Of a stretch of 64,000 nucleotides of DNA, positions 1 through 64,000 are shown piece after piece. The notes under the pieces were generated by a model. That model saw only the letters and a program-made list of their open reading frames with translations. It was not told the DNA's origin and ran no database searches. The DNA lies in IMG/VR virus record IMGVR_UViG_3300009419_000010, positions 44,763-108,762 of that record. One strand, 5' to 3'. A program made the translations under genes and the position numbers. The DNA is from a virus. Numbering within the stretch: position 1 is the stretch's first letter; every line of letters begins with the position of its first letter.

Positions 1-320
1 TCTTCAAAGTCTATTTTAAAGGTGTTTACCAAATAGTCTTTGATATCAACTGTTTTGATTGTATTTGATATGATGGCATTTGAATAGCAATCAAAAATTG
101 TTAGATTGGTATCATATTTTCCAGGCTTATCGTAATATTTGTTAGCAGTTAATGATGTGGAATACGTACCATCACCAAAATCCCACAAAACTCTAATATA
201 TGTAAAATTATTGACATTTGGTATAAATTTTAACGGCGTTTCTTTTAGAGCATATGCACTAAGAACTTGTTCGTTTTTATAATCAATGATTTTAAAATCA
301 AATTGTTGGTAATTACTCAT
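1..320 (-). CDS. PKD-domain virion protein (partial, C-terminus outside window)
   Basis: Reading leftward from an ATG at 320, the frame stays open to the window edge (about 106 residues seen). Residues about 44-85 contain WDFGDGTYSTS, then a spacer and KYDKPGKYDTNLTIFD-like strands, the signature of a PKD beta-sandwich domain (WDFGDG core, GxYxVxLxV end). PKD domains in phages usually occur in virion or adhesion proteins. The start overlaps the stop of the gp6-like gene by 8 nt, so the two are probably translationally coupled in a leftward baseplate operon. Baseplate or fibre function is inferred from the neighbours. Confidence 0.75.
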   Translation of the reverse strand, partial: MSNYQQFDFKIIDYKNEQVLSAYALKETPLKFIPNVNNFTYIRVLWDFGDGTYSTSLTANKYYDKPGKYDTNLTIFDCYSNAIISNTIKTVDIKDYLVNTFKIDFE

Positions 321-2118
321 TTACTATTGAAATTTTTTGATATATTGATTGGGGATTGAAGAAATATGGAAATTTGAAGAATGGTAATGTTGTCGTTTGG
401 TTGATAATAAGATCATCAACGTCTTCATAAATAGCATTCCATGATACAAATGAAATACCATTGAAAATCTCATTACCATTTCTTGTTCTTATATTGGCGA
501 CTCCTTCCAAACTTAATATGTCCGATGTCAGCGATGAAATATCCAGCTTTTGCCCTAAGACATTTCTTGAACTATCGAAAAACGACAAGATGATATCACC
601 AACTTTCTTTTTCAAATTTTCAGGATTTGTTTTAGAATCGTTTCTACGAACAATTTCCAATTTACTTGTATCCAAGACGCTTTTACTTGCGACACCATTG
701 GTAAATCCAATATCGAAAGCGACATAAATTGGATCACGAGGGACTACTTCGTGGCTTAAAATTTTTCTATCTTTTGTTTTTTCAATGATCAAATTTTTCA
801 AACTATTTGACAGAAATGGTGGATATGTCCCATCATCTTTCAGACTAAATTTAGGAACGCAGAACACGTTTACATTATTGAAGTCACAAGAATCTGCGAA
901 ATTTACTTGGTTTATAATTACTCTGTTTGATTTATTGGGATCAACACAAATTTTGTAGAAATAGTCAATGTAACTATCAATGAAAATTTTATTATTGACA
1001 GTCTTAACAGAAGAAATGATATTCGATATCTCTTTGTTCAAGAAAGTATCATAATCATCCTCAGTTACCAATTTTATTTGAGAATTTAAATATTTGGGAA
1101 CGTTGTTTTTGATTTGTTCAACACTTTCTGCTTCTGATATAGCAGTGGAATTGTCGGTATTGGTGAAATACAGAAACGAATTGTTTACAGAATCAATGAC
1201 ATTTTCACTGTTGGAATTTGTAGTATCATTATAGATTTGAGTAAATCTAGTGGAGTTAAAATTAAACAATTTGTTACCATTGATAGCACCTTTACTGATA
1301 ATACCATTGAGGTTATCACTCAGGATGTAATAAATTGCAACTTCATCACCAGATTCAATTTTTCTACCGAAAATACCATTACCGAATTTGACTTCATAGA
1401 ACCCTGAATCGTTTAAACGAACACTGTAGTAACGATCATCGTTTTTAGCGAGGAAAATGTTATCCAATTCTTGGTATTCATACCATTTACCATCACTCTT
1501 TTCTTTGACATACACACTGATACTTCCATCAGAAATAAATCTTGTATCGTTAGTATCAACTCTATTAACTACCACAATTGGAAGAGTTTCAAACTCATCG
1601 CCATTTGCAGTATATATCGGGTATTCACCGACTGTGCCTTGATAAAGGATCAAATTATTTTTGATACTATCAATATCCTGAGAACCAGTAATTGATTTTT
1701 CAAAATTGAAATCCTCCAATATCGTGTATTGGATTTTATCAACCAAGAAATATCCATATTTTCTTAATGTGTAATTACCCACTCCCAAAGAACTACTTGC
1801 CACACATGACACGGGAACTAGAGATGTTTGTTTACCAGTTGGCTTATACCCAACCAAATTTACAATTTTGTTAATATTCTCATAAATCGTAGCTTGAGAA
1901 AACATACTCTCCGAAGCTGTCTGATTCAAATAAAACAGTAAGACATGGTAACTAAAAGCGATGATATCAATAAAAGAAGCTAAGTTACTCCCCTCATAAT
2001 TCTGATCAGTGAAATTAGAATTTTCATTCAATTTTTGAATGATGAAATCTTTGAGAGAAAGCGCATCGAAATTGATGTAAGCGTTTTTCGGTAAATTGTA
2101 TTCAATAGATTCTTTCAT
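313..2118 (-). CDS. Baseplate wedge protein, gp6-like
   Basis: The product is 601 residues, close to T4 gp6 (660). The N-terminal part (residues 1-100) has the family pattern: a helical start, then DFIIQKLNEN, a SFIDIIAFSYHVLLFYLNQTASE helix region and a VGYKP segment. This is typical of gp6/gpJ-type baseplate wedge proteins, which form the iris-like ring around the hub. The gp25-like gene lies directly upstream, the usual gp25-gp6 pairing. A CTAAATA box sits 7 nt before the start. The assignment rests on family pattern and synteny. Confidence 0.85.
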   Translation of the reverse strand: MKESIEYNLPKNAYINFDALSLKDFIIQKLNENSNFTDQNYEGSNLASFIDIIAFSYHVLLFYLNQTASESMFSQATIYENINKIVNLVGYKPTGKQTSLVPVSCVASSSLGVGNYTLRKYGYFLVDKIQYTILEDFNFEKSITGSQDIDSIKNNLILYQGTVGEYPIYTANGDEFETLPIVVVNRVDTNDTRFISDGSISVYVKEKSDGKWYEYQELDNIFLAKNDDRYYSVRLNDSGFYEVKFGNGIFGRKIESGDEVAIYYILSDNLNGIISKGAINGNKLFNFNSTRFTQIYNDTTNSNSENVIDSVNNSFLYFTNTDNSTAISEAESVEQIKNNVPKYLNSQIKLVTEDDYDTFLNKEISNIISSVKTVNNKIFIDSYIDYFYKICVDPNKSNRVIINQVNFADSCDFNNVNVFCVPKFSLKDDGTYPPFLSNSLKNLIIEKTKDRKILSHEVVPRDPIYVAFDIGFTNGVASKSVLDTSKLEIVRRNDSKTNPENLKKKVGDIILSFFDSSRNVLGQKLDISSLTSDILSLEGVANIRTRNGNEIFNGISFVSWNAIYEDVDDLIINQTTTLPFFKFPYFFNPQSIYQKISIVNE

Positions 2119-2132
2119 TTTTTATTATTTAG
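2119..2132 (-). promoter_or_regulatory. Late promoter-like box before gp6-like gene
   Basis: On the minus strand CTAAATA is followed by 7 nt (ATAAAAA) and the ATG at 2118. The spacing is 2 nt longer than the usual 5. Confidence 0.55.
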
Positions 2133-2614
2133 AGGATAGTGTAACCGATGGTATTTAATTTTGATTTGATACTTAAACCTTCCACATCTAAAGATGGAAT
2201 ATTGATTTGTAGAAAAATTTGATATTCCTGTGCATCGGGATCAGCAATTACTGAAACATCTGTCACTGTAATTCTTGGTTCTAAAAGAGGTAATCTTCTT
2301 GAGATGTCATCTTCGATGATTTCTGAGGTATAATCATCCACAGGTTCAAACAGAAATCTTCTCAGATCGATACCAAAGGTAGGATTCAATATCTTTTGAC
2401 CAGGTGCTGTCAAGAAACAATTAACAATACTATTTTTAATCGCTTCGACATCGAATATAGCTTGAATATCCTTCAAATTCTCTTTTCTATTCAATTGGTT
2501 ATTGTAAGAATAAGCTGGCTTGAGGTCAAAATCGACATCTTTATACAAATATCCAGAAGAACTTGCATTTTTTTGTGCTTTTGACTTTTGAAGAGATGAT
2601 ATTTTAATACTCAC
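2129..2614 (-). CDS. Baseplate wedge protein, gp25-like
   Basis: The 161-residue product matches the gp25/W family. The central segment AIKNSIVNCFLTAPGQ, then LNPTFGIDLRRFLFEP and the later ISRRLPLLEPRITV correspond to the conserved helix, the FG-LR-LFEP stretch and the EPRI strand. T4 gp25 (132 aa) sits at the wedge-tube junction and helps trigger sheath contraction. The start is a GTG at 2614, placed by the late box immediately upstream. An N-terminal extension of about 40 residues is present relative to T4. Confidence 0.88.
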   Translation of the reverse strand: MSIKISSLQKSKAQKNASSSGYLYKDVDFDLKPAYSYNNQLNRKENLKDIQAIFDVEAIKNSIVNCFLTAPGQKILNPTFGIDLRRFLFEPVDDYTSEIIEDDISRRLPLLEPRITVTDVSVIADPDAQEYQIFLQINIPSLDVEGLSIKSKLNTIGYTIL

Positions 2615-2626
2615 ATTATTATTTAA
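2615..2626 (-). promoter_or_regulatory. Late promoter-like box before gp25-like gene
   Basis: Minus-strand TTAAATA, then 5 nt (ATAAT), then the GTG start. It lies back to back with the plus-strand box at 2634. Confidence 0.65.
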
Positions 2627-2633
2627 TTGATGA

Positions 2634-2645
2634 CTAAATAATCAT
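2634..2645 (+). promoter_or_regulatory. Late promoter-like box before fibre gene
   Basis: CTAAATA, 5 nt (ATCAT), ATG at 2646. Together with the minus-strand box it forms a divergent pair in the 31-nt gap between two virion genes. Confidence 0.68.
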
Positions 2646-3782
2646 ATGCCTAAGATTTCCCAATATGATCCAGCGACAACACCTCTATCTGGTGGTGAGA
2701 CTTTTATTTTGAATCAAAAAGGGGTAACATACAATACTTCTTTAAGCTCTATCAAAAATTATACGGACACCACACTTCGTAGCTTATCCGCTAATTATGC
2801 TAGAGTGAACGTTAATAATAATTTTTCAACGACTCAAACTTTTGCTACAAGTGCGATCAATATAGGCAGCTTACCGATTAGCGCAACACGAGCTAATAGC
2901 TTTTTTGTAGGTAAAAGTGCTGGTAATGGTGCTACAGGTGTAACTGGTTCCAATTTCATAGGTAAGAATGCTGGTAGTGGTGCTACATTTGCAGGTTATT
3001 CCAATTTTATAGGTCAAGATGCTGGTAGTGGTGCTACAAATGCGAGTAGTTCTAACTTTTTGGGGCAAAATGCTGGTAAAGACGCTCTAACTTCTAATGG
3101 TTCTAATTTCATAGGTCAGGATGCTGGTGTTGGTGCTGAAAATGCAAGTGATTCTAACTTCATAGGTAGTTTCGCTGGTAAATATGCATCAGATTCTAGT
3201 ACATCTAATTTCTTAGGTTATAAAGCTGGTTATCTTGCTGTATTTGCATTCGACTCTAATTTCTTAGGTAGAAATGCTGGTCATCAATCTAGTGTCGCTA
3301 TGGCAGGTGCAAATAATTCCAATTTTTTAGGATATAATGCTGGTGATGTTGCTACCTATGCAAATAATTCCAATTTCTTAGGTCAGAATGCTGGTGGCGG
3401 TAGCACTGGTGTCTATGCTTCAAATGCAGGTTATTCTAATTTCTTCGGTCAGAATGCTGGTTATGGTGCTACAAATGCAAGTAATTCTAATTTCTTTGGT
3501 AAGGATGCTGGTAGTGGTGCTACAAATGCAAATAATTCTATTTTCATAGGTGAAGAAGCTGGTGCTAATGCTATTAATGCGAATAATTCTATCTTCATTG
3601 GTTCTAACTCTGGAGCATCTTTATCTGGTTGTATTGCTTTAGGCACTGGTGCTGTCCCTACTGCACGTAATCAATTTGTTCTTGGTTCATCATCAGTTCC
3701 ACTATCAACAGTAGACGGTGGCAATTCTTTAGTTATAAGAATAAACGGCACTCTTAAAAAGATAGCTTTGCTTTCTGTCTAA
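2646..3782 (+). CDS. Repeat-rich tail fibre or adhesin (YadA-head-like repeats)
   Basis: The product is 378 residues. After an 85-residue N-terminal region comes an array of about 14 imperfect repeats of roughly 17 residues with core SNFIGxNAGxGATNAxx, in which each copy carries a strand, NAG or DAG turn and a small-residue stretch. This periodicity resembles trimeric left-handed beta-roll heads such as YadA (AIGxxA repeats). The end (GCIALGTGAV, FVLGSSS, VDGGNSLVIRINGT, KKIALLSV) is typical of phage fibre tips. A role in host binding is inferred. It is followed by a sulfotransferase gene. Confidence 0.75.
   Translation: MPKISQYDPATTPLSGGETFILNQKGVTYNTSLSSIKNYTDTTLRSLSANYARVNVNNNFSTTQTFATSAINIGSLPISATRANSFFVGKSAGNGATGVTGSNFIGKNAGSGATFAGYSNFIGQDAGSGATNASSSNFLGQNAGKDALTSNGSNFIGQDAGVGAENASDSNFIGSFAGKYASDSSTSNFLGYKAGYLAVFAFDSNFLGRNAGHQSSVAMAGANNSNFLGYNAGDVATYANNSNFLGQNAGGGSTGVYASNAGYSNFFGQNAGYGATNASNSNFFGKDAGSGATNANNSIFIGEEAGANAINANNSIFIGSNSGASLSGCIALGTGAVPTARNQFVLGSSSVPLSTVDGGNSLVIRINGTLKKIALLSV
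2925..3640 (+). repeat. Degenerate about 51-bp repeats in fibre gene
   Basis: DNA encoding the SNF(I/L/F)G-x-x-AG units. Phrases such as AATGCTGGTAGTGGTGCTAC recur with substitutions, and two units carry small insertions (AMAGANN and VYASNAGY). Such arrays can change copy number by recombination. Confidence 0.8.
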
Positions 3783-3788
3783 TTCAGA

Positions 3789-3800
3789 TTAAATCTTGAG
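3789..3800 (+). promoter_or_regulatory. Weak late promoter-like box
   Basis: TTAAATC, 5 nt, ATG at 3801. One mismatch from TAAATA but at the standard distance. Confidence 0.35.
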
Positions 3801-4601
3801 ATGAAAGAAATATTTTTTGTCGGTGGGCTACCAAGATCTGGTAGCACACTACTTATGAATTTATTGGCACAGAATGAAAATGTATTCTGTACTCCTACCT
3901 CTGGTTTACCAAATCTATTAAACAATATCAAGGTTTCTTGGTCTAATATGTTAGAACACCGTGCTGATAAAAATGCTTCTGCCGATGAAAATTTGAAAAG
4001 AATACTCAATACGGTGTTTTATAATTATCATAACACTGATAAACCATTTATCTTTGATAAATCGAGAGCATGGGGACATAATATAGAGATGATCGAAGCG
4101 ATAACAGGTAAAAAAGTTAAAATTATCGCTCCTGTAAGAGATATTAAAGATGTTTTAGCTTCTTTCGAGTCTTTATACAGAAAAGGCTCATATAAATTCC
4201 CACCTCAAGGTCCGATGCCTCAATGTGTGACAACTCAAGGTAGGGTGCAACACTGGGGTAGTCTACAAGGTGAAGTAGGAGCAGCATATGCAATTCTACA
4301 AGATGCATTTTTAAGAGGTTACAGCGATAGGTTTCTTTTGATTGATTATGATTACCTTACACATAATCCAAAATATGTTATGGATAGAGTTTGGGAATTT
4401 TTGGATATTCCTAAAATTGAACACGATTTTGATAATATAGTCAATAAAACACCAGAGGACGATACAGTATATAATTACGTTGATTTACATACAATAAAAA
4501 ATTCTATTATCCCTTCCAAGTCTAAAGCAAATGAGATTTTAGGAGAAGATATATGTAAAACATTAAAAGGTTACGAATTTTGGAAAAATTTAGCTAAATA
4601 A
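3801..4601 (+). CDS. PAPS-dependent sulfotransferase family protein
   Basis: The product is 266 residues. The N-terminal GLPRSGSTLLMNLLA (about residues 8-22) is the 5'-phosphosulfate-binding loop of sulfotransferases. IAPVRDIKDVLASFESLYRK (about 112-131) matches the 3'-phosphate-binding arginine and serine motif. The family moves a sulfonyl group from PAPS to hydroxyls or amines on sugars, peptides or small molecules. It lies right after the fibre gene in a late-type unit, so a virion or glycan substrate is plausible, but the sequence does not show the acceptor. Homologues are known in marine T4-like phages. Confidence 0.85.
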   Translation: MKEIFFVGGLPRSGSTLLMNLLAQNENVFCTPTSGLPNLLNNIKVSWSNMLEHRADKNASADENLKRILNTVFYNYHNTDKPFIFDKSRAWGHNIEMIEAITGKKVKIIAPVRDIKDVLASFESLYRKGSYKFPPQGPMPQCVTTQGRVQHWGSLQGEVGAAYAILQDAFLRGYSDRFLLIDYDYLTHNPKYVMDRVWEFLDIPKIEHDFDNIVNKTPEDDTVYNYVDLHTIKNSIIPSKSKANEILGEDICKTLKGYEFWKNLAK

Positions 4602-4605
4602 TAAC

Positions 4606-4971
4606 ATGTCATTATTAGGAGACAACACAATACCATTACGAGTACCAGTGCCGAAGAAGGTTAGACTGGAAAATACCACCAGACGTATTAAAGAATTATC
4701 AAAAAATTGCTTTAATAATTTGGTTAAGACCCAGAGAGATGGTATTGATATCATGTGGAATCATGAAAACTTGACTCCTCAAGAAATTATCGATGAATTG
4801 GGAGTTGATGTATTCAAAGTTTTCCATTTTCACGCTAAACTGACACAATTCATTTCAGAATTGGCACAATTTGATGGTTCCACTGTTGAATTGAAATATC
4901 CAACTAATTCATTCGATATGGATGTTAATGCTGGAACTGTAACTGTAACCAATCAACCATATCAACCATAA
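4606..4971 (+). CDS. Hypothetical protein in virion gene block
   Basis: A 121-residue protein with a charged helical middle and the phrase NLTPQEIIDELGVDVFKVF, resembling a small helix-turn-helix-like pair. The C-terminus is a Thr/Val-rich strand region (NAGTVTVTNQPYQP). It begins 5 nt after the sulfotransferase and ends 3 nt before the acidic protein, so it is co-transcribed with virion genes. No family was recognised with confidence. Confidence 0.7.
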   Translation: MSLLGDNTIPLRVPVPKKVRLENTTRRIKELSKNCFNNLVKTQRDGIDIMWNHENLTPQEIIDELGVDVFKVFHFHAKLTQFISELAQFDGSTVELKYPTNSFDMDVNAGTVTVTNQPYQP

Positions 4972-4974
4972 TTT

Positions 4975-5994
4975 ATGAGAAAAAAACAAACAACACTAGG
5001 AGATGTTTACGGAGAAATGCTTAAAAGTGTTAAAACCGTTGTAAATGAGAACGCTCAGGAAAATATCAATAAATCCAAAAAAATTCCTAAAATGTCGAAA
5101 AATGCATTTAATGATAAAATGGATATCCAAAAAGGCGGACCTACAGCAGCAGATGGTTTCCATAAAGCATTGAATGATGATTATTGTGGTTGTGATGAAG
5201 AAGACAACGAAGAACAATATAATAGAATTTCTGAAATCGAGAAAAAATTGGAAAATCCTAATCTATCTGATAAAGAAAAAGCTTCTCTTGAGAAAAATCT
5301 CAAAAATATGAAAAAAAATATGCAAAGAGAAGAAGCTGAAGAAAATATTGTTGAAGAATCTAAAAAAATTGCAAGAGAAAGACTAAATACTTTTATGATG
5401 AAAAAATCTACATTTGATAAATTGTTTGAATCTGTTATGGGTGGCGATTTCTCCGAAGACGCTGAAAACGCTGCATTGGGTCTTTCCGATGCTCCTACTG
5501 ATGACGAATTCGGTGATGACATGGGTGATGAAGATATGGGTGATGAAGTTACCTTTACTCTTGATCGTGCCACTGCTCAAAAACTTCATGATGTGCTTAT
5601 GGGCGTTCTTGGAGGTGAAGAAGACCTCGGTGACGAAGGTGATGATCTAGACTTCGATATGGAAGGCGAAGAAATGGACGAAGAAGGTGATATGTATGAC
5701 GATGAAGAGGAATACGAAGAAGATGAAGAAACCTTCCCTACCGATAAAGTTGGTAACGATGGGACAATTGGTGCTAAAAACTCCAAAGATGGTTCTCACA
5801 AACTCCAATCCAAAAACAACAAAGTTGGTGGTCGTCCACAACCTAAAAATCAAGGAACCAAAGTAACTGGAACCACAGATAAAGTTGGTAACGATGGTGA
5901 TCACGGTCATGCTCTACACGGTGCAAAACAACCAAACATGGGCAAACAAAACCAAGTGTCTGATTTGAGAACATCGGAAGACTACTTCCGCTGA
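4975..5994 (+). CDS. Acidic coiled-coil protein, possible scaffold or internal head protein
   Basis: The product is 339 residues. Residues about 75-130 are a Glu/Lys-rich predicted coiled coil, and residues about 165-260 are extremely acidic (runs such as EEEYEEDEE). The tail is Gly/Asn/Lys-rich with the phrase TDKVGNDG occurring twice. Acidity with coiled coil is typical of phage scaffolding or prohead-core proteins, but no specific family was recognised. It is followed by a strong terminator and precedes the neck-like and terminase genes. Confidence 0.6.
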   Translation: MRKKQTTLGDVYGEMLKSVKTVVNENAQENINKSKKIPKMSKNAFNDKMDIQKGGPTAADGFHKALNDDYCGCDEEDNEEQYNRISEIEKKLENPNLSDKEKASLEKNLKNMKKNMQREEAEENIVEESKKIARERLNTFMMKKSTFDKLFESVMGGDFSEDAENAALGLSDAPTDDEFGDDMGDEDMGDEVTFTLDRATAQKLHDVLMGVLGGEEDLGDEGDDLDFDMEGEEMDEEGDMYDDEEEYEEDEETFPTDKVGNDGTIGAKNSKDGSHKLQSKNNKVGGRPQPKNQGTKVTGTTDKVGNDGDHGHALHGAKQPNMGKQNQVSDLRTSEDYFR

Positions 5995-6021
5995 TAATTT
6001 CTAGAAAAAAATAAACTCAAG

Positions 6022-6053
6022 AAGGGAGAATCGTGGTGATTCTCCCTTTTTTC
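6022..6053 (+). terminator. Rho-independent terminator
   Basis: An 11-bp perfect stem (AAGGGAGAATC and its complement) with loop GTGGT is followed by TTTTTT. It separates the acidic protein from the next late promoter. Confidence 0.9.
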
Positions 6054-6065
6054 TTAAATAGTAAT
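6054..6065 (+). promoter_or_regulatory. Late promoter-like box
   Basis: TTAAATA, 5 nt (GTAAT), ATG at 6066, directly after the terminator. A fresh initiation is needed here, which supports promoter function. Confidence 0.72.
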
Positions 6066-6425
6066 ATGGAATCTTTTCTGGAATTTTTTGAAAAACACAA
6101 CGGTGTCATACTAGAATACCGACACAAAGATGCTTTCGGAAATATCAAACAGAGTCTAGTAAATCCTAGTAATAAAAAAGGTGGTAGTGATATTGCTCGT
6201 ATGGTTAATAGAAAAAATATCTCAACCAAAGGACCATATCAAAAGATCAGAAGTAATGGGCAAATTTTGATTGGTGATGAATTATTGAAAGAGTTGGGAT
6301 CTTTGGGTGGCATCGAATTTGAAGATGGAAAGGAAATTAAAAGAAAGAATTCCAATCAAATCATAAAAATGTTCACCAATTTACACGGTCAACAATGCGG
6401 AAAAATCGTAGAAATTAAAAAATAA
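6066..6425 (+). CDS. Hypothetical protein upstream of neck-like gene
   Basis: A 119-residue basic protein. The ATG at 6066 is chosen because the late box lies at the standard distance; an earlier in-frame start at 6033 would fall inside the terminator loop. The C-terminal part (NQIIKMFTNLHGQQCGKIVEIKK) is conserved-looking. It touches the next gene with a TAATG overlap. Function not recognised; a small head-completion or neck role is possible from position. Confidence 0.7.
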   Translation: MESFLEFFEKHNGVILEYRHKDAFGNIKQSLVNPSNKKGGSDIARMVNRKNISTKGPYQKIRSNGQILIGDELLKELGSLGGIEFEDGKEIKRKNSNQIIKMFTNLHGQQCGKIVEIKK

Positions 6426-7216
6426 TGGCTGGATGTCCTACAATACCCTTATCGTGCTTAACACCTGAAAACATTTTCGCTGGTGTATATCGTCCTAATT
6501 GTGGTGGATTTGCTGATCCATCTAATTTCCAAGCAGAAAGAGCAATTTTCAATTCTCAATTTGGAGAACTTATCAATAACTACGGTGTAACGATTGGTTA
6601 CATGGTCAATACTTTTGAACCAGACCAAATGAACTCTATTTACGGAGAACACACCACGATGTATTGGTTGAGTGCAATGGAAATCAAAGCATATATTCAA
6701 ATGGAAAACGGTTCTCCGATTTATGCGTTGGCTGGTATGGATTCCCCTGACACTTTGACACTGTATTTACATATCGATGAATTTGAGACGAAATTCGGTT
6801 CTTTGAGTTATTTCCAAAATCATCCAGTAGAACCCAAATCACAGGATAAGATCATCGTGTATCCATTTGGTTGTGATAGACCTAATGGTAGAAGTGCTAA
6901 AATATTTGAAGTGACAGAGGCGATGGATGAGGATCAATCAGAACTCAATCCTGCAATGGGTCATTATGTGTGGAGACTTAAAGCTGTCCGTAGTGAACAC
7001 AATTTCACCACCAATGAGCCTAGAGAAGCATTCAATCAACAAATTGCTGATAATTCTTACTTTGGTAAAATATCATCAGTATTGTTTCCTGAATTGTCCA
7101 GTGCTTTGAGTGCCAATAAGATTTATACAGAAAATTCAGACGATATTGTGAGAAATGAGATATTCCCACCATCTACAGGAGGTAGTGATGGGAGTGTTTA
7201 TGGTAATTACTTTTAA
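6425..7216 (+). CDS. Neck protein, gp14-like (tentative)
   Basis: The product is 263 residues, near T4 gp14 (256). The middle shows the gp14 pattern: IYGEHTTMYW, an acidic helix with MEIKAYIQ, a DTLTLYLHIDEF strand, then PKSQDKIIVYPFG and KIFEVTEA, corresponding to the family's GD-IYFP and FEI-V elements. gp14 joins gp13 to complete the head before tail attachment. The terminase gene follows 2 nt later. The call is from pattern and position. Confidence 0.6.
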   Translation: MAGCPTIPLSCLTPENIFAGVYRPNCGGFADPSNFQAERAIFNSQFGELINNYGVTIGYMVNTFEPDQMNSIYGEHTTMYWLSAMEIKAYIQMENGSPIYALAGMDSPDTLTLYLHIDEFETKFGSLSYFQNHPVEPKSQDKIIVYPFGCDRPNGRSAKIFEVTEAMDEDQSELNPAMGHYVWRLKAVRSEHNFTTNEPREAFNQQIADNSYFGKISSVLFPELSSALSANKIYTENSDDIVRNEIFPPSTGGSDGSVYGNYF

Positions 7217-7218
7217 TC

Positions 7219-8991
7219 ATGGCAGCTAAAAGAAAAAAACAGGAGTATATGGGTAATCCCAATCTCCCAACTGCTGATGCGGTATTTGAATACACACCAG
7301 AAATGGTGATGGAGATGGAGAAGTGTAAAGGTTCTCTATTATATTTTGCATCTAATTATTTCTATATTATCGATCCCGATGAGGGTAAGAAAGTCATCCC
7401 TCTTTTTGATTATCAACAGAGATTATTGAAATCTTTCGATGAACATCGATTCAATATTGTGTTATCAAGCCGTCAATCGGGGAAAACGACTGTAGCAACA
7501 GCATTAGCATTGCATGAAGCTTGTTTCAAAGATCATAAAAACATTGTTATTGTTGCTAACAAAGAAGAAACAGCAAAAAACATCTTCAAACGTGTTCGAC
7601 TTGCATATTTGGAGCTACCAAATTGGTTGAAGCCAGGTATTAAAAAATGGGGTGATACTGGTTTGGAATTGGCTAATGGTAGCACTATTGAAATTTCGAC
7701 CACGACTGGTAATGCTGCACGGGGTAAAACAATTAACTTGTTGCTATTGGATGAGTTGGCGTTCATTGAACCCGAAAGTATTGTTGAGGACTTCTGGAGA
7801 TCCGTTTACCCAACTATTTCTCGTGCTAAAACCTCAAGAATTTTGATCACATCGACTCCGAATGGGGTAGGTAACTTGTTCCATCGGTTATATATTGGTG
7901 CAACGAAGAAAGAGAATCGTTTTCATTATGAAAGAATTGATTGGTGGGAAGTTCCTGGTCGTGATAATGAATGGAAACAAGAACAGATCAAGGATTTGGG
8001 TTCTTATGAGTCATTTGCTCAAGAATATGGTAACGAGTTTAATGATAATTCTCAAACATCGATTGACGAGGAGTTGTTCGACAAATTAAAACAAGAATGT
8101 AAAGAACCATTACATATTCTCAAGGATGGTGCATATAAAATATGGGAAGAATACGACCAAGAAAAAATATATGCTATTGGAGGTGACGTTTCTGAAGGTG
8201 TTGGTCTAGATTCATCTGTTTTGGAGATATTCGACATAACTAATCCCAAAGAAATTGTTCAAGTCGGAGAATATGTTAATAATAAGATAGGTCCATCTGA
8301 ATTCACTAATGTCATTGCTGAAATTTGTGGTCATTGGGGTAATCCATTGTTATTAATTGAGCGAAACAACCAAGGAACAGGTGTTTGTGATCGTTTGGCA
8401 AATGAATTCATGTATCAAAATTTGGTATCATGGGGTGCTAAAGAAGCACACAAAAACAAGCAGAATGGTATGATATCCCACATCAACACCAAATATAAAG
8501 CTGTTTTAAACATGCGTTATTTTGTAAATGAATCGAAATCTGTCACATTCCGTTCCATTGATAGCTTGAAAGAATTTAAAACGTTTGTGAGATATCCAAA
8601 TGGATCTTGGAAAGCAAAAGGAGGGGAGCATGACGATAGAGTTATGGCTACTGTATGGATGCTGATGTCATTATACAATGACATTGCGGAATTGTATTTT
8701 GAAATTGAGGAATTGGATGATTGCGACAGACCATTGGTGATCAAACCAATTGATCAAGGACTATTCAAATACAAATCAGCAACATCTATTTACACCAACG
8801 AAGAAGTTGCTAAAATTGAACATTCCAACTTAGCACCAATGCTTTTTGGTGGGGAAGGTTCCATGGCAGCTAGTGACATGGCAGATTTAGAAGCACAGGG
8901 ATGGTTCTTACCTCAAGGTTCCATCAATTCCAATCCTGATAGGAATATTTCTTATGAACAATGGGATGCTATGAATAAGTATTTTGGTTGA
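7219..8991 (+). CDS. Terminase large subunit, gp17-like
   Basis: The 590-residue packaging motor has a complete ATPase: Walker A SSRQSGKTT (about 83-91), Walker B LLLLDELAFI (about 174-183) and coupling motif TSTPNG. The C-terminal RNase H-like nuclease has its acidic residues in GGDVSEG (about 320), LLIERNNQG and GEHDDRVMA (about 470). Length and order match T4 gp17 (610 aa). It cleaves concatemeric DNA and drives it into the prohead. The last 70 residues after the nuclease are less conserved. It starts 2 nt after the neck-like gene. Confidence 0.97.
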   Translation: MAAKRKKQEYMGNPNLPTADAVFEYTPEMVMEMEKCKGSLLYFASNYFYIIDPDEGKKVIPLFDYQQRLLKSFDEHRFNIVLSSRQSGKTTVATALALHEACFKDHKNIVIVANKEETAKNIFKRVRLAYLELPNWLKPGIKKWGDTGLELANGSTIEISTTTGNAARGKTINLLLLDELAFIEPESIVEDFWRSVYPTISRAKTSRILITSTPNGVGNLFHRLYIGATKKENRFHYERIDWWEVPGRDNEWKQEQIKDLGSYESFAQEYGNEFNDNSQTSIDEELFDKLKQECKEPLHILKDGAYKIWEEYDQEKIYAIGGDVSEGVGLDSSVLEIFDITNPKEIVQVGEYVNNKIGPSEFTNVIAEICGHWGNPLLLIERNNQGTGVCDRLANEFMYQNLVSWGAKEAHKNKQNGMISHINTKYKAVLNMRYFVNESKSVTFRSIDSLKEFKTFVRYPNGSWKAKGGEHDDRVMATVWMLMSLYNDIAELYFEIEELDDCDRPLVIKPIDQGLFKYKSATSIYTNEEVAKIEHSNLAPMLFGGEGSMAASDMADLEAQGWFLPQGSINSNPDRNISYEQWDAMNKYFG

Positions 8992-9021
8992 AATTTAATA
9001 CCATTATGATATTATCATTAT

Positions 9022-9405
9022 ATGAGATATACGCCAGATAATATTACAGAATTGAGTGATAACGATTACATGGTCTTCGGATCGAATAAATCGGGAAGGC
9101 ACGGACTCGGAGCAGCTAAAACAGCACATAAGAAATTTGGCGCGGAATATGGAGTTGGAGAAGGATTGACTGGTAGATGTTATGCTCTCCCCACTAAAGG
9201 TTACAATTTATCTAGAATGTCTTTAGTAGAAATCAAAAACCATGTGGATATTTTTCTAAAATTTGCTAAGGATAATCCCGATAAGACATTTCTTGTCACA
9301 CAGATTGGTTGTGGATTGGCTGGACATAAGCCAAAGGATATTGCACCGATGTTCGAAGAACGAACAGCGAACGTGATTATCCCAAAAGAATTTGATGTTA
9401 CTTGA
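9022..9405 (+). CDS. Macro-domain-like phage protein (A1S_2505-type)
   Basis: The product is 127 residues. VFGSNKSGRHGLGAAKTAHKKFGA, GVGEGLTGRCYALPTK and LVTQIGCGLAGHKPKDIAPMF are hallmark segments of a phage and bacterial family related to macro domains, where GSN and GCGLAG loops would bind ADP-ribose-like ligands. No late box lies at the usual distance. It sits between terminase and tail genes. Enzymatic activity (for example removal of ADP-ribose) is possible but unproven. Confidence 0.75.
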   Translation: MRYTPDNITELSDNDYMVFGSNKSGRHGLGAAKTAHKKFGAEYGVGEGLTGRCYALPTKGYNLSRMSLVEIKNHVDIFLKFAKDNPDKTFLVTQIGCGLAGHKPKDIAPMFEERTANVIIPKEFDVT

Positions 9406-9417
9406 ACGGTTTTTCTA

Positions 9418-9430
9418 TTAAATAATATAG
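9418..9430 (+). promoter_or_regulatory. Late promoter-like box
   Basis: TTAAATA, 6 nt, ATG at 9431; one nt longer than usual. Confidence 0.6.
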
Positions 9431-10036
9431 ATGTCAACACCTGTACAGCAATCATGGCTTAACCGATCAAGAAAAGACAAATTTCTTCTCGTTTTCGATT
9501 TGCCCCCAATTCTCAAGAAAATCCAATCGAATTACACGAGAAATAATAACACGATCATTCCTGATAGTGTGCAATTCAGCATCTATGGGACAATGGTTCC
9601 AGGTCTGACAATCAAAGCGATTGCGACTCGATATGCTGGCGATACTCTTTATGTGTCATCTCACTCCAAAGATCCATATCCTCCTGTAAATGTTAAATTT
9701 AAGGTAGATTCTGGTTATAATAATTATTGGGCAATTTATCAATGGTTAAATCTGCAACATGACCAAGAAACAGGTCAATTTAATGCAAAGGGGATTGTAG
9801 TTGATGGTAATTTCTCTGATTATCAAACAGATATAACGATGTATGGTTTGGATGAATATGATAATAAAGTAATTCAATTTAAATATACGAAAGCTTTTGT
9901 AACATCAATCGATGAATTAGCATTCTCTCAGAATGAGACGGGTGAAATGGAGATTGAAAGCGGATTTACTTTTGTTTTCTCACAAATGCACATCAATTTA
10001 CTGGGATGTGATAGATATAATCAGACTCTTTCTTAA
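9431..10036 (+). CDS. Tail-tube-fold or baseplate protein
   Basis: A 201-residue product. The alternating strands around GTMVPGLTIKAIATRY, NNYWAIYQWLNLQ and the final GFTFVFSQMHINLLG resemble the two-layer beta sandwich shared by tail-tube and tube-initiator proteins. It precedes the sheath gene. An exact T4 counterpart could not be fixed; options include a tube-fold baseplate component or a tail terminator-type protein. Confidence 0.5.
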   Translation: MSTPVQQSWLNRSRKDKFLLVFDLPPILKKIQSNYTRNNNTIIPDSVQFSIYGTMVPGLTIKAIATRYAGDTLYVSSHSKDPYPPVNVKFKVDSGYNNYWAIYQWLNLQHDQETGQFNAKGIVVDGNFSDYQTDITMYGLDEYDNKVIQFKYTKAFVTSIDELAFSQNETGEMEIESGFTFVFSQMHINLLGCDRYNQTLS

Positions 10037-10061
10037 ATAGGAAATTTTTGTTCGGTATTTG

Positions 10062-10073
10062 CTAAATAATTAT
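10062..10073 (+). promoter_or_regulatory. Late promoter-like box before sheath gene
   Basis: CTAAATA, 5 nt (ATTAT), ATG at 10074. It fixes the sheath start. Confidence 0.72.
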
Positions 10074-12812
10074 ATGCAACGAACAATTAACAGCCCAGGA
10101 GTAGAAATTTTCGAAAGAGATTTGAGTCTCATCGCACCAACAAATGTTGGTACTAACGTTTTCGTGACTGGTTTCACCTCACAAGGTCCATCAGATGAAG
10201 TGATCAAAATCACTACTAGAGACGAATTGGATTCGATTTACGGCACACCAACGAATAGTGCTGAAAGATATTTTTATTATACTGTAAGAGAACTTCTGAA
10301 TTCTCCTGCCAACATCTACACTTTCCGCATTCCTTATGGTAGCGGTTCTGGTGATGGATTCGGTACACAACACACTGCACTGGTTTATCCAGTAGTTGCA
10401 GTATCTAATTCTGGTTCTCAGACTACATCTGTTAGTAGCTTTGATTTGTCTATAAATTATAATGGAGCTTTGAAAGCATCTCCTCTTTCTGGTTCAGCTT
10501 TTAAAATTCAAACATCTAGAGGGCAATCAAAAACTGTTGTGTTTAAAATTGGTAGTGATAATCCTTACAGACAAGGAGATATCGTGGTTCCAGTGGCAGA
10601 ATCTTTCACTATATCACAGGTGTTGACAGCTATTGGAAACACCCTACCATTATCTGCAACAGATTTAACCGTTTCACTTGGCACAAATACTTTTACAGTA
10701 AAATTATCAGGATATGTTCCATTGACGATTACCCCTTCAGTAAGTTCTTCTATTTTAGCTGGCTTAGATGATGAGGGTGATGTATTTACAATCTCCTCTA
10801 ATACAATAAATTCATTCCAATTAGGTGAAATTGTTAATTCCACCCTTAATATGTCTTCAGGGACATATTTCCTCGGAAAACCTTATCAAGTCAGTCTCAC
10901 GGAAGCTGAATTTGCTCAAGCCATGGAAGGAACACTCTTTGATTGGAGTTCCACTGCTGCTGCCACATCCTCTTTTGAAGGAACTAAATCTTCCGCTATT
11001 AGCAGTATGGGTGGTGCTGGTATCATTATCTTTGACAAAGCACAAACCACAATCAACAGCCAATTTGAAGGTTATTATGTGGGTATTGCGGACAACGTGA
11101 ATCATAATCCAGCATCCAACTTCGATGCTGTCACCCGTGCATACACCAATAGCCTCACTGCTGATGTTGTTTCAAATTATACACAGATTCCTAACGGAAC
11201 TCTACAATTCAATCTCTCAGCTACTGCCAATGGTGCATCTAACAGTATTTCCCAAGTTATGGAGAATCTTACAGACTACAACATTGATGGTAGGGAAGAT
11301 GATGACCTTCTGAACATTGGTGTCTTTAAGCTCCGCAAGAGCATTTATGCTACGGAAGCGTTCAAGCTGGATTATGTGCTTGATGATCGTATCGTTGGTT
11401 CGATTGATTCATTCCGTACTCAACTCAATCCTTCTGGTGGTCCATCTGTCCCATTCTTCTTGGAAACTCAAGATACGAATGCTCGTAATGTGGAAATCAT
11501 GGTCAACCCATATATCTCCAACAAGTTCACCCAATCCTCTCTGGATTCTTCGGGTAATCCAATTAAGAAAATTCGTGTCCTCACAGAATCTCTTTTGGAC
11601 ACGAATTTTTCTGAAATTTCTGCTGCTGTTGGTGTCACCCAACAAGCACTTTCAGATGTTTCGAATATACTAAATACTGCAAATGCTCTGTATCCTCTTG
11701 GTGCATATAGCCCAACTAAAATTACACAGAAATTGCTTGGAAGCATTCCAAGTAAAATCAATCGTGCTTTGGAAAGTGTTAAAAACGATGAGATTTACGA
11801 CATTGATGTCGTAGTCGAAGGTGGTCTTGGAACAGTGTTCACAATGGCATCTGCCGCTGGAACAACTTATTACGATGATACTCTATACAATCCTGCATTG
11901 AAAACAAAAGTCGATTCTCTTAGAACATCGCGAGATATTTTCAACGATACGGTTGCTACCGATCTTCGTGGAAGCTACAGTGCAGTCTTCAATCAATTTG
12001 AAAATTTCTGTAACCTCCCAAGTAACACTGGTGGTCGTGGTGACTGTATCTTCATTGCTGATCCAATCCGTCATATTCTTGTGACTGGAAGAAACAGTAA
12101 GATTCTTACTGACAAAACCAGAAACTTCCAATTGGACGTTTATTGGGCAATGAGACACCAATTTGAATTGGAGAATACCTCGTATGCAGCTACCTATGGT
12201 AACTGGGTACAAGCTTATGACGATTTCACTGGTGAGAAAGTTTGGATTCCATTCTCTGGTTATCAAGCTGCTATCATGGCTCGTAGCGATGCTGCTGAAT
12301 TCCCATGGTCTGCTCCTGCTGGATTCACTCGTGGTCTTGTAACCAACGCTTTGGATATCGCTATCAATCCTAATCAGAAACAACGTGATGAACTTTACAA
12401 GGTAAACATTAACCCTGTTATGTTCTCTGCATCTCAAGGAATCGTGGTGTTCGGTCAAAAAACAATGTCTCGCAAACCAAGCGCATTTGATCGTATCAAT
12501 GTTCGTAGATTGTTCCTCGCTCTGGAAAGACCTACTAAGAAAACAGCACAATTCTTCGTGTTTGAACCTAACAATGAATTCACTCGCACCAGATTGGTCA
12601 ATACATTGAACCCAATCTTCAAAACTGCGAAGGAAAATGGTGGTTGCTATGATTACTTGATTGTCTGCGATGAAAGAAATAACACGCCACAAGTCATTGA
12701 TAGTAATGAACTGAAAGTTGATATTCTAATCAAACCAACGAGAACTGGTGAGTTCATCCTCTGCACCTTCACAGCGACCAGATCCGATGCAAACTTCGAC
12801 GAATTGGTATAA
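10074..12812 (+). CDS. Tail sheath protein, gp18-like
   Basis: The product is 912 residues, longer than T4 gp18 (659). The start INSPGVEIFERDLS is the classic sheath N-terminus, followed by VFVTGFTSQGP and a domain with ELLNSPANIYTFRIP. The C-terminal third (VWIPFSGYQAAIMARSDAAEFPWSAPAGFTRG, then RDELYKVNINPV and MSRKPSAFDRINVRRLF) is the sheath core that forms the contractile lattice. The extra length lies in central domains (about residues 110-330), probably exposed. An ATG 15 nt upstream is rejected because it precedes the promoter box. Confidence 0.96.
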   Translation: MQRTINSPGVEIFERDLSLIAPTNVGTNVFVTGFTSQGPSDEVIKITTRDELDSIYGTPTNSAERYFYYTVRELLNSPANIYTFRIPYGSGSGDGFGTQHTALVYPVVAVSNSGSQTTSVSSFDLSINYNGALKASPLSGSAFKIQTSRGQSKTVVFKIGSDNPYRQGDIVVPVAESFTISQVLTAIGNTLPLSATDLTVSLGTNTFTVKLSGYVPLTITPSVSSSILAGLDDEGDVFTISSNTINSFQLGEIVNSTLNMSSGTYFLGKPYQVSLTEAEFAQAMEGTLFDWSSTAAATSSFEGTKSSAISSMGGAGIIIFDKAQTTINSQFEGYYVGIADNVNHNPASNFDAVTRAYTNSLTADVVSNYTQIPNGTLQFNLSATANGASNSISQVMENLTDYNIDGREDDDLLNIGVFKLRKSIYATEAFKLDYVLDDRIVGSIDSFRTQLNPSGGPSVPFFLETQDTNARNVEIMVNPYISNKFTQSSLDSSGNPIKKIRVLTESLLDTNFSEISAAVGVTQQALSDVSNILNTANALYPLGAYSPTKITQKLLGSIPSKINRALESVKNDEIYDIDVVVEGGLGTVFTMASAAGTTYYDDTLYNPALKTKVDSLRTSRDIFNDTVATDLRGSYSAVFNQFENFCNLPSNTGGRGDCIFIADPIRHILVTGRNSKILTDKTRNFQLDVYWAMRHQFELENTSYAATYGNWVQAYDDFTGEKVWIPFSGYQAAIMARSDAAEFPWSAPAGFTRGLVTNALDIAINPNQKQRDELYKVNINPVMFSASQGIVVFGQKTMSRKPSAFDRINVRRLFLALERPTKKTAQFFVFEPNNEFTRTRLVNTLNPIFKTAKENGGCYDYLIVCDERNNTPQVIDSNELKVDILIKPTRTGEFILCTFTATRSDANFDELV

Positions 12813-12834
12813 TATTAATACTAAATAATATAAG

Positions 12835-12870
12835 AAATCCTGATTGGCAATACCAGTCAGGATTTTTTTT
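12835..12870 (+). terminator. Rho-independent terminator after sheath gene
   Basis: A 13-bp stem with one G-U pair (AAATCCTGATTGG with CCAGTCAGGATTT), loop CAATA, then a run of T. Confidence 0.9.
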
Positions 12871-12907
12871 ATAAAAGGATTTATTTGGAAAAAGTTATAT
12901 CTCTAGA

Positions 12908-12919
12908 CTAAATAATAAT
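12908..12919 (+). promoter_or_regulatory. Late promoter-like box before homing endonuclease
   Basis: CTAAATA, 5 nt (ATAAT), ATG at 12920. Confidence 0.7.
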
Positions 12920-13690
12920 ATGGCTGGAACTACCATTGAAAATTTAGGCAAAGCAACAGAATACGATCAATGTCCTGCTATTTATATTTTAAAAAATAAT
13001 AAAAACGGTAAGGTTTATGTCGGAGAAACTATGAATTTGAGACAGCGAGTATATTCATATCATAAATCAAATATAGATACCCCTAGACCTATATTGAGAG
13101 CTATCAATAAACATGGTTTAGAAAATTTTTCATTCGAATATCAATATTATCCTGATATGTCTAAGGACGAATTATTGGATATTGAAGAGAGATTAATAAA
13201 AGAACACAATAGTTTAATGAGTGGAAGCGGATACAATGTTTGTTCAAGAGGGCAAAATAGATATTTAGCAACACAATCTCTTGAAGCTCGTAAAAAAAGG
13301 AGTGAAATTTTTAAAGGGAGAGTCATTACAGAAGAATGGAGAGAAAACATGTCAAAAGCCAAGAGTGGAGAGAACCATCCAATGTATGGTAAAAAAATGT
13401 CAGAGGAGACGAGGAAAAAAATGGGCGATTCCAGAAGAGGTGAGAGAAATGGGAGATATGGGAAGAAAATGTCTGAAGAAGCTAAAAGAAAAATGGTAGA
13501 AAATTTACCAAATAAAGTATGTGTATCACAATATACAAAATCTGGTGAATTTGTTAAATCTTATTTTTCTATAGCTGAAGCTGCGAAACAAACTGGAATA
13601 GATAGTCGTCATATAAGTGCGGTGTGTAATAATAAAAATAGAAAAACATCTGGTGGTTATATTTGGAAAAAAGACACACTTCATCACTAA
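12920..13690 (+). CDS. GIY-YIG homing endonuclease
   Basis: A 256-residue free-standing nuclease. AIYILKNNKNGKVYVGET (about 19-36) is the GIY-YIG core, with Arg in LRQRV and the catalytic Glu in EERLIKEHN. Two NUMOD3 repeats follow (GENHPMYGKKMSEETRKKM and GERNGRYGKKMSEEAKRKM). The C-terminus (SIAEAAKQTGIDSRHIS, GGYIWK) is a NUMOD1-type helix-turn-helix DNA reader. It lies between sheath and tube genes, a typical insertion site, but has its own late box. Its first 8 codons resemble a tube protein N-terminus. Confidence 0.93.
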   Translation: MAGTTIENLGKATEYDQCPAIYILKNNKNGKVYVGETMNLRQRVYSYHKSNIDTPRPILRAINKHGLENFSFEYQYYPDMSKDELLDIEERLIKEHNSLMSGSGYNVCSRGQNRYLATQSLEARKKRSEIFKGRVITEEWRENMSKAKSGENHPMYGKKMSEETRKKMGDSRRGERNGRYGKKMSEEAKRKMVENLPNKVCVSQYTKSGEFVKSYFSIAEAAKQTGIDSRHISAVCNNKNRKTSGGYIWKKDTLHH

Positions 13691-13698
13691 ATACTATT
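13687..13698 (+). promoter_or_regulatory. Late promoter-like box before tube gene
   Basis: CTAAATA, 5 nt (CTATT), ATG at 13699. It overlaps the 3' end of the endonuclease gene. Confidence 0.7.
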
Positions 13699-14268
13699 AT
13701 GCCAACAAGTATTGAAAATTTTATGTCACAGGCGATGCAAAAACAATTTGCTCGCGACTTCCTTTTCCGTGTTAAACAGATCGACATCACAGGACTTTCC
13801 TTGGATGGTGAGACTGATTTGGTTTACGCTAAAACAGCTACTTTTCCTGGAAGAGATATTGAAAACAAACAGGTGAATTATTCAGGTCAAACTTTCAATA
13901 TTCCTGGAAAATCTAGCTATCCAGGTTCTGAAGGTTGGTCTGTAGAATTTTATCTTGATCAAAATTTGGATATCAGAGAGAAACTCGAAAGAGCAAGTAG
14001 AGTCCTATTCGACAACGAAACCACCACTGGTAATATTTGTATGCCAGGATACGAATCCGTAATTACTTTGGATGTTCTTCAAATCCCTTGTCAAAGAGGT
14101 CCTAATGTAACATCGGGTAGTGAAATGCAAGTTGGTAGAACAATCCAATTGATTGGTGCTTCTCTTCGAAATATCAGCGAAGTTTCTTATGAAATTGCTG
14201 ATGGAACTGGTGAAATTAAAACATTCACTGCGACTTTCGCGTATCATTTCTATCGTGGACTGGTCTAA
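13699..14268 (+). CDS. Tail tube protein, gp19-like
   Basis: The product is 189 residues; T4 gp19 has 163. FLFRVKQI at the start, the AKTATFPGRDIENKQVNYSGQTFNIPG loop, the WSVEFYLDQN strand and the final FTATFAYHFYRG match the tube-fold beta barrel whose hexamers stack to make the inner tube. The ATG at 13699 is set by the late box; an in-frame ATG at 13663 lies inside the previous gene. Position after the sheath (past the endonuclease) is canonical. Confidence 0.88.
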   Translation: MPTSIENFMSQAMQKQFARDFLFRVKQIDITGLSLDGETDLVYAKTATFPGRDIENKQVNYSGQTFNIPGKSSYPGSEGWSVEFYLDQNLDIREKLERASRVLFDNETTTGNICMPGYESVITLDVLQIPCQRGPNVTSGSEMQVGRTIQLIGASLRNISEVSYEIADGTGEIKTFTATFAYHFYRGLV

Positions 14269-14272
14269 GTGA

Positions 14273-14284
14273 TTAAGTAATTAC
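14273..14284 (+). promoter_or_regulatory. Late promoter-like box
   Basis: TTAAGTA, 5 nt (ATTAC), ATG at 14285; one mismatch. Confidence 0.5.
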
Positions 14285-14893
14285 ATGTCTAACCCACAGA
14301 TTGAAGATTTTCTCCAAGCGTTCTCAGGGGACGCTAGATACTGTCTTTCTATACCAGTATTATGGTCAGTATCCATTGATGGAGTATCGAATGATTCCAT
14401 AAACCAGTATTTACAGTTAGCACAGGAAAAATGGAGAGCTAAGATCACTCCTAATTCCATGACAAAAAATGGTAATATTTTACCAGCACAAGCAGTGACA
14501 ATTCCAACTGAGGGAGCTAATTTTGGTTCTAGTTCAATTGGTGAAAATAGTGGTGGATTTTTGCCAGGATATGTTTTGAACAGTAGACAAGATTTCTTGT
14601 CTCGTAGCTTTTCTATAAACTTTTTAGAGACTAGAAAAGATTTGGAACATGAATATTTCAGACCTTGGATTATCGCTACATCTATAAAAGGATTAATCGA
14701 AGCAGGTGCAAATCTCAAAGCTGATATCACAGTGAAACAATACACAAACGGTGGTGAATTGAGAAAAGGTTATATCTTTAGAAAAGCATTTCCCACTGCT
14801 GTTGAAGGATTTACAATGGATTATCAAAATACAGAATTTCCTGTGAAATCCGTGACATTTGCTTGTCAGAATTACGAACAGATTGCTGTGTAA
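14285..14893 (+). CDS. Second tail-tube-fold protein
   Basis: The product is 202 residues. Its N-terminus (MSNPQIEDFLQAF) parallels that of the tube protein, and it contains a tube-like core: PAQAVTIPTEGANFG, RSFSINFLETRKDLEHEYFRPWI, LKADITVKQYT and a final FPVKSVTFACQNYEQ strand. It could be a tube initiator, a minor tube subunit or a baseplate-proximal ring. Stop and next start share TAATG. Confidence 0.65.
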   Translation: MSNPQIEDFLQAFSGDARYCLSIPVLWSVSIDGVSNDSINQYLQLAQEKWRAKITPNSMTKNGNILPAQAVTIPTEGANFGSSSIGENSGGFLPGYVLNSRQDFLSRSFSINFLETRKDLEHEYFRPWIIATSIKGLIEAGANLKADITVKQYTNGGELRKGYIFRKAFPTAVEGFTMDYQNTEFPVKSVTFACQNYEQIAV

Positions 14894-15594
14894 TGAGGAT
14901 AACAATCAAAGATATAAAAAAATGTTTGGAGGAAGATGAGGATTTCTTCGTGGATTATTTGAATAAATTCAAAGGTAATAATACACATGAAAAGTTCATA
15001 AACGTCTTAAAGAATTGGGAGAAATATGTTTCATATACCATCAATTTCAATATAAAAGAGAAAAATATAAAAATATCATTAGATTATCTCATAAAGGAAT
15101 TGAATGAATTTGTTGCTGAACCCACTTGGTTTGAACATTCAAATATAAAAGTATTAGTCGATATCCCAAGTAAATTTGTAAAAGAATTGAATATCCTATC
15201 GGTGTCCAATTTCATCAAAAAAATAGAATACGGTAATTTTGTTGTTGATTTTGCGGAATTATCAGATGAAGTTAAAGATGAAATGTTGGAAAAATTACCA
15301 GCAGATTTCTATAATAAAATGATACAATTTTTAGTAAACGCAAAGGATAAAAAAATCATTTTACAAAACGCTGCACTAGAAAACATGGAAATCAACTTCT
15401 TAACATCTTTACCATACGAAATGATTAAAGGATTGTTTTATTCTTATGATATGGATTACTTTCGAGATATCATATATCATCTTTCAAAGAAAATTGACGG
15501 TGGAATTTTAATGGATTCTACCATCATGGATATTGAATATTACATAGATAAAATGAAAGGTGAAGCTCCAACGGAAAATATGCCACTTTTTTAG
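14893..15594 (+). CDS. Baseplate hub chaperone-like protein (gp26-related)
   Basis: A 233-residue protein rich in Lys, Asp and Glu. The C-terminal section VVDFAELSDEVKDEMLEKLPADFYNKMIQFL matches in layout the gp26-like gene just downstream (SFSELSIKDRISVIENLPLSINQDI), so the two look like distant paralogs. The ATG at 14893 overlaps the previous stop; an upstream ATG at 14863 is less likely. Probable role in hub assembly, inferred. Confidence 0.6.
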   Translation: MRITIKDIKKCLEEDEDFFVDYLNKFKGNNTHEKFINVLKNWEKYVSYTINFNIKEKNIKISLDYLIKELNEFVAEPTWFEHSNIKVLVDIPSKFVKELNILSVSNFIKKIEYGNFVVDFAELSDEVKDEMLEKLPADFYNKMIQFLVNAKDKKIILQNAALENMEINFLTSLPYEMIKGLFYSYDMDYFRDIIYHLSKKIDGGILMDSTIMDIEYYIDKMKGEAPTENMPLF

Positions 15595-15595
15595 T

Positions 15596-15612
15596 TGACA
15601 AATGATTTGTCA
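15596..15612. repeat. Perfect inverted repeat between hub genes
   Basis: TGACAAAT-G-ATTTGTCA, 8-bp arms around a single centre base, immediately before the late box of the next gene. It could be a protein-binding site; the arms are too close together for an RNA hairpin. Confidence 0.6.
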
Positions 15613-15614
15613 CA

Positions 15615-15626
15615 GTAAATACGGGC
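15615..15626 (+). promoter_or_regulatory. Late promoter-like box
   Basis: GTAAATA, 5 nt (CGGGC), ATG at 15627. Confidence 0.6.
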
Positions 15627-16358
15627 ATGGACAATAATGTTAAGAACTTCTTGGACAGTATCCAAGATTTAAAAAATACAAAATTCAAAGTGAATCGTAT
15701 TACTACTGGTGAAAAAGTTGATTGCGTTCCTTTGTCATTCAAACAACAAAAGAATATTATTTCTACCTTCACAGAAGGAACTGTTGGTGTTTTGAAATTC
15801 CAAAAGATGTTGAATGATATTATCATTGAAAACACTGGAAATAATGATTGGTTGGTTGTTGATAAGGTTCCTGTTATTTTAAAATTGAGAAAAGAAAGTC
15901 TAGGTGACATCGTTAAAACATCAGAAGGAGAAATTGATATCAGAGACATCAAAATTTTGGATAAAATTGATATTCCACTCCTACATATTGTCGAAGGAGC
16001 AGTGACAGTAGAACTGGACACACCTACATTATCTGAAGAAAATAAAGTCATCAATTATGCAATTGATATTCTTAAAAAAGATGGAGAAAAAGATGTCGGA
16101 AAGAATCTGACCAATCTATTCACCTTTGAAATTGTAAAATTCGTCAAGACTGTGAAATTTGGCGAAAAATCTTTGAGTTTCTCCGAATTATCTATCAAAG
16201 ATAGAATTTCAGTAATTGAGAACTTACCACTGTCTATCAATCAAGATATTGCTAAATTTATTGATAAAATTAAAGAAATTGATAGAACCCAGACCAAAGT
16301 GGTTATCGATGGGGAAGAAAAATCATTTGATATTGACATAACATTTTTTGATAATTAA
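15627..16358 (+). CDS. Baseplate hub assembly protein, gp26-like
   Basis: The product is 243 residues (T4 gp26 has 208). The N-terminal phrase ITTGEKVDCVPLSFKQQKNI matches the family's opening strand (TGxKVxFxPxxxKxEK). The C-terminal FSELSIKDRISVIENLPLSI plus a helix is the usual end. gp26 family members act as hub subunits or chaperones at the start of tail assembly. A late box sets the start. Confidence 0.7.
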   Translation: MDNNVKNFLDSIQDLKNTKFKVNRITTGEKVDCVPLSFKQQKNIISTFTEGTVGVLKFQKMLNDIIIENTGNNDWLVVDKVPVILKLRKESLGDIVKTSEGEIDIRDIKILDKIDIPLLHIVEGAVTVELDTPTLSEENKVINYAIDILKKDGEKDVGKNLTNLFTFEIVKFVKTVKFGEKSLSFSELSIKDRISVIENLPLSINQDIAKFIDKIKEIDRTQTKVVIDGEEKSFDIDITFFDN

Positions 16359-16360
16359 TT

Positions 16361-16585
16361 ATGAAGAAAAACACGATACTTAAAAAATTGGAAACTCACG
16401 AAGAGAAAATTATTAAATCTATTAACGATTTTCAAGATTTTCTTGATTCGATTGATGATACTGAAATTTCAGTAATGGCTGAAGATTTCTGTGCAGGTGC
16501 GCTTGACTTCATTCAAGAGAATGATACTTGTAGTCTGATCAACATTAGAGAATTTATCGAGAACGAATATGACCCAGAGCAATAA
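16361..16585 (+). CDS. Small acidic hypothetical protein
   Basis: 74 residues, helical, with a C-terminus rich in Glu and Asp. It begins 2 nt after the gp26-like gene, and its last 17 nt overlap the RmlD-like gene. No family recognised. Confidence 0.65.
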   Translation: MKKNTILKKLETHEEKIIKSINDFQDFLDSIDDTEISVMAEDFCAGALDFIQENDTCSLINIREFIENEYDPEQ

Positions 16586-17504
16586 TATTTTAATTTTAGG
16601 TAAAGGTTACATTGGTAATTACCTTTTTAACCATTTACAATCTAAATCATTTAACATCCAAATTAAATCGAGAAACGATCTTGATTACCATGACATGTCA
16701 GTATTGAAGAAATTCATTCTCAATAATAATATTAGAACGGTAATAAATTGTTCAGGATTTACTGGTAAACCTAATGTGGATCAAGCAGAATTGGAAAAAG
16801 AAGAATGTTGGAAATTGAACACCACTGTTCCTTTGGAAATTAATAGATCATGCGACTCATTGGGAGTCTACTACATCCACGTTTCTACTGGTTGTCTTTA
16901 TGATGGATACGATAAAGAGTGGTCGGAAAAAGATACTCCTAATTTTGGATTGTTTCAAAATCACAGTTCATTCTACAGCAGATCCAAACATGCTTACGAA
17001 AATCTCGCAAAAGATTTGAAAGGTATTGTTTTGAGAATTAGAATGCCATTTGGTCAAGATAATTCATATAGAAATTATCTCACTAAAATTAAAAATTATA
17101 ATGATTTATTGAATCTTGTAAATTCCAAGACATACATTCCTGATCTTTGTGATTTCGTGCAATACCTTATTAGCACCTTAGATAATGACACTTATTGGAT
17201 TCGTAGAGAGACTTACAATATCACCAATCCCGAACCATTGAAAACCGAGGAGATTTGTGAGATTCTGAAATCATATGGTATGCACAATTCCAATTGGAAA
17301 TTGGGAGATAGATCACAATTGAAAGCACATGCAAATCGTTCTAATTGTGTATTAGATACCAGTAAATTGCAAGAAATATTTCCAATCAGAACTGAGAAGC
17401 AAGCAATCATTGAATGTTGTGAACAAATCATCGCTGATCAAAAGGAAAGATTGAAGAAACAACAAGAAATCTCTGAAGACGAACTATATAAAATTTATGA
17501 CTAA
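16569..17504 (+). CDS. NAD(P)-dependent sugar reductase or epimerase, RmlD-like
   Basis: The product is 311 residues of the extended short-chain dehydrogenase family. ILGKGYIGNYL (about 8-18) is the nucleotide-binding loop, VSTGCLYDG supplies the catalytic Ser/Thr region, and YSRSKHAYE is the YxxxK pair. The NCSGFTGKPNVDQAE stretch resembles RmlD (dTDP-4-dehydrorhamnose reductase). It overlaps RmlA (ATGA-type), indicating one nucleotide-sugar operon. The exact product sugar cannot be told from sequence. The C-terminal 30 residues form a charged helix. Confidence 0.8.
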   Translation: MTQSNNILILGKGYIGNYLFNHLQSKSFNIQIKSRNDLDYHDMSVLKKFILNNNIRTVINCSGFTGKPNVDQAELEKEECWKLNTTVPLEINRSCDSLGVYYIHVSTGCLYDGYDKEWSEKDTPNFGLFQNHSSFYSRSKHAYENLAKDLKGIVLRIRMPFGQDNSYRNYLTKIKNYNDLLNLVNSKTYIPDLCDFVQYLISTLDNDTYWIRRETYNITNPEPLKTEEICEILKSYGMHNSNWKLGDRSQLKAHANRSNCVLDTSKLQEIFPIRTEKQAIIECCEQIIADQKERLKKQQEISEDELYKIYD

Positions 17505-18237
17505 AAAAGGAATTGTTCTTTCGGGGGGGAAGGCGACTCGCTTATACCCCATTACAAAAACGACATCCAAACAATTGTTGGGTATTTACAAAAAACCAGT
17601 GATTGCCTATCCCCTTCAAACACTGAAGGAAATGGGTTATCAAGATATCCTTATTATCAATGCTGATGAGGAACAACAAAAACAATTTAAGATTTTGTTG
17701 GGAGATGGTGGTAAATTCGGTCTGAATCTGACTTATGCAATTCAGGACAAACCTCGTGGTCTTGTCGATGCTTTTATTGTTGGAGAAGAATTTATTAAAG
17801 ATGCAGATGAAATCTGTTTGATCCTTGGTGATAATATTATCATCGGCAACTCACCGATTTATCCCCAATCGAATACGATCTACACTTACAAAGTAAAAGA
17901 CCCATCAGCATATGGCGTTGTAGAAACTGATGAAAATGGTTTGATCAAAAAAATTGTGGAGAAACCTAAAGAATTTATTTCAGAAGATGCTGTGATCGGT
18001 CTTTATGTATTTTCCAATGAAGTGGTTGAGATGGCTAAAAAGGTCACACCATCAGCAAGAGGAGAATTGGAAATCGTTGATCTCATTCGCTTGATGAATG
18101 AGAAAGAAGGTGTCAATGTCGAGAAACTGGATGGTTTTTGGTTCGATATTGGTGACTTCGATTCCCTATTGGATTGTGCAAATCTTGTTCGAACTATTGA
18201 CAAACGCTCAAACCATGCTATTGGTATTGATGTATGA
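17497..18237 (+). CDS. rmlA: Glucose-1-phosphate thymidylyltransferase, RmlA-like
   Basis: The product is 246 residues. LSGGKATRLYPITKTTSKQLL (split over about 8-28) is the nucleotidyltransferase signature, followed by KKPVIAYPLQTL. LILGDNIIIG holds the metal-binding Asp, and AYGVVETDENG and IVEKPKE are typical. The enzyme joins dTTP and glucose-1-phosphate to dTDP-glucose. It is shorter than bacterial RmlA (about 290), lacking the C-terminal allosteric extension, like the short RmlA2-type. It overlaps the clamp-loader start by 4 nt. Confidence 0.92.
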   Translation: MTKKGIVLSGGKATRLYPITKTTSKQLLGIYKKPVIAYPLQTLKEMGYQDILIINADEEQQKQFKILLGDGGKFGLNLTYAIQDKPRGLVDAFIVGEEFIKDADEICLILGDNIIIGNSPIYPQSNTIYTYKVKDPSAYGVVETDENGLIKKIVEKPKEFISEDAVIGLYVFSNEVVEMAKKVTPSARGELEIVDLIRLMNEKEGVNVEKLDGFWFDIGDFDSLLDCANLVRTIDKRSNHAIGIDV

Positions 18238-19157
18238 GCGACTTATGGGTAGAACAATATAGACCACAGACTTTGGATGATCTGATGGTTGATGATAAAA
18301 CAAGACAAATAATCCAAAACTTTGGTAGAGATATCCCGAATTTGTTATTGACTGGTGTTGCTGGAAGCGGTAAGACCAGTCTTGCCAAAATCATCACTAA
18401 AGATATTTTGAATTGTGATTATCTTTATATTAATGCCTCTGATGAAAACGGCGTGGACACGATTCGAGAGAAAGTTATTGGGTTTGCCCAAACAATGAGT
18501 TTTGATGGTGGATTGAAAATTGTAATTCTGGATGAAGCAGATGGTATCTCCAAACAGGCACAGGGGATTCTACGTAACGTAATGGAGTCCTATTCATCCA
18601 CCACACGATTCATCCTCACAGGTAATTACAAACACCGTATCATCCCTGCTCTACAGTCTCGTTGTCAGAGTCTCACTCTTCATACATCCCTGAAAGATGT
18701 CACTCGTCGTTGTGTGGATATTCTTAGAAAAGAGAATGTGGAGATTCCTGATGATCAGAAGAAGAATCTGGTAAATCTGATCAGAAGTCATTTTCCTGAT
18801 ATCAGGAAATGTATCAATGAGTTGGAGAAGTTCTCCAAGTCTGGTGTTCTCACTATTGAATCGAAGAAGGATACTAATGAGACATTAGAATTAATCTATA
18901 ACAATCTCAAGTCAGGTAAGACACTGGAAACCAGAAAGTTTCTCATTGAGAACGAAGAATTATTTGATTCTGATCACGAAGCTCTTTTGAAAGATTTGTT
19001 GAATCATTTTTATGATCTACAAATTGATGACACTATAAAAAAACAAGCTATCCTAATAATTGCGGATAGCTTGTTTAAAATGATTTCTGTTACTGACAGG
19101 GAGATATGTTGTATCGCTTGTCTATTACAGTTGGAAGAATTATTCCCCCCAAAATAA
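18234..19157 (+). CDS. Sliding-clamp loader ATPase, gp44-like
   Basis: The product is 307 residues; T4 gp44 has 319. WVEQYRPQTLDDLM is the clamp-loader opening, GVAGSGKTS (about 41-49) is Walker A, VILDEADG (about 98-105) the DEAD-box Walker B, and ALQSRCQ the SRC motif carrying the trans-acting arginine finger. It opens and loads the polymerase clamp. It shares a string with rml genes, an unusual mix. Its 3' end overlaps the convergent minus-strand gene by 18 nt and carries an antisense terminator. Confidence 0.95.
   Translation: MSDLWVEQYRPQTLDDLMVDDKTRQIIQNFGRDIPNLLLTGVAGSGKTSLAKIITKDILNCDYLYINASDENGVDTIREKVIGFAQTMSFDGGLKIVILDEADGISKQAQGILRNVMESYSSTTRFILTGNYKHRIIPALQSRCQSLTLHTSLKDVTRRCVDILRKENVEIPDDQKKNLVNLIRSHFPDIRKCINELEKFSKSGVLTIESKKDTNETLELIYNNLKSGKTLETRKFLIENEELFDSDHEALLKDLLNHFYDLQIDDTIKKQAILIIADSLFKMISVTDREICCIACLLQLEELFPPK
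19037..19076 (-). terminator. Minus-strand terminator inside clamp-loader gene
   Basis: AAACAAGCTATCC (19041-19053) pairs perfectly with GGATAGCTTGTTT (19064-19076) around a 10-nt loop. On the minus strand the stem ends in seven T. It lies about 65 nt past the stop at 19140, so it should end the leftward unit 21611-19140. On the plus strand no good T-run follows. Confidence 0.85.
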
Positions 19158-19901
19158 CTTATCGTAATTCTCTCTTACGAAATTCTTATCGTAGGTTTTT
19201 TGAATATTGCGAGATTTACCTTTTTTCGGATTTGGTGTTAATTCAGATTGTTTGCTTTTCCTAGCAGCGGCAGCTTGTTTCGATCTATCTGAACGTTGTT
19301 GTCTTTGTGCTGCGTAGCTACTAACACCATCATCTTCTGGTTCTACTTGATCTTCAACTGTATTATCTTGAGGAAGTGGAGGTGGTGTTGCTTGAGATTG
19401 TTGTGGTAGAGGTGGTGGAGTAGCTTGTGTCGTTTGAATGTTTTGTTTCAATCCTTCCAAAGCATCTTGAATTTCCGAAGCAAATTTGATTTCTCCAATA
19501 TTCAATCCTAATTTCTGGACATCGTTATTTAGATCAGCTACAAAATTATTAATTCTTTTTGTGATATTTTTTTTCAAATAATCAATTTTGGCATTATTAC
19601 CCATGTTTCCACCTGCTTGAACATTTTGTTGTCCTGCTTGTTGCATTCCTTGTCCAGCCTGAGTCAATTTGTTTTGAGATGGATCGATTTGACCACCCAT
19701 TGCTTGAACTCCTTTAGCTGCTAAATTACCAGCTTTTTGAACAACATTACCAGCCATTTGTTGTGCGCCACCTTTTAATTGCTGTCCCGCACCTTTAACT
19801 GCTCCAAGTGCTTGCGCACCACGGGCTTTGAAGCGATCCAAGAACCCTTCTTCTAAGAGTTCTTCCAAATTAAGTTGATCTTCATTATTATATCTAGCCA
19901 T
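19140..19901 (-). CDS. Virion-type protein with Ala/Gln/Gly-rich body
   Basis: The product is 253 residues. The N-terminus LNLEELLEEGFLDRFKARGAQ is a short amphipathic helix, followed by a low-complexity Ala/Gly/Gln region (about 30-105), a helical block, a repeated proline stretch (ATPPPLPQ twice) and a basic C-terminus ending in NYDKLFWGE. A perfect TATAAATA late box precedes it. The composition fits an internal or accessory virion protein. No family was fixed. Confidence 0.65.
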   Translation of the reverse strand: MARYNNEDQLNLEELLEEGFLDRFKARGAQALGAVKGAGQQLKGGAQQMAGNVVQKAGNLAAKGVQAMGGQIDPSQNKLTQAGQGMQQAGQQNVQAGGNMGNNAKIDYLKKNITKRINNFVADLNNDVQKLGLNIGEIKFASEIQDALEGLKQNIQTTQATPPPLPQQSQATPPPLPQDNTVEDQVEPEDDGVSSYAAQRQQRSDRSKQAAAARKSKQSELTPNPKKGKSRNIQKTYDKNFVRENYDKLFWGE

Positions 19902-19914
19902 ATTATTATTTATA
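19902..19914 (-). promoter_or_regulatory. Late promoter, exact T4 consensus
   Basis: Minus-strand TATAAATA, 5 nt (ATAAT), ATG at 19901. This 8-mer equals the T4 late -10 element. Confidence 0.8.
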
Positions 19915-19923
19915 TTATTTGAA

Positions 19924-20175
19924 TTATTTCTTATTTTTTTCCCAATTAACTCTTTCAGAGCTTTTCTTTTTATACATCTTGCCTTTTATTTTTTTACAGT
20001 CTGCCTTTGTAGCTCTACATGCAGGGTAAGAACCTTTTGATGTATCTTTTCTACCACAGGGTCCGCCTGTTTTACAGTTAATCCAACCTTTGAATTTCTT
20101 ACCTTTCTTATCTACATGAGGAGCAAACCAATCACGTAAATTTTCCAGTAATTGTCTTTGGGACATTCTTTCCAT
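19924..20175 (-). CDS. Small basic Cys-containing protein
   Basis: 83 residues. GWINCKTGGPCGRKDTSKGSYP, then ACRATKADCKK, gives four Cys in a basic protein, a pattern seen in many marine phages and giant viruses next to other short Cys/Lys modules. It may bind zinc or nucleic acid. It starts at the last nucleotide of the upstream minus-strand gene's stop, so translation is coupled. Confidence 0.75.
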   Translation of the reverse strand: MERMSQRQLLENLRDWFAPHVDKKGKKFKGWINCKTGGPCGRKDTSKGSYPACRATKADCKKIKGKMYKKKSSERVNWEKNKK

Positions 20176-21611
20176 TATTTTTTACTATTCCCCCAATTTT
20201 TCGCTCCTACTTTTCTACATTTAACCAATGCTCCAGAGGCATATGCACTAGGCCATACATCATATCGGGATTTTACTTTTTTATAACAAGCATCTTGTTC
20301 ATCTTGTTCCTCCCCACAATCCTCATTATCTTCATCTTCATCTTCGTCATCACCGAAGACTTTTTTACCTATATTTTCTTCCCAATCTTCCAATTTACCA
20401 TTTTTATTTCTATCGGCTTTTTTGAAATCGAATTTCTCTCTCAATGTTTCCTCATAGATCATAGCTAATTCTTTGGTGAAATCCCAAGACTTGGATTCAC
20501 CGACTACTGGTTGTGTTGGTGATGCTTGTGGTGCTTCTGGATCATAATTAAGTTTCCAGTCAAGATATTCTTGTGCTGTATTAAACACTTGGTTTGATCC
20601 ATCTGGCTTTAATGCCACCACAGTCCCAGTAGAACTCACCCCAACTTCCGTAGGAGTCCCACCGCCCCTCACTCGTCTAGTCATCATTGTTACTGGATTT
20701 TGTGGTGTTGCGCTTTGAACCCACGAATCATTTGGGTTGTTGCTTGTTACCACCTTTCCAACAACATATCCATCATTGGTTAGAGTTTCTATAGCTTGAG
20801 ATTGTGCCTGTTGTGGTTTAGCCTGTTGTGCTTGTGCCTGTTGTGCTTGTGCCTGTTGTGCTTGTGCCTGTTGTGGTTTAGCCTGTTGTGCTTGTGCCTG
20901 TTGTGGTTGAATAAATTCCAATACTTCGGGGTCTTGGTAAGCTCCCTGTGTTTGTTTTGCCCACGTTTGTAGGTTTGTCGTTGCAATTTTCAATGCACTA
21001 GCATTTCCAGTTTTTTGAGCATATCTGAGTGCAGTAATCAATCTATATTTTTCCGCATCATCAACACCTTCAGTGTATAGACTTTCATAAATCATACCCA
21101 ATTCATTCACAGATTCCCAAGACTTGGATTCTCCTGCCAATTTAAGGTTTGTTGGAGTATTCTTACCATTACCTTTATCAGTTACATTGGTAATAAGATT
21201 TGGATCAACTTCCAATTTCATAGGTTTGATAATGACTACATCTTTTTTCTTGAATTTATCAGGAACTAGAACACCATCGCTAATATCAACCATATCAGTG
21301 GTTACAGTAACTCTACCATAAGTTCTTCCACCACCGTGATCAGCGGCGATAGTCAACACCACACAACCTGCTGGTTTGAATTGATTACCCGTAGAAAATC
21401 CCGATTGTTTATCACCTACTTGAACAACTTTAATATTCAATCCACATTTATCCAATTCATCAACTTCTTTTTGAAGAGTAGATGGCATATGCTTGTAGGT
21501 TTCCGTGTTCTTATAACCAGTGCGAAATTTCACACAGTCGCCTGGTAAAAACCCCCCCGCCTCTCCACGTTGAATCACAGTTTCATAAATTGCGTCAAAT
21601 TTTTTTCCCAT
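20175..21611 (-). CDS. Modular virion-type protein with Gln repeat and C-terminal Cys module
   Basis: The product is 478 residues. The N-terminal domain (1-150) includes GEAGGFLPGDCVKFR. Two copies of a GESKSWxxxxELxMIYE segment (about 162 and 403) flank a QQAQA/QQAKP repeat (about 234-270) and a VGKVV-type beta region. The acidic C-terminal part ends in a conserved module, DACYKKVKSRYDVWPSAYAS then GALVKCRKVGAKNWGN, resembling the DUF5872-type module found in phages and giant viruses. A late box sets the start. An internal head protein is plausible but unproven. Confidence 0.7.
   Translation of the reverse strand: MGKKFDAIYETVIQRGEAGGFLPGDCVKFRTGYKNTETYKHMPSTLQKEVDELDKCGLNIKVVQVGDKQSGFSTGNQFKPAGCVVLTIAADHGGGRTYGRVTVTTDMVDISDGVLVPDKFKKKDVVIIKPMKLEVDPNLITNVTDKGNGKNTPTNLKLAGESKSWESVNELGMIYESLYTEGVDDAEKYRLITALRYAQKTGNASALKIATTNLQTWAKQTQGAYQDPEVLEFIQPQQAQAQQAKPQQAQAQQAQAQQAQAQQAKPQQAQSQAIETLTNDGYVVGKVVTSNNPNDSWVQSATPQNPVTMMTRRVRGGGTPTEVGVSSTGTVVALKPDGSNQVFNTAQEYLDWKLNYDPEAPQASPTQPVVGESKSWDFTKELAMIYEETLREKFDFKKADRNKNGKLEDWEENIGKKVFGDDEDEDEDNEDCGEEQDEQDACYKKVKSRYDVWPSAYASGALVKCRKVGAKNWGNSKK
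20803..20912 (-). repeat. 15-bp tandem repeat encoding Gln/Ala
   Basis: About seven copies of a TGTTGTGCTTGTGCC-type unit, with two TGGTTTAG variants, encode QQAQA and QQAKP. Confidence 0.85.
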
Positions 21612-21623
21612 AATATTATTTAG
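21612..21623 (-). promoter_or_regulatory. Late promoter-like box
   Basis: Minus-strand CTAAATA, 5 nt (ATATT), ATG at 21611. It overlaps the stop codon of the nuclease remnant. Confidence 0.68.
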
Positions 21624-21784
21624 TCGTTTGTAAGCGATTTATTCATCTCTTCCAATTTTTTCAATCTATTATTTTTCCTAGCTTGAGCCATTTTTATTTT
21701 TTGTTCATCTGATATTCCTCTTTTTTTGGCAAAAATTCTCATTTTTTCTTTAGATTCGTCGGTATGTCTTCTACCCGTCGAAGA
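21620..21784 (-). pseudogene. Remnant of a homing endonuclease (NUMOD3 tail)
   Basis: The minus strand is open for 54 codons with no start of its own, bounded upstream by TGA. It reads GRRHTDESKEKMRIFAKKRG then ISDEQKIKMAQARKNNRLKK, the NUMOD3 pattern (GxxHxxESKEKM) found in GIY-YIG and HNH homing endonucleases. The catalytic part is gone. It fills most of the 223-nt gap between divergent late genes and is not closely similar to the intact nuclease at 12920. A 40-residue product from an internal ATG is possible. Confidence 0.7.
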
Positions 21785-21822
21785 TCATAGAGTATAGTAG
21801 AAGACAAATCTTAGTCTTTTTA

Positions 21823-21834
21823 CTAAATAATAAT
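21823..21834 (+). promoter_or_regulatory. Late promoter-like box
   Basis: CTAAATA, 5 nt (ATAAT), ATG at 21835. Confidence 0.72.
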
Positions 21835-22974
21835 ATGAATTTCGACGATTTATATACATTGGCATTGGAAGCAAAGGGAACTAAGCCAGGAGAAAGATTT
21901 TACAGAGCATCGGAATCCGAAGGACCGTCTGGTATTTCTTCTTCACCTATTGGAAAAAGTAATTACAATCCAGAAATATATAAACCAGAAAGAAAAGATC
22001 CTGCTGATAAAGGTATGAGTGATCAAGTATCTATCATTAAATTACTTGGAAAAGCATTTCAATTGTTGAAAAACGATGAAGTGTTTGCGGATCAAATGAG
22101 AGGCATCATGAACGGTTTTAAGAAAAATCGTAAACAAATTTCAGCATATCAAGAAAGTGTTATTAAATACAAACCAAAAACAATTGATAATCTTTGGGGT
22201 AGAATTAACCGATTGATCACAATTGTGAATGATCCCAAAAAACGTCAAGACCCAAGTGTGGCTGAGTTTGAGAAAGAATTAAAAGACTTAAAAGCTCAAA
22301 AAGATGAAGAACAAGGAGAATTGGATAATGTCTTTTCACAAATTGAAAACGTATCATTGGAAAATGAAGAGTTGAGTGATAGTTATTTGGAACAAATGCT
22401 TTATGTTATCAGAGATACTGCGAAGCGTCTTTACAAAAAACAATCAGATGCACTTATGATCGATGGTCAAGAACCTCAATCTCGAATCATCCCTCTTCAT
22501 GAATTAGATTATGGAATGCTCGAAAAAGAAGTTGAAAAAAATTCTCAAGCGCAAATGCAATTATTGGAAATGTTGTTATCATCTGATGATTCAAATCCTT
22601 TGAAATTGTTTTTAAAATTACAACAAGAAAGGTATGAGGATTCTAAGCAAAATTTCTTCAATACCAGCAGAGGTGATAACTATAGCATTGCAATTGAGCA
22701 ATTATATAAAAATTTACCACTGTTTTCTTTAGTAAATTATTTCTCCCATATTATTCTTAAATCACCTGTTATTACACTGAATGTGAAACAGAAAAAACGT
22801 GCAGATGTTCTCACCAAAGGAGATAGCATGATGGATCGTATGAGTAAAATTAAAAACGAGAGAGAATGGGAAGAACTTCGACCTGACTTGATCACATATC
22901 TTAAAAACAAAAAATTGATAAAATTAAAAAAGATATGCTTATCAACATTGCAAAAGGACCGTTCCAAGCAATAA
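21835..22974 (+). CDS. Virion-type helical protein, function unknown
   Basis: The product is 379 residues. MNFDDLYTLALEAKG at the N-terminus is a short amphipathic helix like those in neighbouring virion-type proteins. The rest is charged, mainly helical, with likely coiled coil at about 145-185 (KELKDLKAQKDEEQGELDN). It overlaps the next gene by 40 nt in another frame. An internal or tail-associated virion role is inferred from the late box and location. Confidence 0.65.
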   Translation: MNFDDLYTLALEAKGTKPGERFYRASESEGPSGISSSPIGKSNYNPEIYKPERKDPADKGMSDQVSIIKLLGKAFQLLKNDEVFADQMRGIMNGFKKNRKQISAYQESVIKYKPKTIDNLWGRINRLITIVNDPKKRQDPSVAEFEKELKDLKAQKDEEQGELDNVFSQIENVSLENEELSDSYLEQMLYVIRDTAKRLYKKQSDALMIDGQEPQSRIIPLHELDYGMLEKEVEKNSQAQMQLLEMLLSSDDSNPLKLFLKLQQERYEDSKQNFFNTSRGDNYSIAIEQLYKNLPLFSLVNYFSHIILKSPVITLNVKQKKRADVLTKGDSMMDRMSKIKNEREWEELRPDLITYLKNKKLIKLKKICLSTLQKDRSKQ

Positions 22975-23360
22975 GAGGTAGAGCTAATGCTGCTATTAAA
23001 ATAATTTCCTCATTAAAAATGGAAAACATTACCGAATCTTTCGATGAATTGGCATCGAGATATGCATCTTCTTTTGATTTTGATATGAACGATTTCATGA
23101 TCGATTTGCAAGAAGTTCATTCATTGCTTGAAAGCAAATGCACTGGTCCGACAAAAAAAGCATCTAGTGATAGAAAAGGTAAAAAATGGACTAAATGTGC
23201 TAGACAACCAGATGGTTCATATAAAAGAATTCATTGGGGGCAAGCTGGTGTAAGAGTTGGTAAAAACAATCCGAAGCGTAGGAAATCCTTCCGTGCAAGG
23301 CACAAATGCTCTTCAGCGAAACCAGGTTCTCCCAAAGCAGCGGCTTGCGGCGATTGGTAA
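22935..23360 (+). CDS. Small protein with basic Cys-rich C-terminal module
   Basis: The product is 141 residues. Residues about 75-141 carry KWTKCARQPDGSYKRIHWGQ, RVGKNNPKRRKSFRARHKC and a final AAACGDW, a basic Cys-containing module shared by many marine phages and giant viruses. The N-terminal half has ITESFDELASRYASSFDFD. The ATG at 22935 overlaps the upstream gene. Possibly nucleic-acid-binding and packaged; inferred. Confidence 0.75.
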   Translation: MLINIAKGPFQAIRGRANAAIKIISSLKMENITESFDELASRYASSFDFDMNDFMIDLQEVHSLLESKCTGPTKKASSDRKGKKWTKCARQPDGSYKRIHWGQAGVRVGKNNPKRRKSFRARHKCSSAKPGSPKAAACGDW

Positions 23361-23368
23361 TCATATAG

Positions 23369-23380
23369 TTAAATAATTAG
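23369..23380 (+). promoter_or_regulatory. Late promoter-like box before tape measure gene
   Basis: TTAAATA, 5 nt (ATTAG), GTG at 23381; supports a GTG start. Confidence 0.68.
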
Positions 23381-25342
23381 GTGAGTGTTAATATCGTTCC
23401 CTTATTAGAAGAAGTACTTGGTCTGTTACAAACGATCAATGAGACAAGGGGTGTACCTGAAGGGGAGAATATATCTGACAAGAATGTTCTCCAGACGGGA
23501 AATTCCAATCCAAATAAAAAAGTCAAAAGCTCTCTTTCTAATGAAGAACAGAAGAAGACTAAAGAGGTCGCATCTATTTTCGCAAAGACATTTTTTGAAA
23601 TGCAGCGAAAATTTCAGGGTGATAAAGCACTTAAAACATCTGTTCAAAAAATCATACCAAATGCTAAGAAATTAGAAACTGGTGGTCGTAAAAGCGATTT
23701 GGAAATGCCCAAGAAAGGGTCAATGCTTGGTGGTATTTTGATGCTATTAGGTGGTGCGGGTGCTTTGATAATGGGTCTTTTAACTGACGGTCCGTTTAAA
23801 GGTGCTTTGAAAATACTATCTAAAATTGGTATATCAGGTGGTATCAAGATGCTCATGACAGCAGCTAAAGGAATGTTAGGAACATTCTCTAAATTTGTTA
23901 CAGCACCTTTCAAATTCGCTGGTAAATTGATGGGTAAAGGATTCATGGGTAGAATCGTTGGTGCTTTGAAACCATTAGCTAAAATACTTAAAAAAATTCC
24001 CTTGATTGGCACTATCATATCCATAGGTTTTGCTATTTCTCGCTTCATGGATGGCGATACAGTGGGGGGTGTTATCGACGTTCTCAGTGCTTTGACTGGA
24101 TTATTAAATTTAATTCCAGGTGGCTCGATTATTGCCATACCACTTTCCATAGGTTTGGATATTTTGAATGCTTGGTTGGATGCCAAGACAGCAGGAGCAA
24201 AAGATAAAAATTCTGCTAAATTGGACATTTTAGGAGACATGGCAAAAAGCATTGGCAACTGGATTTGGGACAATGCTTTGTGGTTGCCAGTGATTGGTGG
24301 CTTCAAGCGTTGGGGTATGGCTTACGATGCTTTCAAAGGTGGTAATATTATGGAAGGTCTGAAACAATTTGGACTTGGTATACTATCATTTGCAGGTATG
24401 GGACCGATCATTATGGGTATTGAAACTCTGATGGGCTTCTTCGGTGATAAAGAAGAGAAAAAAGATTTAAAACCAAACACTTCTTGGTTCGGTAGAATTA
24501 AAGAATGGGTTAAGAATAAATTGAAAAAATTACCTTCTTTCCTGAAAAAACCTCTACAATGGTTTGGAATCATAGATGACGACTCATCGGAATCAGAACC
24601 AAACATGGAATCATCGAAAAAAATCGATTATGAGCAAAAAATAGTTGGATGGTTATCTGGTCTTTGGGGAAAAATAACACCTATGTTAGAAAACATTGGT
24701 AAATGGTTCTCTGGATTATGGGAAAAAATATCTACTTGGGCATCTGGATTGTGGGAAAAAATGACACCATTTTTTGAAGTTATTGCTAAATGGTTCTCTG
24801 ATATTTGGGGAAAGGTAAAAGAATTTTTAGGCAGTGATTTCATGAATGGTATTATTGATAGTGTTAAAAATATTGCAAGTTCAGTTATGAGTATTGTTGA
24901 TACCATATTCCGCACAATAAAATCTATCGTAGAAGCTGCTAAAGCTACGATTGGTCGTTTCGGCAAGATGTTTGGAGCTGGTGATAACAAAGAAGTAGAA
25001 GAAAATGCCAAAAAAATGGGATGGAATTCTGTCGAAGAGTATGAAAAATCTGGTTGGAAAGAAAACCCTGATAAAAAGAAAGTGGGAGTTATTGATGAGA
25101 AACGTAAAAAACACGTAGACGATTTAGTATTGATTGGTAGAGAGCAAATAGCAATTCTTTCTGATATCAGAAATATTGGTATGCAAACATATAAAGTTCT
25201 TGCTGGTAGTAGTGGTGGAGGCTCTGCGAGTCCAATAATTATTCCCAATTCTGGTGGTGGTTCTAAAAGTAAACCATCCTCTCAAGTATCTTTAAATACA
25301 AGTAGAGGTGATTATGGTAGTTCTCCATATGCATTCGCGTAA
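23381..25342 (+). CDS. Tail tape measure protein
   Basis: The product is 653 residues, in the range of T4 gp29 (590). It starts with GTG. Hydrophobic helices occupy about 115-145, 205-260 and 315-350 (GGILMLLGGAGALIMGLL among them), followed by Trp-rich repeats (KWFSGLWEKI, TWASGLWEKM, KWFSDIWGKV) and a Ser/Gly-rich tail with VSLNTSRGDYGSSPYAFA. Hydrophobic segments plus helical repeats before the tube-cap and hub genes are typical of tape measures that set tail length. Confidence 0.8.
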   Translation: MSVNIVPLLEEVLGLLQTINETRGVPEGENISDKNVLQTGNSNPNKKVKSSLSNEEQKKTKEVASIFAKTFFEMQRKFQGDKALKTSVQKIIPNAKKLETGGRKSDLEMPKKGSMLGGILMLLGGAGALIMGLLTDGPFKGALKILSKIGISGGIKMLMTAAKGMLGTFSKFVTAPFKFAGKLMGKGFMGRIVGALKPLAKILKKIPLIGTIISIGFAISRFMDGDTVGGVIDVLSALTGLLNLIPGGSIIAIPLSIGLDILNAWLDAKTAGAKDKNSAKLDILGDMAKSIGNWIWDNALWLPVIGGFKRWGMAYDAFKGGNIMEGLKQFGLGILSFAGMGPIIMGIETLMGFFGDKEEKKDLKPNTSWFGRIKEWVKNKLKKLPSFLKKPLQWFGIIDDDSSESEPNMESSKKIDYEQKIVGWLSGLWGKITPMLENIGKWFSGLWEKISTWASGLWEKMTPFFEVIAKWFSDIWGKVKEFLGSDFMNGIIDSVKNIASSVMSIVDTIFRTIKSIVEAAKATIGRFGKMFGAGDNKEVEENAKKMGWNSVEEYEKSGWKENPDKKKVGVIDEKRKKHVDDLVLIGREQIAILSDIRNIGMQTYKVLAGSSGGGSASPIIIPNSGGGSKSKPSSQVSLNTSRGDYGSSPYAFA

Positions 25343-25355
25343 TTAAATAATATCA
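25343..25355 (+). promoter_or_regulatory. Late promoter-like box
   Basis: TTAAATA, 6 nt (ATATCA), ATG at 25356. Confidence 0.6.
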
Positions 25356-26204
25356 ATGGCTACGATCAATGTACATAAAGAATACGACTGGACTTCTGTT
25401 CCCAGAAATAGTCCATATCGAAATGTTGCGCCTTATGTGGTATTGAGATCTTATAAAATAAAATCGAGTGCCGCTTTGAATAGGTTACAGAGTTATATAA
25501 ATTTGGCTACAGCTAAAAGTGCTGATGAATTTTATGAAGGATTGTATCAAAACGTTGAAAAGGCTGATGATTTTTTTATACCATACTTTGGTGATAGTGT
25601 TAGATCGTTCTCAAATGAATTTGGTGATACTTTTCAAAACGGAGCCTTAGCGCAAGTTGACAGCTTACTACAAACTGGTTCTAATGAGATATTAGCACCT
25701 TTGCAAGAACTCAATATAGGGGGCAATGTTAAACAATTTTTTCAAAATGCAAAAGATGCTATAACAAAAGGTTCAACAGCGACTGCTATGGAGAAAATTA
25801 AAGGACTTGGTAAAGGAATGTCTACCGCACCTGGCTCTTACATTGAAACACCTAAATTATATCAATATGCACAGAACGATGGTGCATTGGAAATAACATT
25901 CCCATTATTCAACACGATAAATGGAGATGCTGTTCAGAAAAATTATGATTTGATTGATAAATTAACAAGAATTAATAGACCAAAAAGGCTAACATCCATT
26001 ACTATGGAACCTCCTCATATTTACCAAGTAAAATTAAAGGGTTTGAGATACATGAGATGGGCTTATTGTAGCAATTTTTCTGTTAGTATGATCGGTGCGA
26101 GAAGACTCGTAAATGGTGCTATCACACCTGATGGCTATCAAATTACAATGTCACTCACTTCATTGACAACCGAAGTTAGCAACTTCATGGACAAAGTTAA
26201 ATGA
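25356..26204 (+). CDS. Baseplate tail-tube cap or initiator, gp48/gp54-like
   Basis: The product is 282 residues; T4 gp48 has 364 and gp54 320. The C-terminal third, with YQVKLKGLRYMRWAYCSNFS, RRLVNGAITPDGYQI and TMSLTSLTTEVSNFM, is the tube-fold end typical of gp48/gp54 family proteins, which connect the hub to the first tube ring. It follows the tape measure and precedes wedge and hub genes, consistent with this. Confidence 0.72.
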   Translation: MATINVHKEYDWTSVPRNSPYRNVAPYVVLRSYKIKSSAALNRLQSYINLATAKSADEFYEGLYQNVEKADDFFIPYFGDSVRSFSNEFGDTFQNGALAQVDSLLQTGSNEILAPLQELNIGGNVKQFFQNAKDAITKGSTATAMEKIKGLGKGMSTAPGSYIETPKLYQYAQNDGALEITFPLFNTINGDAVQKNYDLIDKLTRINRPKRLTSITMEPPHIYQVKLKGLRYMRWAYCSNFSVSMIGARRLVNGAITPDGYQITMSLTSLTTEVSNFMDKVK

Positions 26205-26205
26205 T

Positions 26206-26607
26206 ATGGAAGAAAAACGAGGAGATTACCAAAATAACATAGAGTCCCTTTCCACGCTGAATATTGGGGATTATGAGCGTATTTTTAGAGTATATACAGA
26301 AAAGGTCGATGATAAAGATTTCTATTTCTATAATATTTTAAATAAAATTGATTTAGTAGATTTAGATCCAGAATTCGTGGAATTTTATGATGTGACAACC
26401 AGAATGCCCATGACGACTTTATCTTATAAAATTTACGGTGATATTAAATCATGGTGGATTTTGTATCTAATGAATAAAGACCAAATCCAAAACCCTCCAT
26501 TTTGGGTTGATGGTGGTATAAGATTGAAATATATCAAATTGGAATACAGAGTATTGCTTTATAACGATATTACAAAAAATACTATATTCAATGGGAGGCA
26601 TTTCTAA
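26206..26607 (+). CDS. Baseplate wedge protein, gp53-like
   Basis: The product is 133 residues. VTTRMPMTTLSYKIYGDIKS then WWILYLMNKDQIQNPPFWV is the conserved gp53 signature (the T4 protein has 196 aa). gp53 joins neighbouring wedges around the hub. It starts 1 nt after the previous stop and overlaps the hub gene by one base. Confidence 0.85.
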   Translation: MEEKRGDYQNNIESLSTLNIGDYERIFRVYTEKVDDKDFYFYNILNKIDLVDLDPEFVEFYDVTTRMPMTTLSYKIYGDIKSWWILYLMNKDQIQNPPFWVDGGIRLKYIKLEYRVLLYNDITKNTIFNGRHF

Positions 26608-27917
26608 TGGCTGAAGTATGTAAGATAAATGATGTAGAATTTGAATACGAATACACGTTTAAAAATTCTGACGGAGATGAAAATAAATATGCTAGTTCTG
26701 CTGTCAAAGGTTTAACTTTGGTAGATAGTATTTTCAATCCTTTTTTAAGGGGAACGATTGCTGTCGCAAACCCTTATGATTTATTCGAAGAGAAATATCT
26801 TTTAAGAGGTGATGGAAGAGATGAAGTTAAAATTTTCTTAAAACCCAAAGATGAGGAAGAAAAAATAGAAGAAGAATTTATCTTATTACAAGAAGATAAC
26901 AGTGGAGATGTTGAAGTTCGTTCGGAAAATATTAAAAAATTTAAGATAATCCATAAAGATATGTTACCGTTTATGGACACCATTCCATACAACAAATCGT
27001 TCAGTGGTAAAATAGGTGATATCTTGAAAGACATTTTTATTGAATTATTGGGAGAAGATAAAATCGATAAAGAAAATTGGGAAAGCGGAGATTTTGATTT
27101 TTCTTACATACCACCCATGTCTTTCAGATACATTGATTTGGTCTATCATCTACTAAAATATTTTTATGGTAAAGATGGAGAACTTTATACCAAAGCACTC
27201 ATAATGAAAAATAAAAAAATTGGGAAATATCAAATGATGTATCTCACCAAGATTTTTTCAGAAAATAAAAAAAATACGACAGATGCTTTTACTACTGCTG
27301 ATTTGTCAGATAAAAGCGTTGCTGAAAATGAAAACAACCCACCACCTGATGCAAAAGTTAGTAAATTTTCCAGTGGTTTGAAAAATTTCGCATACAATAC
27401 ACCTCTGTATGAATGGAATAATGATTTCTTTATCAATTCAGTTGTTCATGGGTATGACAAATTTTTAGGTGTCCAAAAAATGAAAATTTTAAAATTGGAA
27501 GATATTGAGAAAAAATGGAAGACCAAATTTGTTGATGTTTTCAAAGCAATTGGTGGTAGTCCCAAACCATTTGTCGTGAGAAATAAAACCACGAAACAAA
27601 AATTTAGACATTATAGAACGCCATATGAAGTTGAAGATACTGTGAAAATGGTGGAAGCTGAAATGTGTAATTTATTAACATTTTATAATTTGAATTGTAT
27701 TTTCAGTAACGTAGGATTCACTGGAAGAGAAGCAGGTAAATTTTTGGATATTGTTAAAATTGGAGAAGTGAAACAAAAAGGTGATACGAAAATGTATGGT
27801 AGGTGGTTTGTAACAGAAGTGCGCCATATTTTTTCGAGTGATACCTATACTAATGAATTCAAATGCTGTAAGACCTACGTTGGTAGTAGTAGCAAAATAA
27901 AAAATGACGTTGAATGA
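26607..27917 (+). CDS. Baseplate hub protein, gp27-like
   Basis: The product is 436 residues; T4 gp27 has 391. The opening (FEYEYTF, VKGLTLVDSIFNPFLRGTIAV) and closing sections (FLDIVKIGEVKQKGD, YGRWFVTEVRHIFSSDTYTNEF) match the two tube-like domains of gp27/gpD hub proteins. It would form the trimeric hub that carries the spike. No gp5-like spike was seen in the window. It overlaps the next gene by 4 nt. Confidence 0.78.
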   Translation: MAEVCKINDVEFEYEYTFKNSDGDENKYASSAVKGLTLVDSIFNPFLRGTIAVANPYDLFEEKYLLRGDGRDEVKIFLKPKDEEEKIEEEFILLQEDNSGDVEVRSENIKKFKIIHKDMLPFMDTIPYNKSFSGKIGDILKDIFIELLGEDKIDKENWESGDFDFSYIPPMSFRYIDLVYHLLKYFYGKDGELYTKALIMKNKKIGKYQMMYLTKIFSENKKNTTDAFTTADLSDKSVAENENNPPPDAKVSKFSSGLKNFAYNTPLYEWNNDFFINSVVHGYDKFLGVQKMKILKLEDIEKKWKTKFVDVFKAIGGSPKPFVVRNKTTKQKFRHYRTPYEVEDTVKMVEAEMCNLLTFYNLNCIFSNVGFTGREAGKFLDIVKIGEVKQKGDTKMYGRWFVTEVRHIFSSDTYTNEFKCCKTYVGSSSKIKNDVE

Positions 27918-28825
27918 GAAATAAAATTGAAATACTCCGTAGCATTCTATTCACTAAAGAAGATTTGGTGAATTATAAAAATATTGATGACCAATTTTCC
28001 AAAGTGGAAATTGAGTTCATGATAGAATTTAAAAAGATTTACGAATTGGGACTCAACCAATTGGAAAAATTTATTAATAAATTGGATGAAGAAGGAAAAG
28101 ATTTGGAACCATGGGACATTGCCTATTACGTCAAGCAATTATCGAATGGTCCGTTATCATCTTATGCTAAAGAATTGGCAAAGGATAAAAAATATTTTAC
28201 CGCAATTCCTGATATACTTGGAAATGTTGGCAATAAAGAAATAACTAGACATAACACCACCTTGTTCGAAGATGGTGATTACCCATTGGAAATACCAGTG
28301 GACATTTACAATAAGTCTCCAAAATTCATACAGAACATGATAGTATCTGCTAATAAAGAAGTAGAGAAAATGTTTCGTTCTTCTTTGAACGCTAGTGTGG
28401 TGAATGACAACACCTTACCAATTGTTGATAAAGCACCGCAGCAAAGATATTCACTGGAGAAAACAGGAGAATGGCAACAAAAATCTCATGGCACAATCAA
28501 TGTCAAGGACTCTTACTATCGTGTGAAGATGTCAGACATCAGAAGTCAAATTTTCGATAAGGTTAAAGAAGTTATTGGAGAAGAGCATTTCCGAATCTTT
28601 AGAGATAAAAAAGATTACTCCCCATTCGATTCAGAAAAGAATAATGCAACATCTTCAAATTATGTATTTGAGAAAGAATTGAAAGAAGGAGACAAGGATG
28701 AAATCTTTGAAGAAGATATCTTCGGTGATGTTTTTGATAAGAGAGACACTGTTCTCAAAATACAGAAACCAGACAAGAACGAAGAATACAAACTCAATAC
28801 TGTCGATGGACAGTTGGGTAATTAA
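27914..28825 (+). CDS. Hypothetical protein after hub gene
   Basis: 303 residues, charged, with helical N-terminal half and a more variable C-terminus (SYYRVKMSDIRSQIFDKVKE). It overlaps the hub gene by 4 nt (ATGA) and converges with the minus-strand gene, sharing 4 nt at the stops. A baseplate-associated role is inferred only from context. Confidence 0.65.
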   Translation: MRNKIEILRSILFTKEDLVNYKNIDDQFSKVEIEFMIEFKKIYELGLNQLEKFINKLDEEGKDLEPWDIAYYVKQLSNGPLSSYAKELAKDKKYFTAIPDILGNVGNKEITRHNTTLFEDGDYPLEIPVDIYNKSPKFIQNMIVSANKEVEKMFRSSLNASVVNDNTLPIVDKAPQQRYSLEKTGEWQQKSHGTINVKDSYYRVKMSDIRSQIFDKVKEVIGEEHFRIFRDKKDYSPFDSEKNNATSSNYVFEKELKEGDKDEIFEEDIFGDVFDKRDTVLKIQKPDKNEEYKLNTVDGQLGN

Positions 28826-29307
28826 ACATCCACTACTGGTGATTCTTCTTTTTGATTCAACAATTTGATGATATCGTTTCTAGTGAAAGTTAATTTTGGA
28901 GTATTACTCTCCTCTTCATCTCGAATGATTTTTGCTTGAATATTCATTTGAGTGATTTCTTTCTGTGCTTTGATTTTATCCTCCGATATTTTTAATTTGG
29001 AAAGAGCATCAATCGCAGATGTGGTAGCTTTCACCAATTCTGATACAGACTCAATCAACTTGGAATCTGCACCAGCAAGAACTTCCAATTTAAGATTCTC
29101 AACCATTTCCAAAGAATGATTCACGACTTTACCAGCATTGGTAATAACAAATTCTTCCAAATCTTCTTTCTTGAGATCTGGTTTATTTTTTGGTAATTGA
29201 TTAACAATTTTTGATTGATTTTTGATTTGTGAAATAATATCATCCACTTCTGCATTCAAAAAATCATCATCTTCATCGTGATCCATATTGATATTTACTC
29301 TTGACAT
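28822..29307 (-). CDS. Possible terminase small subunit (gp16-like), tentative
   Basis: 161 residues, the same size as T4 gp16 (164). It has an acidic N-terminus, a long helical centre (VVNHSLEMVENLKLEVLAGAD, SELVKATTSAIDALSKLKIS) with coiled-coil heptads, and a short C-terminal tail. The layout fits oligomeric small terminases of T4-like phages, but no diagnostic motif is visible. It is a single leftward gene between rightward blocks. Confidence 0.4.
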   Translation of the reverse strand: MSRVNINMDHDEDDDFLNAEVDDIISQIKNQSKIVNQLPKNKPDLKKEDLEEFVITNAGKVVNHSLEMVENLKLEVLAGADSKLIESVSELVKATTSAIDALSKLKISEDKIKAQKEITQMNIQAKIIRDEEESNTPKLTFTRNDIIKLLNQKEESPVVDV

Positions 29308-29337
29308 TGGTTAATTCAACGCTAAAGTAAGGGAAAT

Positions 29338-30312
29338 ATGATTGATTTAACAAATTGTAAAGTGTTGGTTACTGGTGGGTGTGGATTCATTGGGAGTAAT
29401 TTCATTGAAATGGTGTTGAAAAAATACTCTTATTGTAAAGTCATAAATATTGACAAGCGTGGTATTGGTTCAAGGTCTTTGATAGACGAATCTTATAATT
29501 GGATTGGAACACAGCGAAGAAATCTATATTATGAATATATGGAAAACGTGATGGATTTAGATTCATCTTTGAGTCGAACTAAACAATGGAAATTCGATTA
29601 CGTCTTCCATTTCGCTGCTGAATCCCATGTTGATCGCAGTATTAATTCTCCCAAAGCATTTATTGAAAATAATGTGATGGGGATGGTATCTCTATTGGAG
29701 TGGGTGCGAAATCATCAACCTCAAGCAAAAGTTATTAATATCTCTACGGACGAAGTGTTTGGTCATTTGAACGTGAATGATCCTGCTTTCACTGAAGAAT
29801 CACCATTCAATCCAAGAAGTCCTTATGCTGCATCCAAAGCATCTGCTGATCTGATTGCTAACTCTTACGTGACTACCTATGGTCTTGATATCACCACGAC
29901 ACACTGCTGTAACAATTTCGGTAAGCACCAAGCAGATGAGAAATTTCTCCCCACTGTAATTCGCTCTATCGTAAGAGGTGAACCAATTCCTGTCTATGGA
30001 ACAGGAGAGAACATCCGTGAGTGGATTCATGTTGAAGATCACAACAAATGGTTGTTGGAAATCGCTAGTAATCCATACTGTTCTACCAACATTGGTTCGG
30101 GAATTGAAAAAACAAACCTTGACATGATCAAAGATATTGGTAGTGTATTGGGAGTGACACCTAATATTAAATTTGTCGAAGATAGAAAGGGGCATGACTT
30201 CCGTTATGCTATTGAATCTCATATTCCTTTTGAATTACGGAATCATGACGAAGCTCTCAAAGAGACTGTGGAATTTTATAAAAATAAATATGAAAACGAA
30301 AGAACTCATTAA
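29338..30312 (+). CDS. rmlB: dTDP-glucose 4,6-dehydratase, RmlB-like
   Basis: The product is 324 residues. VTGGCGFIGSNFIEM (about 11-25) is the NAD-binding loop. FAAESHVDRSI is a hallmark of RmlB, ISTDEVFGHL holds the catalytic Thr-Asp-Glu, and SPYAASKASAD the YxxxK pair. The enzyme converts dTDP-glucose to dTDP-4-keto-6-deoxyglucose, the product step after RmlA. It is about 11 kb from rmlA and rmlD-like. No RmlC was found in the window. Confidence 0.93.
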   Translation: MIDLTNCKVLVTGGCGFIGSNFIEMVLKKYSYCKVINIDKRGIGSRSLIDESYNWIGTQRRNLYYEYMENVMDLDSSLSRTKQWKFDYVFHFAAESHVDRSINSPKAFIENNVMGMVSLLEWVRNHQPQAKVINISTDEVFGHLNVNDPAFTEESPFNPRSPYAASKASADLIANSYVTTYGLDITTTHCCNNFGKHQADEKFLPTVIRSIVRGEPIPVYGTGENIREWIHVEDHNKWLLEIASNPYCSTNIGSGIEKTNLDMIKDIGSVLGVTPNIKFVEDRKGHDFRYAIESHIPFELRNHDEALKETVEFYKNKYENERTH

Positions 30313-30637
30313 AGAGCTAAACAAGCTTGATCCTGAAGGAAATTGTGAAATCAATTTCGGAGGAGCTATCACCTATCTTATAAGAATCCCATGGTATTAT
30401 GATGGGAAATGCTCTATTCTCATCAAAGACGATGAAGGAAAAATTATTGGAATACGACAAGCAACCGCAGAGGATGGTGACAAGATCAATGTTCATACCA
30501 CGACAGTGGATGACATGGGTTATGATGATGGGTGGGATGATACAGAACATACAGTTCAAGGGGATGAGCATTTTATACAAAAATATCAACATAATAAAGA
30601 ATTGGCTAAAAAACACAAAGAAGAAATTAAGTATTAA
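30290..30637 (+). CDS. Small conserved phage protein of unknown function
   Basis: 115 residues. The start MKTKELIKELNKLDPEGNCE and the later IPWYYDGKCSILIKDD match a small family widely seen in phages (ELxxLDPEGNxEV, PxYYDG). The ATG at 30290 is preferred over an upstream in-frame ATG that lies deep in rmlB. It overlaps rmlB by 23 nt. Confidence 0.75.
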   Translation: MKTKELIKELNKLDPEGNCEINFGGAITYLIRIPWYYDGKCSILIKDDEGKIIGIRQATAEDGDKINVHTTTVDDMGYDDGWDDTEHTVQGDEHFIQKYQHNKELAKKHKEEIKY

Positions 30638-30653
30638 AAAACAATAAAACAAT

Positions 30654-31742
30654 ATGGATGTAAAACAAGAAGTAATCGACGCACGTATCAACAAGGGATG
30701 GACATTCTCTGCAATTTACGATACGTATGGAGTCCCGAAAAGCACTGCTCAAGGATGGTTGAAAAAACATTTTGACGAAAGCGTCGAAGAAGACATTGTG
30801 AAAGAACCGACACCATACCAAGAATACAAACAGGGTTACGTAGTGGAAAATATGCAACGTGACAAACCACAGAAATTCAAAAAGACAGAGGATGAAGTCT
30901 TTGCATTTCTCGAACAACTTGCTCCAATTAAAGTCAATAGTCTGAATAATAATTCAGTGTCTTACGGATTGAATGAGTATGCTGTCGTTGGTTCTGATTT
31001 CCATTTTGGTTGCCATGACGAATCGGCTATCAATATCTTTCTTGAAACAATTGCTGAATTGCAACCAAGAACGATTGTATTGAATGGTGATACTATGGAT
31101 ATGCTTGCCATTTCCAAATATCCAAAAGATATTAAAAAGCATTGGAGTCTCTTGGATGAGCGTAAGGCATATCATCAATTTTTGGATGATCTGATTTCCG
31201 TGTCCAATGGTGCTAAAATCTATGAAACCGTTTCCAATCACAGCGGTCAATCGATTGATGGTAGATGGAGACGTTATCTATCAGATCGTTTGGGAGAACT
31301 TGGTTGCCTTCCAGAAATCACTGAAAGACTAAGCTATCAGAACGTGTTTATGGGTGATTATCAAAATCAAGTTGAGCATGTTGATTACGTGGATTTGAAT
31401 GGTTTGATTGTTACACACGGAACGACTGTGCGCGGTGCTGGTGGTGCTTCAGCTAAAGGGGAGATCGAGAAGTGGCATACAAGTATCCTACATGGACACA
31501 CCCATCGTGTAGGTTCAACAGCGAAGCGTATTCCCTCCGTTGGTAATCGTCCTGAGAAACAAATTTTAGGTATTGAAGGAGGTTGTATGTGTTCACTTAA
31601 TGCTGCATATGGTTCACACCTAAATTGGCAACAAGGTTTTAATATCGTAGCTCTTGGTCAAGAGACATTTGGTGTGGAGCAAGTCATGATCAACAGTGGA
31701 TTAGCCAACATCGCGACATTGGGTAAAACCATTTGTGGTTAA
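30654..31742 (+). CDS. Calcineurin-type metallophosphoesterase with N-terminal helix-turn-helix
   Basis: The product is 362 residues. Residues 1-45 (INKGWTFSAIYDTYGVPKSTAQGWLKK) form a helix-turn-helix typical of transposase or repressor-like DNA binders. The C-terminal phosphoesterase has SDFHFG, NGDTMD, SNHSG (in place of GNHD/E) and HGHTHR, the metal-binding signature. It may act on DNA ends or nucleotides; such fusions occur in phage genomes. Its 3' end holds the late box of the next gene. Confidence 0.85.
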   Translation: MDVKQEVIDARINKGWTFSAIYDTYGVPKSTAQGWLKKHFDESVEEDIVKEPTPYQEYKQGYVVENMQRDKPQKFKKTEDEVFAFLEQLAPIKVNSLNNNSVSYGLNEYAVVGSDFHFGCHDESAINIFLETIAELQPRTIVLNGDTMDMLAISKYPKDIKKHWSLLDERKAYHQFLDDLISVSNGAKIYETVSNHSGQSIDGRWRRYLSDRLGELGCLPEITERLSYQNVFMGDYQNQVEHVDYVDLNGLIVTHGTTVRGAGGASAKGEIEKWHTSILHGHTHRVGSTAKRIPSVGNRPEKQILGIEGGCMCSLNAAYGSHLNWQQGFNIVALGQETFGVEQVMINSGLANIATLGKTICG

Positions 31743-31750
31743 ATAATCAC
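31739..31750 (+). promoter_or_regulatory. Late promoter-like box
   Basis: TTAAATA, 5 nt (ATCAC), ATG at 31751. The last late-type box seen in the window. Confidence 0.68.
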
Positions 31751-32614
31751 ATGGATTCTTTTGGATTATTCTTTGAAAGACGCGAGAGAAATCGACTTCG
31801 TAAACAGGAGTTGAAAGACGAGGGTGTGCCTAATTATAAGGATTGGGTAGATCAAGAGAAGGAAAACCTACCTCCCGAAGAAGCAGATAAAATCAATAAA
31901 ATGGAGGAACTAAAAGTTCCTTCTGAATTGATTGATAGATTTCGTAATGCTAAAAAGGTTGAATACGAGAAACGTCTGAAAGCTGATTACCTACGAACCA
32001 AAGTAGAGGGTGAATTACTTTTCACCGACTATGGTATCAATGTATTCAAAGACAAGTATGTCGATCAGGATTTTAAACAAGGTTCTCTCAACATGAGAAC
32101 AATGAAAAGATTGATTCAGATGTTGTTTCGAGATTACCGTGATCTATTACCAAATAGAAAACCGAAGATCGTTATTACGAATACAAAAACAAATCCAAAA
32201 TTCAAAAATTTAAATATTATTGGTAGTAAAACATCACCTTCTGGTGTTTACCACGATAGAATTATTTATTTAGATCAATTTTATGTTGATGATATAGATG
32301 TTCTGATGCATGAATATGCTCACTTTCTGTCCGATAGGATGTCGAAACAAGTTGAACCATTTTTGAGAAACGAATACAAAAAAATGTTGGATGCTTTTTT
32401 CGAGAGAAAAACAAGAAGAAAAAATTTGGAAGGTAAGAAAAATGAGAAATTGAGAGAGCTAGTAGCAAAGAAAATGGGATTACCATCTGATTATGCTGCC
32501 ACGAACTTCGATGAGTGGTTCGCTGAATTGATTGCTCATTGGAAAAACCTACCAAACAACCCAATATCATATAAATTCAAACAAATATTAAAAAAAGTGA
32601 TTACAAGACTATGA
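31751..32614 (+). CDS. Putative zinc metallopeptidase
   Basis: The product is 287 residues. DVLMHEYAHFLSDR holds an HExxH zinc motif with Glu as catalyst, and FDEWFAELIAHW about 70 residues later can give the third ligand, a gluzincin-like layout. The N-terminal 100 residues are charged and helical. A late box drives it, so it may be made with virion proteins, for example for capsid or tail maturation or cell-wall entry; substrate unknown. Start chosen by the box. Confidence 0.7.
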   Translation: MDSFGLFFERRERNRLRKQELKDEGVPNYKDWVDQEKENLPPEEADKINKMEELKVPSELIDRFRNAKKVEYEKRLKADYLRTKVEGELLFTDYGINVFKDKYVDQDFKQGSLNMRTMKRLIQMLFRDYRDLLPNRKPKIVITNTKTNPKFKNLNIIGSKTSPSGVYHDRIIYLDQFYVDDIDVLMHEYAHFLSDRMSKQVEPFLRNEYKKMLDAFFERKTRRKNLEGKKNEKLRELVAKKMGLPSDYAATNFDEWFAELIAHWKNLPNNPISYKFKQILKKVITRL

Positions 32615-32784
32615 AAGATAAATTCAATTATGGAAATTATATTATTTCCTATAGAAAAGAAAAAGATGGACTACTCCATTTTTTGAAAAAAAGAGTTGAT
32701 ACATTAGAAGATGCCCTAAAGGAGCATCATAAATTACAAGATTTAGGTTATCATGATGTTTTGATTAAAAAATTTAGACAATGA
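32611..32784 (+). CDS. Small hypothetical protein
   Basis: 57 residues, Lys/His-rich (ISYRKEKDGLLHFLKKRVDT). It is linked to genes on both sides by ATGA overlaps, which argues that it is translated. Confidence 0.65.
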   Translation: MKDKFNYGNYIISYRKEKDGLLHFLKKRVDTLEDALKEHHKLQDLGYHDVLIKKFRQ

Positions 32785-32969
32785 AATATACAGGTAATAT
32801 TAACAGTTACACCTTCATTATGAAAGAAGGTGATGATGTAATTGAAGTGTGGTCAGATACGGATGCGGAATTTCCAGAGTCCTACATCTACCTCAAAGAA
32901 GGAGAAATCAAGAACGAACGCCAATTCCACATGGAAATCTCGGATTGGTGGATGAGAATAAAAAACTAG
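32781..32969 (+). CDS. Small hypothetical protein
   Basis: 62 residues, acidic, ending in ISDWWMRIKN. The last residues and the TAG stop are encoded by the promoter of the next gene. No family recognised. Confidence 0.65.
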   Translation: MKYTGNINSYTFIMKEGDDVIEVWSDTDAEFPESYIYLKEGEIKNERQFHMEISDWWMRIKN

Positions 32970-32977
32970 CCTACAAT
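32961..32977 (+). promoter_or_regulatory. AAAAACTAG-type promoter
   Basis: AAAAACTAGCC then TACAAT, 6 nt, ATG at 32984. First member of the class in the window. Confidence 0.75.
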
Positions 32978-32983
32978 CGGGCT

Positions 32984-33388
32984 ATGCGTAAATTAATACT
33001 AATTAGAGCAGTCAGTGGGGCTGGTAAATCCACTTTTGCCAAAATCTTTGCACCTGATTCTTGTATCTGCTGTGCCGATGATTTCTTCACAGACGAACAA
33101 GGTAATTACAATTTCGATGCTTCCAAGCTTGGACAGGCTCACAAAGCTTGCCAAGACAAGTATTTGGAATTGCTTGACTCACCGTTTGCAGATACCATTG
33201 TAGTCTCAAATACGAACACAAAAGAAAGCGACTACAAATTTTATCTTGACGAAGCGGAAAAACGTGGTATTATGGTTTTCTCATTGGTGCTTGAGAATCG
33301 TCATGGTGATAAAAACATTCATAATGTGCCTGATCATGTTCTTGAGCGTCAAGAGCAAAATATTAAAAATAGCTTAAAATTACGATAA
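32984..33388 (+). CDS. P-loop kinase-like protein (AAA_33 / polynucleotide-kinase-like)
   Basis: The product is 134 residues. LIRAVSGAGKSTFAK (about 4-18) is a Walker A of the kinase type, CCADDFF a substrate Asp region, and VVSNTNTKESDYKFYL and FSLVLENRHGDKN follow the AAA_33 pattern seen in polynucleotide kinase domains and NEDD4-binding protein 2. It could phosphorylate RNA or DNA 5' ends. No phosphatase domain is attached. An upstream in-frame ATG is rejected because the promoter sits 6 nt before 32984. Confidence 0.82.
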   Translation: MRKLILIRAVSGAGKSTFAKIFAPDSCICCADDFFTDEQGNYNFDASKLGQAHKACQDKYLELLDSPFADTIVVSNTNTKESDYKFYLDEAEKRGIMVFSLVLENRHGDKNIHNVPDHVLERQEQNIKNSLKLR

Positions 33389-33410
33389 ACAAACAAAACA
33401 AATAAATTAT

Positions 33411-33767
33411 ATGAACTTATTAATTGACGATGTAGTAGATTGGTTTCACGCAAAAGGAATCATTGAAAATAGTAATCCTCTCAAACAATTAGAGAAAACA
33501 CAAGAAGAGCTTACAGAGACGCGAGATGCCGCAGTGCTACACTCTTATGGAATTAACACAGTTACAAACGGCGAAGGAAAAGAAATTGACTCACTCACTG
33601 AAATCAAGGATGGCATTGGAGACACCGTAGTAACCTTGATTGGTGTATGTGAGATGTATGGATTTACTTTAGAGGAGTGCTTACAGCAAGCCTATGACGT
33701 AATCTCGAAACGCTCTGGGGAAATGGTTGATGGAAAATTCGTAAAGAATGTGGAGGTGGGATCGTGA
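33411..33767 (+). CDS. MazG-like nucleotide pyrophosphohydrolase
   Basis: 118 residues. KQLEKTQEELTE and IKDGIGDTVVTLIGVCEMYG carry the ExxE and ExxD-type metal ligands of the all-alpha NTP-pyrophosphatase fold, and AYDVISKRSGEMVDGKFVK is the typical end. Family members hydrolyse (d)NTPs, and in phages have been linked to nucleotide pools or alarmone control. It overlaps the next gene by 4 nt (GTGA). Confidence 0.85.
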   Translation: MNLLIDDVVDWFHAKGIIENSNPLKQLEKTQEELTETRDAAVLHSYGINTVTNGEGKEIDSLTEIKDGIGDTVVTLIGVCEMYGFTLEECLQQAYDVISKRSGEMVDGKFVKNVEVGS

Positions 33768-33955
33768 CTGACGATTTTGTTGTTTCTATATGTCGCTGTC
33801 TTTTTATTATCATTGCCATTCTAGTCACCACGATCTTTATCGTAGCTGATCAAAAAGATAGCCTAAAGGTAGAAGCGGTGGAGCGTGGATACGCTGAATG
33901 GGTTGTCGATTCATCTGGTAATAGTGAATGGAAATGGAAAGAAGCAAATCAATGA
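33764..33955 (+). CDS. Small membrane protein
   Basis: 63 residues from a GTG. One hydrophobic helix (CRCLFIIIAILVTTIFIVA) is followed by EAVERGYAEWVVDSSGNSEW, a short tail common in phage membrane proteins of unknown role. It overlaps both neighbours. Confidence 0.75.
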   Translation: MTDDFVVSICRCLFIIIAILVTTIFIVADQKDSLKVEAVERGYAEWVVDSSGNSEWKWKEANQ

Positions 33956-34116
33956 CTCGCAACGAACAAATTATTCTTACGTGCTTAGAGATTAACCTAT
34001 CACAAGCCAAAACACTCGCCATGCGTAGACATGTGCAGGAGCAGATAGCATCATTCAAATTGCAATGTAAACCAAAACCAAAACCTCAACGTCCAGCATG
34101 GGTGGACAAATTCTAA
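33952..34116 (+). CDS. Small basic hypothetical protein
   Basis: 54 residues with a helical body and a Lys/Pro-rich end (KPKPKPQRPAWVDKF). Start by ATGA overlap with the membrane protein gene. Confidence 0.65.
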   Translation: MTRNEQIILTCLEINLSQAKTLAMRRHVQEQIASFKLQCKPKPKPQRPAWVDKF

Positions 34117-34134
34117 TTTAATAAAAAATAACAT

Positions 34135-34650
34135 ATGAGCGAAACAATTCCGCAGATGCCATGGCTGTCTGATAAGCATGTCGAAGATATTTTAAAACAT
34201 ATACATGGTAATGAAATAGCATTTGAATATGGTTGTGGAGGGTCTACGATGTTTTTTAGCAAGTTTTTTAAAAAATATGTTTCTGTAGAGCATCATAAAC
34301 CGTGGTATGATAAGATGAAACCTCACGTTCCAGAAAATGTGGTGTTGAACCTACGTGAAGCAGTTGGAGTAGTAATTCCACCATTCGGTCCTGGGATACC
34401 AGAAGCACAACAAGATTACATCAATGCAATCAATGAAACTCCTGACATATATAGCTTCATATTCATAGATGGCAGATGCCGAGTAGAATGCGCCAAAGCT
34501 GCTATGAAAAATATGAACGATTATACAATGTTGTTTATTCATGATTACGAAAGACCAAAATATCATTCCATAGAGAAACATTTAAAGTTGCATAAAATAA
34601 CTAATTATGATGGAGATCACAGATCTCTTGCCCGTTTTTCATTAAAATAA
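34135..34650 (+). CDS. SAM-fold protein, methyltransferase-like
   Basis: 171 residues. AFEYGCGGSTMFFSKF resembles motif I (E/DxGxGxS) of class I SAM-dependent enzymes, YVSVEHHKPWYDKM the acidic loop after strand 2, and FIFIDGRCRVECAKA a DGxxR strand. A paralog lies at 50027. It is next to a glycosyltransferase, so a sugar or glycan substrate is possible; activity is inferred. Confidence 0.7.
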   Translation: MSETIPQMPWLSDKHVEDILKHIHGNEIAFEYGCGGSTMFFSKFFKKYVSVEHHKPWYDKMKPHVPENVVLNLREAVGVVIPPFGPGIPEAQQDYINAINETPDIYSFIFIDGRCRVECAKAAMKNMNDYTMLFIHDYERPKYHSIEKHLKLHKITNYDGDHRSLARFSLK

Positions 34651-34658
34651 TTTTAATT

Positions 34659-35426
34659 ATGAGAGTATTAACAATATGTCCAACGTATGGGCGACCACAG
34701 TTTCTTGGCAGAGTAGTCGCATCATTTTTAATGCAAACACATACTGATAGTGATTTAGTCATCATAAATGACGATCCACATGTGAATATTATTTTCAAAC
34801 ATGACCGTGTGACTGTGTTAAACATTAACAAAAAACACCTCCTAGATGTTAAACGAAATATAGGAGCAGTTATGGGTCTAAATTACGACTTGATAATGCC
34901 ATTAGATGATGATGATATTTTTTTACCACAGCAAATTGAATATCATGTCAAAAAATTTCAAGAAAATCCAAGTATTGATTTTTTTAGAAATTCTGAATGC
35001 TTTGTAACATTAGGTGGCTGTTTCAAAAGAGGTAGTAATAGTCCTAACAGTAACGCTTATCGACCATCGGCATTTTTAGCTAATGGAGGTTATAGCTTTT
35101 TTGAGAAGAATTCTAGCGGAGATCAAAAATTTTCAAGTAAGTTTAAAAACAAATTGGAAGTCAAAGAACCAGAGAATGCACACTTTGTTTATTTTTGGTT
35201 CGGCGGTAATTATCACTTATCCGCTATCAATGAAAAAGACTTGGAAAGTGTCGCAGCAAATCAAAGAAAAAAATTTAATATATCTGGTGATTTTCTTATC
35301 GAACCCGATTTTGAAGAAGTCCAAACATATATAGACCTATCAAAAAAAATCATCAGTGGCGAGCAGCCTATTGAAATAACCTGTTCGGATGAATCGGGTA
35401 AAATTAAGACAATTTATATCACTTGA
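34659..35426 (+). CDS. Family 2-type glycosyltransferase
   Basis: 255 residues. ICPTYGRPQFLGRVVASFLM is the GT-A opening, DVKRNIGAVMG follows, and IMPLDDDDIFLP gives the DxD metal-nucleotide site. The middle is longer than usual and less clear. It would transfer a sugar from a nucleotide donor, and the genome encodes dTDP-sugar enzymes. The acceptor could be virion protein, DNA or host envelope. Confidence 0.85.
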   Translation: MRVLTICPTYGRPQFLGRVVASFLMQTHTDSDLVIINDDPHVNIIFKHDRVTVLNINKKHLLDVKRNIGAVMGLNYDLIMPLDDDDIFLPQQIEYHVKKFQENPSIDFFRNSECFVTLGGCFKRGSNSPNSNAYRPSAFLANGGYSFFEKNSSGDQKFSSKFKNKLEVKEPENAHFVYFWFGGNYHLSAINEKDLESVAANQRKKFNISGDFLIEPDFEEVQTYIDLSKKIISGEQPIEITCSDESGKIKTIYIT

Positions 35427-35450
35427 CAAATAAACGATAAAAGATATACT
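35423..35450 (+). promoter_or_regulatory. Sigma70-like promoter
   Basis: TTGACA, 16-nt spacer, TATACT. The predicted start lies about 23 nt before the ATG at 35480, so this one gives a leader. Confidence 0.7.
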
Positions 35451-35479
35451 AATCACACACATCAAACAATAATAACAAT

Positions 35480-35851
35480 ATGAACTCAGAACTATTAACC
35501 ACAGAAGGCGTAACATTATTCATCGCAACTCCATTGGTCTTACTAGCAATAGGATTATGGTATATGTATAAGCATAGCATTGCTGCTCACATTACATGTT
35601 TTATCGCTGCGGGAATGCTGTTCCTAATTGGATTTACAACTGGAGGTGAAAACACCGCTTATCGTTATCCTGCTCAAAAAATTAGCGATCAGAACTTCTC
35701 ACTATTCTATAGCGATGACTTGAACTATAAGGTTATCTCAGACAACATGCGATGGGATAATATGGCAGGAGATATTCTCGTCACCAAAAGCCGAAACGCA
35801 TGGGGAGCAGAGATTAGAGAAACTGCAACTATTGTACCAACTATCAAATAA
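35480..35851 (+). CDS. Membrane protein with soluble C-terminal domain
   Basis: 123 residues. Two hydrophobic helices (about 11-30 and 36-55) precede an approximately 65-residue polar domain with DLNYKVISDNMRWDN. Unknown family; first gene of a unit with a sigma70-like promoter. Confidence 0.7.
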   Translation: MNSELLTTEGVTLFIATPLVLLAIGLWYMYKHSIAAHITCFIAAGMLFLIGFTTGGENTAYRYPAQKISDQNFSLFYSDDLNYKVISDNMRWDNMAGDILVTKSRNAWGAEIRETATIVPTIK

Positions 35852-35855
35852 TATT

Positions 35856-36311
35856 ATGAATGCTAAAAAAGAATTATTGAACCACATCGCTGATCGCGAA
35901 GTAAAGTATGTTCAAATCAACCACGAACCCGACTGGGGAGGCACTAACATAAAGATCGAGGGAACTCTTGAAGAGGTATTGCCTCGTCTCGACTTTGACT
36001 ATAATAGCGGCTATGGGAGTCAAGAACTCTTTGGCACAATTTGGTATAACGATGGCTCATGGAGTGATCGTGGCGAATATGATGGCAGTGAATGGTGGCA
36101 GTATCAAAAATGTCCACCATTACCAGAAGGAGCAATAAAAGAAGCGGTCAAAAGAATTGAAAAGTGTGATGGCTGTGGACGCTTGGTCAATTTAGATAAC
36201 GGAATAGTAGTTGCAACTGATAATAGCTATGGCGCATTGGTTCATAGTTCATTATGCAATTATGTGTATGGTCGTAGAGGGTGGAGGCAACTAGGAGCTT
36301 ATGACGGTTAA
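35856..36311 (+). CDS. Hypothetical protein with two Cys near C-terminus
   Basis: 151 residues. The start at 35856 follows ATAATATT. It includes YVQINHEPDWGGTNIKIEG, a Trp/Asp-rich middle, and KCDGCGRLVNLDNG, possibly a small zinc-binding CxxC knuckle with a later Cys. No family recognised. Confidence 0.7.
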   Translation: MNAKKELLNHIADREVKYVQINHEPDWGGTNIKIEGTLEEVLPRLDFDYNSGYGSQELFGTIWYNDGSWSDRGEYDGSEWWQYQKCPPLPEGAIKEAVKRIEKCDGCGRLVNLDNGIVVATDNSYGALVHSSLCNYVYGRRGWRQLGAYDG

Positions 36312-36315
36312 TAAT

Positions 36316-36513
36316 ATGAGCGGAGACGAACTTATAACAATCACAATTGAAGATCCTCATAGCGGAAAAAGATTGTCAACTCGCTATAGTATACTACAAG
36401 CTGACGCTTGGGAACTTGCAAAAGGCGAGTATCATACTATAATGCTTGACGCTCTAATCGAACGATTTAACACGGAAAAACAAAATGAAATACAGAATAA
36501 AAGAAACGATTAA
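36316..36513 (+). CDS. Small hypothetical protein
   Basis: 65 residues, acidic (ITITIEDPHSGKRLSTRYS). Start chosen at MSGDEL since the earlier ATG lies inside the previous gene. Confidence 0.6.
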   Translation: MSGDELITITIEDPHSGKRLSTRYSILQADAWELAKGEYHTIMLDALIERFNTEKQNEIQNKRND

Positions 36514-36664
36514 TGGTAATGGTGTTAGTAAATTTACAGTTCAAGAAAAATTTCTTTGGTGGTGGTGGGTAGATATTGTGAGATGTTTGAGCAAAGAAGT
36601 GGCAGAAAGCCAAGTCAGAAGCTGGCATACAAAAGAAGTAAAATATCATACCGTAGAACAATGA
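36485..36664 (+). CDS. Small hypothetical protein with Trp run
   Basis: 59 residues with FLWWWWVDIVRCL in the middle and a basic end (SWHTKEVKYHTVEQ). It overlaps the previous gene by 29 nt and links to the first YopX gene by ATGA. Confidence 0.62.
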   Translation: MKYRIKETINGNGVSKFTVQEKFLWWWWVDIVRCLSKEVAESQVRSWHTKEVKYHTVEQ

Positions 36665-37059
36665 GCAGAGAACTGAAATTTAGAGTGTGGAATCATACAG
36701 AAGGTCACTGGAACGGTATGAGGTGTAAGGATGTTCAATCATGCGGTGATTTAATTTGTTTAAATGGAATTTATCTTATTCCTGAAAGTGTATCTCGAAA
36801 TCATACCGTTCAACAATACACTGGACTCAAAGACCGTCATGAAAAAGAGATCTACGAAGGCGATATTATCCACTATAAATTTAATGGTGATTCATATCCC
36901 AAAGAAGCAGTTGATCGTATTTTAACATGCTCTTATGATGAAGACGAGGGTATGTATAGTTTTGATGACTCAGATCATTCTTACTATTGGGCAGAAATTA
37001 AGAGACACTGTAATATCATCGGAAACATTTACGAAAACCCTGAACTATTAAAGCAATGA
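36661..37059 (+). CDS. YopX-family protein (copy 1)
   Basis: 132 residues. RELKFRVWNHTEGHW, VQQYTGLKDRHEKEIYEGDI and the closing NIIGNIYENPELL are the YopX signature (FRxWD, Q-TGLKD-G-IYEGDI, xGNxxENPELL). These proteins are common in phages; their function is unsettled. First of four in tandem. Confidence 0.92.
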   Translation: MSRELKFRVWNHTEGHWNGMRCKDVQSCGDLICLNGIYLIPESVSRNHTVQQYTGLKDRHEKEIYEGDIIHYKFNGDSYPKEAVDRILTCSYDEDEGMYSFDDSDHSYYWAEIKRHCNIIGNIYENPELLKQ

Positions 37060-37472
37060 GAGAACTTAAATTTAGAGTATGGAACAAAGCAACCAAAAGC
37101 TGGTTGAACGATGATGCTGGAACACACTGTTGGAGCGAATATTGTCTTAACATCTTCACTGGAGAGGTTGTGGAAATTGTTACAAGTGACAACAAATTTT
37201 TTAGTAGAGCCAATGAGCCAAACTTTTATTTTGATAAAAATACACATGTAAAAGAATCTCCTTATGTTGTTCAACAATACACTGGCTTGAAAGACAAGAA
37301 TGGAAAAGAGATTTATGAGGGAGATATAATCAAATTATTCAATGGTGATCTATATACTGTAAAATTCATTGAGGAAAATAATGAAACTGAAATGTCAGGA
37401 TACTTCTTTTCTTCATTTGGAAGTGAAGTAATCGGCAACATCTTTGAAAACAACGAACTATTAAAAGCATGA
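37056..37472 (+). CDS. YopX-family protein (copy 2)
   Basis: 138 residues. RELKFRVWNKATKSW, VQQYTGLKDKNGKEIYEGDI, VIGNIFENNELLK. It starts within the stop of copy 1 (ATGA) and has a longer N-terminal insert (CLNIFTGEVVEIVTSDN) than the other copies. Confidence 0.92.
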   Translation: MRELKFRVWNKATKSWLNDDAGTHCWSEYCLNIFTGEVVEIVTSDNKFFSRANEPNFYFDKNTHVKESPYVVQQYTGLKDKNGKEIYEGDIIKLFNGDLYTVKFIEENNETEMSGYFFSSFGSEVIGNIFENNELLKA

Positions 37473-37870
37473 AAAGAGAACTAAAATTTAGAGTTTGGGA
37501 CGTAGAAACCAAAAGATTTTTTAAGACAGATTACAATGAACATTTAAGTGTTGCAATATCTGTTGATGGTAAGACTTTGTATCAAAACTATGTTGGAGGT
37601 GATAAAGAGATCGGTAAAGATGTAATTATCCAACAATTCACTGGTCTCAAAGACCGTCATGAAAAAGAGATTTATGAAGGCGATATTGTTAAGGTCTACA
37701 GCGAGGAATTTGAAAATGAGAACTTTACTGGAGAAGTAATTTTTGATGAAGGAAGTTTCTTAACTTGGATTAACAAAAATGATATTAGGGGTGTATGGAA
37801 TCTATGGAGTGGCGACGATATTGAAGTCATTGGAAACATTATGGAAAACCCTGAACTACTAAAAGCATGA
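37469..37870 (+). CDS. YopX-family protein (copy 3)
   Basis: 133 residues. RELKFRVWDVETKRF, IIQQFTGLKDRHEKEIYEGDI, VIGNIMENPELLK. The central LKDRHEKEIYEGDI is identical to that of copy 1, so these two are the closest pair although not adjacent. Confidence 0.92.
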   Translation: MKRELKFRVWDVETKRFFKTDYNEHLSVAISVDGKTLYQNYVGGDKEIGKDVIIQQFTGLKDRHEKEIYEGDIVKVYSEEFENENFTGEVIFDEGSFLTWINKNDIRGVWNLWSGDDIEVIGNIMENPELLKA

Positions 37871-38268
37871 AAAAATATAAAATTTGGCGTCCTGTTATGA
37901 AGCAGTTTGCAACAGACGAACGTTACATTCGAGCAAGTGATGGAGAGCTCTTCTCATATGAGGCAGACTATGGCGGTACATTTAGCTCACATGAAAAGCT
38001 TGAGAAAGTTAACTGTGTGCTAGTGCAATGGACTGGTTGCTATGATAAGAATCGCGCACCAATCTACGAAGGCGATATTCTCGCCAATGATCTTATACTA
38101 CCACACGACAATGATAACATCGGTGTTGTCTATTTCGCAGCAGGTACATTTATGATTGATGGTGATGGTCCGTTTTTTGATCATGTCTATGGTCATTCAC
38201 CTGATATTTTAGACAATCATACAGTAATTGGAAATAAGTTTGAAAATCCCGAACTATTAAAGCAATGA
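37867..38268 (+). CDS. Diverged YopX-family protein (copy 4)
   Basis: 133 residues. YKIWRPVMKQF replaces the FRVW start, and VQWTGCYDKNRAPIYEGDIL and TVIGNKFENPELL keep the core. The changed TGCYDKN loop suggests a different ligand or partner. Confidence 0.85.
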   Translation: MKKYKIWRPVMKQFATDERYIRASDGELFSYEADYGGTFSSHEKLEKVNCVLVQWTGCYDKNRAPIYEGDILANDLILPHDNDNIGVVYFAAGTFMIDGDGPFFDHVYGHSPDILDNHTVIGNKFENPELLKQ

Positions 38269-38525
38269 GCAAAAAATACGGACGACTTAATAGAAACACC
38301 GCCTACTACTTAAAAGGCACTGAATTTGAAATCACAAACGAAGACGATGGCATGTATTCACTCAATCCCTTTTATGCAGGAAAGATTGATGGAAGACACA
38401 TATCATTCGATCAAGATGCGGTTGACGTTATCTATAACCACGAAGAATATACTGGTAAAGTTATTCCCGCTGAATGTAGAAAAGAAGAAGAAGAGCCTTG
38501 GTGGGCTTATACGAATTATCCATAA
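38265..38525 (+). CDS. Small acidic hypothetical protein
   Basis: 86 residues. The sequence GTEFEITNEDDGMYSL and a C-terminal EEEEPWWAYTNYP stretch are visible. It is joined to YopX copy 4 by ATGA and to the next gene by TAATG. Confidence 0.68.
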   Translation: MSKKYGRLNRNTAYYLKGTEFEITNEDDGMYSLNPFYAGKIDGRHISFDQDAVDVIYNHEEYTGKVIPAECRKEEEEPWWAYTNYP

Positions 38526-38833
38526 TGAACAAATACACATACAGCATCCGCTCCTATTATCCAGAATATAAACAGCCGTGGATGGCATTTAAAAAGAATT
38601 TAAATAGACAATACGCTCTAGGTTACTTTGATGCTCTTCGTGAACAACCATCTCCACGACCTCACACACAACTCGTTCGTAGTGATGGCGTGGTAGTAGA
38701 AGAATTTCAAGAGCATGAAGAAGTTCACATTGGCATGGTTGCTGGTTTTGCTACAGCAGAGCAATTGCGACGAGCAGCACAAAAAGCTTTAGACCGAGCA
38801 GACCGTATTGACAAATTAAAAACTAATGTATAA
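38525..38833 (+). CDS. Hypothetical protein
   Basis: 102 residues. A Tyr-rich N-terminus (SIRSYYPEYKQPWMAFKKN) and an Ala/Arg-rich C-terminal helix (LRRAAQKALDRADRIDKL). No family recognised. Confidence 0.68.
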   Translation: MNKYTYSIRSYYPEYKQPWMAFKKNLNRQYALGYFDALREQPSPRPHTQLVRSDGVVVEEFQEHEEVHIGMVAGFATAEQLRRAAQKALDRADRIDKLKTNV

Positions 38834-38840
38834 TTAAATT

Positions 38841-39323
38841 ATGAGCGAAACATTTAAAAACGTAGGAGAGATGTTGGATTATTTTACAAAAGAAGAAATG
38901 ATTCAAGAAAGGTTTTCAGAACGTCTGATGTCAGCATATCCACAACTCTTTCCAAAGGATGACGATGGCAAACCCAAGCAACCTGATTGTGGAGCATGGT
39001 GTCCAGTTGGATGGCAACCTATGGTGGAAGAGCTATGCTCTAAGCTCGCTAAGATTGTTGATGAAAATAATCTAACTTTCGAGATTGGTCAAATCAAAGA
39101 AAAATTCGGAGGATTGCGATTCTACTATTCATATAAAGGTGATCGTGTTGAAGAAATTAAAAGTCTGATTAGTGATGCTGAAGATCGTAGCTTTAAGATT
39201 TGCGAAGTCACTGGTGAATCAGGAGAACTTTGCACTAAGGGCAAAGGTTACGGTTGGTTGAAAACACTATCGGATGGTGAAGCGGGGCGACAAGGCTACA
39301 AAATACTAAAGGAAGAAGAATGA
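38841..39323 (+). CDS. Conserved phage protein of unknown function
   Basis: 160 residues. GWQPMVEELCSKL, IGQIKEKFGGLRFYYSYKGD and an E-x-x-S-F-K-I-C-E-V-TG block match a family common in phages of many hosts (QxKEKFGxLRFY, CExCG). The Cys positions of the usual zinc knuckle are only partly kept. Confidence 0.78.
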   Translation: MSETFKNVGEMLDYFTKEEMIQERFSERLMSAYPQLFPKDDDGKPKQPDCGAWCPVGWQPMVEELCSKLAKIVDENNLTFEIGQIKEKFGGLRFYYSYKGDRVEEIKSLISDAEDRSFKICEVTGESGELCTKGKGYGWLKTLSDGEAGRQGYKILKEEE

Positions 39324-39511
39324 TTATGAATAAAGCGAAACTATTAGGATGCATTCTCGTATCATTGCCATTTACCATCCCCCTCTGTCTTATGGCAAAG
39401 GCATATGGTTTAAAAGATGTGCTTATTGCTGTTGGTTATGTATTAGGATTTCTGTTAATGTGGTTTTCACTTATGTTAGGAATAGTATTATTAATTGATG
39501 GACAAGATTGA
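39320..39511 (+). CDS. Small two-helix membrane protein
   Basis: 63 residues with two hydrophobic helices (about 8-27 and 33-58) and few polar residues. An internal ATG at 39326 could be the true start. A holin is possible by size, without further support. Confidence 0.65.
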   Translation: MIMNKAKLLGCILVSLPFTIPLCLMAKAYGLKDVLIAVGYVLGFLLMWFSLMLGIVLLIDGQD

Positions 39512-39550
39512 TTTATATAACTACAATCAACTAATTAATTAAAAAAAAAT

Positions 39551-39835
39551 ATGAGTGGAGGACATTTTGATTACCAACAGTATCGCATTGAAGACATTGC
39601 GCGAAGTATTGAAGAGCTTATTGAAAGGAATGAAGATGAGTCATTAGATGAATGGGGCTGTCGTCTTGGTCATGGCTGTAGAGCAGAAACTATTGAAAAG
39701 TTCAAGTTAGCTGTTCACACTTTGAGAAAAGCTGCTATAATGGCTCAACGAGTCGATTGGCTCGTCTCTGGTGATGATGGTGAAGAAAGCTTTCATCGTC
39801 GTTGGGATGAAGAATTAAATGTAATTGAAAAATAA
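39551..39835 (+). CDS. Conserved MSGGHFDY-type phage protein
   Basis: 94 residues. MSGGHFDYQQYRIEDIARSI is a widespread phage family of unknown function; the rest is helical with KLAVHTLRKAAIMAQRVDWL. The start follows an A-run (AAAAAAAAAT). Confidence 0.85.
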   Translation: MSGGHFDYQQYRIEDIARSIEELIERNEDESLDEWGCRLGHGCRAETIEKFKLAVHTLRKAAIMAQRVDWLVSGDDGEESFHRRWDEELNVIEK

Positions 39836-39859
39836 AACAGATTCCGATATATTGGTTTT

Positions 39860-39876
39860 AAAAACTAGAATACAAT
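39860..39876 (+). promoter_or_regulatory. AAAAACTAG-type promoter with leader
   Basis: AAAAACTAGAA then TACAAT. The next ATG is 59 nt downstream (39936), giving a leader of about 53 nt that contains a small CGCTT-AAGCG hairpin. Confidence 0.7.
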
Positions 39877-39935
39877 TAACAAGACAAGCAATTACATTAC
39901 GCTTTGAGAGAAGCGGGAATCAAATTTTAAATATT

Positions 39936-40163
39936 ATGTCCTTCGAACAAGACAAAACAATTTACACAGCAAGACACACTCGTCTTATTGAAGCTCTGCA
40001 CAATTTGTCACACTGGTGTGCCAAGAGAGCAGAAGGAGAGTATGATGACTATACGACAATGACAATGCTTTTGAAAAAGGTAAATGAATTACCACATCAA
40101 ATAAACAAAGCAGGATGGATGGCATTAGACGAATTTAACAAACAAAATAATGAAACTCATTAA
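39936..40163 (+). CDS. Hypothetical protein
   Basis: 75 residues (MSFEQDKTIYTARHTRLIEA). The ATG at 39936 is chosen because the frame further upstream runs through a promoter and would need a TTG start. It overlaps the next gene. Confidence 0.6.
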   Translation: MSFEQDKTIYTARHTRLIEALHNLSHWCAKRAEGEYDDYTTMTMLLKKVNELPHQINKAGWMALDEFNKQNNETH

Positions 40164-40362
40164 AGCAGGAAACAAACACACGGGAATCTGGCGTGGAACA
40201 TGCCGAAATTGCGACTCAGAGTTTGAAGATACAGATGAAAATGTGAGACTTGGAAAAGTTGAAAGCTGTATTCGTGAACGCGATGAATTTGCGCATCGAG
40301 ATTGCTCAGAGTGTGGACGTAAAGCGGGATGGGCAGTTATTCTTTATCCCGTTGAATTTTAA
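40150..40362 (+). CDS. Small zinc-ribbon-like protein
   Basis: 70 residues. CRNC and CSEC pairs separated by about 34 residues (with an extra Cys in VESCIRE) suggest one zinc site. Related small proteins are frequent in phages. Confidence 0.75.
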   Translation: MKLIKAGNKHTGIWRGTCRNCDSEFEDTDENVRLGKVESCIRERDEFAHRDCSECGRKAGWAVILYPVEF

Positions 40363-40369
40363 TAAAAAC

Positions 40370-40471
40370 AAGTGTGTGGTGTAGTGGTAGCACAACCCAA
40401 GCAAAGGGCTTCTTTTCCGATAGGATATGTGGCATTTCATAGAGGCGCAGGTTCGATTCCTGACACACTTA
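40370..40471 (+). ncRNA. tRNA-like RNA with abnormal anticodon region
   Basis: Acceptor arms AAGTGTG and CACACTT pair perfectly. A D-arm (GTG, loop TAGTGGTAG, CAC) and a T-arm (CAGG, loop TTCGATT, CCTG) are in place. Between D and T arms lie about 53 nt rather than the usual 23 or so. The best anticodon-like hairpin has stem CCC/GGG and loop AAGCAAA, with A where U33 is required. An unusual tRNA, a decayed one or a tRNA mimic are all possible. It is followed by eight T. Confidence 0.6.
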
Positions 40472-40896
40472 CAATTTTTTTTCTTGACAAAAACCAATAA
40501 CGTGGTTTAATGATCACGCACAACAATTAAAAACGCTGACAGACCGTTTAGTCTGTCACCACATTCCAGCCTCCGCAATGAGGGCATTCAATAGAGCATA
40601 CGGTTTCAGGCATGAAGCACGACATCTGAATGAGCGACCTGATCGGGGGTTGGAGTGTGGTAACACAAAACAAACGAAGCAGCGGCGTGGAATTTCTTAG
40701 ACACGCAGTTCATACGCTTTTCAAAGAATTGAATCAGTTTACTGAGCTACAGGGGAGGTTTGCAACTCACCGCTCAGTGCATCTAGTAGGAGGCACTCCC
40801 GAATGTCAATTAAAGAAAAGTAGCAATGAGCCTGATCAGCTTAGAGTGGAGTAAGACCCACCTGCTTCACCATTTTTAAACAATTAAAATAACAAT
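40472..40896 (+). ncRNA. Long non-coding stretch with RNA-like structure
   Basis: No convincing gene. TTGACA (40484) and TTTAAT (40506), spaced by 16, form a promoter. Downstream are a perfect 8-bp hairpin (TGACAGAC/GTCTGTCA, 40537-40558), a 7-bp ACTGAGC/GCTCAGT pairing (about 40740-40780), and at 40675 GAAGCAG able to pair with CTGCTTC just before ACCA at 40871, followed by TTTTT. The 3' end looks tRNA-like but lacks a T-loop, and no tmRNA tag is readable. Confidence 0.5.
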
Positions 40897-41190
40897 ATGA
40901 AAGTTAAATTAACAGACTACTCTCTCAAACGACTAATAAAAAACATTATGATCAAATTCATTACAGAAGAAAACACACCAGCTCAGCTTGAATTCCGCGA
41001 TATAAAAGAAAACCAGTTCTTCGTAAATTTTTATGGTAACTTATGCCAGAAAGTTTCAAGTAACCAATATAATGTTATCGCTGATAAAAACGGTGTTCCA
41101 TTTGGATGTGCATCTATACACATAGATGAAGATCGTATAGACATGTTCGTTCAACACATCTTGCCAAAGATTACTCGCATTGAATTCTAA
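40897..41190 (+). CDS. Hypothetical protein
   Basis: 97 residues, basic N-terminus then mixed alpha/beta (FFVNFYGNLCQKVSSNQYNV). Unknown family. The TAA stop merges with the next promoter. Confidence 0.68.
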   Translation: MKVKLTDYSLKRLIKNIMIKFITEENTPAQLEFRDIKENQFFVNFYGNLCQKVSSNQYNVIADKNGVPFGCASIHIDEDRIDMFVQHILPKITRIEF

Positions 41191-41207
41191 ACGAACCTTA
41201 ATATAAT
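41190..41207 (+). promoter_or_regulatory. AACGAAC-type promoter
   Basis: AACGAAC, 5 nt, TATAAT, then exactly 6 nt to the ATG at 41214. Confidence 0.65.
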
Positions 41208-41213
41208 AACAAT

Positions 41214-41630
41214 ATGGAAGCAACAGAAATAACAGTAAAAGCAATGGAATGGCTCACTAATGCCGCAAATCAAATCGGAGACTTCGCAAAAGAAGAAATT
41301 CCTCCTTTCATTAACGAATTCTTGACATGGCGATTTATAGATATGGCAATCGACGCTGCATGGAGTGTGGTTTATATCGTACCAGCATTGATCTTTTTCA
41401 TCTTCTATTGGAAAAAAACATGGACATGGGCTAACAAGAATATGGAGGAGACTGATGGAGCGTCAATGTTCATGGCAATTATCCCCACAGTTGCAGCGTT
41501 TATAACTATAATCGTCGCATTTCCTCTTGACGAAATCAAAACTATGGTTAAGATTAAAGCCGCTCCTAAAGTCTATCTGATTGAAGAAGCAGCAAACATC
41601 ATTCAAACAATCCGTAAAGAAAGTAAGTAA
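41214..41630 (+). CDS. Two-helix membrane protein (paralog of 57130)
   Basis: 138 residues. The N-terminal amphipathic helix (GDFAKEEIPPFINEFLTWRF) precedes two hydrophobic helices (about 50-68 and 85-105) and a conserved end (MVKIKAAPKVYLIEEA). The copy at 57130 shares IGDFASKEVPPFI and KVAPKVYFME. The duplication suggests a membrane function such as holin, antiholin or exclusion; none is proven. Confidence 0.78.
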   Translation: MEATEITVKAMEWLTNAANQIGDFAKEEIPPFINEFLTWRFIDMAIDAAWSVVYIVPALIFFIFYWKKTWTWANKNMEETDGASMFMAIIPTVAAFITIIVAFPLDEIKTMVKIKAAPKVYLIEEAANIIQTIRKESK

Positions 41631-41632
41631 TT

Positions 41633-41842
41633 ATGAACTGGAAACAATACAAAAGAAAAGGACTATCTGAAATGCGTCCTTATGTAGAGGGAGAAGAACT
41701 ATCTCGCGTTTCAATCTCAGCAGCAGATCGTGACAATGGATCACCAAAGATCGGTGATATGATTGCTCGTAATCCAATCAATCATGACGACCAATGGTTA
41801 GTCGCGAAAAAGTATTTCGAGGATAATCTTGAACTAGCATAA
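41633..41842 (+). CDS. Small conserved phage protein
   Basis: 69 residues. MNWKQYKRKGLSEMRPYVEG, VSISAADRDNGSPKIGDMIA and DQWLVAKKYFEDN match a short family seen in many phages (EMRPY-GE, GxMIAxNPxNHxDQWLV). Function unknown. Confidence 0.8.
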   Translation: MNWKQYKRKGLSEMRPYVEGEELSRVSISAADRDNGSPKIGDMIARNPINHDDQWLVAKKYFEDNLELA

Positions 41843-41858
41843 CGAACTCTGATATGAT
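41841..41858 (+). promoter_or_regulatory. AACGAAC-type promoter
   Basis: AACGAACTCTGA then TATGAT and exactly 6 nt to the ATG at 41865. It overlaps the previous stop. Confidence 0.6.
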
Positions 41859-41864
41859 TTAATT

Positions 41865-41993
41865 ATGAAATGGCAAGACTACAAAGAACATCTGCGTGAA
41901 GAGTGGGAATTCCACAAACGTAATCCTGAACTGTTTTTTGTTTGGGCTGCATACGCAACAGCGATAATCATCGCTCTCTTCTCCGACAATTAA
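41865..41993 (+). CDS. Tiny single-helix membrane protein
   Basis: 42 residues. The N-terminal half is charged (MKWQDYKEHLREEWEFHKRN); the C-terminal half is one hydrophobic helix (FFVWAAYATAIIIALFSDN). A dedicated promoter and exact start spacing support translation. Confidence 0.72.
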   Translation: MKWQDYKEHLREEWEFHKRNPELFFVWAAYATAIIIALFSDN

Positions 41994-42001
41994 TCAACAA
42001 A

Positions 42002-42232
42002 ATGAAACATAAATTTTATTATTACGAATACTCTGATGATGGAGGCGTAACGTGGACAATAGGTGACTATCGCCGCTATCTTATGCCGATTATAGAATTG
42101 GCAAGTAAACAGCCCTATCGTTTTAGAATTTATAATCAAGATGACCTAGAGATAGATCCTCAAGAAATCCAAGAAGCATTGGAGCAAATTAAATTAATGG
42201 ATTCAATTTTTGAAAAAGAATATCAACTATGA
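42002..42232 (+). CDS. Hypothetical protein
   Basis: 76 residues. MKHKFYYYEYSDDGGVTWTI is a Tyr-rich start, followed by a helical acidic end. It overlaps the next gene by 4 nt. Confidence 0.65.
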   Translation: MKHKFYYYEYSDDGGVTWTIGDYRRYLMPIIELASKQPYRFRIYNQDDLEIDPQEIQEALEQIKLMDSIFEKEYQL

Positions 42233-42702
42233 AACTTTTAGGAAAAACAAATGGTGAGAAATTCATCGCATCGCTTCATCATTATCATTATGTGACTCAT
42301 GGTGACATGATGGTTGATGGCGGTCAACCCTCCACTAATTTTTATGGTGGCTACAATCGCTTTTCTTTGGATGGTGAGACAGTTTGGTTCGAATTTAATG
42401 CTGATTTCGCAGAAATTTATAACAAATATAATAAAAAGGAAATCAATGGTGTTTGGGATGTGAAACAAGGTAGAATCCTACCACCTGAAGAACATCCAAA
42501 TTGTGATAGCATCGAAGTGCAAGTCGAGAATTTTATTTGGGGGACTCGTGGTAAAGATGGTAAATCACCTCTGAAATACGTTCTCCTAAAGAATTGCGAT
42601 ACCGATCATCTACAGAATATTTTGAAAGATGTTAAACATATTCAAGCAGAGACGAAGAAAGTAATTGAATACATTTTGAAAAATCGTGAAGTTGTGATGT
42701 GA
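42229..42702 (+). CDS. Conserved phage protein of unknown function
   Basis: 157 residues. IASLHHYHYVTHGDMMVDGG then NRFSLDGETVWFEF resembles a family found in many T4-like and other phages (SxHDY-x-DGG). The His-rich loop could bind metal; no activity known. Confidence 0.72.
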   Translation: MKLLGKTNGEKFIASLHHYHYVTHGDMMVDGGQPSTNFYGGYNRFSLDGETVWFEFNADFAEIYNKYNKKEINGVWDVKQGRILPPEEHPNCDSIEVQVENFIWGTRGKDGKSPLKYVLLKNCDTDHLQNILKDVKHIQAETKKVIEYILKNREVVM

Positions 42703-42715
42703 TTATTTGGATGGT

Positions 42716-42955
42716 ATGAGTGAAGAACTTGGTAAAGAAATGTGGAGGAAACATCGCGCATTACTGGATAAACATTCTGAAGAACGCTCTTCTTTATTAG
42801 CAGAAGCTTCTAAAAAATGGTTGAAAGAAGAGGCTGAATTGTATCAAGAATGCTTTGAAAAGACAGGACACAAATTCGCTATTACACCAGAAAGAAGACG
42901 CAAATTAAATGGAATTTTGGCAGAGCGTTGTCAATATTGTGGGAGAGGCAAATAA
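42716..42955 (+). CDS. Small helical protein with C-terminal CxxC
   Basis: 79 residues, highly charged helix (MWRKHRALLDKHSEERSSLL), ending in CQYCGRGK. The stop TAA is part of the next promoter. The ATG at 42716 replaces an upstream TTG. Confidence 0.7.
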   Translation: MSEELGKEMWRKHRALLDKHSEERSSLLAEASKKWLKEEAELYQECFEKTGHKFAITPERRRKLNGILAERCQYCGRGK

Positions 42956-42971
42956 AAAACTAGATTACAAT
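42955..42971 (+). promoter_or_regulatory. AAAAACTAG-type promoter
   Basis: AAAAACTAGAT then TACAAT, 6 nt, ATG at 42978. Confidence 0.78.
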
Positions 42972-42977
42972 AATAGC

Positions 42978-43319
42978 ATGAAAAGATTAACAAAAATAGA
43001 CGTAAACCCTAACAGTCTTGTGCTTCAAGCGCAAACAATCGAAGAATATAGAATTGATCAAGAGCGTGAAGGATGGGGACAGTTCTTTGAAGGTAAATCC
43101 CCACCAATTGCTTATGAAATGGTCGGTGAATTGATTGGTGAAATTGAAGTTGATCGACAAATTTTAATGAATCGATTTTTCCGATCTGACATCACGGGAG
43201 CATTGATTGAAATGCGTGGCGTTTTCCATAGCTCGATTGTTCGGAATGTGGAAGAGCGGAATGGCGTGACTTACGTTACAACTGATAATAGTTTATACAA
43301 AGTAGAAGATTATTCATAA
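42978..43319 (+). CDS. Hypothetical protein
   Basis: 113 residues. Contains LQAQTIEEYRIDQEREGWGQ and SSIVRNVEERNGVTYVTTDN. An upstream in-frame ATG lies within the previous gene; the promoter fixes 42978. Confidence 0.7.
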   Translation: MKRLTKIDVNPNSLVLQAQTIEEYRIDQEREGWGQFFEGKSPPIAYEMVGELIGEIEVDRQILMNRFFRSDITGALIEMRGVFHSSIVRNVEERNGVTYVTTDNSLYKVEDYS

Positions 43320-43322
43320 ACC

Positions 43323-43556
43323 ATGCAAAAACTAATTTTACGATACGATTGGTGCGTTCCTTACGAAGCGTCAGGAACTGAAGTCATCCCATTTGAATAT
43401 GAATCACCTGAACGGGCTTATGTTGACTTTTGTGATTTACAAGAAAAGTCTGAATACTTTTTCTGGTTTTTGGGTCACGAATTTAACAAATCTGATAAAG
43501 ATGTCGAATTCTTTACTTTAGAAGAATGGTTTGAGCGTTATAAATTTAAACAATAA
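43323..43556 (+). CDS. Small acidic hypothetical protein
   Basis: 77 residues, aromatic-rich (YFFWFLGHEFN). It shares one base with the next gene (TAATG). No family recognised. Confidence 0.68.
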   Translation: MQKLILRYDWCVPYEASGTEVIPFEYESPERAYVDFCDLQEKSEYFFWFLGHEFNKSDKDVEFFTLEEWFERYKFKQ

Positions 43557-43948
43557 TGAAAAAAAATCAATTAATCGAACAATTGCAAAAAATCAAAGGC
43601 AATCCCGAAATCAAAATGTGGAATGGGTATGTTGATGATTGGATGGATATTAAGCTTTGCGAACAAGAGTTTGTCAAAGAATCGGAGGACTTTATTCGTT
43701 GGGGTGTCGAAATGGAGTGGAAAGAAAAGAACCGATCGTGGGAAATCCCTGAAGAGGCACAGATTCAAATCGAAGAGGTTATAAAAGAAATGTTAAAAAA
43801 TAGACAGTGGGAATTGCCGAATCAATATTTGCAAACAGAAGAAGATGAGAAGCGTTGGTATGGTAAAAATAAAAAGAAGTTTGTTTTAATCAGCGGAAAA
43901 ATTCGCGGCAAATCAATTGAAGATCGACTTGGAAAAGTTAGTTATTAA
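43556..43948 (+). CDS. Conserved phage protein of unknown function
   Basis: 130 residues. The start KKNQLIEQLQKIKGNPEIKM then WNGYVDDWMDI belongs to a small family frequent in phages (ELIxxLxxIKGNPxVxMWNGxVDDW). The rest is charged. Confidence 0.75.
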   Translation: MKKNQLIEQLQKIKGNPEIKMWNGYVDDWMDIKLCEQEFVKESEDFIRWGVEMEWKEKNRSWEIPEEAQIQIEEVIKEMLKNRQWELPNQYLQTEEDEKRWYGKNKKKFVLISGKIRGKSIEDRLGKVSY

Positions 43949-43957
43949 ATTTAAATT

Positions 43958-44395
43958 ATGAAAATTGAAATCTCAAGCGAAGAAACAGCAAAAATCCTTA
44001 AATTCTATTCAAAATATCAACGAAAACTTGAACATGGAGACGTTGATCCTATTGATGATTCAATAGAAGTTAAAGATTTTGTTCAGGAGTTTTTGAAAAA
44101 TCGTGGCATTAGAAAACCAAAAGTTTATAATCATGGAATCCACGCCTTTGGTAATGTAGGGATGCATATCGACACTCTTTCTCCAAAATCAGCAATGACG
44201 CTCTGTTTGATGATTTCGGGCTGGGGGAAGCTTTTTACATGGAATGGTAAAAGAATCAATGAATGTTATTTGAACAAAGGAGAGGGTGTTATTTTCGATT
44301 TCAATCTCCCCCACGCTTTTGAGGCGAAAAAACAATGCCAAGCATTTCTCATAGACATTCCTAAAAAATATAAGAAAAATTTTACAATTCGATAA
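43958..44395 (+). CDS. Possible 2OG/Fe(II) oxygenase or cupin-fold protein
   Basis: 145 residues. GMHIDTLSPKSAMTLCLMIS gives an HxD pair, and GEGVIFDFNLPHAFEA a distal His, the metal triad layout of a double-stranded beta-helix. The 2OG-binding Arg is not obvious (a late RxxxFTIR is possible). It is followed 1 nt later by RNA ligase. Activity uncertain. Confidence 0.55.
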   Translation: MKIEISSEETAKILKFYSKYQRKLEHGDVDPIDDSIEVKDFVQEFLKNRGIRKPKVYNHGIHAFGNVGMHIDTLSPKSAMTLCLMISGWGKLFTWNGKRINECYLNKGEGVIFDFNLPHAFEAKKQCQAFLIDIPKKYKKNFTIR

Positions 44396-44396
44396 C

Positions 44397-45488
44397 ATGA
44401 AACTACCAAACAAAGAAGAATTTAATTTCAAAGATTGCGTCATCGCTGGTGACGAATGTTGGCTTATTACGCCGAAAGATATGAGCGTCAAATGGAACGA
44501 CGAAAATACTCGTTTCCGTTCTTGTATTGTGCGTAAGTCTGACAATTTCGTAATTAGCCAAGGATTCCGAAAATTTACAAATTTCGGAGAGCAACCAGCA
44601 TTTGAACCATGGAAAGATTGTTGGAAATTTGAAGCGAGACACAAGTTGGATGGAAGCCTTTTGATCGTTTCTCGATACAAAGGTCAGTGGATTATCAGAA
44701 CCCGTGGCACTGTAGATGCTCGCCAACTTCCTAATGGTCATGAGATTGACCTGTTAATTGAAAAATATAAAAAATTTTTTGAAGATAGTGATGCTATTGA
44801 TAGCATATCAGCATTAGAGCAATCTTGGTTATTTGAATGGACTACTCCGTCCAATATTATTGTATTGAAAGAGTCCGATGAGTATGAATTAACTTTAATC
44901 GGTATTGTTTCCAATGAGGATGCAGCATACTATAGTCAGGCATATGTAGATATATGTGCGATTCAATACGATTTTAAACGTCCAGAGATGTATCATTATA
45001 ATTCTGTTTCAGAGTGCATTGCTGATGTTACTGCTTGGAAAGGTAAAGAGGGCGTTGTCATTTACTCTCCCAATGGTCAAACTCTCAAGAAAATCAAAGC
45101 AAGTGAATACTGTGAACTTCATAAAATTGCTACTGGAATTAAAAATGTAAAAAATGTTCTGGATGTATTTATGGAATCTCCGAAATTTACTAAATGTGAA
45201 GATTTCTATAGCCATATTGAAAAGTTACTCGACTTTGAGATCGCGGAAAAATGCAAACCATTTATCCAAGAAATCACTGATGCCTATGCTAAGTTCGTAA
45301 AGGGTGTGGACAATATGAATGAGCGTATTCCTTTTATTCAGAATTACGAAACTCGCAAAGAACAAGCAATGGCGATTCAACAAGAGTTCCGTGATTGGAA
45401 GACTGCTATTGCATTTCTTCTACTTGACAATCGTAAGGTTGATGATAAAGTTGTGCGCAAGGCAATGGAGAAAATCTTAGAATTATAA
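44397..45488 (+). CDS. RNA ligase, T4 Rnl1-like
   Basis: The product is 363 residues; T4 Rnl1 has 374. FRKFTNFGEQPAFEPW leads to EARHKLDGSLLIVSRYKG (about 78-95), where Lys of KxDGS is the adenylation site (motif I). RTRGT, WLFEWTTPSNIIV (motif IIIa region), EGVVIYSP (IV) and LKKIKASEY (V) follow. Rnl1 seals tRNA broken in the anticodon loop during host defence. The companion kinase-like protein lies at 32984. Confidence 0.92.
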   Translation: MKLPNKEEFNFKDCVIAGDECWLITPKDMSVKWNDENTRFRSCIVRKSDNFVISQGFRKFTNFGEQPAFEPWKDCWKFEARHKLDGSLLIVSRYKGQWIIRTRGTVDARQLPNGHEIDLLIEKYKKFFEDSDAIDSISALEQSWLFEWTTPSNIIVLKESDEYELTLIGIVSNEDAAYYSQAYVDICAIQYDFKRPEMYHYNSVSECIADVTAWKGKEGVVIYSPNGQTLKKIKASEYCELHKIATGIKNVKNVLDVFMESPKFTKCEDFYSHIEKLLDFEIAEKCKPFIQEITDAYAKFVKGVDNMNERIPFIQNYETRKEQAMAIQQEFRDWKTAIAFLLLDNRKVDDKVVRKAMEKILEL

Positions 45489-45516
45489 AAAAACCAAAAA
45501 ACAATAAAAAATAAAT

Positions 45517-45738
45517 ATGATCATCTGTCCATACTGCCAAAAGGTAGAAGCTAAATGGGTTTATATGCCTAATGGTGAATACGCATGTGATGACTGTGTG
45601 CCACGAAAGTGTTCCTGTAATATGGAACCAATGGATGGCGATTGGGAAAATGAAAATGAAAGTAATTGGGACTATATAAAAGATGAAAATGAAAAACATT
45701 TACCTTGCTGTGAATGGGAATGGATAGAAGAAATATGA
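45517..45738 (+). CDS. Small zinc-finger-like protein
   Basis: 73 residues. CPYC, CDDC, CSC and a late CC give up to eight Cys (ICPYCQKVEAKWVYMPNGEY), a small zinc-binding module seen in phages. ATGA overlap with the next gene. Confidence 0.78.
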   Translation: MIICPYCQKVEAKWVYMPNGEYACDDCVPRKCSCNMEPMDGDWENENESNWDYIKDENEKHLPCCEWEWIEEI

Positions 45739-45971
45739 AAAAAATACTAGCTACGAGTGCAACTTGCGGTCCATGTCACTTGCTGAAAGCAAGACTGGAG
45801 AAATTGGAATTAACTGTGGAAATTAAAAATTATAATGATCCACAAAACATTGAATGGTTTAAAAAACATGGTATTCGTAATGTGCCATGTTTGGTAGTGG
45901 AAGATGATACTACCTTTGAAATCATTCAAGGTATCGATGATATTATTGAAAAAATAAAACAAGGTGAATAA
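45735..45971 (+). CDS. Thioredoxin/glutaredoxin-like protein
   Basis: 78 residues. ATSATCGPCHLLKARLEKL holds the redox CGPC, and IRNVPCLVVEDD the cis-Pro loop (with an extra Cys after Pro). T4 has a similar NrdC that supplies electrons to ribonucleotide reductase; no reductase genes are seen here. Confidence 0.85.
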   Translation: MKKILATSATCGPCHLLKARLEKLELTVEIKNYNDPQNIEWFKKHGIRNVPCLVVEDDTTFEIIQGIDDIIEKIKQGE

Positions 45972-46614
45972 AATTATTAAACATAAATGGGAAGATAGAA
46001 ACAAAATCTTTTTCTCAAGTGATTGGCATAATTACCATGATCCGAAGTGGGATGTTCCTATTTGGCAGATGCGTGGGTATTCGTCACCTCAAGAATCTTT
46101 GGATGATGTAGTGAGTAAGATCAATGCAAGAGTTAAAGAAGATGATTTTTTATATTTTCTTGGAGATGGATTTTTGAATGCTACAGATGAACAAGTTCTG
46201 GAATGGTTCTCACGAATCAATTGTAAGAATATTAATTACATCTATGGGAATCATGAATCAAACATTTTCCGTATCTATCGGCGAACAGTATTGGAAATAT
46301 ACGGTGATCCTGATATCGAAGTGTATCCCATGCGATTTAACAATGTAGTATTCTTGGGTAATTACCAAGAACTCCAAGTTGGTAAGAAAAGTGTTATCCT
46401 ACAACATTTTCCAATCCACTCTTGGAATCACATGCGCCACTCAGCGTGGATGATCAGTGGACACCAACACAATACCGACAAGACTAGAAATCCAGAATAC
46501 CATCTTGGTAAGATGTTGGATGTGTCGTGGGATTACAAGAGAGATATTTGGTCATTTGAAGAAGTGGAAGATGTGATGTCTACCAAAGATATTTTAACTG
46601 TTGATCACCATTAA
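45964..46614 (+). CDS. Metallophosphoesterase
   Basis: 216 residues from a GTG overlapping the previous gene. FFSSDWHNYHD, FLGDGFL, IYGNHESN, LQHFPIHSW and SGHQHN form the complete calcineurin-type metal site. Relatives hydrolyse phosphodiesters or protein phosphates. Its partner at 30654 has a different architecture. Confidence 0.88.
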   Translation: MNKIIKHKWEDRNKIFFSSDWHNYHDPKWDVPIWQMRGYSSPQESLDDVVSKINARVKEDDFLYFLGDGFLNATDEQVLEWFSRINCKNINYIYGNHESNIFRIYRRTVLEIYGDPDIEVYPMRFNNVVFLGNYQELQVGKKSVILQHFPIHSWNHMRHSAWMISGHQHNTDKTRNPEYHLGKMLDVSWDYKRDIWSFEEVEDVMSTKDILTVDHH

Positions 46615-46617
46615 CAG

Positions 46618-46645
46618 TTGACAAATAAGAAAACAATAGTAATAT
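46618..46645 (+). promoter_or_regulatory. Sigma70-like promoter
   Basis: TTGACA, 16 nt, TAATAT, then 8 nt to the ATG at 46654: near-leaderless spacing from an ordinary promoter. Confidence 0.6.
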
Positions 46646-46653
46646 AAAAAAAT

Positions 46654-46908
46654 ATGGAAAACAACAAAACAACAAAAACAGTAAAAAACAACCGAAAAAA
46701 CAAACAGTGGCTACGTAGCCGTGATCAACGCAAACATCCAAAATTGTTCAATGTGCAGATGGTGCAGATGAAAGACGGATCGTTCCATATCCTTGGAGGA
46801 GGTGCTAATGTTGCCATTTCTAAGAATCAACACTCCACACAATGGGCGAGTGTAGATGTTCGAGACTTGGCAACCGAGATTAGGATGAACGGTGTAAAGT
46901 CATTTTAA
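46654..46908 (+). CDS. Small basic protein
   Basis: 84 residues. Asn/Lys/Arg-rich start (NNRKNKQWLRSRDQRKHPKL) and a Gly-containing middle (FHILGGGANVAIS). Monocistronic, with own promoter and terminator, suggesting strong expression. Function unknown; nucleic-acid binding possible from charge. Confidence 0.72.
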   Translation: MENNKTTKTVKNNRKNKQWLRSRDQRKHPKLFNVQMVQMKDGSFHILGGGANVAISKNQHSTQWASVDVRDLATEIRMNGVKSF

Positions 46909-46918
46909 TCCAACCGAG

Positions 46919-46946
46919 AATGCCCCTGAAATATGGGGCATTTTTC
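46919..46946 (+). terminator. Rho-independent terminator
   Basis: AATGCCCC pairs with GGGGCATT around an 8-nt loop, followed by a T-run. Confidence 0.9.
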
Positions 46947-47019
46947 ATTTACTATGGGAAGGGTTAATGTGTGGTATATACAACATTAACTCGATTTATG
47001 AGTGATATACCACACATTA

Positions 47020-47036
47020 AAAAACTAGAATACACT
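47020..47036 (+). promoter_or_regulatory. AAAAACTAG-type promoter
   Basis: AAAAACTAGAA then TACACT, 6 nt, ATG at 47043. Confidence 0.8.
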
Positions 47037-47042
47037 CTGCTC

Positions 47043-47528
47043 ATGAATATTTTTGCAACTTCAAAATGCCCTGATCAATCCGCTAGATGGTTGGTAAACA
47101 AACATTGTTCCAAGATGGGCTTAGAATCGGTACAGCTTCTATGCACAGCTTATCATGAACAAGGTATCGAAGCTCCCTATAAACCATCGCATCGCTTGCA
47201 TCCGTCATCTATTTGGACAAGAGCAAGTTGGGATAACTTCCAATGGTTGATTGCCCATGCTCATGCCATCTTCGATGAATATACAGCACGTTATGGTAAG
47301 ATACACAAGTCTCAAGCAGTATTGGAATGGTGTGAAGACCATGCTCATCTATTGGGGTTTGACTCTTGGGATTTGACACCATTCGCTATCGCTATTGCCG
47401 ATGACTGCGAGTGTCGTAAGCTATCAAATTTTGAATCTTTGTCAGCAATTGACAAATACCGACAATATATTATCTTGGACAAGAAGCATATCCATGCTTG
47501 GAAAAGAAACAAACCCGATTGGATTTAA
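47043..47528 (+). CDS. Conserved phage and bacterial protein of unknown function
   Basis: 161 residues. NKHCSKMGLESVQLLCTAYH, YKPSHRLHPSSIWTRASWDN, DEYTARYGKIHK and YRQYIILDKKHIHAWKRNKP match a widespread family (CDKHVxKMxLESAQLLCTAxH, THxNHPxxxW). Conserved Cys/His suggest metal binding; no function is established to my knowledge. The promoter fixes the start, rejecting an ATG 72 nt upstream. Confidence 0.82.
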   Translation: MNIFATSKCPDQSARWLVNKHCSKMGLESVQLLCTAYHEQGIEAPYKPSHRLHPSSIWTRASWDNFQWLIAHAHAIFDEYTARYGKIHKSQAVLEWCEDHAHLLGFDSWDLTPFAIAIADDCECRKLSNFESLSAIDKYRQYIILDKKHIHAWKRNKPDWI

Positions 47529-47533
47529 TAATT

Positions 47534-47743
47534 ATGGAAGAAGAAATTAGCGAAGAAATTGTATTTAAAACATATAATGATAACAATCTCATTTATTTTG
47601 AGGTAACACTTGCCAAAGAAGATAAGTGGTTTGCACTCATCTCTGGATTACCAGAATTGGGTGAAATTAAGGACATCAATACATTAAAGAGAATTATTAA
47701 GTGTTTGAAAGCTGCGGAAAAACGTTGGGAAGAATTAATTTAA
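47534..47743 (+). CDS. Small acidic hypothetical protein
   Basis: 69 residues (MEEEISEEIVFKTYNDNNLI), ending with a Lys/Glu helix. Its TAA stop is inside the next promoter. Confidence 0.65.
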   Translation: MEEEISEEIVFKTYNDNNLIYFEVTLAKEDKWFALISGLPELGEIKDINTLKRIIKCLKAAEKRWEELI

Positions 47744-47759
47744 AAAACTAGATTACAAT
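47743..47759 (+). promoter_or_regulatory. AAAAACTAG-type promoter
   Basis: AAAAACTAGAT then TACAAT, 6 nt, ATG at 47766. Confidence 0.8.
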
Positions 47760-47765
47760 CGGTGC

Positions 47766-48200
47766 ATGATCAATGCCAGTGGGGTAATTAAAGTAGAAAG
47801 AGATAAACAACGTATCGTCGTTGAGACTTCTCCTGATATTATTGATTATTATCATTGGTTTATTGAGCGTCATTTTTGGATTCGCCTACAACGTCCTTTA
47901 CATAATGCTCACATCACTATTACGAACCCTAAATTTCATAAAGATGTCAATTGGCAACGTGCTGTTTATTATGATGGAGAACGTGTGAATTTTCAGTATG
48001 ATCCATGTGTAATACAAGGTGGTCACACCAAAGGATTCATCATGTTTTATTTAAAAGTTTATTCGGAAGTGCTTGACAATATGAAAAAAGACCTTAATAT
48101 TGTGGAGAACAATGGCTACCGTGGACTTCATATTACCCTTGCGAACGGAAAACACGGTAATGTTCATCCGTGGTTGCCTAAAATGATTACAATTAAATAA
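47766..48200 (+). CDS. 2H phosphoesterase-like protein
   Basis: 144 residues. Two His motifs, NAHITITN (about 56-63) and LHITLANG (about 124-131), are spaced like the paired HxT/S elements of the 2H phosphoesterase superfamily, which opens 2',3'-cyclic phosphates or cyclic (oligo)nucleotides. T4-like phages use a member (Acb1) against CBASS signals, and others act in RNA repair. Which applies is not shown by the sequence. Confidence 0.68.
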   Translation: MINASGVIKVERDKQRIVVETSPDIIDYYHWFIERHFWIRLQRPLHNAHITITNPKFHKDVNWQRAVYYDGERVNFQYDPCVIQGGHTKGFIMFYLKVYSEVLDNMKKDLNIVENNGYRGLHITLANGKHGNVHPWLPKMITIK

Positions 48201-48201
48201 T

Positions 48202-48663
48202 ATGAAACAAGACGAAGAAATCAAACCCGAAAGAAGACAAAGACTGCGTGGTAAAAATCGTCGTCCAAAGAATGGTGACTTCTCTGATTATGAAGTGCAG
48301 TGTATGGTGGCAAACTATTGCCGCGACATTACAGTTGGGGTGGCAGGTTGGGGTGTTCCCTTCACTGTGTGGGTAGAACTGAAAGGTCTTGCGAAATTCG
48401 AGAACGGTTCTCTCTACAAATTAGAGAAACCTACTTGTGAATGTGAGATGTGCGATGGACGCAGAGCAGCACACGAAGAACTTGAGGAATGTCTTGACGA
48501 TCTGGAAGTAGATGATAGAGTGAAAGTAATCAATCCTGATTATACATTATCTTTTGGTGAAGAGGGGTTTATTAGTGAGATCGTTGAGGATGAAATTATG
48601 GTTAATTTCACTGGTGGATGGAGAGGTTGGTTTAATAAAGAAGATGTGAAAAAAATAAAATAA
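48202..48663 (+). CDS. Hypothetical protein with Cys cluster
   Basis: 153 residues. A basic start (RRQRLRGKNRRPKNGDFSDY), a CECEMC cluster near residue 90, and a KOW-like C-terminal fold (VDDRVKVINPDY, GWRGWFNKEDVKKI). Unknown family; RNA binding is a guess from the last part. Confidence 0.68.
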   Translation: MKQDEEIKPERRQRLRGKNRRPKNGDFSDYEVQCMVANYCRDITVGVAGWGVPFTVWVELKGLAKFENGSLYKLEKPTCECEMCDGRRAAHEELEECLDDLEVDDRVKVINPDYTLSFGEEGFISEIVEDEIMVNFTGGWRGWFNKEDVKKIK

Positions 48664-48839
48664 TGATAACAGAAGACCAACAAAAACAAATTGAATCCAT
48701 CGTCAAAAATCTGATTCCTTGTCGTGCGCAAGCATATATGTTTGGATCAGAACATAAGATTGTTCACACTAATAACCGCTATTGGGATTTGATGAGCTTT
48801 TATCAAGGACAATGGCACTATATCGCAACATTAAAATAA
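48663..48839 (+). CDS. Small hypothetical protein
   Basis: 58 residues (MITEDQQKQIESIVKNLIPC), ending in YQGQWHYIATLK. Start overlaps the previous stop (TAATG). Confidence 0.62.
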   Translation: MITEDQQKQIESIVKNLIPCRAQAYMFGSEHKIVHTNNRYWDLMSFYQGQWHYIATLK

Positions 48840-48846
48840 TAAAAAA

Positions 48847-49086
48847 ATGGAAGAAAAACCACTAACAAAAAAACAATTAGAACAGCTAGGTTTTACTGTA
48901 ACAGAGAAACAGTTTAAAACAAAAACAAAAGTAGAAATCGCCTTCGAACCGTGGGGGCATAATCACATTGATACGTTTTATCATTACCCTTCTTTTGGAG
49001 AAATTATTGATCGCATCGTCTCAAATGTGAGACAAGATGAACGTGACAGAATAAAAGCAAAAATAACAAACAATCTATTCCAATAA
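48847..49086 (+). CDS. Small hypothetical protein
   Basis: 79 residues. LTKKQLEQLGFTVTEKQFK then a His-rich stretch (WGHNHIDTFYHYP) and a charged helix. Start preceded by AATAAAAAA. Confidence 0.66.
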   Translation: MEEKPLTKKQLEQLGFTVTEKQFKTKTKVEIAFEPWGHNHIDTFYHYPSFGEIIDRIVSNVRQDERDRIKAKITNNLFQ

Positions 49087-49092
49087 TAAAAT

Positions 49093-49290
49093 ATGTCAAA
49101 AAATATATTAATCTACTTATTCGGAGCTTGGACTGCAAGCTCAATCTGGATGGCTATAACAGGTATTGGCTATAACTCAAATCAAGCACAGGCGATTCCA
49201 TTTGCAATTTTCAGCTTAGTTGCTTGGGTTGGCACAATTATTGGTTTAATTTTGGAGACAAAGAAAACTCTTGATAAAGAAGACAAATGA
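49093..49290 (+). CDS. Small two-helix membrane protein
   Basis: 65 residues. Hydrophobic helices at about 3-22 and 33-55 with a charged C-terminal tail (ETKKTLDKEDK). 4-nt overlap with the next gene. Confidence 0.72.
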   Translation: MSKNILIYLFGAWTASSIWMAITGIGYNSNQAQAIPFAIFSLVAWVGTIIGLILETKKTLDKEDK

Positions 49291-49592
49291 AAAATATGAA
49301 AAGAACAAAACAATTTGAATTAAACAACAGCAGCATTGCTTATGGCGAGTCAATTGAATCGCTGATTAAAACTCTTGAGAGCCTTAACGAACGAGCAAAG
49401 GAGCAAGGAGCAATTAGCACATCTGTCTATTTTTATCATGGAAGCGATGGGTATATTGATATTACCGCAACTCGATATATGACACCTGAAGAGGCTGCAA
49501 AAGCTGAAGCCGACGAAGCAGTCAAAAACCAAAAACAACTTGATTGGGAGCGCAAACAATACGAAGCTCTTAGAGCAAAATTCGAACCATAA
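49287..49592 (+). CDS. Hypothetical protein
   Basis: 101 residues. ESIESLIKTLESLNERAKEQ, then GSDGYIDITATRYMTPEEAA and a long charged helix. No family recognised. Confidence 0.66.
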   Translation: MKNMKRTKQFELNNSSIAYGESIESLIKTLESLNERAKEQGAISTSVYFYHGSDGYIDITATRYMTPEEAAKAEADEAVKNQKQLDWERKQYEALRAKFEP

Positions 49593-49599
49593 TAAAAAT

Positions 49600-49920
49600 A
49601 TGAATTATAATCACGAAACACACGACGAACGTAATCTCTGTGAATACTATCCAGAGGGGTTCGACTGGGAAGACGAAATGACACTAGAATACTTAATCGA
49701 CGCACTTCAGCAAACGCTAAAGAATGCCTATGCTGATGGAATGGAGGTAGAAGACACCAGTTTCAAATGGTTTAGACATGAGGGCTATATGGACATTGAT
49801 GGTATCTTCCCATATACGGAAGAGCAAATTGAGGAAAATAGAATCCGAGAACAACAACGTCAGGAATGGAGAAAAGAACATCTTAGACAAGAATTGGAGA
49901 AATTAGAAAAAGGAGAATAA
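49600..49920 (+). CDS. Acidic hypothetical protein
   Basis: 106 residues. Acidic start (HETHDERNLCEYYPEGFDWE) and a long Glu/Arg helix at the end. The ATG at 49600 follows AATAAAAAT; the earlier frame overlaps the previous gene. Confidence 0.66.
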   Translation: MNYNHETHDERNLCEYYPEGFDWEDEMTLEYLIDALQQTLKNAYADGMEVEDTSFKWFRHEGYMDIDGIFPYTEEQIEENRIREQQRQEWRKEHLRQELEKLEKGE

Positions 49921-49921
49921 T

Positions 49922-50020
49922 ATGTGGTGCTTTATATCGTTAATCTTTTACTGTCTTTGTTTGCTTGCGGTGATTGCCATGTGCAAAGCTGCAAGTGACG
50001 AATATAAACCCAAAAAATAA
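49922..50020 (+). CDS. Tiny membrane peptide
   Basis: 32 residues: MWCFISLIFYCLCLLAVIAM is a single hydrophobic helix with three Cys, followed by a short polar tail (SDEYKPKK). Phage genomes often carry such peptides. Start 1 nt after the previous stop. Confidence 0.6.
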   Translation: MWCFISLIFYCLCLLAVIAMCKAASDEYKPKK

Positions 50021-50026
50021 AAAAAT

Positions 50027-50530
50027 ATGAAACCGTGGATGCCACAAAATCAAATTGATTTAATACAATCGTATTTAAAACCAACTGACACAATGTTGGA
50101 ATATGGAGCAGGAGGATCTACTTTATATTTTTCTCAATATGTGGAAAAATATGTTAGTATTGAACATGATATAAATTGGATTGATAAAATACGTGAGAAT
50201 AAAATGCCTGATAATGTTGAATTACATTATTGCGCTCCAAATAATAAAATTCAATTACCAACTTGGGAAGGAAATCCTGAAGATTTTCAAAATTATATTT
50301 CTTTTATTGATACTTTAACTTACAAAAATTATGATAAGGTTTTTATTGATGGTAGAGTTCGGGTTAAATGTAGCGTGAAAGTATTGGATTATTTAAATAC
50401 TGATTCACTCGTATTCGTTCATGACTTCTTTGAAAGAGATAGGTATCATAAAATACTCGAATATTATAAAATTATTGATCAAGATAGAAACACTAGACCA
50501 AGTTTAGTGATACTTAAAAAACATGAATAA
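50027..50530 (+). CDS. SAM-fold protein, methyltransferase-like (paralog of 34135)
   Basis: 167 residues. MLEYGAGGSTLYFSQYVEKY, YVSIEHDINWIDKI and KVFIDGRVRVKCSVKVLDYL align with the gene at 34135 throughout. LVFVHDFFERDRYH near the end holds a conserved HDFxxR motif. Putative methyltransferase of an unknown, possibly sugar, substrate. Confidence 0.72.
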   Translation: MKPWMPQNQIDLIQSYLKPTDTMLEYGAGGSTLYFSQYVEKYVSIEHDINWIDKIRENKMPDNVELHYCAPNNKIQLPTWEGNPEDFQNYISFIDTLTYKNYDKVFIDGRVRVKCSVKVLDYLNTDSLVFVHDFFERDRYHKILEYYKIIDQDRNTRPSLVILKKHE

Positions 50531-50534
50531 AAAT

Positions 50535-50846
50535 ATGGAAGAAGAACCAGAATACGAATACTATGTTGTGGAGGTGGAGAAAAAATCTTACTCTGAAATC
50601 TATATCAAAGTCCCAAAAGGAGAACAGATTACATGGAGAGATAAGAAATTGATTTCCGAAGCAGCAGTGGAAACGCTTGAAGACTGTGATTGGGACGACT
50701 GTGGGGATTTGGAAACCAATTCTATTCGGAAAACATCTGAAAAAACCGCTAAGTTCTACGAAGTCTATGATGCAACAGAATACTTTCCAGTAAGACCAAA
50801 ACCTGAAGACCCAAATCAAATGACACTTGACTTTTTAAAAAACTAG
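50535..50846 (+). CDS. Acidic hypothetical protein
   Basis: 103 residues. EEEPEYEYYVVEVEKKSYSE then a DCDWDDCGD segment. It ends DFLKN with the TAG supplied by the next promoter. The start could also be 50523. Confidence 0.66.
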   Translation: MEEEPEYEYYVVEVEKKSYSEIYIKVPKGEQITWRDKKLISEAAVETLEDCDWDDCGDLETNSIRKTSEKTAKFYEVYDATEYFPVRPKPEDPNQMTLDFLKN

Positions 50847-50854
50847 AATACAAT
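50838..50854 (+). promoter_or_regulatory. AAAAACTAG-type promoter with leader
   Basis: AAAAACTAGAA then TACAAT, 24 nt to the ATG at 50879, giving a leader of about 18 nt. A TTGACT occurs 16 nt upstream of the hexamer. Confidence 0.72.
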
Positions 50855-50878
50855 AACCACCACAACGAAAATAATATT

Positions 50879-51232
50879 ATGGGATTAGATATGGGTTTAT
50901 ATTCCGCAAAGCGGAAAAATGATGAAATTGCTTATTGGAGAAAATTCAACGCACTACATCAGTGGTTTGTTGAAAATTTGGAAGGAGTTGATAATTGCGA
51001 ATACTCCCCAGTATCCAAAGAAAAATTGGAAGAATTGGTGAAAACGTTGGAAGAATTACAAACAACCAAAAACACAGAACTTCTACCAACTCAAAGTGGC
51101 TTTTTCTTCGGTTCAACGGAGTATGATGAATGGTATTGGGAAAACGTTGATAGAACTATCTCCACTCTAAAAGGGATTCTTGGAGACTTTGATTTTGAAA
51201 ACGATCAATTACTTTACAGCGCAAATTGGTAA
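50879..51232 (+). CDS. Conserved phage protein (MGLDM family)
   Basis: 117 residues. MGLDMGLYSAKRK, IAYWRKFNALHQWFVENLEG and LLPTQSGFFFGSTEYDEWYW are hallmarks of a widespread phage family of unknown role (EIxYWRKAN-IHxWFV, GFFFGSxxYDEWY). Confidence 0.88.
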   Translation: MGLDMGLYSAKRKNDEIAYWRKFNALHQWFVENLEGVDNCEYSPVSKEKLEELVKTLEELQTTKNTELLPTQSGFFFGSTEYDEWYWENVDRTISTLKGILGDFDFENDQLLYSANW

Positions 51233-51237
51233 AAATA

Positions 51238-51254
51238 AAAAACTAGAATACACT
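51238..51254 (+). promoter_or_regulatory. AAAAACTAG-type promoter
   Basis: AAAAACTAGAA then TACACT. An ATG touches the hexamer and a second, in frame, lies 9 nt on (51264); only the latter would be on the mRNA. Confidence 0.7.
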
Positions 51255-51263
51255 ATGCAGACA

Positions 51264-51524
51264 ATGTTAATTAATTATATCAGAAATGAAAATCGGAAAC
51301 CACACGGAGTCGTTGTGGCATTCAAACAAGACGGAAATATTCATTATGGATACTCTCTCCATAATCCTATTGACAAATGGGATCGTGAGCTTGGTATCAA
51401 AATTGCTGTGGCTCGTGCCAATGCGAATGAATTTCAATTGCCTAAAGTTGATAATCGCCTTAAATCGGTGAGTGAAGCAATTGAACATATGAAAACCCGC
51501 GCTAACAAATACTTCAAACAATAA
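51264..51524 (+). CDS. Hypothetical protein
   Basis: 86 residues. KPHGVVVAFKQDGNIHYGYS and GIKIAVARANANEFQLPKVD. The start at 51264 is preferred over 51255 from the promoter position. Confidence 0.68.
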   Translation: MLINYIRNENRKPHGVVVAFKQDGNIHYGYSLHNPIDKWDRELGIKIAVARANANEFQLPKVDNRLKSVSEAIEHMKTRANKYFKQ

Positions 51525-51527
51525 TAT

Positions 51528-51722
51528 ATGAGTAATAATAGCAATAATAGTAATGGTGGAATTGGATTTACTGGTCTTTTGACCGTGGCATTTGTAGTTC
51601 TGAAATTGTGTGGAGTAATTGCGTGGTCATGGTGGTGGGTTCTTTCCCCTATCTGGATTACCATTTTGTTAATAATCGCTATTGTGGTATTGGCAGTCAT
51701 CGTAAAATTATTTTGTGAATGA
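51528..51722 (+). CDS. Small conserved phage membrane protein
   Basis: 64 residues. Asn/Ser-rich start, then GIGFTGLLTVAFVVLKLCGV and WSWWWVLSPIWITILL, a common two-helix family in phages (GFxGLLTIVFIVLKLTGxIxWSWWWVL). Function unknown. Confidence 0.82.
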   Translation: MSNNSNNSNGGIGFTGLLTVAFVVLKLCGVIAWSWWWVLSPIWITILLIIAIVVLAVIVKLFCE

Positions 51723-52039
51723 TGATTCCTGAAAAAACATTACCTATTCATGAACTCAAGTATTATCACAATGATAATCTTGGGTTTGTGTTCATCGGTG
51801 CTTCAAAATCCTCTGATGATGCCATTCAAAGATTAGCACAATTTTTGGTGGATGTTGGAGTATCGAAAGAATTACCAGAATTTTATCAACGTGTTAAATC
51901 AAATGCAGTGGCATTTGTATATGGAGGTAATTCTGGATTTCAAAGTGGTGAGTTCTATCGCTCTGCCAATCGAATTAATCTGATGGGTATGTTTAAAATT
52001 GAAACATTGGGAGTATACTTAGATGGACTACAAGCTTAA
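51719..52039 (+). CDS. Hypothetical protein
   Basis: 106 residues with mixed alpha/beta pattern (NDNLGFVFIGASKSSDDAIQ and AFVYGGNSGFQSGEFYRSAN). ATGA overlap upstream. No family recognised. Confidence 0.68.
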   Translation: MMIPEKTLPIHELKYYHNDNLGFVFIGASKSSDDAIQRLAQFLVDVGVSKELPEFYQRVKSNAVAFVYGGNSGFQSGEFYRSANRINLMGMFKIETLGVYLDGLQA

Positions 52040-52040
52040 T

Positions 52041-52268
52041 ATGTTACCAATGGAATTAGGAGGGACTGCTATTCTTGATTACGATCCTGAATATCATCAT
52101 CTCATGGAAGAAACCTTAGTGCTTTGTGGTCGAGAGGATATTATTTTATGCTCTCGATCATATACAGATGAAGAGAAATATTCCATGCACCTAATTAGCG
52201 AAAATTATGACTTGACAGATTGGTGGGATGCCACTAAGATAATCAGTGAAAAGTATGCAAACAAATGA
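52041..52268 (+). CDS. Hypothetical protein
   Basis: 75 residues (MLPMELGGTAILDYDPEYHH). A start at 52023 would overlap the previous gene by 17 nt; 52041 follows TTAAT. Ends with a helix (DWWDATKIISEKYANK). Confidence 0.62.
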   Translation: MLPMELGGTAILDYDPEYHHLMEETLVLCGREDIILCSRSYTDEEKYSMHLISENYDLTDWWDATKIISEKYANK

Positions 52269-52689
52269 TATTACAATACCTCTGGAACTTTTTGATGGTA
52301 GATTCTCTCTTGAAGAAATCGCCACAATAAGTATGATCTTTGCCTCTCCAAATCTCTCTTTAAAAACTAGAGAACAATGGGGAGGTAATCTGAAGTGTAA
52401 TGAAATCACTGACAAATTAGTGAAAGATGGTATCATTAAATTTCATGATGATAAAATAGAAATCGACATAACGAGAAAACAAGAACCTATGAACATCCAT
52501 AAACAAATTGAAAACATTCTTGGTAAATATCAAATCAACCAAGAAGACCGAAATGACATCACTGACTTGCTGGAAACCATTGGACATGAATCCTTTGGTT
52601 CTGGTTACGAGAAAGGTTACGATGATGGTAGAATTGACTTCAATGAACCATCGTTCACATCTTATGGTAAAGAAGAGGATTACGTTTAA
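52255..52689 (+). CDS. Possible winged-helix protein
   Basis: 144 residues. Residues 15-75 (SLEEIATISMIFASPNLSLK, then a CNEITDKLVKDGIIK segment) look like a winged helix-turn-helix; the C-terminal part has GYEKGYDDGRIDF. A possible regulator. A near-match to the promoter motif at about 52370 is coding. Confidence 0.55.
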   Translation: MQTNDITIPLELFDGRFSLEEIATISMIFASPNLSLKTREQWGGNLKCNEITDKLVKDGIIKFHDDKIEIDITRKQEPMNIHKQIENILGKYQINQEDRNDITDLLETIGHESFGSGYEKGYDDGRIDFNEPSFTSYGKEEDYV

Positions 52690-52704
52690 AAACTAGAATA
52701 TACT
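52688..52704 (+). promoter_or_regulatory. AAAAACTAG-type promoter
   Basis: AAAAACTAGAA then TATACT, 6 nt, ATG at 52711. Confidence 0.8.
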
Positions 52705-52710
52705 CCTGTT

Positions 52711-52902
52711 ATGAAAGCAAGCTATCGAAAAATTAAAAACGGATTCTACCCTGTCATCATTTTTAATGACAAGTCAAGAATGACACATAAAGTATTGTGC
52801 TGCAATAAAGAATTGGCTACCAATTTGGCACAGAACGTTATTATAGGAATTGAAAAATATCAAAAAAATGAAAAAGGAGAAGAAAAAAAAGAATACGTTT
52901 AA
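52711..52902 (+). CDS. Small basic hypothetical protein
   Basis: 63 residues (KASYRKIKNGFYPVIIFNDK), ending in a Lys/Glu stretch. Overlaps the next gene. Confidence 0.66.
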   Translation: MKASYRKIKNGFYPVIIFNDKSRMTHKVLCCNKELATNLAQNVIIGIEKYQKNEKGEEKKEYV

Positions 52903-53044
52903 GATGTGGCTTGACGGTCCTGATATCGTATTACCTGATGGCTATCATTGGAATATGGAGTCAGGAGAAGTAATTGCCAACGATGGATCATGGCGCGGTG
53001 GTCTGGTCGATTTTTATAATAAACAAAAAGATGAATTAAACTAA
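52868..53044 (+). CDS. Small hypothetical protein
   Basis: 58 residues with a Lys-rich start (MKKEKKKKNTFKMWLDGPD) and a WNMESGEVIANDGSWRGG segment. Overlaps the previous gene by 35 nt. Confidence 0.58.
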   Translation: MKKEKKKKNTFKMWLDGPDIVLPDGYHWNMESGEVIANDGSWRGGLVDFYNKQKDELN

Positions 53045-53048
53045 CACT

Positions 53049-53501
53049 ATGAACAACAATCAGTTAATTAACGGCGTTGCTTTGTTTGATAAGCAAGTTA
53101 TCAAAAAGAAATGTCTCAAGGTTAAAGCTACTCTCAAAAAGGTGAGAGCGGCAAAATTAGAAAAGTTTTATGCTAAGCAAAAAGAGAAAGCTGATACGAT
53201 TCGAGAGAAGTATCAAAAATCATTTTGGTATAGGTTCAAACTGAAACGTGGAAAGATTAAGGATGTGAATCAACTGTCTAACAAGGATGTGATCATGACG
53301 TATAAAAAAGACATAAGACATAGTAACTTCGGTGAATGTTTACGTTTGATTGATTTCGCATTTGGTGACGAAGACATCGCTGCATACAAAAGAGATACTG
53401 CGAAATTATGCGATGAGCTAGTATCAGTCTGTGACGCATTGAAAGGCGATGAAATTTGGATTTCGTCTCAAGCGTGGAGCAAACTTAACGAAAAAATTTA
53501 A
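53049..53501 (+). CDS. Hypothetical protein, tandem paralog A
   Basis: 150 residues, Lys-rich, helical. It aligns with the next gene: KEKADTIREKYQKSFWYRFK, a DVIMTYKKDI middle and the closing IWISSQAWSKLNEK. Function unknown. Confidence 0.7.
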   Translation: MNNNQLINGVALFDKQVIKKKCLKVKATLKKVRAAKLEKFYAKQKEKADTIREKYQKSFWYRFKLKRGKIKDVNQLSNKDVIMTYKKDIRHSNFGECLRLIDFAFGDEDIAAYKRDTAKLCDELVSVCDALKGDEIWISSQAWSKLNEKI

Positions 53502-53939
53502 ATGAAAATTAAAGGAGCAGCAAGATTTAATACATCACTTGTGGAGGAAATCTGCAATATACAGATTGACCGTATCGTAGAAATTCGCAAAGAGAAGCTA
53601 AAAGCGGCATATGTTGAACAAGAGAAAGTGGCTGATGAATATCGTGCTTACGGTCAGAAATCATGGTGGCATAAACTCTTTGTTGGTCGTCAGTTGACAG
53701 GGTTGGATGATAAATTGGTTATCCTAAAACACATAGATAATATTGACTCTATTTGTAATTATAAGAAAGTTTGTTATCTGATCGATGTGTGTGAGTTGGA
53801 TAAAGATGCTAAATCATACGATTACGAACTTTACAATTTGTGTAGAGAATTACTTGATACTTGTAGTTCGGGAGTGAAGAACATCTGGCTAACTACAGAA
53901 ACATGGTCTAAGATCAATAGAGGTCGATTTAAAAACTAG
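53502..53939 (+). CDS. Hypothetical protein, tandem paralog B
   Basis: 145 residues, with KVADEYRAYGQKSWWHKLF and IWLTTETWSKINRGRF matching paralog A. Directly adjacent; last codons and TAG overlap the following promoter. Confidence 0.7.
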   Translation: MKIKGAARFNTSLVEEICNIQIDRIVEIRKEKLKAAYVEQEKVADEYRAYGQKSWWHKLFVGRQLTGLDDKLVILKHIDNIDSICNYKKVCYLIDVCELDKDAKSYDYELYNLCRELLDTCSSGVKNIWLTTETWSKINRGRFKN

Positions 53940-53947
53940 AATACACT
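53931..53947 (+). promoter_or_regulatory. AAAAACTAG-type promoter
   Basis: AAAAACTAGAA then TACACT, 6 nt, ATG at 53954. Confidence 0.8.
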
Positions 53948-53953
53948 CACGAC

Positions 53954-54910
53954 ATGCAACTTAACACTTTAGAAACAAAATTCGCCAAATGCTCATCCAT
54001 TGAAATTCCCGATGCGTTCTACAATCGCATGTCAACTGGTAACAATGAGATTGACACTATGTTTGGCACTGAACAATTCAAAGGATTCATGGCAGGTAGT
54101 GCCATCACCATCACTGGCACTCCAGGTGCTGGTAAATCCACTCTTCTCTGTCAGGTGTCACAGATGCTCACCACACAAGGTAAACGTGCTGCAATCGCTT
54201 CTGGTGAAGAATCTCATATTCAAATCGCCTATGCTTGCAAGCGTCTCGGAGTGACTGATGTGGATGTGGCTCACATCAAGGATGTGGAAGAAATCGCTGC
54301 TGCCATGCACTCATATGATTTCATGGTCGTGGATAGCTTTCAAGCTCTTCGTTCTAATAAGAATATGAAGAAGAGAGAGTTCAATCAATATGCACAAGAC
54401 TTGCTCCTTTCCACTGCTAAAGAGACTGGTTGCGTGTTGGTATTCGTTCTTCACATCACTGTCAGTGGTCTTCCCAAAGGTGGCACTGATGTTATCCATG
54501 CTGTCGATGTGAACATGCGTGTAACGGTGGATAAAGATGACAATTCCATGCGTCTGATCGATGTTTATAAGAATCGCTTCGGTGAGACTAAGACTCACAT
54601 GGCTATTATGAATGCCAATGGTTTTGATTTCAAAGGTCTTTACACTGCTCCTACTGAGGAAGTCAAAGAGAAGAAAGATAAAGAACCTGCTAACGATAAG
54701 CGTAAAGAAGAAATTCTTGCAATGGATGAACCTCCTCACTTGACATTAGATCGTATCTGTGATAAGCTGAACGTGTCAGGTCAAACCGCTGGTAACATTC
54801 TACGTGAGATGGTTGGAGAGGGTAAGCTTCAGAAGTTCGGTCGTGGTGTGAATGCTGTGTGGAAGATCGCTCAAGAGTGTCAGAAATTACATAAAGAATT
54901 GACGAAATGA
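53954..54910 (+). CDS. RadA/RecA-like ATPase with C-terminal winged helix
   Basis: 318 residues. ITITGTPGAGKSTLLCQV (about 52-69) is Walker A, and YDFMVVDSFQAL (about 117-128) Walker B, in a RadA/KaiC/DnaB-type core; IASGEESHIQIAYACKRLG matches RadA's SGEES motif. The zinc finger and Lon-like domains of RadA are missing, replaced by a wing-type DNA-binding tail (LTLDRICDKLNVSGQTAGNI). Probable role in recombination or replication. Confidence 0.85.
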   Translation: MQLNTLETKFAKCSSIEIPDAFYNRMSTGNNEIDTMFGTEQFKGFMAGSAITITGTPGAGKSTLLCQVSQMLTTQGKRAAIASGEESHIQIAYACKRLGVTDVDVAHIKDVEEIAAAMHSYDFMVVDSFQALRSNKNMKKREFNQYAQDLLLSTAKETGCVLVFVLHITVSGLPKGGTDVIHAVDVNMRVTVDKDDNSMRLIDVYKNRFGETKTHMAIMNANGFDFKGLYTAPTEEVKEKKDKEPANDKRKEEILAMDEPPHLTLDRICDKLNVSGQTAGNILREMVGEGKLQKFGRGVNAVWKIAQECQKLHKELTK

Positions 54911-55131
54911 AAAATGAAATTAGATTAGGAATGGCGGCATTATCAGATGATGTATTTGCTGGATATCTTTGTAAAGATGGTAGAACTTGGAAACAAGGTA
55001 AACATACCGTGACCAGTGACTTCCTACAAACAATGATTCAGTATGTCGGAGTTAATAAATCCTTAGAAATCAATGTTGGTGGTAAACCAAAATATAAAAT
55101 TACTGTAAAAGAAATCGAAGAAGAATTATGA
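54907..55131 (+). CDS. Small conserved phage protein
   Basis: 74 residues. FAGYLCKDGRTWKQGKHTVT then SDFLQTMIQYV resembles a family of short phage proteins of unknown role. It is coupled by 4-nt overlaps to the ATPase and RNA ligase genes. Confidence 0.7.
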   Translation: MKNEIRLGMAALSDDVFAGYLCKDGRTWKQGKHTVTSDFLQTMIQYVGVNKSLEINVGGKPKYKITVKEIEEEL

Positions 55132-56528
55132 TTAGTATCTCAAAAAATTGTGATCCCAATTACCTTGCCACGGTGATTGAATGCCCTGAATTGAAACAGC
55201 ATCCAAACGCCGACCGTCTGGAGATTGCTACTGTGTTTGGTGGTGATGTGATCGTTGCCAAAGGACAATATCAAAAAGGCGAACCACTATGCTATTTTCC
55301 AGTGGAATCTTGTATCTCACAGAAGTTCTTAGCATGGGCAAATCTGTTAGATAAAGCAGAATCGAATGCTGATGGTAAGACCAAGGGTTTTTTCAGCATT
55401 AAGGGTGATGGATATTCTAGGGTGAAAGCAGTAAAGCTCCGTGAGATTCCAAGTCAAGGATTCCTTTTCAAAGTATCTAAGCTTGCTGAATACTATGGTG
55501 TTAAAGAATCTGTGTTCAAATTGAGAGAGTCATTTGATACTGTCAATGATGATCTACTGGCGAAGAAATATGTATCAGGAGAACGCAAGAGTGGCAATCA
55601 AAACGAATCTAAGAAGCGCATTCCAAAATGGATTGAAAATACTGTTCGTGTCTTCCCTCTTCCCATTCGTAAGCGTCTATACACTGGTATCAATTACCTC
55701 TATGATAAGAACAAGCAAGGTATCGGTAGCTTGATTGTGGATGGGCAATGGCACTTTCATGGTTCTACTGAGCAATTAGGTAAGAACATCTTCAAAGTCG
55801 ATCCTGATAATGATGTTGTGGTATCTTGTAAAATGCATGGAACGTCTGCGGTGTATGGTAATGTTCTTTGTAAAAAACCATTCAATATCTTCCGATACAT
55901 TGGTAATAAAATTGGATTGAATATTGAAGACACAGAACATAAATTGGTTTATTCGTCGAGAACTATCTTAAAGAATCGTCGTGATGGTAAATTCACTGAT
56001 GATGTTTGGGGTGTGATTGCATCTCGTTTGAATGGTAAGATTCCTAAGAATTATACAATCTATGGTGAGATCGTGGGATACACATCTTCTAACAAGATGG
56101 TGCAAAAGAATTACGATTACGGTGTCAAACAAGGCGAATGCGACTTCTTTGTCTATCGTATGACAGAGAACACTCCTAATGGTATTCGTGAATGCTCTTG
56201 GGGTGAAATTGAAGGATTTTGTATGGAAGAAGGAATCAAACAAGTTCCTGATTACTACAGAGGTAAAGCGAAAGATATGTTTAATATTTTTTACAAATCC
56301 GAATACGATCCTTCGATATGGAGAGAGAAATTCCTAACAGATTTGAAAGACAAGTATCTTGATAAAACTTGTGAGTTCTGCACTACTGGTGTCGTCAATG
56401 AAGGTATTGTTATTCGTAATGAAAATGATCCCAAGAAGACTGCTTTGAAATACAAGAGTCCAATGTTTTTATTAGGAGAATCTGCTGATAGAGACAAGGG
56501 AGAGACTAATATGGAGGAAGAGAACTAA
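55128..56528 (+). CDS. RNA ligase, DRB0094/Rnl5-like
   Basis: 466 residues. The N-terminal domain (ECPELKQHPNADRLEIATVF, then VIVAKGQYQKGE) is an OB-type fold like that of tRNA-binding domains. The nucleotidyltransferase has CKMHGTSAVYG (about 235, motif I KxHGTS in place of KxDG), IYGEIVGYT (IIIa), NEGIVIRNEN (IV) and ALKYKSP (V). A Trp/Arg insert lies between domains. It probably seals nicked or broken RNA. It is the second RNA ligase in the window. Confidence 0.88.
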   Translation: MISISKNCDPNYLATVIECPELKQHPNADRLEIATVFGGDVIVAKGQYQKGEPLCYFPVESCISQKFLAWANLLDKAESNADGKTKGFFSIKGDGYSRVKAVKLREIPSQGFLFKVSKLAEYYGVKESVFKLRESFDTVNDDLLAKKYVSGERKSGNQNESKKRIPKWIENTVRVFPLPIRKRLYTGINYLYDKNKQGIGSLIVDGQWHFHGSTEQLGKNIFKVDPDNDVVVSCKMHGTSAVYGNVLCKKPFNIFRYIGNKIGLNIEDTEHKLVYSSRTILKNRRDGKFTDDVWGVIASRLNGKIPKNYTIYGEIVGYTSSNKMVQKNYDYGVKQGECDFFVYRMTENTPNGIRECSWGEIEGFCMEEGIKQVPDYYRGKAKDMFNIFYKSEYDPSIWREKFLTDLKDKYLDKTCEFCTTGVVNEGIVIRNENDPKKTALKYKSPMFLLGESADRDKGETNMEEEN

Positions 56529-56529
56529 T

Positions 56530-57108
56530 ATGAAATTACTAATCACTCGTCATGGACAATCAGAGGGGAACATTAACAAGTCAGTCTATTTTAAAATGCC
56601 TGATTGGTCTGTTCCTCTAACAGAAAAGGGTAAAGAGCAAGCAAATAAAGTTGGGGAAGAGATTCGTGCAGAGCTTCTCTCATCAAATGAATTTTTATTG
56701 ATTCATAGTCCTTATGTGCGAGCAAAAGAGACAATGAAAATTATCAATACACACTTTCCTCTCTATATTCCATTTTATAAAGAAGAGCATGTCTTGATTC
56801 GCGAGCGTGAGTGGGGTAATCTCCGAAATGAATATGAAGCCTGTAAAAATAGAGAAGAACGCAATCACCTGTTTGACTTCTATCGTCGTCCTGATGGTGG
56901 GGAATCATTCGCTGATTGCCATCAGAGAGCATTCATCTTTCTGAATTGGTTGAAGACTCAAGCGGCTGACACTGCTGACACTGCTGTTATCGTGTCTCAT
57001 GGTGAATTTATCAAGACAATGCTGATGATCATTGACAACGTGAGTGTGGAAGACTTCGATAGAATTCCCAATGTTAAGAATTGTGAATTGATCATCCGCG
57101 AAATTTAA
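56530..57108 (+). CDS. Histidine phosphatase family protein
   Basis: 192 residues. ITRHGQSEGN (about 5-14) holds the catalytic His, SPYVRAKET the second Arg, REREWGNLRNE the acidic residue and VIVSHGEF the distal His. These enzymes dephosphorylate sugars, nucleotides or proteins. Starts 1 nt after RNA ligase. A link to RNA or sugar metabolism is only positional. Confidence 0.9.
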   Translation: MKLLITRHGQSEGNINKSVYFKMPDWSVPLTEKGKEQANKVGEEIRAELLSSNEFLLIHSPYVRAKETMKIINTHFPLYIPFYKEEHVLIREREWGNLRNEYEACKNREERNHLFDFYRRPDGGESFADCHQRAFIFLNWLKTQAADTADTAVIVSHGEFIKTMLMIIDNVSVEDFDRIPNVKNCELIIREI

Positions 57109-57123
57109 AAACTAGAATATACT
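57107..57123 (+). promoter_or_regulatory. AAAAACTAG-type promoter
   Basis: AAAAACTAGAA then TATACT, 6 nt, ATG at 57130. Confidence 0.8.
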
Positions 57124-57129
57124 GAACAC

Positions 57130-57525
57130 ATGACAAACGAATTGGAAACGAAATTGATTGGATGGCTCGAAACATCCGCACAGGCTATTGGAGACTTTGC
57201 TTCGAAAGAAGTGCCTCCTTTCATTCACGAATACCTTCACTGGAAATTCTTGGAGTGTTTTTATGCGCCTTGTATGGCACTATTAGGATTTGTCGTATTT
57301 GGACTTATTATGCGTAAATGTTGGAAAAAATATAAAAATGACAATGATCCTGCTCTATCAGAATTATATTTCGGTGGCGCAATTTGTTCTGGTATGTTTT
57401 TATTTACTACATTCTTTATCTTTATATGTAGTTCACTAAAAAACATACCCACAGCAATACAAATCAAAGTAGCACCAAAAGTATATTTTATGGAGAAAGC
57501 AACAGAACTTATTAAAAGTAAATAA
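57130..57525 (+). CDS. Two-helix membrane protein (paralog of 41214)
   Basis: 131 residues. IGDFASKEVPPFIHEYLHWK, two hydrophobic helices (about 42-62 and 82-103) and IQIKVAPKVYFMEKATELIK match the gene at 41214. The hydrophobic parts differ most. Confidence 0.78.
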   Translation: MTNELETKLIGWLETSAQAIGDFASKEVPPFIHEYLHWKFLECFYAPCMALLGFVVFGLIMRKCWKKYKNDNDPALSELYFGGAICSGMFLFTTFFIFICSSLKNIPTAIQIKVAPKVYFMEKATELIKSK

Positions 57526-57526
57526 T

Positions 57527-57724
57527 ATGGTAACAAAATTAGAAAAACAATACGATGCGGGAGAAAATCTATCTTCCATTCAAAAGATTGATGAAAAGCT
57601 TTCTATTCTTCGTGAATCTTGGCAAGATGCTAGTGAGGATAAAAAAAATAAATGGATGAAAATGATTAACGAACAACTCGATCAACGCTTGACATTGATG
57701 AGTATTCGTGATAACATGGGGTGA
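57527..57724 (+). CDS. Small helical protein
   Basis: 65 residues, charged helix (SILRESWQDASEDKKNKWMK). Its last codons and stop lie inside the tRNA-Ser gene (7-nt overlap). No family recognised. Confidence 0.65.
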   Translation: MVTKLEKQYDAGENLSSIQKIDEKLSILRESWQDASEDKKNKWMKMINEQLDQRLTLMSIRDNMG

Positions 57725-57807
57725 TGGCAGAGTGGTAATGCACCCGACTTGAAATCGGAGGTCAACCCTGACAGGTTGCGAGGATTCAATTTCTTCTCAC
57801 CCCGCCA
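57718..57807 (+). tRNA. tRNA-Ser (anticodon TGA)
   Basis: Acceptor GGGGTGA/TCACCCC, D-arm GCAGAGTGGTAATGC, anticodon stem CCGA/TCGG with loop CTTGAAA (anticodon TGA), long class II variable arm, and T-arm GAGGA-TTCAATT-TCTTC. Discriminator G at 57804; the CCA tail is encoded. All canonical features are present. Confidence 0.95.
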
Positions 57808-57809
57808 AT

Positions 57810-57883
57810 TGCGTGATGCCAGAGCGGTCTAATGGGGGAGATTGCAAATCTCTTGTTCGTCGGTTCAAATCCGACTCACGCAT
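57810..57883 (+). tRNA. tRNA-Cys (anticodon GCA)
   Basis: Acceptor TGCGTGA/TCACGCA, D-arm CCA/TGG, anticodon stem GGAGA/TCTCT with loop TTGCAAA (anticodon GCA), T-arm GTCGG-TTCAAAT-CCGAC, and discriminator T as expected for Cys. CCA is not encoded. Located 3 nt after tRNA-Ser. Confidence 0.95.
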
Positions 57884-57886
57884 CTT

Positions 57887-57903
57887 AAAAACTAGAATAC
57901 AAT
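57887..57903 (+). promoter_or_regulatory. AAAAACTAG-type promoter with leader
   Basis: AAAAACTAGAA then TACAAT, 21 nt to the ATG at 57925, directly after tRNA-Cys. Confidence 0.72.
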
Positions 57904-57924
57904 CAACACAACAAAATAATATAT

Positions 57925-58095
57925 ATGGCTAATCACAATACTAAATCGGCTCGCAAAGCGGGATTCGCAAGCAAGAAAGATCAAAACAACAATGGCACTC
58001 GTATTTTTGAGGGCAAAGCTTGTGACACTCGATGGGATGCCCCTGAGAGCAAACACAGAAGCCGCAAAGGTAATCAACGTAACCATTCCAATTAA
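57925..58095 (+). CDS. Small basic protein
   Basis: 56 residues, Lys/Arg/Asn/His-rich (MANHNTKSARKAGFASKKDQ and SKHRSRKGNQRNHSN). Own promoter. Charge suggests nucleic-acid binding, ribosome or host-factor contact; unknown. Confidence 0.68.
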   Translation: MANHNTKSARKAGFASKKDQNNNGTRIFEGKACDTRWDAPESKHRSRKGNQRNHSN

Positions 58096-58101
58096 CGATT
58101 T

Positions 58102-58285
58102 TTCGCTTCGGCAGTATCAATACATGACCAGAACCTCCCTCTACTATTCACTTAGCATGGAGACTGGTGGGATCGAGAAATAGAGCCTTCGGGTGCGCGG
58201 AAAAAGTCAGTAATGACAGGTAGTAATTCTATCCTCCCTAAAACTCGGATACTGAAAAGGTAGGCGCAGACCGTTCCGAAGCGAA
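58102..58285 (+). ncRNA. Structured RNA with two competing pairings
   Basis: TTCGCTTCGG (58102-58111) and CCGAAGCGAA (58276-58285) form a perfect 10-bp closing stem. A second CTTCGG (58187-58192), followed by TGCGC, can instead pair with GCGCA (58264) and CCGAAG (58276-58281). The exclusive options resemble a riboswitch or attenuator upstream of the gene at 58353. No known RNA family was recognised. Confidence 0.5.
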
Positions 58286-58340
58286 TTAATTTTAATCAAT
58301 AAATTATGAATATCACAGCATTCATTTGGGTAGAGTAATA

Positions 58341-58346
58341 TACAAT
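58341..58346 (+). promoter_or_regulatory. Promoter -10 hexamer, leaderless spacing
   Basis: TACAAT, then 6 nt (TTCATC), ATG at 58353; the AAAAACTAG part is absent (GAGTAATA instead). Confidence 0.5.
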
Positions 58347-58352
58347 TTCATC

Positions 58353-58727
58353 ATGAACGAACAACAAAAAGAAAACCTTAAATTGGGAATCAAAGCTTTA
58401 CGCGAAAATCCCTTAAAAGCAAAAGATAAAATGCGTGACTCATCTGGAGGACGATGCTGTCTCTGTGTCTTATCAGAAGTGGCAGAAGATATTCAGGGTG
58501 TTCCTCGCGGAACTTTCACGTATCGCGAACCTGATGGGGGAGATGATATAACACCAACAAGCGATCTTGCCGAAATCTTCGGATTGCGTAATGAATCTTG
58601 TTCAGAACAATTCAACTTTATGATTAATCATCAGATGGCATCTACATGGAATGATGGTTTCGGTTATGCGCGTGAAGCATCTCATGCAGAAATTGCCGAT
58701 ATGATCGAAAAAGAATTTTTAAGCTAA
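58353..58727 (+). CDS. Conserved phage protein with CCLCVL motif
   Basis: 124 residues. LKLGIKALRENPLKAKDKMR and GGRCCLCVLSEVAED match a widespread phage family (LRSGxYxQxxxxLRxxxGxCCLGVLCEL), where the second Cys pair may bind metal. Function unknown. The start is chosen from hexamer spacing; an ATG at 58326 lies upstream of it. Confidence 0.82.
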   Translation: MNEQQKENLKLGIKALRENPLKAKDKMRDSSGGRCCLCVLSEVAEDIQGVPRGTFTYREPDGGDDITPTSDLAEIFGLRNESCSEQFNFMINHQMASTWNDGFGYAREASHAEIADMIEKEFLS

Positions 58728-58736
58728 AACAACATC

Positions 58737-58982
58737 ATGGAAACAGTTGAAACATACACACCAGTTCTACGCGAATTTGATTGCTTCTCTGCTGAAATGG
58801 TGCTTGATAGCTCTGGTGAATGGGTGCGCTATGAAGACTACAAAGAACTCTCAGAATATGCTGACAAGCTCGCAGAAGGATTGCCATGCTTGCCAAAGGA
58901 CATTGAAGTTCTCCGTGATGCTAACGCCGCACTTGCTCAACGAGTCTTTGAACTTGAACAACAATTAAAAGAACGCAAATAA
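58737..58982 (+). CDS. Small phage protein with coiled-coil end
   Basis: 81 residues. SSGEWVRYEDYKELSEYADK followed by a C-terminal coiled coil (LAQRVFELEQQLKERK), a form common in phages. TAA stop merges with the next promoter. Confidence 0.74.
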   Translation: METVETYTPVLREFDCFSAEMVLDSSGEWVRYEDYKELSEYADKLAEGLPCLPKDIEVLRDANAALAQRVFELEQQLKERK

Positions 58983-58998
58983 AAAACTAGAATACAAT
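58982..58998 (+). promoter_or_regulatory. AAAAACTAG-type promoter
   Basis: AAAAACTAGAA then TACAAT, 6 nt, ATG at 59005. Confidence 0.82.
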
Positions 58999-59004
58999 TA
59001 CAGT

Positions 59005-59328
59005 ATGAAGAAGCAATACAAACTACCTCGCAATTACAACGACCTCGAAGCCTTTACTCTCCGCACACTGAGCGTTCTTGAAGATGTTGTCTCAGATCAA
59101 GAGGATGAAGGATATGTTCATCATGATACGGTTAAGAGCGCACGCGAGGTCATCGCTGAAGTCGATCCCGTAAATCCTGTTGATCAATACTTCGAAATGT
59201 ACTATAAAGTCCAATTTGGTGAGATCACTCAAGAGGCATGGGCTGATTACTGCCTGAAATTGCTCGGTGATATAATGGAGCAGCCTGAGCTTAAAGCAGT
59301 CTTTATGCGCTTGAAGAACCGTGATTAA
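59005..59328 (+). CDS. Acidic helical hypothetical protein
   Basis: 107 residues (YNDLEAFTLRTLSVLEDVVS, then VDQYFEMYYKVQFGEITQEA). No family recognised. Confidence 0.7.
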   Translation: MKKQYKLPRNYNDLEAFTLRTLSVLEDVVSDQEDEGYVHHDTVKSAREVIAEVDPVNPVDQYFEMYYKVQFGEITQEAWADYCLKLLGDIMEQPELKAVFMRLKNRD

Positions 59329-59344
59329 CGAACTCTGATATAAT
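59327..59344 (+). promoter_or_regulatory. AACGAAC-type promoter
   Basis: AACGAACTCTGA then TATAAT. The next ATG (59382) is 37 nt away, so a leader of about 31 nt is expected. Confidence 0.6.
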
Positions 59345-59381
59345 TAAAAAATAGGTTGAAAATTTACAGTGAAAAATAATT

Positions 59382-59654
59382 ATGGGAGATTGGGTGCATA
59401 TTACAGGTGGTAGATTCTCTGTTTACAAAAAAGACAGAGTATCTCCCGAAAAGGTTTTCGAAGAAATAGCTGGAGATAATTCAATTAAAATTGAAAAGTC
59501 TGATGGTGGTGATTGTTGGCAATACCGAATTGACGAGATTGCATTACGAACAGATGGTAACACTTTTATGGAATATTATCCAAAATTATTGAAGAACCTT
59601 AAACCAGTAAAAAATTCTCTCTCTTTAGAGATTGAATTCATTTTACACGAATAA
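59382..59654 (+). CDS. Small hypothetical protein
   Basis: 90 residues. GDWVHITGGRFSVYKKDRVS and GGDCWQYRIDEIALRTDGNT. TAA stop touches the next promoter. Confidence 0.68.
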   Translation: MGDWVHITGGRFSVYKKDRVSPEKVFEEIAGDNSIKIEKSDGGDCWQYRIDEIALRTDGNTFMEYYPKLLKNLKPVKNSLSLEIEFILHE

Positions 59655-59670
59655 AAAACTAGAATACAAT
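59654..59670 (+). promoter_or_regulatory. AAAAACTAG-type promoter
   Basis: AAAAACTAGAA then TACAAT, 6 nt, ATG at 59677. Confidence 0.82.
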
Positions 59671-59676
59671 CAACAC

Positions 59677-59994
59677 ATGACAATCGCTCAACAATTAAAG
59701 ATTAAAAAATTTCCATTCAGCATCAAAGATTCCAATGGTAATGAGATTTACTGTGAGAACTTAGATGGATTTTGGATTAAACGTGAATATGATTCCAATA
59801 GTAATCGCACTCGCTTTGAAACATCCACTGGTTACTGGTCAATTTGCGAGTATGACGAAGAAGATAAAGAGATTTACTGGGAGAACTCCTTTGGAGAAAT
59901 CCATGATAATCGTCCAAAGACAGAAATCCAAAAAGCCATTGATCTTCTCACAAAAGAAGGATTGTTGGTGGATGGTAAGATTTTAAAAAACTAA
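59677..59994 (+). CDS. Repeat protein (YDSNG type), tandem copy 1
   Basis: 105 residues. After FPFSIKDSNGNEIY come about three units with pattern W-x-K/x-x-EYDxxxxExxxEnSxG, a repeat seen in multi-copy phage proteins. The end IQKAIDLLTKEGLLVDGKIL is shared with copy 2. Function unknown. Confidence 0.75.
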   Translation: MTIAQQLKIKKFPFSIKDSNGNEIYCENLDGFWIKREYDSNSNRTRFETSTGYWSICEYDEEDKEIYWENSFGEIHDNRPKTEIQKAIDLLTKEGLLVDGKILKN

Positions 59995-60002
59995 GATACA
60001 AT
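59986..60002 (+). promoter_or_regulatory. AAAAACTAAG variant promoter
   Basis: AAAAACTAAGA then TACAAT, 11 nt to the ATG at 60014. The TAG is changed to TAA, still a stop for copy 1. Confidence 0.7.
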
Positions 60003-60013
60003 CATAACATAAT

Positions 60014-60334
60014 ATGAAAACAATAGCACAACAACTTAACGTAAAGGAATTCCCATTCAGCATCAAAGATTCTAATGGTCGATGTATTTACCGTGAGGAA
60101 TCCAATGGGAGTTGGGTCAGATACGAATACGATTCTAATGGTAAAGAGATTCTCCTCGAAAACTCTGCTGGAGATTGGATTAAACACGAATACGATTCTG
60201 ATGGTAAAGAGATTTACTACGAGTCTTCTTTCGGAACAGTCATTGATCATCGTCCCGAGACAGAAATCCAAAAAGCCATTGATCTTCTCACGAAAGAAGG
60301 ATTGATCGTAGATGGTAAGATTTTAAAAAACTAG
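60014..60334 (+). CDS. Repeat protein (YDSNG type), tandem copy 2
   Basis: 106 residues. FPFSIKDSNGRCIYREESNG, two EYDSNGKEI/EYDSDGKEI units and the shared end. DNA around the start (CCATTCAGCATCAAAGATTC) and end is nearly identical to copy 1, so the duplication is recent and included the promoter. Confidence 0.75.
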   Translation: MKTIAQQLNVKEFPFSIKDSNGRCIYREESNGSWVRYEYDSNGKEILLENSAGDWIKHEYDSDGKEIYYESSFGTVIDHRPETEIQKAIDLLTKEGLIVDGKILKN

Positions 60335-60342
60335 AATACACT
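60326..60342 (+). promoter_or_regulatory. AAAAACTAG-type promoter
   Basis: AAAAACTAGAA then TACACT, 6 nt, ATG at 60349. Confidence 0.82.
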
Positions 60343-60348
60343 TGGGAC

Positions 60349-60576
60349 ATGACACATACATTTGAAGTAGAAGTAGATGATGAGATTTACGAATCCGAAG
60401 TTGATATCGTTCGCATTTATAGCGATTGGGAACACGGTTACGATGGTGAGATTTGCCCTACTGGTGATGTGATCGATTGGGAAATTGATATTCTCGATCT
60501 AACTCTCTCTCCCAAAGTTACACAAAAAATAAAAGAAGTTGCCACGAAATGGGCAGCAGAATACATGAAATATTAA
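60349..60576 (+). CDS. Small acidic protein
   Basis: 75 residues (THTFEVEVDDEIYESEVDIV, IDILDLTLSPKVTQKIKEVA). No family recognised. Confidence 0.7.
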   Translation: MTHTFEVEVDDEIYESEVDIVRIYSDWEHGYDGEICPTGDVIDWEIDILDLTLSPKVTQKIKEVATKWAAEYMKY

Positions 60577-60577
60577 A

Positions 60578-61078
60578 ATGCACGAAATATACAATCCCAT
60601 TAACCTTTTAAACAAAGAAGTTGAAATCTCTTATCATGTTAGTGATTTGGGAGAAGATGCTAAAGTAATTGAAATTGAACCTGTAGATGGGCAAAGACGA
60701 TTTGAAATTGTTTTTGCGAAATTTCCAGAGGAACAAGATGATGAACGCTTTTTTTGGACAGATCAAAAACCGTATGAGATTGTTGGCGATAAAGCTGTAT
60801 TCTCTGATATTGGTCATCCACGAAGAATTTACTTGAATATTAAAAAACTAGAGTATACTGAAGAAGTAACAAGTGAACAAACAAACAACGAATCAAATAT
60901 GAGAACAACTGTTAAAGAATTGAGCGATAAATTGGGTGTTGATGTGGTCTATATCAATGGATTCCTTCAAACACTGGTCAGGATTGGTAAAGCAGAAGTG
61001 GTCGGTAAGGTTGAAAAACCTGCTGGTGCGCGTGGTAAACCATCTAACATCTATCAAATCGCAGAAGGTATTCTGTAA
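60578..61078 (+). CDS. Hypothetical protein with C-terminal winged-helix part and internal promoter
   Basis: 166 residues. The N-terminal part (1-88) is acidic (ISYHVSDLGEDAKVIEIEPV). The sequence KKLEYT at about 90 is the in-frame translation of an AAAAACTAG-type promoter. From the internal ATG at 60899 a 59-residue winged-helix-like domain follows (TVKELSDKLGVDVVYINGFL, KPAGARGKPSNIYQIAEGIL). It may yield both a fusion and a short regulator. Confidence 0.65.
   Translation: MHEIYNPINLLNKEVEISYHVSDLGEDAKVIEIEPVDGQRRFEIVFAKFPEEQDDERFFWTDQKPYEIVGDKAVFSDIGHPRRIYLNIKKLEYTEEVTSEQTNNESNMRTTVKELSDKLGVDVVYINGFLQTLVRIGKAEVVGKVEKPAGARGKPSNIYQIAEGIL
60843..60859 (+). promoter_or_regulatory. AAAAACTAG-type promoter inside a gene
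   Basis: AAAAACTAGAG then TATACT, 39 nt before the internal ATG at 60899. Reading frame runs through without a stop. Confidence 0.6.
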
Positions 61079-61086
61079 ATTTTAAT

Positions 61087-61198
61087 GAAGCAGCGGTGTG
61101 GATGGAGACACATAGACCTCGACCCCAGAGATGGATGATGGTCGCCTTACCCCAAAGTCAAAGGATAGGCGTAGTTGGTTCGAATCCAACTTGCTTCA
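61087..61198 (+). ncRNA. tRNA-like RNA with enlarged centre
   Basis: Acceptor GAAGCAG pairs with TTGCTTC (one G-U), D-arm GTGT/ACAC with loop GGATGGAG, and T-arm GTTGG-TTCGAAT-CCAAC. The space between D and T arms is 62 nt, far more than a class II tRNA. Possible inner hairpins include CGACC/GGTCG and GCCT/AGGC. No convincing anticodon loop with U33. TTTTT follows. Confidence 0.58.
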
Positions 61199-61217
61199 CA
61201 TTTTTACAAATTTTGAA

Positions 61218-61289
61218 GGCTATGGAGAAGCATTTGGTGACTTCCTACCCCAACAGGGTGAGTAGTGGGTTCGAAACCCATCATAGCAG
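61218..61289 (+). ncRNA. tRNA-like RNA of normal length, odd anticodon loop
   Basis: GGCTATG/CATAGCA (first pair G-A mismatched), D-arm GAAG/CTTC with loop CATTTGGTGA, T-arm GTGGG-TTCGAAA-CCCAT. The 72-nt length is normal, but the anticodon arm is weak and its loop reads CCAACAG, with C at position 33. Either a decayed tRNA or a tRNA mimic. 20 nt after the previous tRNA-like RNA. Confidence 0.55.
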
Positions 61290-61554
61290 CGAGGACGCTC
61301 GCAACTTCATCATTTTCAATGTTCTGCGGCTGAAAATTAGTCTAAATCCCTCTGAATGTTGCTCTTACTATCAACCAAGGAGTTAGTCAATTCACAATGC
61401 CGATCATGACAGGACACCTTTTTAATAAATAACTTTGGTTGGGATATATGCGTGGTTCGTCGTATATCATAAAAAACCATCCATGTGGATTCCAAATCCA
61501 ACAGAAAGTCAACGAACCGCCAATTTCATTAAAAAACTAGATTACTATTGTGAC
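61290..61554 (+). other. Non-coding stretch with hairpins
   Basis: No supported gene. Seen: GCGAG/CTCGC hairpin (about 61289-61302), ATTTTCA/TGAAAAT around 61311-61336, and GATATATG/CGTATATC around 61445-61470. It may hold RNA processed with the tRNA-like genes. The next promoter is at 61532. Confidence 0.4.
61532..61548 (+). promoter_or_regulatory. AAAAACTAG-type promoter
   Basis: AAAAACTAGAT then TACTAT, 6 nt, ATG at 61555. Confidence 0.75.
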
Positions 61555-61869
61555 ATGCTTAAAGAAACTTTATTTGAACTTTTCGGTGAACTTAATACAG
61601 TTCATGAATTGGATGAATCTGGTTATGCTCGTTATTCCACCGACGACTTTATCATCTGTGTTGATGAATATCATGGTTTTCATATTGTCTCTGTAGATTT
61701 GAAAGAGTTCTTCAACAAGACTTCACAATCTCCCATTCACTTTCAATTCTCACAATACAAACCACTCTCCAAGCGTAAGAAAAATCGCATTCGTGAAGCT
61801 ACAAGGTATCTTCTCGCCAATCGAAAAATTGCTGGTGGGTTTGATGATCTGAGTTCGGACATTTTATAA
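61555..61869 (+). CDS. Hypothetical protein
   Basis: 104 residues. MLKETLFELFGELNTVHELD, DDFIICVDEYHGFHIVSVDL and a basic helix (SKRKKNRIREATRYLL). The promoter fixes the start; an in-frame start at 61435 falls in non-coding DNA. Confidence 0.7.
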   Translation: MLKETLFELFGELNTVHELDESGYARYSTDDFIICVDEYHGFHIVSVDLKEFFNKTSQSPIHFQFSQYKPLSKRKKNRIREATRYLLANRKIAGGFDDLSSDIL

Positions 61870-61872
61870 TTT

Positions 61873-61889
61873 AAAAACTAGAATACAAT
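61873..61889 (+). promoter_or_regulatory. AAAAACTAG-type promoter
   Basis: AAAAACTAGAA then TACAAT, 6 nt, ATG at 61896. Confidence 0.82.
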
Positions 61890-61895
61890 TCACAC

Positions 61896-62366
61896 ATGAC
61901 AAGAGAAAAAGCAATTGAAATTGCGACTGCTGCACACGCAGGACAAAAGCGTAAAAACAGTGGAGAAGATTATATCACGCATCCTTTAAAGGTTGCTGAG
62001 AACGCAGAGCGAATTTTTCGAGAAGAATATGCTGGTGATTTCTTCCCTGATGAAGTAGAAGTTATTGCAAGAAAAATCTATATTGTCGGTGTGTTGCACG
62101 ATGTAATTGAAGACACTGAGGTTAATTTGGAAACAATATCTAAGGAATTTCCTGATATTCATATTCTTCAAGCATTGGCTAAACTTACTCGACATGAAGG
62201 TCAAACCTATTTTGATTTCATCAATGAGATTATCAAACATGGTAGCATAATTGCTAAGATTGTAAAAATTGCTGATATTCAGCACAATATGAGTGACTTG
62301 GAGGAAGGTTCTCTGAAAGATAAATATCGGTTCGCACTTGACAATTTAAAAACTAGAATACAATGA
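61896..62366 (+). CDS. RelA/SpoT-type HD hydrolase (small alarmone hydrolase-like)
   Basis: 156 residues. AAHAGQKRKNSGEDYITHPL, VGVLHDVIEDTEVN, AKLTRHEGQTYFDF and KIVKIADIQHNMSD are the HD motifs of SpoT and MESH1-type (p)ppGpp hydrolases; no synthetase domain is attached. It could remove host alarmones during infection. The last residues (NLKTRIQ) are encoded by the following promoter read in a stop-free frame. Confidence 0.85.
   Translation: MTREKAIEIATAAHAGQKRKNSGEDYITHPLKVAENAERIFREEYAGDFFPDEVEVIARKIYIVGVLHDVIEDTEVNLETISKEFPDIHILQALAKLTRHEGQTYFDFINEIIKHGSIIAKIVKIADIQHNMSDLEEGSLKDKYRFALDNLKTRIQ
62348..62364 (+). promoter_or_regulatory. AAAAACTAG-type promoter
   Basis: AAAAACTAGAA then TACAAT, 6 nt, ATG at 62371. 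TTGACA lies 15 nt before the hexamer, the only copy with a near-consensus -35. Confidence 0.82.
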
Positions 62367-62370
62367 TGCC

Positions 62371-62637
62371 ATGCAGAAACGCTACTACATGTATCTCCCG
62401 ATCAACATCGACAAAGACAAGAACACACGTTTTGTCGTGGAAACCGATGGCATTCCACAAACTGAACTGTTCACTGGTAAAGTCGTCGCACGTAATTCCA
62501 AGGCATATTATCAACTTGGTGCTGTCAATAACAGATTTGTTAATCCCGTATCAGACATGCGAAATGGGATGAAACCATCTTTCATTCCCATCAATCTATC
62601 AGAAGTCAAAGAGAACTTCAAAGAGAATATTGTTTGA
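62371..62637 (+). CDS. Small hypothetical protein
   Basis: 88 residues. MQKRYYMYLPINIDKDKNTR and TDGIPQTELFTGKVVARNSK. Strand-rich start, no family recognised. Confidence 0.7.
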   Translation: MQKRYYMYLPINIDKDKNTRFVVETDGIPQTELFTGKVVARNSKAYYQLGAVNNRFVNPVSDMRNGMKPSFIPINLSEVKENFKENIV

Positions 62638-62908
62638 TATTCGTATAATAGGTCAAACCATACTTGACATACCAAGCAAATCTCAAACAATGACGGAGGA
62701 ACAACCAATGTTTATCGAAGAAGGAGAAAGCGTTTTCTTTCCAAGAGTTGGATTATGTCTTCACAAATCCTTTTCGGATAAATTTAAAAATTTGACATTT
62801 CCACAAGCAAGACGTAAATTGCAGAAGTCTTTCACACATAGCCAGCAAGATCACATCATGCACTATCTGAAAAACAAAGGCATTACAATATCACCATTTA
62901 AAAACTAG
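62630..62908 (+). CDS. Small basic hypothetical protein
   Basis: 92 residues from a TTG overlapping the previous gene by 8 nt, or 72 from an ATG at 62690. ESVFFPRVGLCLHKSFSDKF and QARRKLQKSFTHSQQDHIMH. Ends PFKN with TAG in the next promoter. Confidence 0.58.
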   Translation: MFDIRIIGQTILDIPSKSQTMTEEQPMFIEEGESVFFPRVGLCLHKSFSDKFKNLTFPQARRKLQKSFTHSQQDHIMHYLKNKGITISPFKN

Positions 62909-62916
62909 AATACACT
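62900..62916 (+). promoter_or_regulatory. AAAAACTAG-type promoter with leader
   Basis: AAAAACTAGAA then TACACT, 36 nt of CA-rich DNA to the ATG at 62953. Confidence 0.72.
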
Positions 62917-62952
62917 CATAGCACAACAACAAACCAAACAACACAACACACT

Positions 62953-63981
62953 ATGTCACACGAAATTGAAATTGGAACGGATCGAGTCATCACATTTGGC
63001 GAACGCGCATGGCATAAACTCGATGAGAATCATCAAATCCCTCTTACAAAAGAGATTATCAATCCCTTGTTCATTCCCTATCTGGAAGGACAAGCTAACG
63101 TCAACATCGAAGGGGTAGAAGTTCCTCTTGAGGGTTGGAAAACCATCGTAGCTGATCTTCGTAACAGTGAAATTGAAGGTGATTTCCGTCCCGTCCACGT
63201 TGCATCTGATCGCTATGAGATTCTTCAAAATGAAGTCTTATTCGATGCTTTACAAGAAGCACTGCGAGGAATCGACTACAAGATTGTTTCTGCTGGCACA
63301 CTGGCAGGTCTAAAGAACTTCTTCGTATCTGTGGAATTCAATGGAGAATCGAATATCAATCTACCTGATGGTAGCGAGTGCAAAGCATTCTTTTCTCTCT
63401 TCACTTCTCATGATGGCACGAAAAATGCTTCATACTACGATACGACACATCGCACTGTTTGTATGAACACTGTTCGTTCTTCTTACGAAGCCCGAGGCAA
63501 TCGAGGGTTCAATATTGCCCACACCAAAAACGCAAGTGTGCGCATCATGAACATGGCTCAAATCTTCAATGATACTCTCCATGGTCGTCGTGTCTTCGAA
63601 GAGAATATGGCTGAATTGTATTCCATTGAATGCGATTTGTCCAAAGCAGAACGATTCGTTGCTGGTTTCTTGGCAGACAAGACAAAAGCCGAAGAGAAGC
63701 TTTCCACACGAACTTTCAATCAGATGACAGAGATTGTCGCTCTTGCTTGGAACGGTGCTGGTAATCGCGGTGGTAATCTGTTCTACCTTGCCCAAGGTGC
63801 TACTGAGTATTGGACTCGCGGCAATGGCACTGGTGGTGCAAACAAAGACCTCGGACGCAAAGCATTCTCTTCTGAGTTCGGTCTTGGCATGGATAACAAG
63901 TGCAATTTCCTCTCTGCTCTTAGCAATCCATCGCAACGTGAGAAATTCATCAAGCGGGGAGATTTGGTTCTTAGCAACTGA
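62953..63981 (+). CDS. DUF932 protein (phage/plasmid-like family)
   Basis: 342 residues. The start SHEIEIGTDRVITFGERAWH, the VHVASDRYEILQNEVLFDAL stretch (normally YxVVQNxE) and VCMNTVRSSYEARGNR define DUF932, found in phages and plasmids. Function is not established; a link to DNA replication or recombination is often suspected. A run of nine C ends the window 10 nt after the stop. Confidence 0.9.
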   Translation: MSHEIEIGTDRVITFGERAWHKLDENHQIPLTKEIINPLFIPYLEGQANVNIEGVEVPLEGWKTIVADLRNSEIEGDFRPVHVASDRYEILQNEVLFDALQEALRGIDYKIVSAGTLAGLKNFFVSVEFNGESNINLPDGSECKAFFSLFTSHDGTKNASYYDTTHRTVCMNTVRSSYEARGNRGFNIAHTKNASVRIMNMAQIFNDTLHGRRVFEENMAELYSIECDLSKAERFVAGFLADKTKAEEKLSTRTFNQMTEIVALAWNGAGNRGGNLFYLAQGATEYWTRGNGTGGANKDLGRKAFSSEFGLGMDNKCNFLSALSNPSQREKFIKRGDLVLSN

Positions 63982-64000
63982 TCCCTACGCTCCCCCCCCC

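Follow-up and report, generated by a model that had tools for sequence, protein, structure and literature searches.

A tRNA-like RNA without an anticodon arm

The window analyzed here is a stretch of 64,000 nucleotides, which comprises bases 44763-108762 of a 108,762-base IMG/VR virus record (the whole record is termed G000). At the locus under study, a gene for a 70-amino-acid protein is followed after 7 nt by a tRNA-like element and then by a run of eight T, a conserved promoter-like block, a predicted hairpin RNA and a larger tRNA-shaped RNA. Their positions and those of the other tRNA-type RNAs of the window are listed in Table 1. In sequence comparisons with named phages, we found no close relative of the window or of the locus. 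An RNA ligase gene at 44397-45488, whose best named matches had 27% identity, was used as a query to fetch eleven closer virus loci.

Table 1. Positions of the features at the locus and of the tRNA-type RNAs in the window
Feature	Position	Strand	Remarks
Recurrent promoter-like block AAAAACTAGAATACAAT	39860-39876	+	With up to 2 mismatches, 20 copies in the window versus 0.09 expected
70-aa gene	40150-40362	+	Directly upstream of the tRNA-like RNA; orthologs in L007, L008 and L009 (84, 84 and 78% identity)
tRNA-like RNA without anticodon arm	40370-40471	+	Acceptor 40370-40376/40464-40470; D arm 40379-40393; T arm 40447-40463; A73 at 40471
53-nt replacement centre	40394-40446	+	Replaces the anticodon and variable arms; includes CCC-AAGCAAA-GGG
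T8 run, possible 3′ end	40475-40482	+	Directly behind the tRNA-like RNA; read from the sequence
Promoter-like block, TTGACA...	40484-40515	+	Conserved; unique in the window; 84% identity in L009
Long hairpin RNA (predicted)	40532-40664	+	Fold z = -7.19; stem sequence CCACATTCCAGCCTCCGCAATGAGG
Class A-like tRNA-shaped RNA	40676-40868	+	Acceptor GAAGCAG/CTGCTTC (7/7 pairs); D arm CGGCGTG..CACGC; 8-nt T-like loop AGTAAGAC; then ACC
Canonical tRNA-Ser(TGA), control	57718-57804	+	ARAGORN and Rfam; passes the anticodon-arm test
Canonical tRNA-Cys(GCA), control	57810-57883	+	ARAGORN and Rfam; passes the anticodon-arm test
Second anticodon-less tRNA-like RNA	61087-61198	+	Class A D arm; canonical T arm GTTGG-TTCGAAT-CCAAC; descriptor match
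tRNA-like RNA, ARAGORN Val(AAC)	61218-61289	+	C at position 33; first acceptor pair broken

When the whole window was compared with 4227 Rfam families using cmscan, the tRNA family (RF00005) matched at exactly 40370-40471 on the plus strand, at 36.0 bits, which exceeds the gathering score of 29 (E = 7.2e-4 at this scope). This score was reached despite the missing anticodon arm. An earlier note on this DNA had proposed a tRNA-like RNA here and suggested a covariance search; its coordinates were exact, and the tRNA model matches over the gathering score. ARAGORN made no call at 40370-40471 and thus assigned no isotype.

The acceptor (AAGTGTG/CACACTT) forms seven of seven pairs and the D arm (GTGT-AGTGGTA-GCAC) four of four, including one G-U. 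The T arm (GCAGG-TTCGATT-CCTGA) forms four of five. The word perfect used in the note is thus true of the acceptor and not of the T stem, because the outermost pair of the latter is G.A. Thus, the element has the 7-bp acceptor, the D arm and, with this one mismatch, the T arm with consensus bases of a canonical tRNA. All 13 consensus positions that we checked are tRNA-like (U8, A14, R15, G18, G19, A21, G53, U54, U55, C56, R57, A58 and C61, in tRNA numbering). The discriminator A is followed by CAA and then by the T run; CCA is not encoded. Unconstrained folding of the element gave z = -0.86, which is no better than shuffles, and did not form the D arm.

We also searched with a strict descriptor, which demanded an acceptor, a D arm with a GG loop and a T arm, the acceptor and the T stem being separated by 44 nt or more. 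It matched twice in the whole 108,762-base record, at 40370 and 61087, and nowhere on the other strand. The same descriptor had no match on either strand of 60 first-order Markov random genomes.

The 53-nt centre and its loop AAGCAAA with A at position 33 were both found as previously described. A search for arms with a 5-bp stem and a 7-nt loop in the middle of the element revealed four weak ones. The best of them at the right place, AACCC-AAGCAAA-GGGCT, has four pairs and A at position 33. The sole arm with U33 and at least four pairs is weak (three Watson-Crick pairs and one G-U) and was equalled in 37.5% of shuffled centres. A canonical 5-bp anticodon stem with a 7-nt loop and U33 was not found in the element, while the two control tRNAs pass the same test. 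We also considered a tRNA gene with an intron and rejected it: the anticodon stem halves at the ends of the insert give at most two pairs, and there is no solution with U33. As both ends of the centre fail to pair, an intron cannot rescue the element as a tRNA. The centre had no antisense match beyond chance in the phage genome. No relatives of it were found when the segment 40360-40895 was compared with 15 related records, in which the promoter block was the sole strong match.

Transcription context and other tRNA-type RNAs of the genome

The block resembling AAAAACTAGAATACAAT lies at 20 plus-strand sites in the window, for example at 39860, 50838 and 57887. It is probably the phage's own type of promoter. 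The transcription unit of the element would probably start at the 39860 block, run through the 70-aa gene, a relative of which is present in four virus loci, and end in the T run. A consensus scan gave no terminator call for the T run at 40475-40482, and the block at 40484-40515 is absent from the list of a sigma-70 consensus scan.

Two canonical tRNAs, Ser(TGA) at 57718 and Cys(GCA) at 57810, were correctly reported before. Beyond these, the same genome has two more odd tRNA-like RNAs, at 61087 and 61218, and the larger tRNA-shaped RNA at 40676-40868. The element at 61087-61198 scored 25.6 bits with R1, a covariance model of the class of RNAs described below (class A); the E-value was 6.8e-6 for a search of 801 bases and 0.0074 for one of 873,609 bases. 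By this test it belongs to class A, most members of which lack its canonical T loop UUCGAAU. With a class A D arm and a canonical T loop, it links the two designs. The RNA at 61218-61289 is below the Rfam gathering score. It has a near-identical copy in the virus locus L029 (8126-8197, minus strand), where its order relative to the 61087 element is reversed. Two segments, 58090-58310 and 61290-61530, were apparently gene-free on reading and may contain structured RNA.

The same site in relatives and tRNA-ended RNAs of other phages

In the related locus L009, the left flank of the element is 85% identical to the window and the right flank, with the promoter-like block, 84%; the element between them could not be aligned. 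Its site is occupied in L009 (1068-1173) by another RNA, with an acceptor of seven of seven pairs (one G-U) and a T stem of five of five, both of different sequence, around an unrelated centre. The element is absent from the corresponding site in L007 and L008, and reading the L007 sequence also revealed no such RNA. The centre of the L009 RNA shares ACCCYAAAGTCAAAGGAT with 61087-61198 of the window, and the same sequence occurs in near-identical copies of the 61087 element in L029 and L033. The motif ACCCNAAAGTCAAAGGAT was not accompanied by a tRNA-like RNA in seven of the ten contigs carrying it.

Another design lies behind tRNA-Met in L016 and L018, in which the acceptor and T arm are the same and a hairpin has been gained or lost in the centre. 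In L005, an otherwise distant phage with 26 tRNA matches in its record, two adjacent oversized tRNA-like RNAs directly follow tRNA-Val (7077-7304, minus strand), with Rfam tRNA scores of 40.4 and 44.9 bits. Two of the three contigs from our first pattern scan, L004 and L006, were dropped since they had ordinary tRNA arrangements at the matched place. Among these RNAs the ends are retained and the centres vary, a pattern that drift would not produce.

A set of tRNA-shaped phage RNAs

For the DNA behind the element (40475-40890), the predicted fold is much more stable than those of shuffles (z = -5.74). The longest of its forward reading frames, with 74 codons (40630-40854), was taken for chance. 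The stem sequence of the hairpin recurs in L120 (about 8062-8175, minus strand), where it is again followed by the same kind of tRNA-shaped RNA. In the window, this RNA (40676-40868) lies about 205 bases behind the element at 40370. Its unaided minimum free energy fold forms the acceptor, the D-like arm, the centre and the T-like arm. Its 5′ core is identical to that of a set of RNAs, here called class A, which we found in the window, in loci L111-L123 and in loci L140-L222. Class A RNAs have an acceptor, a D arm CGGCGUG..CACGC, a variable centre and a T arm, with the core CGGCGTGGAAAGCAGACACGC and the T-like loop AGTAGCGN. We defined membership by CG, a D arm GYGUG..CACRC and covarying acceptor and T arms, as captured in model R1. 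With R1, the 5′ half alone of 40676-40868 was aligned (14.9 bits, E = 2.3 in 873,609 bases), and its T-like stem has four pairs.

A pattern of the core with its flanks matched 15 virus contigs, and the architecture was present on reading in all of them except L115. A script placed the 3′ end in each of those 14 contigs, wrongly in L112. The core alone matched at least 120 stretches, from which 80 loci were taken. Among 103 core sites examined in these loci and three named phages, 94 had a 3′ partner and nine did not; 40676 is one of the nine under this stricter script, yet it had been paired in an earlier pass. In total, we obtained 93 distinct class A RNAs of 97-302 nt. Their T loops are mostly AGTAGCGN, and five have TGCAATT. 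One member (L119, 7014-7179, minus strand) has a tRNA-like insert in its centre, which ARAGORN reported as tRNA-??? with a two-base anticodon.

The acceptor strands of these RNAs covary. In 89 RNAs with a recognized T loop, 617 of 623 cells paired, compared with 338 ± 11 when the 3′ strands were re-dealt. The proportion was similar among 79 less related RNAs (547 of 553 cells). Since pairing had guided the choice of the 3′ strand, we repeated the test blindly and took the first T arm that was recognized from loop and stem only. Among 73 RNAs, 65 then had seven of seven pairs, five had six and three had five; after re-dealing, 2.5 had seven of seven. We also aligned 32 of the 93 RNAs, selected largely because they are short; of 544 cells in this alignment, 99.6% pair, with a covariation score of 0.604 versus 0.153.

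In a comparison of 13 class A loci with Rfam 15, no family exceeded its gathering score except tRNA elsewhere in the loci. Ten further loci, compared at E up to 5, gave no match of meaningful score lying on the class A RNAs. We therefore rejected C4 or another Rfam family as their identity, as no match was found in the examples scanned. Our literature search found no description of these RNAs. The architecture was checked in three named carriers, the Pseudomonas phages Persinger, PotUPM1 and Orimi01, and the core alone matched in Orisa01-03 and in Ochrobactrum phage POI1126. The class A query had no match in E. coli genomes. Its matches in plasmids were dismissed, being a CoA-transferase gene, and so were 11 matches of a narrow CAG-flanked pattern in genome contigs, which looked coding and scored at most 18.5 bits with R1.

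We considered whether the RNAs act as antisense RNAs on the phage's own genes and rejected this. Of 90 elements, just two had a complement that was reached by at most one of 30 shuffles, and one of these is simply a repeated copy in L114. We also rejected a fixed partner gene in the genome: in a scan of 30 of the 88 listed neighbours, all kinds were found, including terminase, portal, helicase, methyltransferase, thymidylate synthase, HNH and homing endonucleases and integrase, and many were without a family. Behind the class A RNA of L113, downstream of 1947 on the minus strand, the sequence is similar to a short segment of phage P1 and its relatives (80-84%).

The element at 40370 lies outside class A, because R1 gave it 1.6 bits and aligned its acceptor only. 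It represents a separate tRNA-derived design. As R1 does not recognize it, the class A evidence bears on this element by analogy only.

Comparison with known systems

The closest known case is rnaC (species 1) of phage T4, in likeness of architecture; homology is not implied. It has the acceptor CGGAACG/CGTTTCG and the T arm CCGGG-TTCGAAT-CCCGG around a 60-nt centre without a cloverleaf. A 7-bp acceptor and a T arm, of 5 bp in T4, thus enclose a long non-cloverleaf centre in both RNAs, and on this definition the element at 40370 is rnaC-like. In contrast to it, the annotated T4 RNA has a 46-nt 5′ leader and sits in a tRNA cluster. We did not see a canonical D arm in rnaC, and R1 did not match it. 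The T4 annotation calls rnaC a small stable RNA; RNAC and RNAD appear in PMC9697503 as late RNAs of unknown function, detected on northern blots. The element at 40370 is therefore a variant of a known but unexplained kind, the phage tRNA-like stable RNA.

The tRNA-like domain of tmRNA has an acceptor and a T arm, no anticodon and a long insert. These features resemble those at 40370; neither ARAGORN nor Rfam called a tmRNA in the window. YrlA, a bacterial Y RNA (RF02553), is a tRNA mimic that carries another domain in place of the anticodon part. PMC7790460 describes its tRNA-like domain and suggests that it may be a competitive inhibitor of an anticodon nuclease. We rejected membership of this family, since there was no match in G000 and none over the cut-off in 12 class A phage records; its partner, the Ro60/TROVE protein, was not found in the 108,762-base phage record either.

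Small phage RNAs matured by RNase P include the CI RNA of P4 and the CA RNA of N15. The phage C4 antisense RNA is matured in the same way (PMC11143913, PMC5320573). C4 of P1 and P7 acts as antisense on a target mRNA, whereas the element at 40370 shows no antisense signal: it has no complementarity to phage mRNA beyond chance, and the C4 Rfam model had no match in the window. Phage tRNAs with altered anticodon loops are also relevant here; they are reported to evade nucleases (van den Berg 2023, cited in PMC12851939). Like the element at 40370, these phage tRNAs have their changes in the anticodon part. They are reportedly working tRNAs, whereas at 40370 the whole arm is gone.

A probable non-translating tRNA mimic and its alternatives

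Given the observed anatomy, the missing anticodon arm, the replacement in L009 and the further tRNA-ended RNAs of the genome, we think it fairly probable that 40370-40471 encodes a non-translating tRNA mimic with an exchangeable centre, of the same kind as T4 rnaC. The host enzymes that make tRNA ends recognize the acceptor-T helix and the elbow, not the anticodon. With its acceptor, D arm, T arm and elbow bases, the element would keep the parts seen by RNase P, the 3′-end enzymes, the CCA-adding enzyme and elbow-binding proteins. We therefore propose that the RNA would be transcribed together with the upstream genes, released through cleavage by host RNase P, trimmed by 3′ exonucleases and given its CCA by the host, and that its tRNA-like ends would then protect it and keep it stable. 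The least certain step is that the actual work may be done by the centre, which would act in trans on a protein or an RNA of the infected host and use the tRNA body as a durable handle. By analogy, class A, in which the acceptor and T arm covary and the centre is variable, would support such a scaffold at 40370.

The main alternative is a decaying tRNA gene that has been drifting since an insertion or rearrangement in its anticodon region. No orthologous copy of the centre was found, the element is absent from L007, one T-stem pair is mismatched and the fold is no better than shuffles, all of which speak for decay. However, the acceptor is complete and all checked elbow bases are retained, yet the entire centre has been replaced. 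This genome has a second such RNA, which two further phages also carry. L009 has an intact but different acceptor/T helix at the same place. Decay is therefore unlikely. The earlier note had listed decay as a possibility while stating that the element did not reflect general drift. The intact Ser and Cys tRNAs, the intact elbow and the L009 replacement bear out the latter statement and weaken the former. The note had also suggested a bait for anticodon nucleases, which is poorly supported and indeed implausible, because there is no anticodon arm to cut. The RNA may instead be a decoy for defences that sense tRNAs by their acceptor/T arm or CCA tail and not by the anticodon; the element retains exactly the parts that such nucleases grip. 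Such a defence has been published: PMC12851939 reports that Cas12a3 cuts CCA tails, contacts the acceptor and T arm and still cuts loop-deleted tRNAs, and that the means of viral resistance to it are yet unknown to its authors. It is this grip on the acceptor end, together with the lack of a viral answer known to them, that makes a decoy attractive, and the inhibitory role suggested for YrlA, also a tRNA mimic (PMC7790460), points the same way. CCA is not encoded in the element, however, and a simple decoy would not need elaborate variable centres, so we hold this explanation to be rather improbable.

The note had also named a processing guide. It would be a poor bet that the element is mere processing punctuation, in which the tRNA fold would recruit RNase P to separate the 70-aa gene from the downstream RNA on a polycistronic transcript. 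The location is suggestive, 7 nt behind a gene and just before a promoter-like block, with a T run between, and RNase P does cut phage RNAs that are not tRNAs, such as C4 (PMC11143913 and PMC5320573). Nevertheless, a 53-nt centre would be superfluous for this purpose, and the new promoter-like block would make a cut needless for the downstream RNA. It is scarcely credible that the element is a working but bizarre tRNA-Cys, read without U33. Although the arm AACCC-AAGCAAA-GGGCT places GCA at the anticodon position with four pairs, only three of these are consecutive, position 33 is A, about 30 extra nucleotides separate the arm from the T stem and the phage already has a normal tRNA-Cys(GCA).

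Implications

Beyond the proposed non-translating mimic at 40370, a wider proposal may be put forward as a tentative one, which we would not expect to hold in full. Phages of many kinds might carry uncatalogued tRNA-shaped RNAs in which the anticodon domain has become exchangeable cargo. Class A and the smaller designs, including that at 40370, would then mimic tRNAs and occupy host proteins that handle or sense tRNAs during infection, including defences directed at the acceptor/T arm and CCA tail.

Class A is a more important outcome of this study than the element at 40370 itself. Its members are numerous, strongly covarying and partly present in cultivated Pseudomonas phages, and annotation pipelines would miss them because the examples tested had no match in Rfam 15. 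Our results suggest that the tRNA body serves as a phage scaffold outside translation, at least twice in one genome, and the old question of the purpose of T4 RNA C becomes approachable by comparison.
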